From positions 1-36,374 of the forward strand of contig QHZE01000087.1 in the NCBI GenBank assembly GCA_003225335.1: a DNA stretch of 36,374 bases, in the 5' to 3' direction. The notes under the pieces are model-generated. The model was not told where the DNA came from, did no database searches, and saw only the letters and a list, made by a program, of their open reading frames with translations. Position numbers and translations under genes: made by a program. Below, piece by piece: positions 1-36,374 of the stretch (the first letter of the stretch is position 1; the number at the start of each line of letters is the position of its first letter). The stretch is from Acidobacteriota bacterium (GTDB lineage: Bacteria > Acidobacteriota > UBA6911).

Positions 1-1
1 T

Positions 2-301
2 TTTTGCAAGCGGGCCGTCCAACTGGGATATCGCGTGGTGTACGTCCCAAGTGCCGTGATGTGGCATCGCGGCTCGGCGACCTTCGGCGGCTACACCGCC
101 CAGAGGAAGTACTGGGAAGCAATTAATTCCGTTTATTTCGTCCGCAGACATGGAAAGCCCAAGGACTGCATGAAGTATGCATTTTTTGCCGGCTTTGGAC
201 TCATTTACGCCTTCATCGTACAGTCTCTCCGAGGCAACCAGAAAGCGGTTTTTGCCAAGGCACGTGGCATCTGGCATGGACTGCACAAACCCGTAGCCTG
301 A
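2..301 (+). CDS. Glycosyltransferase family 2, C-terminal fragment (5' end outside window)
   Basis: The reading frame is open from base 2 and ends at TGA 299-301, giving about 99 residues. The visible part reads FCKRAVQLGYRVVYVPSAVM followed by WHRGSATFGG. This is the typical end of the catalytic domain in rhamnosyltransferase-like GT2 enzymes, where an acidic DLCLR-type stretch is followed by the 'GYRVVYVP.A.VWH' strand. The remaining 60 residues include a hydrophobic stretch (YAFFAGFGLIYAFIV) that may be membrane-associated. The catalytic DxD lies upstream of the window, so acceptor and donor cannot be inferred. It probably adds a sugar to the lipid-linked repeat unit of the same polysaccharide. 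The family call is good; the specificity is unknown. Confidence 0.75.
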   Translation, partial: FCKRAVQLGYRVVYVPSAVMWHRGSATFGGYTAQRKYWEAINSVYFVRRHGKPKDCMKYAFFAGFGLIYAFIVQSLRGNQKAVFAKARGIWHGLHKPVA

Positions 302-326
302 ATACGGCGGCAAGCGCAAGCCCTTA

Positions 327-474
327 GGGGCAAATGAATAAAGGGGTAAAAGGGGAAAAGGGAAACCAGAATCAGGACTTGGCGTTCATATCGGCCTAAA
401 GGCCGAGAGACCCATCCTTTCGTTAGCATTTTTGCTAAAACCCACCACCCTTTACCCCTTTATTCCTTTGCCCC
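327..474. repeat. Palindromic intergenic element with nested hairpins
   Basis: Arms at 327-355 and 446-474 form an imperfect inverted repeat of about 28 bp; both contain GAATAAAGGGGTAAA when read towards the centre. Inside it lie two small perfect hairpins: TCGGCC-TAAA-GGCCGA at 391-406 and TTAGCA-TTTT-TGCTAA at 423-438. A related GGGGTAAAGGGGCAAAGGG stretch recurs at 6313-6331, so this looks like a dispersed repeat family rather than a single terminator. No coding potential is evident. A MITE-like or REP-like origin is inference. Confidence 0.6.
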
Positions 475-511
475 CTCGACCCTAGGGCTCGCGCAGAAAT
501 AAATTCACATT

Positions 512-698
512 TTGGCGCGAGCGCCGGGCGGGCAGATGCAAGGCGCCGCGACGAAGTCGATGTCGGACATCGCCGAGGAACGGCAACGCCGCAGATGCCC
601 GCCCGCCGCTGCGCCCCGCAGGCCCGCTGGCTTTGTTGCTCGCTCCTCACATACCGCCCCGGGAATAGCTCGTCGCTCGCGCCTCGCCAGCGGGCCTG
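512..698. repeat. GC-rich palindromic element abutting the gmhA 5' end
   Basis: This stretch has a perfect 12-bp inverted repeat, CAGGCCCGCTGG at 619-630 against CCAGCGGGCCTG at 687-698. It also has a 7-bp palindrome around 558-572 (CGATGTC/GACATCG) and a GGGCGGGCA/TGCCCGCCC pair nearer its left side. It shows no plausible protein in any frame. Its right edge lies exactly where GmhA-like coding sequence begins (about 699). I infer a mobile or amplified repeat whose arrival removed the normal gmhA start. Left boundary approximate. Confidence 0.5.
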
Positions 699-728
699 GG
701 GGATTATCTGCGAGCCTTTGCCGGACTC

Positions 729-1274
729 TTGCATCAAGTGGACCTCGATGCAATGGAGCGGATTGTTCAGAGGTTATGCGCGGCTCGCGATAGCGGCGCG
801 ATGGTATACGTTGCGGGCAATGGCGGGAGCGCCTCGACCGCTTCCCATTGGGTCAACGACTTGGGAAAAGGCGCCAAGTGTCCGGGGCGCACGCCGATGC
901 GCGTGCTGAGCTTGAATGACAATATTTCGTGGTTGACAGCGCTGGCGAACGATGAGGGATATGAGCGTGTCTTTTCCGGCCAGTTGGAGAATTTTGCCCG
1001 GTCGGGCGATCTGTTGATCGTGATTTCGGCGAGTGGGAACTCTCCGAACCTGCTGCGAGCGGTGGAATTGGCGCGGAAACGCGGTGTGATCACGATTGGC
1101 TTGTTAGGGTTTAACGGCGGGGCGCTGAAAGACGAAGTGGACGAGTGTTTGTTGCTTCCAACCGAGAAGGGCGCCTACGGATTAGCCGAGAGCGGCCACT
1201 CGCTGCTTTGCCATGTGTTGACGACTTGCGTGGCGCTCCAGGAACCTGTGCCGTCGAGCGCGAGCCCAAAGTGA
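729..1274 (+). CDS. gmhA: Phosphoheptose isomerase (SIS domain), GmhA-like
   Basis: A SIS-domain protein of about 181 residues that should convert sedoheptulose 7-phosphate to D-glycero-D-manno-heptose 7-phosphate, the first step of nucleotide-activated heptose synthesis in the cytosol. Seen: the phosphosugar-binding AGNGGSASTASHWVNDLGKG segment, the ISASGNSPNLLRA loop and a C-terminal AESGHSLLCHVL helix. By alignment from memory to E. coli GmhA, the His61 and His180 equivalents are kept. The Glu65 position is Asp and the Gln172 position is Glu. The start is uncertain: 729 is a TTG, but homologous-looking codons (GDYLRAFAGL) continue upstream to about 699. There they meet a repeat element, with an in-frame TAG at 666-668 and only CTG codons (696, 708) as other starts. 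The 3' end overlaps the next gene at GTGA. The fused guanylyltransferase/phosphatase next door supports the heptose assignment. Confidence 0.85.
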   Translation: MHQVDLDAMERIVQRLCAARDSGAMVYVAGNGGSASTASHWVNDLGKGAKCPGRTPMRVLSLNDNISWLTALANDEGYERVFSGQLENFARSGDLLIVISASGNSPNLLRAVELARKRGVITIGLLGFNGGALKDEVDECLLLPTEKGAYGLAESGHSLLCHVLTTCVALQEPVPSSASPK

Positions 1275-2536
1275 ACGATGGTTTCCGCCTCCTGGAACGA
1301 GAACAAAATTCTTGTTTCGGCGCGTATGACAGTCTGAGGGAATCACCCCAACGCCCCACCCAGGCCGTGATCCTGGCCGGCGGACAAGGCACGCGGCTGC
1401 GCCCGATCACCAACACGCGGCCGAAGCCAATGATAGACATTCATGGCGAGCCATTTGTGTCGTATCAGATCGAACAGCTTCGCGAGCAGGGTTTCGAGCG
1501 CATTCTGTTATTGTTGGGATACCTGCCGGAGGCGGTTCAGGAGTATTGCGGAGATGGCAGCCGCTGGGGACTGAAGATAGAGTATGCGGTCTCGGCGGTG
1601 GAGGATGAAACTTGCCGCCGGCTCAAGTTGGTTGCCCCATGTCTTGATTCCTGCTTCCTCTTGCTGTACTGCGATAATTACTGGCCGATGCAAATAGAGA
1701 AAATGTGGCAGCTGTTCATGGCCGCTAATCCGCTTGCGATGATCACCGTATACAGCAACAAGGACGGGTACACTCGGAATAACGTGCGTGTGGATCAGGA
1801 TGGACACGTGGCTCTGTATGACAAAAGCTGCACAGGCCCGGGTCTGCAAGGTGTTGAAATCAGTTATGCCTTGATCAACAAGTCAGCCATTGAGCTTCTG
1901 CCTGAAGCCAATGTCTCAGTGGCCGAGGCGTTGTACACCCAGCTTGCCGAGCGGCGGCAGTTGCTCGCCTACGTCACCGACCACCGCTACTACAGTGTCG
2001 GCGGGTTGCACCGGCTGCCGTTGACTGAAGCTTTTCTTGCCCGGCGGCCCACCATCATTCTCGACCGGGATGGCGTTCTCAACAAGAAGCCGCGGCGCGC
2101 GCACTACGTCCGGAGCTGGGACGAATTTGAATGGCTTCCCGGAGCGAAAGAGGCCTTACGCCTCCTCAAGGAAGCGGGCCACCGGGTGATCGTCGTCTCG
2201 AACCAGGCAGGCATTGGGCGCGGGGTCATGACGGAGGCCGATCTCCAACAGATTCATAAGCGGATGCGGGCGGAAGTTGAGCAAGCGGGCGGTGACATCG
2301 AGGCCGTGTACTGTTGTCCGCACGATTGGGATGCGGGCTGTGAGTGCCGCAAACCGAAGCCTGGTCTCCTCTTTCAGGCGCAGCGAGAGCTGAGCCTGGA
2401 CCTGACCCGCACTCCATTCATAGGTGACGACGAGCGCGATGTGCAGGCGGCTCACGCAGCCGGGTGTCCGTCAATGCTGGTGTCGTCTGAGGTGTCGTTG
2501 CTCGATAGGGTCCGCGAGGTGGTGAACAATGCGTGA
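1271..2536 (+). CDS. Bifunctional heptose-1-phosphate guanylyltransferase / heptose-1,7-bisphosphate phosphatase (HddC-GmhB fusion)
   Basis: A 421-residue fusion. Residues about 30-245 are a nucleotidyltransferase with the signature AVILAGGQGTRLRPITNT, PKPM and YCDNYWP. Residues about 258-415 are a HAD-IIIA phosphatase with LDRDGVLN (nucleophile Asp265, general acid Asp267), VSNQAGIGRG, a Cys/His zinc loop (CPHDWDAGCECRKPKPG) and GDDERDVQAA. Known biology: GmhB removes the 7-phosphate of heptose 1,7-bisphosphate and HddC then makes GDP-D-glycero-alpha-D-manno-heptose. Fusing them joins consecutive steps. I chose GTG 1271, which overlaps the gmhA stop as GTGA; the frame is open to 1145, but that part lies inside gmhA. 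GDP rather than another nucleotide is inferred from the nearby HddA-type kinase. The 3' end overlaps the next gene by 8 bp. Confidence 0.85.
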   Translation: MNDGFRLLEREQNSCFGAYDSLRESPQRPTQAVILAGGQGTRLRPITNTRPKPMIDIHGEPFVSYQIEQLREQGFERILLLLGYLPEAVQEYCGDGSRWGLKIEYAVSAVEDETCRRLKLVAPCLDSCFLLLYCDNYWPMQIEKMWQLFMAANPLAMITVYSNKDGYTRNNVRVDQDGHVALYDKSCTGPGLQGVEISYALINKSAIELLPEANVSVAEALYTQLAERRQLLAYVTDHRYYSVGGLHRLPLTEAFLARRPTIILDRDGVLNKKPRRAHYVRSWDEFEWLPGAKEALRLLKEAGHRVIVVSNQAGIGRGVMTEADLQQIHKRMRAEVEQAGGDIEAVYCCPHDWDAGCECRKPKPGLLFQAQRELSLDLTRTPFIGDDERDVQAAHAAGCPSMLVSSEVSLLDRVREVVNNA

Positions 2537-3608
2537 CAAGCTGAAGGGGGGAACTGTGGCAGGACGAGTTTTGGTAACCGGGCACAACGGGTATGTCGGC
2601 TCGGTTCTGGTGCCGTGTTTGTTGGAGGCAGGCTGGGAGGTAACCGGCATGGACAGCCGCTATTTCAGCCGGTGCACGCTTGTGGCCGGCCTGGCCGAGA
2701 CGACCCCGGTGAGCAAAGATATTCGGGACCTTGAACCGGCAGACTTGCACGGGTTCGATGCGGTGGTGCATCTGGCCGCCTTGAGCAATGACCCCATCGG
2801 CAATCTGAACGCAGGCTGGACGGAGGAGATTAACTTCCGGGCCTCAGCGCGACTGGCCGAGCTCGCAAAAGCCGCCGGTGTAAGGCGATTCGTCTTCTCG
2901 TCATCCTGCATCATGTATGGCATGTCGGAAGCGAATGTCGTGACCGAAGAGTCACCCCTGGCGCCCTCGACAGAGTATGCGCGCTCGAAGGTCAAGAGCG
3001 AACGAGCGATCGGGCAGCTGGCAGGGGAAGGCTTTTCACCTACGTTCCTGCGCAATGGCACGATTTACGGTCTCTCGCCCCGGATGCGTTTCGACACGGT
3101 ATTCAATGATCTGATGGGCGCTGCCGTAACCCGGGGAAGCGTGGTCGTGCACAGCGACGGGAAGCCCTGGCGTCCCGTTGTTCACGTTCAGGATGTTGCT
3201 CGCGCTTTTTTGGCGGTCCTCGAAGCGCCTGAGGCTGATGTGCACAATCAAGCGTTCAACACCGGCGCCGACCATTTGAATCATCAGATTATCGAGCTGG
3301 CCGAGATTGCCGTAAAAACCGTGCCCGGTTGCGAGTTGGAGGTGCAGTCACGGCCCGGCGCAGACCAGCGCACCTACAGGACTGATTTTGGCAAATTTGC
3401 CCGTGTCTTCCCTGATTTCGAGTTCAGGGGGACGAGAGATGGCGCACGAGATCTCTATGAAGCATTGCGGGCGAGTGGGATCACGCGCGAGACCTTCGCC
3501 GACAAGCGGTTCACCAGGCTCCGGTGGTTGTCCTATTTGTTAGATAGCGGCCAACTGGACACGACGCTGCGTTGGACCAATGGAAAGAGGCAGGCAAACC
3601 ATGATTGA
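2529..3608 (+). CDS. NAD(P)-dependent sugar-nucleotide epimerase/dehydratase (extended SDR)
   Basis: An extended short-chain dehydrogenase/reductase of 359 residues. Visible are the Rossmann signature VTGHNGYVGS near residue 20, VVHLAALSND, an SSSCIMYG strand and the catalytic YARSK (Tyr150, Lys154). These enzymes act on nucleotide sugars as 4-epimerases, 4,6-dehydratases or reductases. Lying between the guanylyltransferase and an RmlC-like epimerase, it is a candidate GDP-heptose 4,6-dehydratase or a C4-acting enzyme, but sequence alone does not settle the reaction. ATG 2529 has a GAGGTGG motif just upstream and overlaps the previous stop by 8 bp. GTG 2556, preceded by AAGGGGGG, is an equally credible start and would remove nine residues. 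The end overlaps the next gene by 8 bp. Confidence 0.8.
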   Translation: MRDKLKGGTVAGRVLVTGHNGYVGSVLVPCLLEAGWEVTGMDSRYFSRCTLVAGLAETTPVSKDIRDLEPADLHGFDAVVHLAALSNDPIGNLNAGWTEEINFRASARLAELAKAAGVRRFVFSSSCIMYGMSEANVVTEESPLAPSTEYARSKVKSERAIGQLAGEGFSPTFLRNGTIYGLSPRMRFDTVFNDLMGAAVTRGSVVVHSDGKPWRPVVHVQDVARAFLAVLEAPEADVHNQAFNTGADHLNHQIIELAEIAVKTVPGCELEVQSRPGADQRTYRTDFGKFARVFPDFEFRGTRDGARDLYEALRASGITRETFADKRFTRLRWLSYLLDSGQLDTTLRWTNGKRQANHD

Positions 3609-4050
3609 TGGAGTCAGGATCATCCCCCTGCGTCAAATTGTCGACGAGCGCGGCAAGATCATGCACATGCTCAAGGCCACGGACCCGCACTTTATCCGGT
3701 TCGGCGAGATTTACTTCTCCTGTTCCTGGCCGGGCGCAGTCAAGGCCTGGCATATTCACCAGACCATGACAGTCAATAATGCCGTGATCGCCGGGCGCGC
3801 GAAGCTGGTGTTGTACGACCTGCGGGAAGGCTCACCCACCAAAGGCGAATTACAGGAGGTCTTTTTCGGCGAGGACAACTATTGCCTCGTCCAGATCCCG
3901 CCTGGCATTGCCAATGGCTATAAGGCTTATGGCGACAAAATGGTGATCATGGCGAACTGCGGCACCGAGCCGCACGATCCCCGGGAAATGCTGCGGCTCG
4001 ACCCTTTTACCTCAGAGATTCCCTACAATTGGGAACTCAAACACGGTTAG
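3601..4050 (+). CDS. RmlC-like cupin sugar-nucleotide epimerase
   Basis: 149 residues, shorter than classical RmlC (about 180). The cupin core shows the His-x-His segment VKAWHIHQTMTVNNAV, then AGRAKLVLYDLRE and VQIPPGIANGYKA, as in the 'dTDP-4-dehydrorhamnose 3,5-epimerase family' proteins of sugar modification cassettes. It probably epimerises C3 and/or C5 of the 4-keto intermediate made by the neighbouring SDR, analogous to DdahB in Campylobacter heptose modification (analogy, not demonstrated). ATG 3601 is used; it overlaps the previous gene and has an AGAGG-like ribosome site about 10 bases upstream. It ends a four-gene overlapping block before a repeat-bearing gap. Confidence 0.8.
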   Translation: MIDGVRIIPLRQIVDERGKIMHMLKATDPHFIRFGEIYFSCSWPGAVKAWHIHQTMTVNNAVIAGRAKLVLYDLREGSPTKGELQEVFFGEDNYCLVQIPPGIANGYKAYGDKMVIMANCGTEPHDPREMLRLDPFTSEIPYNWELKHG

Positions 4051-4068
4051 TCAATTTATACGGCCTTT

Positions 4069-4100
4069 AACTCTCTCGGAAGCGGTGGAGAGTTTTAATT
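4069..4100 (+). terminator. Possible weak intrinsic terminator after the first heptose block
   Basis: AACTCTC (4069-4075) pairs with GAGAGTT (4088-4094) and is followed by a short T/A-rich TTTAATT. The stem is only 7 bp and AT-moderate, so termination efficiency is doubtful; it lies 18 bases after a stop codon, the right place for a terminator. Confidence 0.35.
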
Positions 4101-4151
4101 CGTGGAATTCGTGGCCAGTAATCAGTAAAAACCGCCACGAATTCCACGAAT
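4098..4151. repeat. Perfect 18-bp inverted repeat
   Basis: ATTCGTGGAATTCGTGGC at 4098-4115 is matched exactly by its reverse complement at 4134-4151, with an 18-base spacer. A third partial copy (TTTCACGAAA) follows at 4151-4160. The arms themselves carry an internal tandem TTCGTGGAATTCGTGG. Such CACGAATTCCACGAA elements are known to me as dispersed intergenic repeats in several soil phyla. The rest of the 4051-4256 gap shows no gene. Confidence 0.75.
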
Positions 4152-4256
4152 TTCACGAAAAGGGATCACCTCACGGTAGCGCCGAAAAATCTTGACCTCC
4201 ACTTCTAATTGCACCCCCCTGATCCCTAAAGTTGACGAGCGACGCAAATTAAGCTT

Positions 4257-5264
4257 ATGAAGACATTGAGTTCAGCATTGGTTGTCACCCGCACCCCCTT
4301 GCGGGTGAGTTTTGCCGGCGGCGGCACCGACTTATCCGATTTCTACGAACATGGTCATGGGACGGTGTTCAGCACGACGATCGACAAATACATCTACGTG
4401 ACGGTGAAACGTCATGGGCCGGTGTTTGATGAGCAAATTCGCCTGAACTATTCCAAGAGCGAACAGGTGAATCGGATCGACGAAATCGAAAACGATATCG
4501 CGCGCGAATGTCTGCGGTTTCTGGAAATCGAGCCGCCGATTTACGTCAGCACGGTCGCCGACCTGCCCGCCTCGACGGGTCTGGGCGGGTCAAGCAGCTT
4601 TGCCGTGGGGTTGTTGAACGCACTGCACGCCTTCCGAGGTGAGCGCGTTTCCGCCGGGCAACTGGCGGAAGAAGCTTCCTATATTGAAATCGACGTTCTT
4701 CGACAACCCATTGGCAAACAAGATCAGTACGCTGCGGCCTTTGGGGGATTGAATTCATTTTGTTTCAAGGCTGGCGGCGGCGTAACGGTGGAGCCACAAC
4801 GCCTGGCAAATGGCGCTTTAGCCGGCTTATTCGGCAACATCATGATGTTCTGGACGGGGCACCAGCGGGATTCGAGCTCTGTGCTGGCCGAGCAAAAGTC
4901 GAATACAAGCAAAAAGATGGAGTCTTTGTTGAAGATGCGCGAGCACGCCTGCCAACTGCAGGCATTAACCTGTAACGGACGGTTTGATGTAACCAAGTTC
5001 GGCCGGATTTTGGATGAAGGCTGGCAACTGAAACGGCAACTCGCGACCACCATTACTAATAATCAGATTGATGCCTGGTACCATGCTGCCATCGCGGCCG
5101 GCGCGGAAGGGGGCAAGCTGTGCGGCGCCGGAGGCGGCGGTTTCCTGCTCTTTCTTGCTAAACCGGAGCGACGCGAGGCGGTGCGGCAGGCCCTGAATGG
5201 GTTGACTGAAGTTTCAGTCGCATACGAGGCCCATGGCTCTTACGTACTGCTCTCGACGGTCTAG
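4257..5264 (+). CDS. hddA: D-glycero-alpha-D-manno-heptose 7-phosphate 1-kinase (GHMP family), HddA-like
   Basis: 335 residues, the usual HddA length. GHMP signatures are clear: RTPLRVSFAGGGTDL at the N-terminus (substrate/ATP fold), the phosphate-binding loop ADLPASTGLGGSSSFAVG with its glycine-rich core near residue 108, and the C-terminal LCGAGGGGFLLFLA motif. It phosphorylates heptose 7-phosphate at C1 in the alpha configuration, giving the substrate for the GmhB domain encoded upstream. With gmhA and the fused GmhB-guanylyltransferase it completes the four-step GDP-heptose route. ATG 4257 has no convincing ribosome-binding site. The gene stands apart from both neighbours, so it may have its own promoter. 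Fucokinase/L-fucose-like GHMP specificity is the main alternative. Confidence 0.85.
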   Translation: MKTLSSALVVTRTPLRVSFAGGGTDLSDFYEHGHGTVFSTTIDKYIYVTVKRHGPVFDEQIRLNYSKSEQVNRIDEIENDIARECLRFLEIEPPIYVSTVADLPASTGLGGSSSFAVGLLNALHAFRGERVSAGQLAEEASYIEIDVLRQPIGKQDQYAAAFGGLNSFCFKAGGGVTVEPQRLANGALAGLFGNIMMFWTGHQRDSSSVLAEQKSNTSKKMESLLKMREHACQLQALTCNGRFDVTKFGRILDEGWQLKRQLATTITNNQIDAWYHAAIAAGAEGGKLCGAGGGGFLLFLAKPERREAVRQALNGLTEVSVAYEAHGSYVLLSTV

Positions 5265-5327
5265 TCCGGGTCTCCAAAGTTTTATGGCTTGTCATGACTC
5301 AACGATGAGTAACTCCAGGAAGCGATT

Positions 5328-6320
5328 ATGAAAGTCATAGTCTTTGGAGCGTCAGGGTATCTCGGCGCAAAACTCTGCGAACACCTGAGCGATTCCGGTG
5401 TCGAGGTAATTGCGGTCCTGCGCAGTTTGCCACCCGGCAGCGGCGCCTGGCAGGCGAAGCTGTCATCCATTGTCACGGGAGATGTGACAGAGGATTCCGT
5501 CTTTGCAAACCTGCGTAATTGCATTGCCGATGCGATAGTGTACACCGTTTCACTAAACCACACCGAATCTGAAAAGGACATCACCCGGACCCTGGCCGTC
5601 AATGTGGCGCCTACCTGGAGGGCTCTCGATCTCGCCCGCAGAATAGGGGCCTCCCGATTTGTATACCTTTCCGCGCAGCAGGTTTACGGACGCGAATACA
5701 CGGGAAAAATCACCGAGCAATCCCCGTCCAAAGCGGCAAACTTCTACGGGCTGACGCATCTCCTGGGCGAGAAAATCGCCAACCATTACGATCAAGCAGA
5801 CGGGCTGAAGTGCATCTCGCTGCGCATTTCAAGCGGGTACGGCAAACCTGTATTCAAGACCAACGACTGTTGGACGTTGGTGGTGAATGACCTGTGCAGG
5901 ATGGCGATAGAGAGGCAGGAGCTGCGGCTCAAAGGAACAGGCAGGGACGAGCGCGATTTCATTCATATTGACGACATTGCGCGAGGAATCAGACACTTTC
6001 TGACCGTGCCAGCAGACAGACTGCGCGGTGAAGTTTTCAATTTGGGTACGGGGACGAGTCATACAATCCTGGAAGTGGCGCGTGTGACCTCCGAAGTTTA
6101 TCAGTCGGTATTTGGAAGATCCATTCCCGTGTATTTGGGGGACGGCAGTGTCGTGGATTGGGCCACAGTTGCCCTGAAGGCAGAGAAGCGGCTTTTGTAC
6201 TCTACCGAGCAACTTAAATCCGCAGGATTCGAGCCCAACATCCCGTTGCGAACAGGGATTCGCGAACTCATGGAGTACACCCGGTCCGGTTTCGGCCCGC
6301 TCCCCTCTCAACAGGGGTAA
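5328..6320 (+). CDS. SDR sugar-nucleotide reductase/epimerase with altered catalytic Lys
   Basis: 330 residues with VFGASGYLGAKL for NAD(P) binding, FVYLSAQQVYG, and a DFIHIDDIARGI segment followed by VFNLGTGTSHTI, typical of extended SDRs acting on nucleotide sugars. The active-site YxxxK reads YGLTH: Tyr140 is present but the Lys position (144) is His. That could mean a non-classical mechanism, a binding role or loss of activity. It ends the heptose module and is the obvious candidate for a C4 reductase after dehydration and epimerisation (inference). ATG 5328 is preceded by AGGA 8-11 bases upstream. The last residues (LPSQQG) and stop are encoded inside a repeat related to the one at 327-474, so the native C-terminus may have been altered. 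Confidence 0.75.
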   Translation: MKVIVFGASGYLGAKLCEHLSDSGVEVIAVLRSLPPGSGAWQAKLSSIVTGDVTEDSVFANLRNCIADAIVYTVSLNHTESEKDITRTLAVNVAPTWRALDLARRIGASRFVYLSAQQVYGREYTGKITEQSPSKAANFYGLTHLLGEKIANHYDQADGLKCISLRISSGYGKPVFKTNDCWTLVVNDLCRMAIERQELRLKGTGRDERDFIHIDDIARGIRHFLTVPADRLRGEVFNLGTGTSHTILEVARVTSEVYQSVFGRSIPVYLGDGSVVDWATVALKAEKRLLYSTEQLKSAGFEPNIPLRTGIRELMEYTRSGFGPLPSQQG

Positions 6321-6341
6321 AGGGGCAAAGGGCTTTGCCCT
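6311..6341. repeat. GGGGTAAAGGGGCAAAGGG-type repeat with short palindrome
   Basis: The core at 6313-6331 resembles the arms of the element at 327-474. It continues into GGGCAAAGGGCTTTGCCC (6324-6341), a near-perfect palindrome of 7-8 bp arms. It covers the stop codon of the upstream SDR gene and could act as a terminator-like hairpin, though no U-tract follows. Confidence 0.5.
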
Positions 6342-6361
6342 TCTGAAGAGGAGATTATCTG

Positions 6362-7096
6362 GTGAGTCTATTATCCAAGTGGAAGTTCCTTCTCACACGT
6401 TTCTATTGGCGCCATCGCTACGATTTTGTCTTTTACCGCCGCCTTGAAAAAGGCGCGATGATGCCGTGGTTGAATTTGAAACCCGGGGACCGTGTGTGCG
6501 AGCTCGGCAGTTTTACCGGAGCAGACGCGCACAGGCTCTCCCAGCGATTTGGCTGCACCATTTTTGGATTGGATATCAGCCAACGCCACGTCCGGCTTGC
6601 GCAGTCATTCAACAAAACGCAACGAACAGGTTTTCTGGTCGCGTCGGCCGAATCTCTCCCCTTCGCTGATGGAAGTTTCGACAAGATATACGGCGTCAGT
6701 GTGCTCGAACATTTTGCCAATGGCGAGCACGCCTTGAAGGAGGCTCATCGTTGTTTGAAGCCCGGAGGCGCCCTGGTCTTCACGACCGACAGCTTTGCCT
6801 TACGCGAGCTCTTGCCCGGCACTCAGGACATCCATCGTAAGAGATATCATGTCCGCCACTATTACACCCAACCGGAGTTAATCAGCCAACTCGAATCCGC
6901 AGGATTCCAGGTTCTGCATGCCGAGCCGGTCATCCGCCATTGGACCACCGGGTTCTTGCTTGAGCTGGGTGTGCATTACAACGGCGTGAAATTGCCCGCA
7001 TCTTTGCTGCTCCCCCTCTTGCGCTGGCTCGAGAAAACTTATGGGTCCCGGGATCTAGGATATATGCAAATGGTTGGCGCCAGGAAGCCGGCTTAA
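6362..7096 (+). CDS. Class I SAM-dependent methyltransferase
   Basis: 244 residues starting at GTG 6362, preceded by a good AGAGGAG ribosome site. Motif I is VCELGSFTGADAHRLSQRFG, followed by FGLDIS (motif II acidic residue), ESLPFADGSFDKIYGVSVLEHF and LKPGGALVFTTD. This is the UbiE/Methyltransf_11 type. Its place among glycosyltransferases suggests methylation of a sugar hydroxyl or carboxyl, or of a chain end, but the substrate cannot be read from the sequence. It stands alone between two repeat-bearing gaps, with no overlap to neighbours. Confidence 0.85.
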   Translation: MSLLSKWKFLLTRFYWRHRYDFVFYRRLEKGAMMPWLNLKPGDRVCELGSFTGADAHRLSQRFGCTIFGLDISQRHVRLAQSFNKTQRTGFLVASAESLPFADGSFDKIYGVSVLEHFANGEHALKEAHRCLKPGGALVFTTDSFALRELLPGTQDIHRKRYHVRHYYTQPELISQLESAGFQVLHAEPVIRHWTTGFLLELGVHYNGVKLPASLLLPLLRWLEKTYGSRDLGYMQMVGARKPA

Positions 7097-7124
7097 CGAC
7101 AGGATCACCGGATGAAGAAGCGTG

Positions 7125-7246
7125 GACAGGATAACAGGATGGGCGAGACTTGCCTCCGCCACTTTCTGGCAGCGTTCCCTGAACTTCCCAACACCATCCT
7201 GTAGATCCTGTTATCCCGTCAAGAAACTTATCCTGTCATCCTGTCA
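7125..7246. repeat. ACAGGATAACAGGAT-type inverted repeat cluster
   Basis: GACAGGATAACAGGATGGG at 7125-7143 is mirrored imperfectly by CCATCCTGTAGATCCTGTTATC at 7194-7215 and again by TTATCCTGTCATCCTGTC at 7229-7246. Most of the 7097-7288 gap is made of these copies. No gene is present. Confidence 0.6.
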
Positions 7247-7288
7247 GATTACTCACCCGCTTGCCGCGCAACGCCGGAAATTGACCTT

Positions 7289-8878
7289 ATGAACTTCAAT
7301 CTTCCCGATCGCATCAAGACAACGCCCCTTGTTCTTTTGACTGCGATATTTCTCACGATCGGCTTTTTGGCTTCAGGCGTCGCTTTTTTCTACCCGCTCG
7401 AAATCGAGACCCGCGAATCCACCGTGTGGCTGTGCGTGCTTGCGTCACAACAGGGCATCAACATCTACGACCACAGTCGCGTTGCCTTTGTAAACATGAA
7501 TCATGGCCCTTTCGATCCTCTGTTTAAATTTGCGGTTGCAACGATGTTTCCGTTTCTCGAGTCATGGCAGGTCACCAGATTCGCCGTGTTCTTGCTGCCT
7601 TTTGTATTCCTCTTTGTCACCTTTAAACTGGCCGGCAAGTCCCCTGGCAGGACACGCTTAAACGTCCTGTTCCTCGCGGCAACAGGTTATCTGTTTTTAT
7701 TGCTTTCCGCGAAGGACGTCATCTTGCTGGGGCGGTCGGACGCAACCGTGGCGGTGCTCTTTCTGCTCCTGGCGTATGCTTCCACCGCGTTTTCACCGCG
7801 GACGAAACTGCGCGCGGGCACTCATGGGTTTATTTGCGGAGTGCTCGGAACCTCGGTGATGCTCACGAACTGGCGAGCGGTTCCGCCTGTTATTGCGGTC
7901 CTGCTGTTCGCTCTCTGGACATACAGGCAAACCGATCGGGCTCCTGGAAAACTGGGCCGCTACTATGCGCTGTCTTGTATCGGCGCCTCCCTTGTAATGT
8001 CCGCTTTGATCCTGCACTACTTATTCGATTTTAACTTGACCCTTTATTACAAGCATTTCTTCGGTTTCTATTCGCATGGAGCCGGATGGGTTAGCTCCAA
8101 CTCGCGCGGTCTTGTCCCGTTTGGTGATTCGTACGACCATTCCATGTTCAGTTTTCTGAAATCATTGTTCTATCCTGCGGCCGACACCATAACGCTGAAG
8201 GGTGGGCCGCTATTGCTTGCGTTGGTTGCGTACCTTTTCATTCCACGCAAAGCAGATTCCGCCAACAAGGCATGGAGCCTGCTGAGCCTTTCCGTGTTGG
8301 CCTTTTGCGTGATGGCTTACTACCTGCAGTTTTATGGCGGCGGGCCGCATTACTTTGTCCCGTTCTTCATCCTGCTCTGGTTCTTTCTCTGCCGTAATTT
8401 CTCAAGAATGGCTCCTGCGAGACTGACTCTCTTGGGGGTCTGCATGCTGGCGCTCGTATGCGTAAATTATCGAACCGTCCTGCTGCCGACGCTCAAGAGA
8501 GGAATCAAGATTCAGCGGGCATACGATTTCATGACCAGCGTAAGGTCGCTGCAAGACTCGAACACGATCCTGAGTGAAGACACTTTCCTGTTCAGAAGAT
8601 CGCGCCATGGAGAATCGATCGACATGGGGGACACGGTGTCGGCCTTCCGGAGGACAGGTTATTACGGTGACGAATTCAACAAGACGGTCGACCGCCATTT
8701 TGAGCGAACCAAAAGTGATCCACCCGATTACGTATTGACCGGATTCACTGAAAGTCCTGAATTGCGGAGCTTGATCGAGGAGAATTACGTCCTGGTAGCT
8801 GAAGGACCGCATAACCTGACTGCCAACGGCGGTACCAGCTCGAGGCTCTTCAAGCGAAAGACCTTGATAGCGGACTGA
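7289..8878 (+). CDS. Polytopic membrane protein, putative GT-C fold glycosyltransferase
   Basis: 529 residues with about ten hydrophobic segments. The first is residues about 14-36, and the last near residue 400 is followed by a soluble C-terminal domain of about 130 residues (VLTGFTESPELRSLIEENY). The pattern of an N-terminal membrane helix, a luminal loop with acidic residues (YPLEIETRESTVW), many helices and a C-terminal soluble tail is that of ArnT/PMT-like GT-C transferases using polyprenyl-phosphate sugars. No catalytic Asp/Glu pair can be assigned with certainty. ATG 7289 is used and there is only a weak GGAAA upstream. The stop overlaps the start of the next gene by one base (TGATG), so the two are probably co-translated. 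Confidence 0.6.
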   Translation: MNFNLPDRIKTTPLVLLTAIFLTIGFLASGVAFFYPLEIETRESTVWLCVLASQQGINIYDHSRVAFVNMNHGPFDPLFKFAVATMFPFLESWQVTRFAVFLLPFVFLFVTFKLAGKSPGRTRLNVLFLAATGYLFLLLSAKDVILLGRSDATVAVLFLLLAYASTAFSPRTKLRAGTHGFICGVLGTSVMLTNWRAVPPVIAVLLFALWTYRQTDRAPGKLGRYYALSCIGASLVMSALILHYLFDFNLTLYYKHFFGFYSHGAGWVSSNSRGLVPFGDSYDHSMFSFLKSLFYPAADTITLKGGPLLLALVAYLFIPRKADSANKAWSLLSLSVLAFCVMAYYLQFYGGGPHYFVPFFILLWFFLCRNFSRMAPARLTLLGVCMLALVCVNYRTVLLPTLKRGIKIQRAYDFMTSVRSLQDSNTILSEDTFLFRRSRHGESIDMGDTVSAFRRTGYYGDEFNKTVDRHFERTKSDPPDYVLTGFTESPELRSLIEENYVLVAEGPHNLTANGGTSSRLFKRKTLIAD

Positions 8879-9432
8879 TGCCATCTCCGGTTGGACATTC
8901 AATAATCGCTTTCACCTTCTATCGACTCTCGGCCAGGCCGCATGAACCGCTTGGTTGGCGGAAACTTGCGCTTTATCTCTTTGCCGCAAACGCGCCGGAT
9001 CTGGACTTCATTCCAGGATTGCTTATCGGGCAGCCCGACCGGTTTCATCACGGGGCCGGTCACAGCGTCGGCTTCGCAGTCCTGTTCGCCCTTGTTTTCG
9101 GTCTCCTCAGTCACGTCATGAAGATAGATTCCGTCCAATCGAGTTCGCCCATTCTTTTCGGCCTCTACTTGTCACATCTCGGCGTGGATTGCTTTAGCAT
9201 AGACACGGCCGCGCCGTACGGGATGACGCTCTTTTGGCCGGTCAGTCATGCATATTACAAAGCCGCAATTGGAGTTTTGCCGGACATCAGGCGCTGCAAT
9301 TCGAGCAACTATTTCTTCGCAAGTCTCTTCTCTGCCCACAATCTCCGGTCTGTGTGCCTGGAGCTTCTCATATTTCTCCCTCCGGCTCTCCTGGCAACTG
9401 CCTTCAAGGGGCAGGCCAGGCAGGGCGCCTGA
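8878..9432 (+). CDS. YdjM/LexA-binding-like inner-membrane metal-dependent hydrolase family protein
   Basis: 184 residues with several membrane segments and the hallmark residues of the PF04307 family: an N-terminal GHSIIAF, ANAPDLDF, HHGAGHSVGFA and HLGVDCFSIDTAAPYGMTLF, which hold conserved His and Asp residues likely to bind metal. Members are annotated as membrane-bound metal-dependent hydrolases (YdjM), but the reaction is not established. In polysaccharide loci they sit beside GT-C transferases, as here. ATG 8878 shares one base with the upstream stop. The rather abrupt C-terminus (AFKGQARQGA) precedes a gene remnant. Confidence 0.75.
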   Translation: MPSPVGHSIIAFTFYRLSARPHEPLGWRKLALYLFAANAPDLDFIPGLLIGQPDRFHHGAGHSVGFAVLFALVFGLLSHVMKIDSVQSSSPILFGLYLSHLGVDCFSIDTAAPYGMTLFWPVSHAYYKAAIGVLPDIRRCNSSNYFFASLFSAHNLRSVCLELLIFLPPALLATAFKGQARQGA

Positions 9433-9439
9433 GACACTT

Positions 9440-9661
9440 TTGAACGGAAGACCATTGAATACGATTGATTTCTTATTTCTTGAGTCCCGGAATCTGAAGG
9501 GCTTTCCGTTCCTCGAGGCTTTTGCAAAAGCTGAAACCGCTGATTTCGAGCGATTGTATGCCGGGAAGGACTCCTTTGGAGGTTCCATCGAGTTATACCG
9601 GTTCAAAAGATCTGCGCCGGTTCCTGAAACGGCCGGAAAGACGGAGGGCACCCACGAATGA
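9440..9661 (+). pseudogene. Orphan C-terminal fragment resembling a GT-C/GT39 membrane glycosyltransferase
   Basis: The frame ending at TGA 9659-9661 encodes IDFLFLESRNLKGFPFLEAF and then ADFERLYAGKDSFGGSIELY-RF. This resembles the soluble C-terminal end of ArnT/GT39-type proteins ('..FLEAF..DF..VYEGKDSFGGSIEIY'). No matching N-terminal or transmembrane part exists upstream; that space is the YdjM-like gene in another frame. A TTG at 9440 could start a 73-residue peptide, but a gene remnant left by a deletion is more likely. Its stop still overlaps the next gene in an ATGA junction, consistent with its being the end of a once full-length operon gene. Confidence 0.5.
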
Positions 9662-10848
9662 GCACAGTCTACCAAGAACGGTTGGCTTCACGGTCGCGTC
9701 TTTCTGATGGATGTGGCTCGGTTCCGGAACCATCCCCAAAGCTGTCCATTGTCGTTGCGGCATATTGTGAGAAGGATAACCTCCAGAAACTGTATGAAGA
9801 CCTGGTGGAGGCCCTGAAACCTCTGGACGTGACGTGGGAACTGATCCTGGTGGACGACGGAAGTACGGACGAGGATACCTGGAATGAAATCGCCGCGCTC
9901 CACTGCAGGGACGCGCGGGTTAAAGGCGTGAGGTTCTCCCGGAATTTCGGACATCAATACGGTCTTTTCGCCGGACTCTCCAGTGCGCGTGGGCAGGCCG
10001 TCGTGACGATGGATGCGGACCTCCAGCACCCGCCATCGGCGATTCCTCTGCTTCTGCGGGAATGGGATAACGGGCGGAAGATCGTCCATACCGTCAGGAT
10101 CGACAATGGAGACACGTCGTGGTTAAAAAGGACGACTTCGCTGGCCTTCTACAAGCTGTTTTCATTTTTGAGCGGCGTGGACCTTTCCGCAGGGATGTCG
10201 GATTTTCGCCTCTTGGACAGGCGGGTGGTTAACGAACTCCTTCAATTCAGGGAAATGGGCCTTTTCCTACGCGGCCTGGTCCACTGGGTGGGATACCCGA
10301 GCTCGAAGATCGAATTTCAATGCCAAAGCCGATTCGCGGGAACAAGTAAATATAATTTCCGCCGTATGCTTAGATTCGCCTGGACCGGGATCACGTCGTT
10401 CTCCACCATTCCGCTGCGGGCCGGCATCATTATCGGGCTGCTGACAAGTTTGGTCGCCTTCTATCAGTTGGGTGAGGCGCTTTGGCTCAAGTGTTTCACC
10501 GACCGCGCCGTACCAGGATGGGCTTCTATTATCGGTCTGCAGTCTTTGTTGTTTGGCGTGCTGTTCATCTTGCTCGGAATTCTGGGAGAATACATGGCAC
10601 GGATTCTGGAGGAGGTTCGCGCACGGCCTCGATTTATTGTCAGTGAATGCCAGGCAAACCTGCCAAGCTCATCGTGCACGGTGACGATTTCGGGATTTCG
10701 GAAAGAATCAACGACGGCATTTTGCGCGCCCACTGCGACGGGATTCTTACTTCCTCGTCAATTATTGCCAACGGAGAGGCATTTGAACACGCGGCTGCCC
10801 TTGCCCGTTCGACCCCCAGTTTGGATATCGGTGTTCACCTCACCCTGA
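9658..10848 (+). CDS. Polyprenyl-phosphate glycosyltransferase, GT2 (GtrB/ArnC/DPM1-like), with anomalous C-terminus
   Basis: 396 residues. The catalytic domain has SIVVAAYCEKDNL, LVDDGSTDED, the DxD motif in TMDADLQHPP and RFAGTSKYNF, followed by two membrane helices (about residues 257-280 and 300-325) and LGEYMARILEEVRARPRFIV. This is the classic GtrB-type layout, transferring a sugar to undecaprenyl phosphate to serve the GT-C enzymes nearby. Normal proteins stop soon after RPRFIV; here the frame runs on for about 70 residues of unlike composition, all overlapping the deacetylase gene by 202 bp. A TGA at 10644-10646 in another frame, directly before the next ATG, suggests the original stop was lost by a small indel. 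The start is ATG 9658 in an ATGA overlap. Confidence 0.85.
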   Translation: MSTVYQERLASRSRLSDGCGSVPEPSPKLSIVVAAYCEKDNLQKLYEDLVEALKPLDVTWELILVDDGSTDEDTWNEIAALHCRDARVKGVRFSRNFGHQYGLFAGLSSARGQAVVTMDADLQHPPSAIPLLLREWDNGRKIVHTVRIDNGDTSWLKRTTSLAFYKLFSFLSGVDLSAGMSDFRLLDRRVVNELLQFREMGLFLRGLVHWVGYPSSKIEFQCQSRFAGTSKYNFRRMLRFAWTGITSFSTIPLRAGIIIGLLTSLVAFYQLGEALWLKCFTDRAVPGWASIIGLQSLLFGVLFILLGILGEYMARILEEVRARPRFIVSECQANLPSSSCTVTISGFRKESTTAFCAPTATGFLLPRQLLPTERHLNTRLPLPVRPPVWISVFTSP

Positions 10849-11501
10849 TCGAAGAAATACCCCTGCTGGATCCGGCAGAGCTTCCGACCCTGGTGAAAGT
10901 GGATGGCAAGTTTCACCCGCATGCCATGCAGTTTGTCAGGCGATACTTTTCAGGAAGAATCAATTTGCAGGAAGTAAGGAGAGAGCTGGAGGCACAGGTT
11001 CAGAAGGTGTATGCCGCCGGCCTGGTCCCGAGCCATTTCGATAGTCACCAGCACGTTCATATCCTGCCTGGGATTCTGAAAATTGTGGTGGAGCTGAGTC
11101 AAAAGTATGGCATTCCGTCAATTCGTTTGCCCCGTGAAGCCGGCGTCTTCAGAAAAATGGGGCGCGTGCCCTTTGCGCGGCTAGTACAGGCGATGGTGCT
11201 GAATACTTTCTGCCAAATGGCAAAGGGCAGAATTGAACGAAGAACCGATTCTTTTTCTGGGTTTTTGTACGGGGGCAATCTGAACAAGGAGAACCTGTTG
11301 AACCTTCTCAAGCATCTGCCGCGCCACGGGACATGTGAGATCATGTGTCATCCGGGTCTGGAAGGCTCCGGCTCCCCGTATGACCACTGGGGATATCATT
11401 GGCCGGATGAACTAAGCGCCCTCGTCGATGCTGACATCAAGGAATTTGTTCGTAAAGAGGGTATTCAACTTACATCTTGCCGCGAGCTTGAGAGCCGATA
11501 G
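10647..11501 (+). CDS. ChbG/HpnK (YdjC) family carbohydrate deacetylase
   Basis: 284 residues. The metal site motifs of the YdjC fold are visible: HGDDFGISERINDGI near the N-terminus (catalytic/metal Asp pair), IGVHLTL, SHFDSHQHVHILP with metal-binding histidines, and EIMCHPGLEGSG near the C-terminus. Family members deacetylate N-acetylated sugars (ChbG on chitooligosaccharides) or hopanoid sugar groups (HpnK). In this locus it would de-N-acetylate a sugar in the polymer or lipid intermediate (inference). ATG 10647 is fixed by the HGDDFG motif only 10 residues in, so the long overlap with the preceding GT2 frame is real on the DNA. Confidence 0.85.
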   Translation: MPGKPAKLIVHGDDFGISERINDGILRAHCDGILTSSSIIANGEAFEHAAALARSTPSLDIGVHLTLIEEIPLLDPAELPTLVKVDGKFHPHAMQFVRRYFSGRINLQEVRRELEAQVQKVYAAGLVPSHFDSHQHVHILPGILKIVVELSQKYGIPSIRLPREAGVFRKMGRVPFARLVQAMVLNTFCQMAKGRIERRTDSFSGFLYGGNLNKENLLNLLKHLPRHGTCEIMCHPGLEGSGSPYDHWGYHWPDELSALVDADIKEFVRKEGIQLTSCRELESR

Positions 11502-11507
11502 TGACGT

Positions 11508-11594
11508 ATGAGGATAGTTTCGATAAATCGCCCCTGGGCCTTCAAATTCTGTTCCGAAAGCCATGATCTTCAACTCTTCCACGGATCCCGATGA
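11508..11594 (+). CDS. Small ORF of 28 codons, unknown
   Basis: ATG 11508 reads MRIVSINRPWAFKFCSESHD and ends at TGA 11592-11594, overlapping the next ATG as ATGA, the junction style used throughout this locus. The opening MRIVSINRP resembles the first strand of a glycosyltransferase or sugar enzyme. It may be the stump of a deleted gene or only a translational coupler. No function can be assigned. Confidence 0.2.
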   Translation: MRIVSINRPWAFKFCSESHDLQLFHGSR

Positions 11595-13219
11595 GCAGCG
11601 CTAGTCCCTGGTTAGCCACATGGGAAACGGCTCGTCCCAAGGCTGCCTACTGGTCTGCGGCCGTCCTGGTTGCACCACTGTTCCTCCTGGCGCTGTATAT
11701 CTACGGCCATGGGTTAGGGAAGCGCAGCCTGTCCATCGACGAGCTCTACCACGTGTATGCGGCGGATTCACTGAACCGGGATGGAACGTTTGCCCTTCCC
11801 TCCGGACGGCCGTATGAACGGGCGGCGCCCTACACTTATGCCGTGGGCCTTTCTTTCAAGTACCTGGGGGTTTCCGAATTCTCCGCGCGGATCCCCAGCG
11901 TTCTTTTTGGGCTGCTTTACCTGGCGCTTTTTTTCCGCCTGGTGGACACTTCTTTCGGCCGGGGCGCTGCCGTCTTGAGCGCGCTCCTCGTCGTCCTGTC
12001 CCCGCTCGAAGTCTATTACGCGCGGGAATGCCGGTTCTATTCGTTGCTTCAAGTGTCTTATTTGGTCCTGGTTTATTCGTTCTTCAAGCTGTTCGAGACT
12101 TTCAGAGAAGCGCAGCCGGCATGGGACTCAAGGCGCGTGCGCAAGCTCGTGCTACTGAGCCTGGTGTTTGCAGTGGCGGGATATCTGTGCCTCAAGATGC
12201 AAGCCTTCGGAACTTTGCTGTTTCTCCCTTCGGTAGCCCTTTTCGTTGTGTTTACGTTGATCAATACGTTTTTTGCGAGGCGTTCGGCGCCGCCGCTCAA
12301 ATTTGCGCTAACCGCGGCCGGGGTCCTCGCGACTGCCGTAGCAGGCCTCTATCTCTCGACAGAGCTTCTGGGCGCCACTTTTTTTCAGTCATTCACCTAC
12401 GTTCCCAGATGGGCCAGCTACTTTGCGGGCGATCGCCTGTTTTATTTTCGCGTGTTGTATCACCAGAATGCTTTGCTTTGCCTCCTCGTCCCTGTGGGTG
12501 CGCTGCTCGCTATGCGGGGGAACGCGGCCGGCGCTCTTTACTTTGGTTCTCTTTTCGCAGCGCCCTTCATGATCCTGTCGTTTCTGCCTCTGAAACAAGA
12601 TCGGCTTTTGCACCATGTCTACCCGTTCGCGCTTGTTTTAATCTCCGTCTGCATCGTTGTCTCCTTTGGCAAGATCATGGAGATCCTCCGGCTGAGGACG
12701 GGCGGACCGAAACGATGGATGACGGCGCTGTTGTTGATCGGCACGATTACTGCCTTGGCCGCCAACACCGCATTCGCCTATGGCCGCTTTAAAATATCTT
12801 TTCCCCCGACGCCGGGCTGGAAGGAAACGTGTTCCTCATTGAGAAGCAGAATATCCGGTGACGACATTGTGGTTACGGACAATTCCATTGCGGTCCGGCA
12901 CTACCTGGGCAGGGTCGATTACGTGATGGACGAAAATTTGCTGGAAATCAGCAAGCAGGCCGGATGCCGCGACCGGAGCGGCAGGTGGCGCGACTATTAC
13001 ACGGACGCCGTCCATATAACTTCGATCGGTGAACTGATGGAACTGGCGGGCGGCGGCAAGCGGGCATGGATCCTTTTGGGGCACGACGGAAGCGGGTTTC
13101 GCAGCATCCACGAGTTCGCCGGAACGATCGGTAAACCGATCACCGGCGACGCGATCGACGAAGAAATAAAAGTGTACAGCGTTGGTCCGTCATTCAGGCC
13201 AGGTCTGCCGATACAGTGA
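11591..13219 (+). CDS. GT39/ArnT-like polyprenyl-phosphate-dependent membrane glycosyltransferase
   Basis: 542 residues. After a first membrane helix (about residues 23-42) comes an extracytoplasmic loop with the acidic pair SIDELYHVYAADSL, the usual GT-C catalytic Asp/Glu position, followed by roughly ten more helices (e.g. SARIPSVLFGLLYLALFFRL). A soluble C-terminal domain of about 140 residues begins after the last helix near residue 400. Such enzymes take a sugar from undecaprenyl phosphate, presumably loaded by the GtrB-type GT2 genes of this locus, and add it outside the cytoplasmic membrane. The start at ATG 11591 has no clear ribosome site. The stop overlaps the next gene (GTGA), so the two are coupled. 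Confidence 0.75.
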   Translation: MSSASPWLATWETARPKAAYWSAAVLVAPLFLLALYIYGHGLGKRSLSIDELYHVYAADSLNRDGTFALPSGRPYERAAPYTYAVGLSFKYLGVSEFSARIPSVLFGLLYLALFFRLVDTSFGRGAAVLSALLVVLSPLEVYYARECRFYSLLQVSYLVLVYSFFKLFETFREAQPAWDSRRVRKLVLLSLVFAVAGYLCLKMQAFGTLLFLPSVALFVVFTLINTFFARRSAPPLKFALTAAGVLATAVAGLYLSTELLGATFFQSFTYVPRWASYFAGDRLFYFRVLYHQNALLCLLVPVGALLAMRGNAAGALYFGSLFAAPFMILSFLPLKQDRLLHHVYPFALVLISVCIVVSFGKIMEILRLRTGGPKRWMTALLLIGTITALAANTAFAYGRFKISFPPTPGWKETCSSLRSRISGDDIVVTDNSIAVRHYLGRVDYVMDENLLEISKQAGCRDRSGRWRDYYTDAVHITSIGELMELAGGGKRAWILLGHDGSGFRSIHEFAGTIGKPITGDAIDEEIKVYSVGPSFRPGLPIQ

Positions 13220-14397
13220 TTAAGGTTGGCATTGAGTGCGAATCGATCGAAGGCAAGCAGTGGGGCGTGGGGAGGATCGTCAGCAAACTGCTGGAGGATA
13301 TCTCTCTCCGCGGGGATCTCGCGCGGGAATTCAAATTCCATCTATATTTCAAATCGCGGATTCCGGATCTACCCTGCCTGGAGAATCCGATATTTGTAAA
13401 AACCCTGGTTGGACGGGTTGCTGAGCCGATTCTGCCGGGTGGAGCAGCCGCAGTACCCTTCGGTCTGTATTATTATCTGCTCTTGCCGCTTCGTCTCCGC
13501 TCCGACGGACTCGACGCGACTTACTTCCCGAATTACATGCTTCCGATGCTGTTTAGCGGGAGGTCGCTCGTAGATCTGACCGAGGATGTTCACCACGAAG
13601 CCCATTATGGCAGCAATCCCTTTCTCTGGCGTTTGGGATTCAGGGTTTTCTGCTGGTGGGCCGCGAAGCACGGGACCAGAGTCGAGAGCTTTTCCGAATC
13701 GTCAAGAAGGGAGCTCGCGAGACTCTATAAAATACCAATCGAAAAGATTGCGGTTAACTATCACGGCGTGGACGTATCGCTGGCCGGCAACGGGCGCGGG
13801 CCCCAGAGAAACACCCGTGAGCCGTTCCTTCTCTACTTCGGGCAGGCGTTTCCGCGCCGCCATCTGAAAGAGACCATGCTTGCCTTTGAGATCGTTGCCA
13901 GGAGACTTCCCGCTCTGAGGCTGATTGCGGTGGGATGCGACAGATACAACCCTCCAATCATAAAGAAGTTGCAAGGCGCCATAAATAAACGGCTCGGGCG
14001 CGAGGCCATCCTGCACAAGGAATATGTCACGGAAGAGGAGCGCGATGCTCTCTTTTACGGGGCTGAGGCCCTGGTCTATATCTCCACCAGGGAGGCCTTT
14101 GGGTTGCCTCCTCTTGAGGCCCTGGCGTACGGGACCGCGCCCATTGTAGCTCGGACCGCAACAACGGAGGAGCTTCTCGCAGACAAGGCATTTTTTGTAA
14201 GCGATCCGGATTCCGTGGAATCTATCGCCGATTGCATGGTGGAAGCGCTTACCAATCATAAGAAGCGCGATGAGATTCGGAAGCGGGGACCTGAAATAGT
14301 GAGTCAATACAGCTGGCAGGCCCACACCGATCGATTTCTGGACATTTTGCGAGCGTTGTGTGACACGGAGCGCAGGGGTTTGGCGCCCCGCGTTTGA
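13216..14397 (+). CDS. Glycosyltransferase family 4 (GT-B)
   Basis: 393 residues starting at GTG 13216 inside a GTGA overlap. The N-terminal half carries GIECESIEGKQWGVGRIVSK and a SEDVHHEAHYG-like acceptor loop (LTEDVHHEAHYGSN). The C-terminal half has LLYFGQAFPRRHLKETMLAF, VTEEERDALFYGAEALVYIS and REAFGLPPLEALAYGTAPIV, the EX7E-type donor-binding motif of GT4. It should transfer a sugar from a nucleotide donor, perhaps GDP-heptose or GDP-mannose given the locus, to the growing lipid-linked unit in the cytoplasm. Specificity is not visible. Confidence 0.85.
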   Translation: MIKVGIECESIEGKQWGVGRIVSKLLEDISLRGDLAREFKFHLYFKSRIPDLPCLENPIFVKTLVGRVAEPILPGGAAAVPFGLYYYLLLPLRLRSDGLDATYFPNYMLPMLFSGRSLVDLTEDVHHEAHYGSNPFLWRLGFRVFCWWAAKHGTRVESFSESSRRELARLYKIPIEKIAVNYHGVDVSLAGNGRGPQRNTREPFLLYFGQAFPRRHLKETMLAFEIVARRLPALRLIAVGCDRYNPPIIKKLQGAINKRLGREAILHKEYVTEEERDALFYGAEALVYISTREAFGLPPLEALAYGTAPIVARTATTEELLADKAFFVSDPDSVESIADCMVEALTNHKKRDEIRKRGPEIVSQYSWQAHTDRFLDILRALCDTERRGLAPRV

Positions 14398-14424
14398 GCG
14401 GCGAAGGCGCAAAATCTTTTCACC

Positions 14425-14462
14425 ACAGATGAACACAGATTAACACGGATGTGTTCATCTGT
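14425..14462. repeat. Perfect 13-bp inverted repeat, CACAGATGAACACAGATTAA family
   Basis: ACAGATGAACACA at 14425-14437 is matched exactly by TGTGTTCATCTGT at 14450-14462 around a 12-base loop. The phrase CACCACAGATGAACACAG is a well-known dispersed intergenic repeat type in soil bacteria. It lies just after the GT4 gene and may form a transcript-ending hairpin, though no U-tract follows. Confidence 0.7.
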
Positions 14463-14515
14463 ACTACTAAGGTGCAAATCCTTTGCCGCTTGGAAAGAAT
14501 TCTTCTTCGCGGATT

Positions 14516-14587
14516 CTTTGCGCTGTTCGCGTCTTCGCGGCTAATTCCGGACAGCGCTTTCACCGCTAAGACGCGAAGGACGCAAAG
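14516..14587. repeat. Imperfect 25-bp inverted repeat, GACGCGAAGGACGCAAAG family
   Basis: The arm at 14516-14540 (CTTTGCG...TTCGCGTCTT.GCGG) pairs with 14563-14587 (CCGCTAAGACGCGAAGGACG-CAAAG) with four mismatches and a 22-base loop. Together with the adjacent 13-bp repeat it fills most of the 14398-14676 gap, which contains no gene. A partial copy, GTCTTTGCGTCCTGGTGGCG, occurs at 31431-31450. Confidence 0.65.
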
Positions 14588-14676
14588 AAAACGCTAAGCA
14601 GATAGTTTGGTTGCGGCTCGGCTGTCTCTGTGGTCATTCCCACTCTCTCAAACCATCCCTCAGGAATAACAAGGTG

Positions 14677-15552
14677 ATGAACCTGGACGCTCGCACGGTC
14701 TCGCTTGAACACCGGTTACAAACGGCTTCCTTCCGGAAGTTGTCGGTTGTCATTCCCGTTTACAACGAGGCTGAAAACCTGGAGCCATTGTGCGCAGAGC
14801 TCGAGCAAGCGGTCGGGCCGCTGAATATCGAATCAGAGTGGATCTTTGTGGATGACGGCAGCAGCGATGACTCGGTTGCGCGGCTGCGGAGGCTCAAGCA
14901 CAGGTTTCCGGCGATACGAATCGTGAAGCTGCGGCGGAACTTCGGGCAGACAGCAGCCATGCAGGCCGGATTTGAGAAGTCCGCCGGTGACGTCGTCGTA
15001 AGCATGGATGCCGATCTCCAAAACGATCCCCGCGATATTCCCTGTCTCCTGAAGAAGCTTGAAGAGGGCTACGACCTGGTTTGTGGCTGGAGACGAGACC
15101 GGAAGGACCCCTGGATCAGTCGAAATCTTCCTTCCAAGATGGCTAACTGGCTGATTCGAAGGGTGATCGGGACCAGGATCCATGACAATGGCTGCTCCCT
15201 GAAGGCCTACCGCGGCGAGCTGGTGCGAATGCTCAGACTGTATTCCGACATGCATCGCTTTATTGCAGCAGTTTCGGCAATGAGCGGCGCGCGCATCGGG
15301 GAACTGATCGTTACCCATCGTGCGAGGAAACATGGCGCGAGCAAGTACGGGATCTCGCGAACATTCAAAGTCTTGTCGGATCTGTTCGCCCTCAAGCTGA
15401 TTGCGCGATTCGGCTCCAAACCGTTGCTGGGCTTCTTTACGCTCGCCCTCCCTTTTGGCCTTCCAGGTTTTCTCCTGCTGAGGCCTCATCGGAGAGATGG
15501 CCATAAACGCCACGCGCCCTCGGCTCAAAGACGGCGCCCAATTGATACTTGA
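14677..15552 (+). CDS. GtrB/DPM1-like GT2 glycosyltransferase with damaged membrane tail
   Basis: 291 residues from ATG 14677 (an AGGA lies about 13 bases upstream; GTG 14674 is an alternative). The catalytic part is intact: SVVIPVYNEAENL, FVDDGSSDD (59-62), MDADLQNDPRD (DxD at 111-113), HDNGCSLKAYRGE and HGASKYGISRTF. The expected tail is two membrane helices and a GLIGE segment. Here the first helix (KPLLGFFTLALPFGLPGFLL) is cut off. The frame continues as an Arg/His-rich stretch (RPHRRDGHKRHAPSAQRRR) that is not membrane-like. The missing tail, GLIGEMAINATRPRLKDGAQ, sits in another frame at 15482-15574. So a deletion of roughly 35-40 codons plus a frameshift is likely. It should load a polyprenyl phosphate if functional. 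Confidence 0.8.
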   Translation: MNLDARTVSLEHRLQTASFRKLSVVIPVYNEAENLEPLCAELEQAVGPLNIESEWIFVDDGSSDDSVARLRRLKHRFPAIRIVKLRRNFGQTAAMQAGFEKSAGDVVVSMDADLQNDPRDIPCLLKKLEEGYDLVCGWRRDRKDPWISRNLPSKMANWLIRRVIGTRIHDNGCSLKAYRGELVRMLRLYSDMHRFIAAVSAMSGARIGELIVTHRARKHGASKYGISRTFKVLSDLFALKLIARFGSKPLLGFFTLALPFGLPGFLLLRPHRRDGHKRHAPSAQRRRPIDT

Positions 15553-15574
15553 GGAGTTAAAGGGTGGAAACTAA
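15482..15574 (+). pseudogene. Out-of-frame C-terminal tail of the preceding GT2
   Basis: Reading from 15482 gives GLIGEMAINATRPRLKDGAQ and then LILEELKGGN before TAA 15572-15574. This matches the form of the conserved GLIGE tail seen in the next gene (GIGLIGEILVF). In this frame an in-frame TGA lies at 15479-15481, so it cannot be read through from upstream. The stop overlaps the next gene's GTG start by 11 bp, the normal operon geometry, which supports this being the original gene end. Confidence 0.55.
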
Positions 15575-16553
15575 AGCAGTTCAGGCTTTACCGATCCCTA
15601 CGGAATACGAGGGCGACCGGGTGCCGCATATATCGGTGGTCGTCCCGGTTGTCGAACGGTTCGACGATCTGGAACGGCTGTACAAGGATTTTTCCGCAGA
15701 GATTTCCAAGGTCACCGACGACTTCGAATTCGTATTCATTGTCGAACCCTCCCAGTTCGGCGCCCTGGCGTCGTTGCGCCGGTTGATGACCGGCGAGCCT
15801 CGCGTACGCCTCTTCCGGTTCAATTCTTCCTTCGGCGAGGCTGCCGCTCTGGCGGCGGGACTTTCCAGGGCGCGCGGGGAATTCATTTTTACGCTGGCCT
15901 CTTATTACCAGGTCCGGCCCGAGACGTTTCGCCAGGTCTATGAATTACTGAATCAAAACAAGGATGTAGTCGTTACGCGCCGATACCCTCGGATCGACTC
16001 CAACTTCGGCCGGTTCCCATCCTTCGTTTTTCACTGGATAGCTTCGCGGTTGTCCGGGATAGCCTTTCACGACGGCTCGTGCGGTTTTCGGGGCATACGT
16101 CGCGAAGCGGCCCGGGAACTCACGGTATATGGGGACCTGCATCCGTTTCTGCCGGCGCTTGCAAACAGGCAAGGCTATCGGGTTGTGGAAATAAACGCGC
16201 TTCAGCATCCGCTGAATACGCGCGCCGGAGTCCGCGGTCCTGGCGCATACGCCAGCCGTTTGCTGGCCCTCTTCACCCTCTTTTTCCTCATGAAGTTCAT
16301 CAAGAAGCCTTTGCGGTTCTTTGGAGCGGTCGGGGCTGCCACGGCTTTTGCAGGGTTTTCCATCTGTTTGTATTTGACTGTTCTTCGGCTCTTCTACGGC
16401 AGTGCTCTTGCCGATCGTCCGTTGCTTATGCTGGGGGTTCTGTTACTGCTCGGCGGCGTACAGACGGTCGGGATCGGGTTGATCGGGGAAATTCTAGTTT
16501 TCAGCCACGCAAGAGAATCTAAAGACTATCAAATTGAGAGTATAATGGAGTGA
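15564..16553 (+). CDS. GT2-fold protein lacking catalytic motifs (pseudo-glycosyltransferase), membrane-anchored
   Basis: 329 residues from GTG 15564 with GAGGAG upstream. The fold matches the GtrB/DPM1 layout of its neighbour: HISVVVPVVERFDDLERLYK at the N-terminus, FRFNSSFGEAAALAAGLSRA, FHDGSCGFRGIRRE, and two clear C-terminal membrane helices ending in GLIGEILVF. But the DDGS nucleotide site is VEPS (60-63) and the DxD metal motif (MDADLQ in the neighbour) is LASYYQ (111-116). It therefore should not bind a metal-nucleotide in the usual way. The rest of the protein is well kept, so a structural or regulatory partner of the active GT2 is more likely than decay. Specialised loss of function in tandem with an active paralogue is inference. 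Confidence 0.75.
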   Translation: METKAVQALPIPTEYEGDRVPHISVVVPVVERFDDLERLYKDFSAEISKVTDDFEFVFIVEPSQFGALASLRRLMTGEPRVRLFRFNSSFGEAAALAAGLSRARGEFIFTLASYYQVRPETFRQVYELLNQNKDVVVTRRYPRIDSNFGRFPSFVFHWIASRLSGIAFHDGSCGFRGIRREAARELTVYGDLHPFLPALANRQGYRVVEINALQHPLNTRAGVRGPGAYASRLLALFTLFFLMKFIKKPLRFFGAVGAATAFAGFSICLYLTVLRLFYGSALADRPLLMLGVLLLLGGVQTVGIGLIGEILVFSHARESKDYQIESIME

Positions 16554-16556
16554 ACT

Positions 16557-18038
16557 TTGTTGGCAACCATGATTAAGACGTCCGGTTCAATTAGCGACAA
16601 TTCCGAAACCCCCGGGGATTCGGGCCGATCCAAGAAGGTGTTGATAGCAGGCGCCGGTCCCGCAGGTTTGACGGCAGCCTACGAGCTGTGCAAACGCAAT
16701 GCTGTACCCATTATTTTCGAAAAAGAGAGTATCGTGGGCGGCCATGCTCGCACGGACGTATTCAAGGGCTATCGTTTCGACATTGGTGGGCATCGATTTT
16801 TCACCAAGATCCCACAGGTGATCCAAATCTGGCACGAGGTCCTGGGAGCGAAGTTCATGAAAGTCTCCAGGCTGTCCCGGATTTACTACAACGGAAAGTT
16901 TTTCCATTACCCGCTCAAACTGGCCAATGTGGTGTTGGGCCTGGGCTTGTGGAACAGCTTCCTTATCTTGATGAGCTTTTTCCGCTCTATCCTCTTTCCC
17001 TATCCGAAAGAGGATAATCTCGAAGAATGGGTCAGCAACCGCTTCGGCAAGCGCCTTTACCGCACTTTTTTCAAGACCTACACAGAAAAGGTGTGGGGAA
17101 TCCCGTGCAACCAGATACAGGCCGAGTGGGCGGCGCAGCGCATAAAGGGATTGTCGCTCCGCACCGCGGTCATGAATGCCGTTTTTGGCGGCCGTAAGAA
17201 GAACATCAAGTCCCTCATCGAAGAGTTTCACTATCCGGAATTGGGTCCCGGCATGATGTGGGAATACGTTCGAAATCACGTAAAGTCCCATGGCGGGCAG
17301 GTACACATGAATCGGGACGTGCTCAAGATCCATCGAGGGAAAGACCGCGTCCTGGCGTTTACCGTGGGCAATCACGAGTTTCAGGAGTATGTCGAAGGGA
17401 CTCATTTTGTTGCGAGCATGCCGGTGACGGAGGTCATCGAGAGGATGGACCCGCCTTCGCCGCCTGAGGTAATAGAGGCCGCGGGACACCTGAAGTACCG
17501 TGATTTCCTGACCGTTTGCGTGATCGTGGATCATCCCGACCTCTTTCCCGACAACTGGATCTATGTCCACAGCCCGGAGGTTCACATGGGCAGGCTGCAG
17601 AACTTCAAGAACTGGAGTCCCCATATGGTTCCGGATCAGGCCAAGACCAGTCTTGGCGCCGAGTATTTTGTAAACGAGAATGACGCGCTGTGGAACATGG
17701 CGGACGAAGATCTTGTCGATTTGGCGGCCAAGGAACTGGAAAGCATCGGTCTCACCAAGGGCGCGCGGATCGAAGGCGGGGTCGTCTACCGCCAGAAGAA
17801 GGCCTATCCGGTCTATGATGAAACCTACCGCAAGTATCTGGATGTCATAGAAAAATTTCTAAAGAGCCTGGGGAACCTGCACATGATCGGCCGAAACGGG
17901 CTCCACAAGTACAACAACCAGGACCACGCCATGCTGACGGCCATTCTGGCCGTGGAGAACATCTACGGGGCCAGCCACGACGTATGGCAAGTCAACAGTG
18001 ACCAGGCCTATCACGAAGAAGCTGTGGAAGAAAAATAA
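16557..18038 (+). CDS. FAD-dependent oxidoreductase, UDP-galactopyranose mutase-like
   Basis: 493 residues. The FAD-binding VLIAGAGPAGLTAAYELCKR lies near residues 29-48, followed by IIFEKESIVGGHARTD and DIGGHRFFTK, the GG-doublet and substrate-lid region seen in UDP-galactopyranose mutase and protoporphyrinogen-oxidase-like flavoproteins. The C-terminal GRNGLHKYNNQDHAMLTAIL closes the FAD site. Members of this group in polysaccharide loci are thought to make furanose or otherwise rearranged sugars, but the substrate here is not shown. The start is TTG 16557 or 16560, six to nine bases after GGAG. ATG 16569 would be 18 bases away and would remove only four residues. It follows the pseudo-GT2 by three bases, suggesting they are co-transcribed. 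Confidence 0.8.
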   Translation: MLATMIKTSGSISDNSETPGDSGRSKKVLIAGAGPAGLTAAYELCKRNAVPIIFEKESIVGGHARTDVFKGYRFDIGGHRFFTKIPQVIQIWHEVLGAKFMKVSRLSRIYYNGKFFHYPLKLANVVLGLGLWNSFLILMSFFRSILFPYPKEDNLEEWVSNRFGKRLYRTFFKTYTEKVWGIPCNQIQAEWAAQRIKGLSLRTAVMNAVFGGRKKNIKSLIEEFHYPELGPGMMWEYVRNHVKSHGGQVHMNRDVLKIHRGKDRVLAFTVGNHEFQEYVEGTHFVASMPVTEVIERMDPPSPPEVIEAAGHLKYRDFLTVCVIVDHPDLFPDNWIYVHSPEVHMGRLQNFKNWSPHMVPDQAKTSLGAEYFVNENDALWNMADEDLVDLAAKELESIGLTKGARIEGGVVYRQKKAYPVYDETYRKYLDVIEKFLKSLGNLHMIGRNGLHKYNNQDHAMLTAILAVENIYGASHDVWQVNSDQAYHEEAVEEK

Positions 18039-18468
18039 CCTGGCTCGGGTGTCCGTCAGGAGCCGTGAGAAAACTCGTATCCCCTTCCTGATGATCGCGG
18101 CTCTGTTTCTGAGATCTGTGGATTCGTGAAACGCCCGAGGCTGACCGCCGTAGGGTGAAGATGCAGGACTGTGGCGCCAGCATCGCCGCAGATGTGCCAG
18201 AACGGCGAACACAGGTCTGTACCACAAAGCCGAGAATCCTTCGTGTTAGCTGGAAAGGATTTTCTGCGTCCCCCTGGGAGCGTCCTCCTGGGAACGTCCG
18301 GCGCAGCGGGACGTTCCCGTCGAAGGAGCCTCCGCGTTTTCTGCGTCTCTTGCGGTGAGGTTCGGAGTTCAGGCTTTAGCCTGCTCAAAAGCGGCTTGAA
18401 GGCTGAACTCCCAACCTTTGGTATGCGGCTCTGCGCCGTGTTCATTCTGCGTTCATCTGGGGTTTTTT
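18039..18468. other. Gene-free gap filled with repeat fragments
   Basis: No convincing gene in either strand. It contains GGGAACGTCC (18290-18299) paired exactly with GGACGTTCCC (18309-18318) across a 9-base loop. A second hairpin, GGAGTTCAGGCTT at 18364-18376, is mirrored by the segment ending in TGAACTCC (18404-18411). Other stretches (CTGAGATCTGTGGATTCGTG) look like worn copies of the CACAGAT-type repeat. This separates the glycosyltransferase block from the regulation/export block. Confidence 0.55.
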
Positions 18469-18789
18469 ATGCAAGTAAGCGAAACGCAAGATCAGGAAAG
18501 ACGGCGGGACCGGCGACACCCGGCTTCCTGCGAGTTCAGAGTTTGGCAGTTGCTCGTGTTGAGCCCGGACCGAAAAAAGGAAGAGCTTACTCACGCGCGC
18601 GTCAAGAACATCAGTAAAGGGGGCGTTTGCGTCGTGACGGATCGCCCCATAAACGGGACCTATCCCGTCCGGTGCGAGCTCATTATATCGGAGGTCCCCG
18701 TCCCGCTGCCGTTGATCATGAAAGTCCGATGGACGCAGTCAATCTCGCGCGGAAGGGAACACACCATTGGCTTGCAGTTTCTGTTGTAG
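18469..18789 (+). CDS. PilZ domain protein (probable c-di-GMP receptor)
   Basis: 106 residues from ATG 18469. The c-di-GMP binding signature is present: the arginine cluster ERRRDRRHPASCEFRV (RxxxR) near the N-terminus and NISKGG (N/DxSxxG) about 45 residues on, followed by VRWTQS and the family-typical ending IGLQFLL. A single-domain PilZ protein beside a polysaccharide export operon is a common way of linking c-di-GMP to polymer synthesis or export (established for alginate and cellulose systems; here inference). The ribosome-binding site is poor. An in-frame upstream extension to 18418 lies in repeat-like DNA and was rejected. Confidence 0.8.
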   Translation: MQVSETQDQERRRDRRHPASCEFRVWQLLVLSPDRKKEELTHARVKNISKGGVCVVTDRPINGTYPVRCELIISEVPVPLPLIMKVRWTQSISRGREHTIGLQFLL

Positions 18790-19226
18790 GAGCTTTCGGT
18801 TTACTCGTTTTGACTAACCGATCCGGTTACTACCTACGAGCGATTGTAAGGCCCTGGTTAGTTTGAGAGAATGTGGCGTCGTCAAAAGAAAACAGTGACA
18901 GTACAGCAGTTCGTGATCAAGCGGTTCGAACTCGACAAGGTAAGAATTGTGTCTGGGTTGCTACAAGCGCCTGGGACTAAAAGGGCGGTAGCGCATCTAG
19001 CGCTCTTTTCCGAGCGATCGGTTGGCAGTACAAACCGTTCACATCGAAGGGGTCGAGAAACCCAGAGACACGAAATCTGTCTGTGCAATGTCGATGATCG
19101 GTGGTACGGACTTCGAATCAGGTTGCGCTGTGAGAGAATCGGTTCTCCCGCCATTCCCCCGCAAGAACCCCTCGGTAGTTCTTTCTTACAAGTCTTTCCG
19201 CCTTAAGGCTTTGTTGGTGAAACCAT
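18790..19226. promoter_or_regulatory. 437-base leader/intergenic region before the export operon
   Basis: No gene is supported on either strand. This is the natural promoter and leader region for the wza-like operon. Seen: a short stem AGCGC/GCGCT at 18990-19004 followed by CTTTT (possible weak terminator), and ACTAACC (18813-18819) against GGTTAGT (18856-18862). I could not match it to a known riboswitch class. No -35/-10 pair is strong enough to name. Confidence 0.3.
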
Positions 19227-19820
19227 ATGTTGCATAAAGCATGCCGCGTGTTTGTTCTATGTTTGGCTTTGACGCCCTGTGTCCAGGCGCAAAACGGCAA
19301 AGAGGCCGCTCCTGCGGCCCCCGTCAGTAAACCCGTCCCCCTGTATGTAATCCAACCTAACGACATCCTCGAGGTATTCGTGTGGAAGGAACCGGATTTG
19401 ACGCGCAAAGTCCTGGTGCGCCCCGACGGCCGCATCTCGTTTCCTCTGGTGCAGGATATGCAGGCCTCCGGCATCAGCCCGGGTGAATTAAAGACACACA
19501 TCGAGAGCAAGCTGAAAGAGTACATCGACTCGCCCAACGTCACGATCATCGTCGACGCCATCCAGAGTTACAAAGTCTTTGTGACGGGAAAGGTGCAGAA
19601 ACCAGGCGCCATTCTTGCCGAGAAGCCGATCACGGTGCTGCAGGCGCTGGCTATGGCGGGTGGTTTTGCGGAATATGCAAAGACGTCGGAAATGTCGATC
19701 CTTCGCTATTACGACAACGAGAACATCGTGTTCAGGTTTGACTACGGCGAGGTGACCAAAGGGAAGAACTCGAACCAGAATATCCTGCTGAGATCCGGCG
19801 ACGTTGTGGTCGTGCCTTAG
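19227..19820 (+). CDS. Polysaccharide export outer-membrane protein (Wza/Poly_export family), short form
   Basis: 197 residues: a signal peptide of about 21 residues ending CVQA, then the Poly_export domain (YVIQPNDILEVFVWKEPDLT, VLVRPDGRISFPLVQDM, GISPGELKTHI, VTIIVDAIQSYKVFVTGKV) and one SLBB-like repeat (PGAILAEKPITVLQALAMAG), ending in LLRSGDVVVVP. Full Wza is about 360 residues with a C-terminal amphipathic pore helix. This short form lacks that and probably pairs with the outer-membrane beta-barrel encoded next, as in Wza-less or EpsA/GfcE-type systems. A Cys at residue 18 is not in a canonical lipobox. The start is ATG 19227 with GGTGA 6-10 bases upstream. Confidence 0.9.
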   Translation: MLHKACRVFVLCLALTPCVQAQNGKEAAPAAPVSKPVPLYVIQPNDILEVFVWKEPDLTRKVLVRPDGRISFPLVQDMQASGISPGELKTHIESKLKEYIDSPNVTIIVDAIQSYKVFVTGKVQKPGAILAEKPITVLQALAMAGGFAEYAKTSEMSILRYYDNENIVFRFDYGEVTKGKNSNQNILLRSGDVVVVP

Positions 19821-19869
19821 ACTACCCTTCTTTGCAAACATCCAGCTGTTTCGTTGGTGGTGAATTTTA

Positions 19870-21090
19870 ATGTGGATTTTGAAGATTTCAAGAATGCTGT
19901 TGATAAGCCTGGCGCTTCTGCAGGGGGTCGAAACCGCGCGTGCGGAGCGCAAGTATAGGGTCGGCACGCAGATCGATCTTGTGTCGGGCACCACGAGCCG
20001 ATCGACCGATGGCGGGCTCGACGCGACGCAACCACTGCAAGACCGTACTTTCTTCTACGCACTCTATCCCTCCCTCGCGCTTACGTCTGCAGGCGACCAC
20101 TCCCTGCTTGAAGTGTCGTATGCCTTCGGTTTGAACCGGACAAACACGGGTTTAAACCTCGACAATGGTTCCCACGTCGCCTCGGCGACCTTCAAGGCTT
20201 CGCTTAACCCCAGGTGGAGATACACCCTGGCAGAATCCTTTGAGATGACGTCTGACTTCACGACTCTCAATGTCCTTCGGGGAACCATGGCCACCCCTGA
20301 AGAGTACCGGTTCCTCTTCTACCCGGTTGCCACCCGGCGCTCGAGCCAAGTCAGCAACGCGAGCGCCAGTGTCGAAACCCAGATCAACGACAAATCGAGT
20401 CTCTCCTTCGGTGTTTCCCACGGACTTCGAAATTACCCGGATATTCCGCTCCTCCGCGGAATTCTCTCGGATCAGCAGCGCATCGCAGGGAACGTTACCT
20501 ATACGCGAAGGACATCGGAACGCAACAGCTGGACGCTCAACTACGCGGGAACATATTATAGCTTCCGCGACTTCCAAGGTTCTAACACGCACGCTGTCAC
20601 CCTGGGATATTCCCGCAGCTTGAGCCCTACCATGACGCTTCAAGTCGCCGCAGGTCCTTCTTTTACCCAGTTGCTGAGCTCGGGCGGCAATTACGCAACA
20701 TACGACGCCTCCGTCGCATTGATGAAACGCCTTAAACCGAACGTCGTGTCACTTTATTACAGCTACGCGAGCGGCCAGGGGTCCGGTTTGGGTTCCATCT
20801 CGGATACACAGCATGCTGGATTCGGCTTTTCCCGGCCGGTAGGGAAAAAGACCTCGTTGGCCGTTGACATTTCAGCATTCGACAGCCGCGGCCGCCTGGG
20901 CAATGCCTACGGTACGCGAGGCGCATCCGGGGCAGCCACCGTCGGTGTCGCTCTCAACAAAACACTTTCTCTCAATATCGGCGGGCAGTATCAGCGGTAC
21001 GATGGGACCGCTATCTTCGGTTTTGAAGACAGGCGAGTTTTCGCTTCGCTGAGATTCCTGACGCCTGACCTTTGGAGATTCGCGCGATGA
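19870..21090 (+). CDS. Outer-membrane beta-barrel protein of the polysaccharide export system
   Basis: 406 residues with a signal peptide of about 25 residues ending ARA. The mature part is a long run of alternating strands separated by short turns, rich in aromatic and Ser/Thr residues (e.g. YALYPSLALTSAGDHSLLEV, WTLNYAGTYYSFRDFQG, VSLYYSYASGQG), without Cys pairs or enzymatic motifs. It ends in FASLRFLTPDLWRFAR. This is typical of the otherwise uncharacterised barrel that follows a short Wza in several phyla and may be the actual pore. It is preceded by GGTGGTGA and overlaps the Wzz-like gene by an ATGA, so the three are translated together. Confidence 0.75.
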   Translation: MWILKISRMLLISLALLQGVETARAERKYRVGTQIDLVSGTTSRSTDGGLDATQPLQDRTFFYALYPSLALTSAGDHSLLEVSYAFGLNRTNTGLNLDNGSHVASATFKASLNPRWRYTLAESFEMTSDFTTLNVLRGTMATPEEYRFLFYPVATRRSSQVSNASASVETQINDKSSLSFGVSHGLRNYPDIPLLRGILSDQQRIAGNVTYTRRTSERNSWTLNYAGTYYSFRDFQGSNTHAVTLGYSRSLSPTMTLQVAAGPSFTQLLSSGGNYATYDASVALMKRLKPNVVSLYYSYASGQGSGLGSISDTQHAGFGFSRPVGKKTSLAVDISAFDSRGRLGNAYGTRGASGAATVGVALNKTLSLNIGGQYQRYDGTAIFGFEDRRVFASLRFLTPDLWRFAR

Positions 21091-22718
21091 AAAGATCGAG
21101 TCTGAACAACCTCCGCGACGTTCTGGCGCTTTTTGTTCGTCGCAGATCGTGGATTCTCGTACCCTTCATCACGTTGTCCCTTGCGATCGCTCTCCTCACG
21201 TATCTGTTGCCCAAAGTGTACGTCTCCGAGAGCTTGATTCTGATTCAGCCGCGCGGCGTCCCTGAGGAATTCGTGAAGGATCTCATCGGGGGCTCCACCG
21301 AGCAGCGTTTGAGCAGCATTGAGAAGACTGTTCTCAGCCGGACGAATCTGATCCTGATTCTCGACCAGTTCGAGCAGCACCTTCCCGAAGTCCGCGGCTT
21401 GAATGTGGATCAGAAGGTGCTCAAACTGAGAGGGCAGATCGCGGTCGCTTTCGAGGCGGAGCACCGCATGGGTGTCCCGTTGCCGTTGACCTACTTCCGG
21501 ATCTCGTATCAAAACCAGAATCCCGGGCTGGCGCAGCAGATTGCCGGCAAGCTGACATCGTTATTCATTGAACAGGACACCAAATTCCGAGGAGACAGGG
21601 GCAAGGAAAGCACGGACTTTCTCTCTTCAGAGCTGGAAAAGGTGGCAGAGCAGTTGAAACAATCGGAGACGAAACTCGCCGAGTTGAAGCGGCAGCACAT
21701 CCATGAACTCCCCGCCCAACTCGAGACTAACCTTCGCACTCTCGACCGTCTCAACCTTCAGAAGCAAGCCAATGCGGAAGCGCTCGACCGCTCCGCCACG
21801 CTTCGGCTGAACCTCGAGAAGCTGATTGCGGACACACCTGCGCTCATCGCAAAGGAGACGCAGGCAAGTAAAGGAACGCCCCCGGCAAGTGTTCTGGTAG
21901 AAACTTATCGAAAGAGAGAAACGGAGTACCACCAGTTGTTGGGAAAATACACGAGCAGCCATCCGGACGTCCTGCGCGCCAAAGCGGAGCTCGAGCGATT
22001 GAAGAAGGAAATTCCTCCCGAGGACCTCGTTCAGCCGCAGCGAGCGCCTGGGGAGCCTTCTCCTCCTCCGGTCATGGTTCCCAACGCCGCCTATCAAAAC
22101 CTGACGGCGCAGTTGCGCGAATTGGCGACCGAATTCGAGATTCGCGAAAGGGAAAAGAAATGGATCGAATCGGAGATAGCCAAGTACAGCGACCGGGTCC
22201 AGAATGCTCCTGCCCGCGAGCAGGACATGGCTGCAGTCCTGCGGGCGAACACCGAACTGACCAAGCAGTACCAGGATTTGAAGGACAAGCTTTCCCAGGC
22301 CAAGCTGTCCCAAAGCCTCGATAGCGGGTCCAGGGGATCGCAGTTCTTGGTGGTCGATCCGGCGAATTACCCGCTGTTACCGTCGAAGCCAAACAAGTTA
22401 GCTGTCGTTTTGGCCGGAATGGGGATGAGCCTGGGCGTGGGGATCGGCCTTGCCACCGCCGCGGACCTTCTCAACCAGAAAATCTGGACTCAAACCGAAA
22501 TCGAGCACAACTTCGACGTCCCGGTGCTGGCCGAAATACCTGAGATCGTCACGGATGCCGATCTCTCTCTGGCCCGTAAGAAAAGGCTGGCCTACGCCGC
22601 CCTCTCAGTTGTCTTCGGCACCGCATACCTTGGGGTTCTCTATTTCATATACCTCAAGCAAATGCGCGTGCTCACCCTTCTCGATCCAATCATCCAGAAA
22701 ATGATCTACACATCATGA
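21087..22718 (+). CDS. Wzz/GumC-type polysaccharide co-polymerase (chain-length determinant)
   Basis: 543 residues from ATG 21087. The first membrane helix (about residues 22-43, ILVPFITLSLAIALLTYLLP) is followed by the Wzz N-terminal sequence VYVSESLILIQP. A long charged coiled-coil region (about 170-410: LEKVAEQLKQSETKLAELKR, ELTKQYQDLKDKLSQAKL) leads to the Pro/Gly-rich PSKPNK segment and the second helix (AVVLAGMGMSLGVGIGLATA). A third hydrophobic stretch near the C-terminus (YAALSVVFGTAYLGVLYFIY) is an addition to the usual two-helix plan. It sets chain length with Wzy and is the membrane partner of the BY-kinase encoded next, to which it is coupled by ATGA. Confidence 0.85.
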   Translation: MKRSSLNNLRDVLALFVRRRSWILVPFITLSLAIALLTYLLPKVYVSESLILIQPRGVPEEFVKDLIGGSTEQRLSSIEKTVLSRTNLILILDQFEQHLPEVRGLNVDQKVLKLRGQIAVAFEAEHRMGVPLPLTYFRISYQNQNPGLAQQIAGKLTSLFIEQDTKFRGDRGKESTDFLSSELEKVAEQLKQSETKLAELKRQHIHELPAQLETNLRTLDRLNLQKQANAEALDRSATLRLNLEKLIADTPALIAKETQASKGTPPASVLVETYRKRETEYHQLLGKYTSSHPDVLRAKAELERLKKEIPPEDLVQPQRAPGEPSPPPVMVPNAAYQNLTAQLRELATEFEIREREKKWIESEIAKYSDRVQNAPAREQDMAAVLRANTELTKQYQDLKDKLSQAKLSQSLDSGSRGSQFLVVDPANYPLLPSKPNKLAVVLAGMGMSLGVGIGLATAADLLNQKIWTQTEIEHNFDVPVLAEIPEIVTDADLSLARKKRLAYAALSVVFGTAYLGVLYFIYLKQMRVLTLLDPIIQKMIYTS

Positions 22719-24211
22719 CCGTCCAGCTTCTCCTAGACCATATTCGACCAATACTCGAGGGCTCCAAAGACGGCACCCTCTTGCTCGGAAACCAGTCTGA
22801 AATCATAAAAGTCTTCTGCCGGCAGGGGCTGATAGAAGCAGTCTCCTCCAACCTCGAGCAGTACCACCTGGGGCAGCACCTGGTGACGGAGGGATTCATG
22901 GAAGCCTCGGCGGTCCAGCCGCTGCTGGCGGAATCCCGGCGCCAGGGAGTGCCCATCGGAGAAGCCGCCCTCCGGAGCAAGCTTCTGGAGCCCGCAGAGC
23001 TCGCGGACGTCATCCGCCGCCAGGCATTTCAGCTGCTCCGGCACGCGTTGGAAAAGCAATTCTCCGTCCAGTCTTTTCAGGTCTCGGCTACCGGCTTCTC
23101 TGTGCCGGCCCAGATCCACTTCGAGAACCTGCTGCTGGAGGTCGCGCGCGGCGATTCCAAACCTTTCCAGGTGTATCCATGGCAGCTCGTAGTCATGAAT
23201 AACGGGAAAGACCTCACCCACTTGCCCTGGTATCCTCAGGAGCTCTCGGTGCTCAGCGAACTGAGACGGTCGCGCACCCTCCAAGACCTGGCTACCGCTA
23301 CCGGGCTGGAATACGTCCGCCTGACGAAAATCCTGGACGTCTTCAGGAAGCTCCAGGTAGTGGACATAGTGGATGAGGAAACCGGGCAGGACGACACGAA
23401 GGGGAGTGCCGCGGTGGGCGGGCAATCTCGCTTCCCCTTTGAGCACCTGATTCCGGAAATCAGCAACGCCGTCCTCAGCGAAAAGCTGGAAGTCCTCAAG
23501 AATGAATTCTCTTTCGTCAGCGAGCAGTTCAAAGCCTTGAAGGTGCGGATCAACGAAACCCAGGCTGACCATGCAGTCCAGACGATCGCAATCTCGAGCC
23601 CGCGTCCGCAGGACGGGAAATCACTGATAGCCGTTAATCTGGCATTCTGTCTTGCGCAAGACTTGGATCGAAGGGTCATCCTCGTGGATGGCGACCTTCG
23701 AAACCCGACCGTGAACAGGTATCTCGGCGTCTCCGTCGAGCCTGGACTGAGCGGTTATCTGGAGAATGGCCATCTGCAGCCTTACTGCTACATGCGCCGC
23801 TTCAAGAACCTGTATATCATGACGGCTGGCGGCGTTTGCACCAACCCCGTGGAATTGCTCTCTCAAGACAAGATGCGAGAGCTGATCCAGTACCTGAAGA
23901 CTGAATTTGACACGATAATCTTCGATGCGCCGCCCTTCGCGCCGATCCCCGATGCCCGGATTATCATGGGACTGAGCGACGGGTTGGTGTTGGTCGTGCG
24001 GCGGGGCAAGACGCCCTTCTCCGCCATCGAAAAGGCTTTCAAGGTTCTAGACCGGAAAAAGCTGCTGGGTATCGTCTTCAATGACGTCAAGCCGATGCTT
24101 CTCCACACCCACTACGATCACGGCTATTACCGTTATGGCAAGCAGGGCGCCTACCCCTATTACGGTACCCGCAAGCCCCGGTCCCGTTCCAAAAACTACC
24201 TCGAGAGCTAG
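22715..24211 (+). CDS. DUF4388/PATAN-like domain fused to CpsD/Wzc-type bacterial tyrosine kinase
   Basis: 498 residues. The N-terminal part (about 1-230) has the look of DUF4388: KDGTLLLGNQSEIIKVFCRQ, LGQHLVTEGF and the repeated helical LLEPAELADVIRRQAFQLLR, then a winged-helix-like segment (LSELRRSRTLQDLATATGLE). Residues about 260-470 are a BY-kinase: Walker A SPRPQDGKSLIAVNLAFCL (near 294), Walker A' VILVDGDLRNP (near 321) and Walker B TIIFDAPPF (near 400). The C-terminus is a tyrosine cluster (HYDHGYYRYGKQGAYPYYG) for autophosphorylation. It should cycle phosphorylation to control Wzz/Wzy. The DUF4388 part may sense or bind a partner; its function is not established. The kinase call is strong, the N-terminal domain call moderate. 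Confidence 0.85.
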   Translation: MTVQLLLDHIRPILEGSKDGTLLLGNQSEIIKVFCRQGLIEAVSSNLEQYHLGQHLVTEGFMEASAVQPLLAESRRQGVPIGEAALRSKLLEPAELADVIRRQAFQLLRHALEKQFSVQSFQVSATGFSVPAQIHFENLLLEVARGDSKPFQVYPWQLVVMNNGKDLTHLPWYPQELSVLSELRRSRTLQDLATATGLEYVRLTKILDVFRKLQVVDIVDEETGQDDTKGSAAVGGQSRFPFEHLIPEISNAVLSEKLEVLKNEFSFVSEQFKALKVRINETQADHAVQTIAISSPRPQDGKSLIAVNLAFCLAQDLDRRVILVDGDLRNPTVNRYLGVSVEPGLSGYLENGHLQPYCYMRRFKNLYIMTAGGVCTNPVELLSQDKMRELIQYLKTEFDTIIFDAPPFAPIPDARIIMGLSDGLVLVVRRGKTPFSAIEKAFKVLDRKKLLGIVFNDVKPMLLHTHYDHGYYRYGKQGAYPYYGTRKPRSRSKNYLES

Positions 24212-24383
24212 AATTTTCGGATCTTGTGGCGAGAACAAGTTGTTTGCTTCCCCCTGGACGTCCGGCCTAACGGATCGAAACGAGATGGCCGGTTCATGAG
24301 CTCCGGGGTCAAGTAGGGACATACCGTCCCAAGCCGGCCGTTTAACGTTTACCATAGACTTCCAACCAAGAGAACCTAACTCC

Positions 24384-25526
24384 GTGTTTCTTCGCGCCGT
24401 CGCGTCTTCCTGGATCCGTCGTCTCCTGTCCCTGAGCGCTCGTGGACACTCAATGACCGATGAGCAGTCGTCTGGACTTGCCGGGGAATGTTTCTTCAAC
24501 CAGATGCTCTGTCTGGAACGAAAGAGATCGCAGCGTACTGGGAACCCCTTCGTCCTCATGCTCCTGGACGTCGAGACCCTCGCGCGTGACATCGACATGC
24601 GAGCCATCGAAAAGGTCGGAAGCGCGCTGGCCTCAGCGACACGTGATACCGACATCACCGGCTGGTACAAGTGCCACTCGACAATCGGTGTAATCTTGAC
24701 GACCCTGAATGGGACCAGCCCGGGCACCGTGAAGTCCGTTGTTCTCGACAAGGTCACCAGGGCTCTTGGCAGCCGGCTGGACCCCAAGCAGGTCCAGAAA
24801 ATCGAGATCTCGTTTCACTTCTTCCCGGAGGAGCAACCGGGCAAGAAGAACACTCCTTCTTCCGATGACAAGCTCTATCCTGACCTTCGTGGCAGCTCCG
24901 GCGCCCTGGATCTCTTCTCTAAAAGGGTCGTCGATATTGCAGGAAGCCTGATCGCGCTGATTATTTTGTCGCCGTTGTTGTTCGTCATTTCGGTTCTGGT
25001 CAAGCTCACGTCAAGGGGTCCGGTCTTTTTCAAACAGCGCCGGCTCGGAAAATTCGGAAAGGAGTTTACCTTTCTGAAGTTCCGATCCATGTACGTTGAC
25101 AACGACCCGGGAATTCACAGGACTTACGTGCAGGATCTCATCCGCGAAAAAATCACAGAAGAGAGCGGAGTTTACAAGATCCAGAACGACCCGCGGATCA
25201 CTCCTCTCGGCCGTTTTCTGCGCAGGAGCAGTCTCGACGAAATACCGCAGTTTCTAAACGTCTTGAAAGGGAATATGTCTCTTGTCGGCCCGCGCCCGCC
25301 CATACCTTACGAGTTCGAATGCTACGACCTCTGGCACCGGCGGCGAGTGCTTGAAGCCAAACCCGGCATTACGGGCCTGTGGCAGGTAAGCAGCCGAAGC
25401 AGAACGACGTTTGACGACATGGTGCGTCTCGATCTCCGATACATCCGCAATCGATCCCTCTGGCTGGATCTCAAGATCCTTCTGAAGACTCCACTGGCTG
25501 TCCTGAGCGGCGACGGAGCTTATTAG
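24384..25526 (+). CDS. Initiating phosphoglycosyl transferase (WbaP/EpsL-like) with degenerate GGDEF-like N-terminal domain
   Basis: Up to 380 residues from GTG 24384; ATG 24453 (357 residues) is an alternative start. The C-terminal 200 residues are a complete polyprenyl-phosphate phosphoglycosyl transferase: [72 protein letters not shown] and [14 protein letters not shown]. It starts the repeat unit by moving a sugar-1-phosphate to undecaprenyl phosphate. The N-terminal 150 residues look like a worn diguanylate-cyclase fold ([40 protein letters not shown]), where the GGDEF position is KCHST. It cannot make c-di-GMP but might bind or dimerise. The 172-base gap upstream has no gene, only a 5-bp hairpin near 24314-24328. 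Confidence 0.85.
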
Positions 25527-25598
25527 TTAACTTTTCTCTTTTCATAGTGCTGAGTTGCTTTCCTCGTGAAAGTTCAACCGCGTGAGGTTCTAGACTGA

Positions 25599-26615
25599 AT
25601 GGCTAAAGACAGCGTGCTTAAAATCGGAGTAGTAGGTTACGGTTACTGGGGTCCCAACATTGTTCGCAACTTCATGAACGCCAAAGGGGGTACCGTCGTC
25701 GCCGTGTCGGACGTCAACCCGAATTCCCAGGTCCGCGTCCGGAGTCTGTACCCTTCCCTCGAAGTCACCGGAATCGCGGACGATATCCTTGCGTCCCCGG
25801 AGATTGATGCCGTCGCGATCGTCACACCCCCCTTGCTTCACTTCCCGATGGCCAAAACAGCGCTCGAAAACGGCAAGCACGTCTTCGTTGAGAAACCCTT
25901 CACGTGCAGCACCGGCGAGGCAGAGCAGCTCATCGAGCTTGCCGACCGTAAGCATCTCCGGATCATGGTGGACCACACCTTCCTGTTCACGGGCGCGGTG
26001 CGAAAGATCCGCGAGCTGATCGACAACGACACACTCGGGCAGCTCTACTATTACGACTCCACGCGTGTCAATCTTGGCATGTTCCAGACCGATGCCAATG
26101 TAGTGTGGGACTTGGGGCCGCACGACCTTTCGATCATGGATTACCTGATCCGGCGCGCGCCCGAGGCAGTAGTGGCTACGGGCGAGAAGCATGTGAACGG
26201 CGTGGAAGACGTGGCCTTCATCACGATTTACTTCCCGGACAAGATTATCGCCCACTTGAACGTCAACTGGCTCTCACCCGTAAAGGTGCGGACCACCCTG
26301 ATCGGCGGCGAGAAGAAAATGCTTGTCTGGAACGACCTGGAAGCGGACGAGAAAATCAAGGTTTACGACAAGGGAGTGAAGCGGACGAACGGGGACGGCG
26401 TTTACGACTTGAGGGTCAGTTACCGCGCCGGCGACATGTGGGCTCCGCGGGTGGACCAGTTGGAGGCGTTGAAGCTTGAGACACAGTATTTTGTCGATTG
26501 CATTTTGAACAATCAAACACCTTTTAACGACGCAAGGGCGGGCCTCAGGGTGGTTCGGATACTTGAAGCCGTGGACCGGTCTCTGTCGAACAAGGGAGGA
26601 ATAGTCTACTTATGA
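25599..26615 (+). CDS. Gfo/Idh/MocA sugar-nucleotide oxidoreductase (WlbA/WbpB-like)
   Basis: 338 residues. Rossmann start IGVVGYGYWGPNIVRNF, the conserved VEKPFT at about residue 103, and WDLGPHDLSIMDYLIRRAPE holding the catalytic His. Closest in style to UDP-N-acetylglucosaminuronate 3-dehydrogenases (WbpB/WlbA), which oxidise C3 for later amination and acetylation. Support comes from the acetyltransferase encoded next, overlapping by ATGA. No WbpE/WlbC-type PLP aminotransferase is present in the window, so the full 2,3-diamino-uronate route is not shown; the amination gene may be elsewhere. A simpler C3 oxidation/epimerisation role is possible. Confidence 0.8.
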   Translation: MAKDSVLKIGVVGYGYWGPNIVRNFMNAKGGTVVAVSDVNPNSQVRVRSLYPSLEVTGIADDILASPEIDAVAIVTPPLLHFPMAKTALENGKHVFVEKPFTCSTGEAEQLIELADRKHLRIMVDHTFLFTGAVRKIRELIDNDTLGQLYYYDSTRVNLGMFQTDANVVWDLGPHDLSIMDYLIRRAPEAVVATGEKHVNGVEDVAFITIYFPDKIIAHLNVNWLSPVKVRTTLIGGEKKMLVWNDLEADEKIKVYDKGVKRTNGDGVYDLRVSYRAGDMWAPRVDQLEALKLETQYFVDCILNNQTPFNDARAGLRVVRILEAVDRSLSNKGGIVYL

Positions 26616-27109
26616 GCGAATATTCCTGTATCTCTTCAGATGTAACGCTCGGGAAAAACGTAAAGCTTTCGAAGTTCCTCAACCTTTACGGATGCACAGT
26701 CGGGGACAACAGCAAGATAGGCGCTTTCGTGGAGATCCAGAAGAACGCGGTTATCGGCAAGAACTGCAAGATCTCCAGCCACACGTTCATCTGCGAGGGT
26801 GTGACGATCGAGGACGGCGTCTTCATAGGCCACAACGTCACCTTCATCAACGACAAGTACCCGCACGCCACGAATGGAAACGGCGAGCTGCAGAGGGATG
26901 GCGAATGGAGATTGGAGTCCACTCTCGTGAAGAGGGGCGCGTCGATCGGCTCCGGCGCCACCATTCTCTCGAATGTCACAATTGGCGAAAACGCGGTCGT
27001 GGGCGCCGGCTGCGTCGTCACGCGGGACGTTCCGGCGCACGCCATCGTCGTTGGAAACCCGGCCCGTGTTCTCAGGTATTCGGCCACTGAACTAATCATC
27101 GCGAAGTAG
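26612..27109 (+). CDS. Hexapeptide-repeat N-acetyltransferase (WlbB/WbpD-like)
   Basis: 165 residues of left-handed beta-helix: repeated [LIV]-G-x4 turns such as DNSKIGAFVEIQKNAVIGKN, CKISSHTFICEGVTIEDGVF, IGHNVTFINDKYPHATN and IGSGATILSNVTIGENAVVG, ending in VPAHAIVVGNPARVL. The IGHNVTFINDKYPHA segment with its active-site His is typical of WlbB/WbpD, which acetylate the 3-amino group of a uronic acid nucleotide. It overlaps the oxidoreductase by ATGA, as those partners often do. Substrate identity is inferred from family and context only. Confidence 0.85.
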   Translation: MSEYSCISSDVTLGKNVKLSKFLNLYGCTVGDNSKIGAFVEIQKNAVIGKNCKISSHTFICEGVTIEDGVFIGHNVTFINDKYPHATNGNGELQRDGEWRLESTLVKRGASIGSGATILSNVTIGENAVVGAGCVVTRDVPAHAIVVGNPARVLRYSATELIIAK

Positions 27110-27119
27110 AAAGGGAAAC

Positions 27120-28427
27120 GTGAAAGTCAACATTTACGGCCTCGGCTATGTTGGCTCTGTCTCGGCGGCCTGCATGGCGAACCATGGCCACCAGGTTCTC
27201 GGGATCGATATCGACAGGGGGAAGGTTGATTGTATCAATGAAGGAATAAGTCCTGTTGTCGAGCCCGGCTTGCGCGAGCTCATCCATCGGGTTACAAAAG
27301 CCGGAACGCTGCGCGCCACGATAGATCAGATCGCGGATGCTGATGTTTCCCTGGTTTGCGTGGGCACGCCGGGCAGAGATAACGGGAGCATCTGCCTCGA
27401 TTACATCTCCGGCGTCGCCGAGCAGCTTGGTGAATACCTCCGCTTAAGGCCCTCCTACCATGTTGTAAATATTCGGAGCACTGTCTTGCCCGGGACAGTC
27501 GAAACGCTTATCATCCCGATATTGGAGCGCAAGTCCGGCAAGAAGGCGGGTTGCGACTTTGGCGTATGCATGAACCCGGAATTCCTCCGCGAGGGCACAT
27601 CGATTTATGACTATCACAACCCTCCTCTTACTATCATTGGCGAGATCGATTCTCAGAGCGGTGCCGTGGTGGAAGCGTTATACACGGGGATAGCCGCACC
27701 TCTGATACGGACAAACCTGCGAATGGCGGAAATGATCAAATATGCCGGAAACGCGTTTCATGCGCTCAAGATCACCTTCGCCAACGAAATTGGAAACATT
27801 TGTAAGAGGCTCGGCATCGACGGAACTAACGCAATGGAAATCTTCTGCCGGGATCAGAAGCTCAATGTGTCTTCGAGTTATCTTCAACCGGGATTTGCGT
27901 TTGGCGGGTCCTGTCTGCCGAAAGACCTGCGCGCTCTCCTCTACAAGGCCAAAGAGCTGGACCTCGACGTCCCGGTCCTGGGCTCTATCATGGCCAGCAA
28001 CGAGAATCAGATGGACGAAGCGTACAACCTGATCAAAAAGACAGGCAAAAAGAAAATCGCCGTATTAGGGCTGAGCTTCAAACCTGGGACCGACGATTTG
28101 CGAGAAAGCCCCATCGCGGAGTTGGTCGAGACTCTTATCGGAAAGGGCCATCAGGTGAGTATTTACGATCAGGAGGTTTCACCGGGTCGCCTCTCCGGTT
28201 CGAACAAGGCATACATTGACCGCACGATCCCTCACATCTCGTGTCTGATGAAGAACTCCGTCGAGGAGGCACTAGAGGGGTCCGAAGTCGTCGTCATAGC
28301 GAAACGGTCGCTCGAGTTTGAAAAGACACTTGGGATATTAGGAAACGGCAAAATAATTGTGGACCTGGTAAGAGCCCTCCCTCGCCAAACTGATCTGGAC
28401 GGACATTATGAAGGAATATGCTGGTAA
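27120..28427 (+). CDS. algD: GDP-mannose 6-dehydrogenase (AlgD-like)
   Basis: 435 residues from GTG 27120, with AAAGGG upstream. It follows the Pseudomonas AlgD pattern nearly from end to end: IYGLGYVGSVSAACMANHGH, VEPGLRELI, VCVGTPGRDNGS, RSTVLPGTVETLIIP, MNPEFLREGTSIYDY, FGGSCLPKDLRAL with catalytic Cys265, LGLSFKPGTDDLRESPIAEL and the C-terminal EGICW. It oxidises GDP-D-mannose at C6 to GDP-D-mannuronate by two NAD-dependent steps. This predicts mannuronic acid, or a derivative, in the polymer. UDP-sugar dehydrogenases of the same superfamily are a less likely alternative. Its stop lies 20 bases inside the next gene. Confidence 0.85.
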   Translation: MKVNIYGLGYVGSVSAACMANHGHQVLGIDIDRGKVDCINEGISPVVEPGLRELIHRVTKAGTLRATIDQIADADVSLVCVGTPGRDNGSICLDYISGVAEQLGEYLRLRPSYHVVNIRSTVLPGTVETLIIPILERKSGKKAGCDFGVCMNPEFLREGTSIYDYHNPPLTIIGEIDSQSGAVVEALYTGIAAPLIRTNLRMAEMIKYAGNAFHALKITFANEIGNICKRLGIDGTNAMEIFCRDQKLNVSSSYLQPGFAFGGSCLPKDLRALLYKAKELDLDVPVLGSIMASNENQMDEAYNLIKKTGKKKIAVLGLSFKPGTDDLRESPIAELVETLIGKGHQVSIYDQEVSPGRLSGSNKAYIDRTIPHISCLMKNSVEEALEGSEVVVIAKRSLEFEKTLGILGNGKIIVDLVRALPRQTDLDGHYEGICW

Positions 28428-29688
28428 GATCCTGATGATGGTGGAGAACTTTTTTCCGGCGGACGCCAGAGTACGGAACGAAGCCTTCACGCTCTCCGAA
28501 AAGGGCTACAAAGTCACCGTGATCGCGCTGCGAGGTCACGCCGAGAAAGCCCACCAAATAGTGAACGGCATTTCCGTCTACCGTATCCCGAAAATAACTC
28601 TATTTAAGAAAGTGGCGAGCGCAAGACGGACTCCGTTTCGAAAAATACTGCGCAAGGTGCAGGCCGTGGTGGGTTACACATTCGAGTATTGCTATTTCAC
28701 GTTTGCCTGTCTTTTTGTGAGCCTTTATGTGGCCGTGAGAGAGGGATTTGACGTCCTTCATGTCCACAACCCGCCGGATACTCTGTTTCTCGTCGGCGCC
28801 ATCCACAAAGTTTTCGGAAAGCAATTTATATTTGACCATCACGACTTGTGCCCGGAGTTGTACCTTTCACGCTATAAAGCGAAAGACGATATCATGTCTC
28901 ACGCCCTTCGGCTGCTGGAGAAGCTTTCGCTCAAGATGGCGGATATAGCTATTGTTACCAATGAAAGTTACCGGGCCATAGATATCCGGCGCGCGTCCCT
29001 TAACCCTGACAAAGTATTCGTCGTGCGTAACGGGCCGGATCTGGAACGCGTGAGGCTCAGGGCACCCGACCGGGCTCTGGCAGGCGCGGGCAGGACCATC
29101 CTCGGATATATCGGCAGGATGAACCCGCAGGATGGAGTTGATTACCTCCTCCGGGCCCTACGCTACCTCGTGCACGAAATAGGAAGGACCGATGTCTATT
29201 GCGTCCTTATCGGGGACGGCGACTCCGTCGATCAGCTAAAGTCGCAGGCAGCCAGCCTTGCCATCGGAGACCATGTGCTCTTTACAGGACTTGTCTCCGA
29301 CGAAGACGCCATGCGTTACCTGTCAACGGCAGACATATGTCTCGATCCCGATCCTTCCAGCCCTCTTAACGATGTGTCCACATGGATCAAAATCATGGAA
29401 TACATGGCGCTGGCGAAACCTATCGTGTCCTTCGATCTCAAAGAAACACGAACTTCGGCCGGCGACGCAGCGGTCTATGTGACCCCGAATAACGAAATGG
29501 AATTTGCAAGGGCGATTGCGCAGTTGATGGATGATCCGGAAAGACGGCGGAAGATGGGAGAATATGGAAGGATGAGGGTCGAAAGGGATTTGAGCTGGAA
29601 AGTGGTTTCGCAGAACCTGCTGCTCGCCTACAATACTCTTTTTCCCCAATCGGCGGACCGCGGTGCGGGTCAGGCGATGTCCGCATGA
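28408..29688 (+). CDS. Glycosyltransferase family 4
   Basis: 426 residues, starting in the last codons of the dehydrogenase. The N-terminal domain has ENFFPADARVRNEAFTLSEK, VLHVHNPPDTLFLVG and FDHHDLCPELYLSR. The C-terminal domain has ILGYIGRMNPQDGVDYLLRA, VLFTGLVSDEDAMRYLSTAD and KIMEYMALAKPIVSFDL, the GT4 donor-binding (EX7E) region. These 'NFFPxDxRVxxEA' GT4s are commonly linked to capsule and O-antigen assembly. It may transfer the uronic acid made by the preceding gene (inference from tight coupling). It overlaps the next gene as ATGA. Confidence 0.85.
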   Translation: MKEYAGKILMMVENFFPADARVRNEAFTLSEKGYKVTVIALRGHAEKAHQIVNGISVYRIPKITLFKKVASARRTPFRKILRKVQAVVGYTFEYCYFTFACLFVSLYVAVREGFDVLHVHNPPDTLFLVGAIHKVFGKQFIFDHHDLCPELYLSRYKAKDDIMSHALRLLEKLSLKMADIAIVTNESYRAIDIRRASLNPDKVFVVRNGPDLERVRLRAPDRALAGAGRTILGYIGRMNPQDGVDYLLRALRYLVHEIGRTDVYCVLIGDGDSVDQLKSQAASLAIGDHVLFTGLVSDEDAMRYLSTADICLDPDPSSPLNDVSTWIKIMEYMALAKPIVSFDLKETRTSAGDAAVYVTPNNEMEFARAIAQLMDDPERRRKMGEYGRMRVERDLSWKVVSQNLLLAYNTLFPQSADRGAGQAMSA

Positions 29689-31421
29689 GTCCCCAGCAAA
29701 TCGCACCGGACAAAACCTCCGTAAGCTGCCTGATCATCTCGGACTCCAACCTCGTTAATCTGTCTGCCTACCTGAACGCGATGGATTCAGGAGGCGTCCC
29801 GATGCGGTCGTGTATCTCGCCCTTCGGCCAGCCCGTTCCGACGCTTATAAACACTTGCGCGGGCCCTTGGGATCGGGATCCGGACGTTGTTATTGTCTGG
29901 ACGCAACCCGAGAAGGTGATTCCCTCCTTCCAGAAGCTGCTCGACTATCAGCGTCCACCGGTCGACGAACTGCTCCGTGAGGTGGACGACTTTTGCTCGC
30001 TTCTTGGCAACATTCCCGTGCAGATTCCGACGATCCTCGTCCCGGCGTGGACCGCCCCTTCCTATCACACAGGGTGGGGTCTGCTCGATATGCATCCCGA
30101 TTTAGGTGTCACCAGCATCCTGGCACGGATGAACCTCAGGCTGGCACAGAATCTGGCGAGCCAGAGGAGGATTTTTGTTCTCGACTCCCATAAATGGATT
30201 CAGGCAGCTGGCCGGAAAGCATTCAATCCTACGCTCTGGTATGGGGCGAAAGTATCTTATAGCAATGAAGTGCTTCAGGAAGCGGCTCGGGACATAAAGG
30301 CGGCCATTCAGACCATCAGGGGTAATTCCCGAAAGCTCCTGGTTCTCGACCTGGATGACACGTTGTGGGGAGGAGCGGTAGGTGAGCTGGGATGGCAGAA
30401 CGTTCAACTCGGGGGCCACGATCCGGTGGGCGAGGCCTACCTCGATTTCCAAAGAGTGCTGAAGAGCTTCCTGAATCGAGGTATTCTGCTCTCCATGGTA
30501 AGCAAGAATCAGGAGTCCGTCGCGCTCGCCGCCCTTGAGAACCATCCCGAAATGGTCCTGAGACCTGGTGATTTTGCGGGATGGCGCATCAATTGGCGCG
30601 ACAAGGTCGAGAATATTGTTGAGCTGGTGTCCGAGCTCAACCTTGGTCTTCAATCGGTCGTTTTCATTGACGACAACCCTGCCGAGCGCGCCCGCGTGGC
30701 TGAAGCCCTGCCCGAAGTGCTTGTTCCGCAATGGCCAGAAAGTCCTCTTTCCTATGCTGCTGCGCTGTACGAGCTGCGCTGCTTTGATACCCTCTCGCTG
30801 ACCGAAGAAGATCTGAAGAGAGCTCAGATGTATGCCGGCGAAAGAAAGCGCAGAGCGGAAGCTCGCGTTTTCACTTCTCTGGACGAGTGGCTTAAGACGC
30901 TCATGATCCGGATAGAGGTCGAAGAGTTGAGTCCGGAGAATGTGGACAGGGCCGCCCAGCTGATCAACAAGACGAACCAGATGAACCTCGCCACGCGCCG
31001 CCTGTCCCCGGCACAATTACGAGATTGGGCAGCACAGGAGAACCACAAAATGTGGACGCTCCGAGTCCGCGACAAGCTGGGCGACTCCGGCCTGAGCGGC
31101 GTCCTGGGCCTGGAAGTCCACGATGGCCACGCAGTTATTTCGGATTTCGTGCTAAGCTGTCGGGTTATCGGAAGAAAGGTTGAGGAGACAATGCTGGCGA
31201 CCGCGATCGATTACTGCAGACTGCGGGGCCTTAGCGAAATCACAGCGAGCCATGCTCCTACGCCGAAAAACGAACCCTGTCTGGCGTTCTTCCGGAATTC
31301 CGGCTTTGAAGAAATTGAAACGCACGCATTTCGCTGGCCTTTGAGCAAGCCTTACCCGGTACCGGAATACATTCAGGTGACATGTGGCGACAAGCCGCGG
31401 CAGTTACAGAATTCTTTGTGA
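29685..31421 (+). CDS. FkbH-like HAD-IIIC protein with C-terminal acyltransferase-like domain
   Basis: 578 residues in three parts: an N-terminal SGNH-like region (about 1-210), a HAD-IIIC domain with LVLDLDDTLWGGAVGELGW (nucleophile Asp222, partner Asp224), SMVSKNQESVALAALE and FIDDNPAERARV, and a C-terminal GNAT-like part (about 420-560: INKTNQMNLATRRLSPAQLR, HAPTPKNEPCLAFFRNSGFE). FkbH-family proteins load a three-carbon unit (glyceryl from 1,3-bisphosphoglycerate) onto an acyl carrier protein. An ACP-like gene lies at 33651-33887 and an acyltransferase remnant follows directly, so a carrier-bound acyl group for decorating the polysaccharide is plausible. The exact acyl group is unknown. 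Confidence 0.8.
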   Translation: MSPQQIAPDKTSVSCLIISDSNLVNLSAYLNAMDSGGVPMRSCISPFGQPVPTLINTCAGPWDRDPDVVIVWTQPEKVIPSFQKLLDYQRPPVDELLREVDDFCSLLGNIPVQIPTILVPAWTAPSYHTGWGLLDMHPDLGVTSILARMNLRLAQNLASQRRIFVLDSHKWIQAAGRKAFNPTLWYGAKVSYSNEVLQEAARDIKAAIQTIRGNSRKLLVLDLDDTLWGGAVGELGWQNVQLGGHDPVGEAYLDFQRVLKSFLNRGILLSMVSKNQESVALAALENHPEMVLRPGDFAGWRINWRDKVENIVELVSELNLGLQSVVFIDDNPAERARVAEALPEVLVPQWPESPLSYAAALYELRCFDTLSLTEEDLKRAQMYAGERKRRAEARVFTSLDEWLKTLMIRIEVEELSPENVDRAAQLINKTNQMNLATRRLSPAQLRDWAAQENHKMWTLRVRDKLGDSGLSGVLGLEVHDGHAVISDFVLSCRVIGRKVEETMLATAIDYCRLRGLSEITASHAPTPKNEPCLAFFRNSGFEEIETHAFRWPLSKPYPVPEYIQVTCGDKPRQLQNSL

Positions 31422-31430
31422 TTCTTGTGT

Positions 31431-31450
31431 GTCTTTGCGTCCTGGTGGCG
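31431..31450. repeat. Partial copy of the CTTTGCGTCC repeat
   Basis: GTCTTTGCGTCCTGGTGGCG lies ten bases after the FkbH-like stop and matches in style the repeat arms at 14516-14587. It is the only repeat-like sequence in the 31422-31483 gap. Confidence 0.35.
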
Positions 31451-31483
31451 AAGAAGAAGGCACAATCGAAACGGAGTTTCTAG

Positions 31484-31926
31484 TTGAGTAGAAAATCGCT
31501 CGTTAGCAGGGCATCCAATCGCATCCTTCATCTGCTGGCCCGCTCGTCACCCGGGGCGACCACGCTGCGCCCGTTCCTGCACAGGCTCCGAGGCGTGACT
31601 ATTCGTGAGCGCGTCTTCATAAGCGACGAGGTTTACATCGACAACGAGTACCCGGAATGCGTGGAAATTCATGAGAATGTCCAGATCGGGATACGCACGA
31701 TCATCCTGGCACATACCAGGGGACCGTAGGAGAAGGGTCAGTCGTCGCGGCTGGATCCGTCGTAACGACCAACGTTCCTTCACACATGCTGGTCCGCGGA
31801 AACCCTGCCAGCCCGGTGGCGAAGGTCACGCTTCCCCTGCCGCTGGCGGACAACTACGAAGAGTTCATAACTGGCCTGGTTCCTGTGAGACACCCTGTCG
31901 CGCGAGTCGCTAATGATACCAAGTGA
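31484..31926 (+). pseudogene. Hexapeptide acyltransferase with internal deletion and frameshift
   Basis: From TTG 31484 (ACGGAG eight bases upstream) the frame encodes an N-terminal lead and VFISDEVYIDNEYPECVEIH, then ENVQIGIRTIILAHTRGP, and stops at TAG 31727-31729. A second frame starting at 31726 resumes with VGEGSVVAAGSVVTTNVPSH, MLVRGNPASPVAKVT and a tail ending at TGA 31924-31926. Together these are the two ends of an O-acetyltransferase of the left-handed beta-helix type; the middle coils and the frame match are missing. As written the gene cannot give a full protein. If intact in the real genome it would acylate a sugar, possibly from the neighbouring carrier protein. Confidence 0.75.
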
Positions 31927-33634
31927 AGTAACGATCCTTTGCTGGTCTGAGCCGGAAAGTGAAGACCTCAATCTTGCCAAACTGGCGGAATTCCTCGGCC
32001 TGAAATCAAGCCTTCTCAGGATCAATACGGGATCTGCGGGAGTTGGCTATCTCGAACGGAATCTTCCGGAGCATCCGGCCTGTCTTGCAGTGAGCGGAAC
32101 TACCCTTGCGCGGATCTTTTCCGGGTCCAATTCTGACAACGAGCTTAGATCCTTTCTCTTGCGGAGGGTGTCTCACCTTCTGATATACGCCACCGAACCT
32201 AGCCAGTCCTGCGGTGCCGCGCTGAGTTACCTGACCGAGGGCGCCGTCACTTCGATCGCCCCCGTGCAGAATCCGGAGTCGAAATACGAGATAAGCCCCA
32301 AACACAGAGCGGTATGCAGACAGCTGACGGGTCTCACCTTCGGCCGCACCAACGAGCGAACCGATCTTACATTTGCCGGCCGTCAAGACAACTTGTCCAG
32401 CCTGATTAAGATCGGGGATCGAACGTTTTTTGCGGCACTGGAGCGTGACACGTGTACTATCTTTATTGTTGGCTGTAACACTGTTGCCGACATTGATACA
32501 GTTGTTTCACCTCTCGCTGACGTTGGTTCCTACTTCTCCCGGCTCATCCCGGCGATGATGTTCCTCAAGCGTGTGTTCAGAGACAAGGCCTGGCATGCGC
32601 GCAAACCCTACGCCAATTTCACGGTCGATGATCCCTTGTTGCAGGAAAGCTATGGCTTCCTGAACTACCGGACGTTGCTCCAGACGATGGACAGGTGCGG
32701 GTTTTTCACGACTATCGCTTTCATCCCCTGGAACTTCAAGAGGACGGACCCCAACATCGCGGCCCTGCTCAGATCGAGACCAGACCGATTCTCGATCGCC
32801 GTTCATGGCTGCGACCACACCGGAGCAGAGTTCGGCTCAGACGATACCACGCTTCTCAACCGTAAAGTGCGGGCTGCACTGCTACAGATGAATGACCATC
32901 AACAGGCCACCGGCCTGAACTTTGTTGCCGCCGCGAACAGCCCTTCGGTACCCTCCGGCCGGGCCGCCGGGCCTGTGCGTCTCAGGGACCTGCTGGACGT
33001 GGCGATGCTGAACTATGAAAGCTTCCCCCTTTTTCTCCGGAGATACCCTCGAGACCTTTTCCATTGCGCTCTCGACCTGTTCCTGGAAAAACCCCTTCTT
33101 TTGCTCGAACACCACGGATACTTCCGGAAGGGCTATGACGATATTGCTGAGTTTGTTTCACGGATTAATTCTCTGGATGAGAACCTCTCATGGCATGGGC
33201 TTGGTCATGTCATCGAGCATTCCGTTCTCAGCAAGATTGGTTCCGGGCCGGACCTTCAAATGAAGCTTTATTCTCATGGCGCATGTGTAGCCAACACTTC
33301 AGGCCAGGGAACGACGTGCGTGATGAGCAAGGCAGACTCGGGCAATCTGGGCTTCGAGGCGGTGACTCTGTCAGGCAAGCCGGTACCCTTCATAGTTGAG
33401 AGTGGCGCTGTCAATCTTTCGGTGCACGTCGACGACGGGGCAAAAGTGCGTCTCGAAATGATGTTCAAGAATCCTTGGGACGGTCTGGACTCGGGCTCTC
33501 GAATGCCGGAACACGTGACGGCTTTCGTCAGGCGGCGTCTTTCTGAAATGAGGGATAATTACCTTTCAAAGCACGAGCCCTTACTGTCATTCGCTTATAG
33601 GGTCAAGGACCTTCTTGTAGGCCCGCAGCGATAA
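31913..33634 (+). CDS. Uncharacterised protein with NodB/polysaccharide-deacetylase-like core
   Basis: 573 residues from ATG 31913, overlapping the acyltransferase remnant by 14 bp. The middle part looks like a carbohydrate esterase 4 fold: ANFTVDDPLLQESYG with Asp239-Asp240, TTIAFIPWNFKRTDPNIAAL, and AVHGCDHTGAEFGS with His298 and His302 (an HxxxH metal pair). The C-terminal region has LFLRRYPRDLFHCALDLFLE, LLLLEHHGYFRKGYDDIAEF and a beta-rich end. The expected P-x-G strand of CE4 after the His motif is not obvious, and the join TGLNFVAAANSP looks short, so an in-frame deletion there is possible. Role: perhaps removal or transfer of an acetyl group on the polymer. No function is established. 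Confidence 0.55.
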   Translation: MIPSEVTILCWSEPESEDLNLAKLAEFLGLKSSLLRINTGSAGVGYLERNLPEHPACLAVSGTTLARIFSGSNSDNELRSFLLRRVSHLLIYATEPSQSCGAALSYLTEGAVTSIAPVQNPESKYEISPKHRAVCRQLTGLTFGRTNERTDLTFAGRQDNLSSLIKIGDRTFFAALERDTCTIFIVGCNTVADIDTVVSPLADVGSYFSRLIPAMMFLKRVFRDKAWHARKPYANFTVDDPLLQESYGFLNYRTLLQTMDRCGFFTTIAFIPWNFKRTDPNIAALLRSRPDRFSIAVHGCDHTGAEFGSDDTTLLNRKVRAALLQMNDHQQATGLNFVAAANSPSVPSGRAAGPVRLRDLLDVAMLNYESFPLFLRRYPRDLFHCALDLFLEKPLLLLEHHGYFRKGYDDIAEFVSRINSLDENLSWHGLGHVIEHSVLSKIGSGPDLQMKLYSHGACVANTSGQGTTCVMSKADSGNLGFEAVTLSGKPVPFIVESGAVNLSVHVDDGAKVRLEMMFKNPWDGLDSGSRMPEHVTAFVRRRLSEMRDNYLSKHEPLLSFAYRVKDLLVGPQR

Positions 33635-33650
33635 CCGGCACGGGGAGACA

Positions 33651-33887
33651 ATGACGGAAAGAGCTTACGAATTGGACGCCAGGGTCAGCAGCGCAGTTTT
33701 CAGGGCGATCGATGATCTCAATCAGATGTTGCCGCAGGAGCACTGGCTGGCGAAATCCCGCGAAACGCCGATCCTTGGTCCCACGGCCGTCTTGGATTCG
33801 ATGGGCTTCGTCAATCTCATCGCAGCCGTTGAGGAGAGCATCGCGGCGGATCTTACAGCGAAAGCTGCGGCAATCCATATAGACTGA
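33651..33887 (+). CDS. Acyl carrier protein-like, abnormal C-terminus
   Basis: 78 residues with GGGGAGA upstream of ATG 33651. The phosphopantetheine site motif is clear: LDSMGFVNLIAAVEESIAAD, with Ser50 in DSMG, preceded by the family-typical LAKSRETPILGPTAV. Such ACPs accompany FkbH-like proteins. Normal members continue for another 20-25 residues with a fourth helix. Here the frame stops after KAAAIHID, while LTLYDRSFALLS and then SPMVLSVALAELSV-like codons follow in other frames (about 33884-33962). So small indels have probably cut the gene short. The core may still carry an acyl group, but stability of a three-helix ACP is doubtful. Confidence 0.7.
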   Translation: MTERAYELDARVSSAVFRAIDDLNQMLPQEHWLAKSRETPILGPTAVLDSMGFVNLIAAVEESIAADLTAKAAAIHID

Positions 33888-34048
33888 CACTTTATGACCG
33901 GAGCTTTGCGCTGCTCTCCTAGTCCAATGGTTCTGTCCGTCGCGCTGGCGGAGTTGTCCGTCATCATTTTCGTCGGCCTGAATCGGACGCTGCACCATTT
34001 GTGGCCGACAACACGCAACATAATTCACATGCAGAAGACACGCTCCTG

Positions 34049-35536
34049 ATGGATACAAAGCGAATCGTCCTGCTGTTTGGGATATGGCTGATCTTGAGCC
34101 TGTTCTGCAACGATCTCACCAACTACGGAAACATTCCGCTCGGCCTCAATGTTCGCGTCGACCGGATCGCAATTATAGTGCTGCTGGTTTCATTTTTGAA
34201 AAACCGTTCCGGGCAACGAACACGTGTGCCGTCAAACAAAGTCGAATTGGGCATGTTGTGGTTTTTTCTGATATCATTCGGTTCCTGCATTCTCTTTGGA
34301 GCCATTAACGCAGCGAACCATCGGTATATCAGCAACTTGGTCAATTTCGCCGTCATACCGGCCGTTCTCTTTGCCATTGCCCGCAGGCTGACCTTTGATG
34401 AAAAGGCCCTCCTACTCCTCATGCGTTTCTTCCAGATTGTCGGGCTCTATCTCGGCGTGACTGGAATTCTGGAACATTTCCAGGTCATCTCGCTGATATT
34501 TCCCAAGTATATAATGGATCCGACCGTGGGCTTGCATTATGGCCGGGCGCGCGGACCATTTGGCAATGCGGCGGTCATGGGTGGCGCATTGACTCTGATC
34601 TTCTTTTGGATCCTGTGGTATCAAACGCACGTCAAGAAGAGTTTGCTTAATCTGATGCTCCTTCTTACGACATTTGTGTCACTTTACTTCACGGATACTA
34701 GATCAGCGTGGCTCCTATTTTTTACATCGTTACTGGTCTTGACATTATTTTCAAAGATCGTCAGGAAAACGTGCTGTGTCGCCGGGGTCTTGCTATTGGT
34801 CATTTATTGTTCCGGAATTTTCTCGAAATTCTCGGCTTACCAACCTACCCTATTCTCCCGCAGGGAAGGGCCCGTCGAGGATCGAATGAACATCATGGAG
34901 ATAAGCCTTGCGATGTTTCGGGACCGACCCCTGCTCGGCTTTGGATATGGAAACTATGAACTGTCCAATGATCCGTATTTCGAGAGGTCTAGCGTGCCCC
35001 TGAGGGGCAATGGTGAAGGTCAGCACAATACTATACTGGGACTCTTGGTCGAGTTGGGAATCATCGGTACGCTTCCCTACTTATATATTTATGGGTTCTT
35101 TATCCGCAGCGCATTGAAACAGTCCCGGGCGCGTGACGGCCGAAACCCGGTGGGAAGAGAGATGGCAGCAACACAGCTCGCCTTACTTTTGGGAAGGGGG
35201 TGCTTGCTCAGGAAACTGTCAGGTTCGAAGCGGCTTGAGTTCGGCCGTGGCGTGGTGGAAACACGGATCGTTATCTCGAGATGGTGTAAGTCTGATTGTT
35301 TACCGCTGTCGGCGTTCACGGATAAGAGTGGCGCTTGGGGACCGTGCATCCCTCGTTCCGACATTCCCGCGGTGACTCGCGTCGACTATTGGGCTGGTAG
35401 TGAGACGATGCGTCGGGCGACGGATCCTGCACCGGGGTCCTGGAGCGAAGAGCGGCACGTTGCCTCGTCCGAAGACATGCTCCGCGGATGCGAAGGCGCT
35501 GGCCGCGATAGTCGCCCAAACGCCGAATCTCCATGA
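34049..35536 (+). CDS. O-antigen/capsule polymerase (Wzy/O-ligase family), C-terminus anomalous
   Basis: Up to 495 residues from ATG 34049 (GTG 34001 is an alternative start adding 16 residues). About ten membrane helices, from IVLLFGIWLILSLF onward. The large outer loop of Wzy_C proteins is seen as YGRARGPFGNAAVMGGAL, DTRSAWLLFF, VEDRMNIMEISLAMFRDRPL, GFGYGNYEL and GQHNTILGLLVELGIIGTLP. It should polymerise repeat units at the periplasmic face, with Wzz setting length; a ligase is the alternative. After MAATQLALLLG (about 35190) the expected last helices do not appear. The remaining 110 or so residues are hydrophilic and Arg/Ser/Cys-rich, so a frameshift or junction near 35185-35200 is likely. 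Confidence 0.75.
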   Translation: MDTKRIVLLFGIWLILSLFCNDLTNYGNIPLGLNVRVDRIAIIVLLVSFLKNRSGQRTRVPSNKVELGMLWFFLISFGSCILFGAINAANHRYISNLVNFAVIPAVLFAIARRLTFDEKALLLLMRFFQIVGLYLGVTGILEHFQVISLIFPKYIMDPTVGLHYGRARGPFGNAAVMGGALTLIFFWILWYQTHVKKSLLNLMLLLTTFVSLYFTDTRSAWLLFFTSLLVLTLFSKIVRKTCCVAGVLLLVIYCSGIFSKFSAYQPTLFSRREGPVEDRMNIMEISLAMFRDRPLLGFGYGNYELSNDPYFERSSVPLRGNGEGQHNTILGLLVELGIIGTLPYLYIYGFFIRSALKQSRARDGRNPVGREMAATQLALLLGRGCLLRKLSGSKRLEFGRGVVETRIVISRWCKSDCLPLSAFTDKSGAWGPCIPRSDIPAVTRVDYWAGSETMRRATDPAPGSWSEERHVASSEDMLRGCEGAGRDSRPNAESP

Positions 35537-35640
35537 GTGATAACTGCCTTAGCCGCAAAGAGTACAACTTCTCCAATGTAACCCTGGAGCGGTCGATTCG
35601 TGAATTTTTTTGCTTGCGTGACGAAGTTCTTATGAAGTAA
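35533..35640 (+). CDS. Small ORF of 35 codons, unknown
   Basis: ATG 35533 overlaps the preceding TGA as ATGA and encodes MSDNCLSRKEYNFSNVTLER and SIREFFCLRDEVLMK before TAA 35638-35640. Nothing recognisable. The overlap geometry matches the locus, but the upstream frame is itself doubtful here, so this may be chance. Confidence 0.15.
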   Translation: MSDNCLSRKEYNFSNVTLERSIREFFCLRDEVLMK

Positions 35641-35734
35641 GATGCCGCTCGTCTATCCCCTCGCCGCAGCCGGATATTTCCCGGAGATCGTCGCTTCGCC
35701 CAAAGCTGTACTTGTCGTGGAAAAGGCGTCTTCT

Positions 35735-35750
35735 AGTGATTGAGATCACA
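35735..35750. promoter_or_regulatory. CRP/FNR-type palindrome candidate
   Basis: AGTGA-TTGAGA-TCACA fits the TGTGA-N6-TCACA consensus of CRP-family regulators with one mismatch. It lies about 200 bases upstream of the secreted protein gene at 35948. A single site by eye is weak evidence. Confidence 0.3.
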
Positions 35751-35768
35751 CATCTTTGGTGTCTCAGG

Positions 35769-35794
35769 TCGATCATCTCTAACGGGATGATCGA
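35769..35794. promoter_or_regulatory. 9-bp inverted repeat, possible operator or hairpin
   Basis: TCGATCATC (35769-35777) pairs exactly with GATGATCGA (35786-35794) over an 8-base loop. No T-tract follows, so an operator or leader hairpin for the downstream gene is more likely than a terminator. The 35641-35947 gap has no other gene-like content. Confidence 0.35.
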
Positions 35795-35947
35795 TCGGCG
35801 TCAGAAATCATTAGCGGAACCTGCGTAAATTTGGTTTCTGGTTGGATCATTCCTCACGAGGAAGTTTTTTGGGTTGCTGTCGACCAAGCAAGTCGTTGTT
35901 GGTGCGTGGCAATCAACACTGACGAGAGGCACCAAGGAGAATGTCGT

Positions 35948-36374
35948 ATGAAATACACGGATTCTAGACTAATGATGGTACTGGCGGGTCTGGGTTGTCT
36001 CGCCCTGTCGGCGTCGGCTTTTGCCGCCAATCAAACAACCCCTGGGGCAGTTACGCTGAGTTCGACTTTCGAGTGCATCAGCGTGCGCGCCGCCTTCTCC
36101 GGCGACGACAACGCCAACAATTCGGCGGGGATTCAGTTTCGTCGAGCGGGTACAACAACTTGGCTGAACGCCTATACGCCGGCCATTGATCGCCGCACCA
36201 GCGTCAATGGAAACGACAATTCCGCGAATGCGTTTCAGGCGCGCGGGAGCATTGTGGGGCTCACGCCCAACGCCTCCTACGAGATCCAGGTGACCTGGAC
36301 CGACGCTGATGGCATTACGGGGAGCGCCGCCTCCACGGCCTCGGTCTCCACGTTAAGCTACAATCCTCCGGCGC
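35948..36374 (+). CDS. Secreted protein with fibronectin-III-like N-terminal domain (3' end outside window)
   Basis: The frame from ATG 35948 is open to the window edge (142 residues visible) with AAGGAG eight bases upstream. A signal peptide of about 27 residues (LMMVLAGLGCLALSASAFAA) is followed by a beta-sandwich-like domain: VTLSSTFECISVRAAFSGDD, AGIQFRRAGTTTWLNAY and GLTPNASYEIQVTWTDADGI, the 'L.P.t.YE' strand being typical of FnIII or purple-phosphatase-N-like domains. Two Asp/Asn-rich loops (SGDDNANN, NGNDNSAN) repeat about 37 residues apart. In such loci this domain often precedes a right-handed parallel beta-helix (lyase or epimerase-like), but that part lies outside. ATG 35941 in another frame stops after eight codons. 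Confidence 0.75.
   Translation, partial: MKYTDSRLMMVLAGLGCLALSASAFAANQTTPGAVTLSSTFECISVRAAFSGDDNANNSAGIQFRRAGTTTWLNAYTPAIDRRTSVNGNDNSANAFQARGSIVGLTPNASYEIQVTWTDADGITGSAASTASVSTLSYNPPA

Follow-up and report, generated by a model that had tools for sequence, protein, structure and literature searches.

A catalytically silent GT2 encoded beside an active GT2: a putative heteromeric polyprenyl-phosphate glycosyltransferase

What role can a family 2 glycosyltransferase (GT2) play once its catalytic motifs are gone, and why is it encoded directly beside an active relative? The question is raised by a 36,374-nucleotide stretch of an Acidobacteriota genome (contig QHZE01000087.1, assembly GCA_003225335.1), hereafter called the window. 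In the original prediction, a catalytically silent GT2 and its active neighbour were proposed to form a heteromeric enzyme, or an enzyme with a regulatory partner, in polyprenyl-phosphate sugar synthesis. Here we examine the silent protein, its homologues and the gene with which it is paired.

The silent gene and its protein

The silent gene and its landmarks are the following:
15553..15566, forward strand: GGAG ribosome-binding site and GTG start of the silent gene, read from the sequence
15564..16553, forward strand: silent (pseudo-) GT2 subunit, GtrB/ArnC-like, 329 amino acids
15894..15911, forward strand: LASYYQ loop (residues 111-116), in place of the catalytic DxDxQ loop

The GGAG lies 7 nt 5' of the GTG and directly after the present stop codon of the upstream gene. 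Relatives align with the protein over its whole length, which rules out a frame error or wrong coordinates. The protein matches the Pfam GT2 family at 4.4e-16, and ArnC-like is the top NCBIfam match for both it and its neighbour; it scores 110.4 bits against the NCBIfam ArnC model NF007986, for which the curated cut-off of 529 is not reached. Among characterised proteins, ArnC and GtrB are closest to it, the former being the top sequence match among solved structures (1.3e-26). An AlphaFold2 model built with an alignment of 35 relatives (pLDDT 87) displays a GT-A fold, two juxtamembrane helices (147-164 and 226-245), two membrane helices (249-278 and 286-318) and a C-terminal strand, and Foldseek ranks ArnC and GtrB at the top, with ArnC as the best fold match. 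The predicted retention of the fold elements and of both membrane helices is thus borne out by the model. By fold, the silent protein belongs to the GtrB-ArnC family, but it lacks the defining catalytic features of active GtrB and ArnC.

Residues were mapped on Synechocystis GtrB, with the numbering verified on 16 residues that PMC4728340 names. The reported changes of DDGS to VEPS and of the DxD loop to LASYYQ are both confirmed, the DxDxQ motif reading A112-S-Y114-Y-Q116. Across the ten silent proteins described below, this motif has become [A/P]-x-Y-x-Q, with Y replaced by R once, and the random, unconserved substitutions that would speak against a real subfamily are absent from the loop. 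The metal-site aspartates D112 and D114 (GtrB D94 and D96) are present in 52 of 52 canonical GtrBs and in all ten active partners, and in none of the silent proteins. In the A-loop, the position of GtrB R200 (R217 in the numbering of the silent protein) holds Arg in 0/10 (Lys once) and that of K206 (K223) holds Lys in 0/10. The YNE glutamate E32 is found in 1/10, and the substitutes at these three positions are varied or hydrophobic. Conversely, Q98, the acceptor-phosphate Arg R122 and the basic R125 (GtrB numbering) are kept in ten out of ten. The loss of the DDGS site is only partial: it does read VEPS, but the base-contacting Asp, which is the second D of DDGS (GtrB D43), is replaced by Glu here and is an acid (D or E) in 8/10 members. 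The decisive losses are the metal site and the A-loop, rather than the DDGS site. In PfDPMS, the counterparts of the residues lost here form a latch over the donor, from the metal site to the A-loop (PMC5526996), and R122 of GtrB binds the acceptor phosphate (PMC4728340). Since the metal-site and A-loop residues are lost and R122 is kept, donor-metal binding should be destroyed in the silent proteins while the acceptor-side residues are left in place.

Members of this subfamily were sought among relatives, in the class, in the phylum and in a collection of 84,980 named species, the latter scanned with two peptide patterns, so that the member count is a lower bound. At least ten members exist (the window, L081, L084, L060, L061, L082, L083, L085, L086 and L087), spanning at least three phyla with Acidobacteria, Desulfobacteraceae and Planctomycetota; nearly all come from metagenome-assembled genomes, and only ten pairs are known. 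The nine homologues, which rule out a lone odd sequence, are 36-56% identical to the window copy, and the reading frame is open in 10/10 genomes. In 396 genomes of the phylum, a profile of the subfamily scores its members at 441 bits or more and the best other GtrB at 343 bits. A scan of viral contigs for a viral origin gave nothing.

The active partner and the surrounding genes

The gene upstream of the silent one, and what follows it, are as follows:
14611..15552, forward strand: active partner GT2 (VDDGS, MDADLQND, R-x-x-G-x-S-K), its C-terminus frameshifted after TM1 in the assembly
15482..15574, forward strand: out-of-frame remnant of the partner's original C-terminus (GLIGEMAINATRPRLKDGAQLILEELKGGN, then a stop), overlapping the start of the silent gene

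The true start of the partner is probably downstream of 14611, and the silent gene begins 11 nt past its present stop. Compared with L081, the window partner has lost about 100 bp upstream of the remnant, corresponding to the loop and TM2, with a frameshift. The description of the neighbour as an active paralogue therefore holds for its intact catalytic domain and not for its C-terminus. The source assembly is a draft of 795 contigs; either the assembly is wrong, or the pair is broken here, or the membrane part of the silent subunit suffices.

The association itself is constant. It had been asked whether LASYYQ-type genes always neighbour an active GtrB-like gene, and in 10/10 loci, from at least three phyla, the gene immediately upstream, on the same strand, encodes an active GT2 with the motifs VDDGS (VNDGS in L083) and D[A/G]DLQN. 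In the nine loci other than the window, the spacing ranges from -41 to +155 nt, five pairs overlapping and one abutting (6/10 overall). Among control GtrBs, no second GT2 was found near the gene in 79 loci (some overlapping) plus 25 more, mostly inspected over 1.5 kb on each side. When the 396 phylum genomes were searched with a partner profile, the top five matches (443-489 bits) were the five genomes that carry silent genes, and the next ones, canonical GtrBs, started at 416 bits; silent and partner genes are thus confined to the same 5/396 genomes (Fisher 1.3e-11). These score gaps, like those of the silent profile, are partly expected, as the same sequences helped to build the profiles, and the tree serves as an independent check.

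In that tree (75 proteins, IQ-TREE, LG+C20), the silent proteins form one clade (100/100) and the partners another (100/100). The two are separate and not sisters, which rules out a recent tandem duplication. The subgroups window with L081, L083 with L085, and L086 with L087 appear in both clades, and the silent and partner pairwise distances are correlated (r=0.85; 0/5000 permutations as high), a match that can arise by shared inheritance alone. For the L086/L087 pair, dN/dS is 0.29 for the silent gene and 0.27 for the partner, indicating purifying selection on both. With ten homologues, adjacency in all ten loci and a dN/dS of about 0.29, the silent gene is not a product of chance.

Neighbouring reading frames in GC-rich loci were called with a composition score. 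The genes around the pairs are exopolysaccharide genes, and include an asparagine-synthase-like amidotransferase in six loci, GT4 enzymes, LPG_synthase_TM proteins and a DUF3473 deacetylase; a PMT_2 GT-C gene lies directly 3' of the silent gene in L086, L087 and L104. The corresponding genes of the window are:
11591..13219, forward strand: PMT_2 (GT-C type) membrane glycosyltransferase, candidate user of a polyprenyl-phosphate sugar
at 13216: GT4 gene
19227-24211: export, chain-length and tyrosine-kinase genes of XrtA type

This context is compatible with a polyprenyl-phosphate sugar used outside the cytoplasm.

Several other features of these loci were recorded. A PRK07208-type FAD oxidoreductase (16557-18038) starts 3 bp past the silent gene in the window; its presence beside the pair is not conserved across the other nine loci. 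A third GT2, PgfS-like, occupies 9658-10848; its family match stops near residue 331 and the frame continues for about 65 codons over the start of an HpnK/YdjC-like gene (10647), which suggests a lost stop or a frameshift. The XrtA-type tyrosine autokinase (22715-24211) carries an N-terminal extension of about 250 residues, which matches an MshE-related c-di-GMP-binding domain only below threshold, and a PilZ protein is encoded at 18418-18789. In L083, an FrhB/FdhB-type protein (1899-3236) is encoded within the exopolysaccharide cluster.

Reciprocal losses and the possible roles of the silent protein

A comparison at reference positions, where at least 95% of 52 canonical GtrBs share one residue, brings a new observation. 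Thirteen positions, all in the catalytic domain, are lost in the silent proteins only (E32, D60, S63, D65, N89, D112, D114, W139, N157, K176, R217, G220 and R228), and seven in the partners only (G190, G254, G257, P286, G298, Q300 and Y322); apart from G190, the latter fall in the membrane part or C-terminus (region-by-loser Fisher 7e-5). Identity follows the same division, with 38% in the catalytic and 56% in the membrane part within silent proteins, 54% and 29% within partners, and 51% and 42% within canonical GtrBs. The losses are reciprocal: the silent protein keeps the membrane part without the catalytic residues, and the partner keeps the catalytic residues without the membrane-part signature. 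The model of the partner has the fold and two predicted TM helices, with a disordered C-terminus where that of the silent protein has its strand (moderate confidence). GtrB itself is a homotetramer with two helices per protomer, in which a C-terminal hairpin bridges neighbouring subunits (PMC4728340). As a separate observation, G190 (silent numbering) is invariant in canonical and silent proteins and is S or A in 9/10 partners, though it lies in the catalytic domain; it is a possible subunit-interface position.

We consider it likely that the silent protein and its partner constitute one obligate heteromeric polyprenyl-phosphate glycosyltransferase. The earlier interpretation, heteromer or regulator, is supported and sharpened by these comparisons: it is mainly the reciprocity of the losses that favours a heteromeric enzyme over a regulator. 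The upstream subunit would bind the nucleotide sugar and the metal and perform the transfer, while the downstream subunit, unable to bind the metal-diphosphate, would be non-catalytic. From the latter would come the C-terminal strand, the conserved bundle in the membrane and an additional set of acceptor-side residues, presumably with a role towards the acceptor, and these parts would let the complex assemble, anchor and receive polyprenyl phosphate. By analogy with the GtrB homotetramer, the stoichiometry is perhaps 2+2 in a heterotetramer. A GT-C enzyme of PMT_2 type would probably consume the product in the synthesis of an exopolysaccharide or glycoconjugate.

A regulator or acceptor-lipid chaperone, which hands polyprenyl phosphate to a homomeric active GT2 or withholds it, would also account for the invariant R122 and R125 equivalents, for the strong conservation of the silent membrane part and for the constant co-encoding with an active enzyme. 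A homomeric partner should, however, keep the canonical membrane-part residues, and G254, G257, P286, G298, Q300 and Y322 are lost, so that we regard this role as improbable; the partner might still form homomers, as its divergent membrane part is still predicted as two helices. Less probable again is an active, metal-independent transferase that uses a different donor in series with its neighbour. The non-random [A/P]-x-[Y/R]-x-Q loop, the base-contacting acid kept in most members and purifying selection would agree with such an activity, but the residues that fasten the loop over the donor, namely Arg and Lys of the A-loop and the Glu, are lost as well, and the silent gene is never seen without an active partner.

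The missing catalytic residues and the frameshifted neighbouring gene could finally be taken as signs of a decaying duplicate heading to a pseudogene. For the subfamily this is refuted by conservation, and we hold it to be very improbable: the gene is open in every genome, across several phyla and at 36-56% identity to the window copy, dN/dS is about 0.29 where measurable, the proteins form one old clade, and their membrane part is more conserved than that of the active enzymes. A different matter is whether a genuine pair has become non-functional in the window genome through a real deletion of the partner's TM2. With its partner ending after TM1, the window may hold a broken pair, or the assembly may be wrong. 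The missing 100 bp and frameshift relative to L081, together with the still recognisable out-of-frame remnant, point to a real loss; against it stand the fragmented draft, in which a local assembly error is possible, the intact catalytic domain and the open silent gene, and we consider such a loss rather unlikely. It would be compatible with the heteromeric enzyme as the explanation for the subfamily.

Relation to known systems

The silent protein would act as one of the two halves of a divided GtrB, and the pairs may well represent an undescribed class of bacterial polyprenyl-phosphate glycosyltransferase, in which the GtrB homotetramer is split into a donor-binding, catalytic chain and a pseudoenzyme chain carrying the membrane bundle and the acceptor side. 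No paper on such a GT2 pair was found in the open-licence literature, an absence that is weak evidence. For enzymes of the GtrB, ArnC and DPM1 type, how a membrane-buried lipid phosphate reaches an active site about 15 Å off the membrane is an open question (PMC4728340). If the heteromeric enzyme is real, it would be a natural split of two jobs across paralogous chains, each of which can be mutated alone, and it would reveal which active site is served by the membrane helices of each subunit. It would also give a clear example, from bacteria, of a glycosyltransferase pseudoenzyme that has an obligate partner, and a warning for annotation, as both genes would be labelled merely "glycosyltransferase family 2".

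GtrB (sll0501, a polyisoprenyl-phosphate glucosyltransferase) shares with the silent protein the GT-A domain, two juxtamembrane and two TM helices, the C-terminal strand and the R122 and R125 positions; it is, however, a homotetramer of active subunits (PMC4728340), whereas the silent protein lacks D94, D96, R200 and K206 and has a co-encoded active partner. ArnC, the undecaprenyl-phosphate Ara4FN transferase, is the top match by solved-structure sequence and by fold, but keeps DDGS and DADLQ, and the silent protein lies far under its NCBIfam cut-off. The human dolichol-phosphate mannose synthase DPM1/DPM2/DPM3, like the pair, has its membrane part on other polypeptides than the catalytic chain (PMC5526996); DPM2 and DPM3 are small membrane proteins and not GT2 paralogues, while the second subunit here is a whole inactivated GT2. 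Finally, IRX9/IRX14 of plant xylan synthesis (GT43) also place a structural, apparently non-catalytic GT-fold protein beside an active transferase (PMC4132061). They belong to another GT family, occur in plants and involve no polyprenyl phosphate, and the resemblance is one of working, not of membership.
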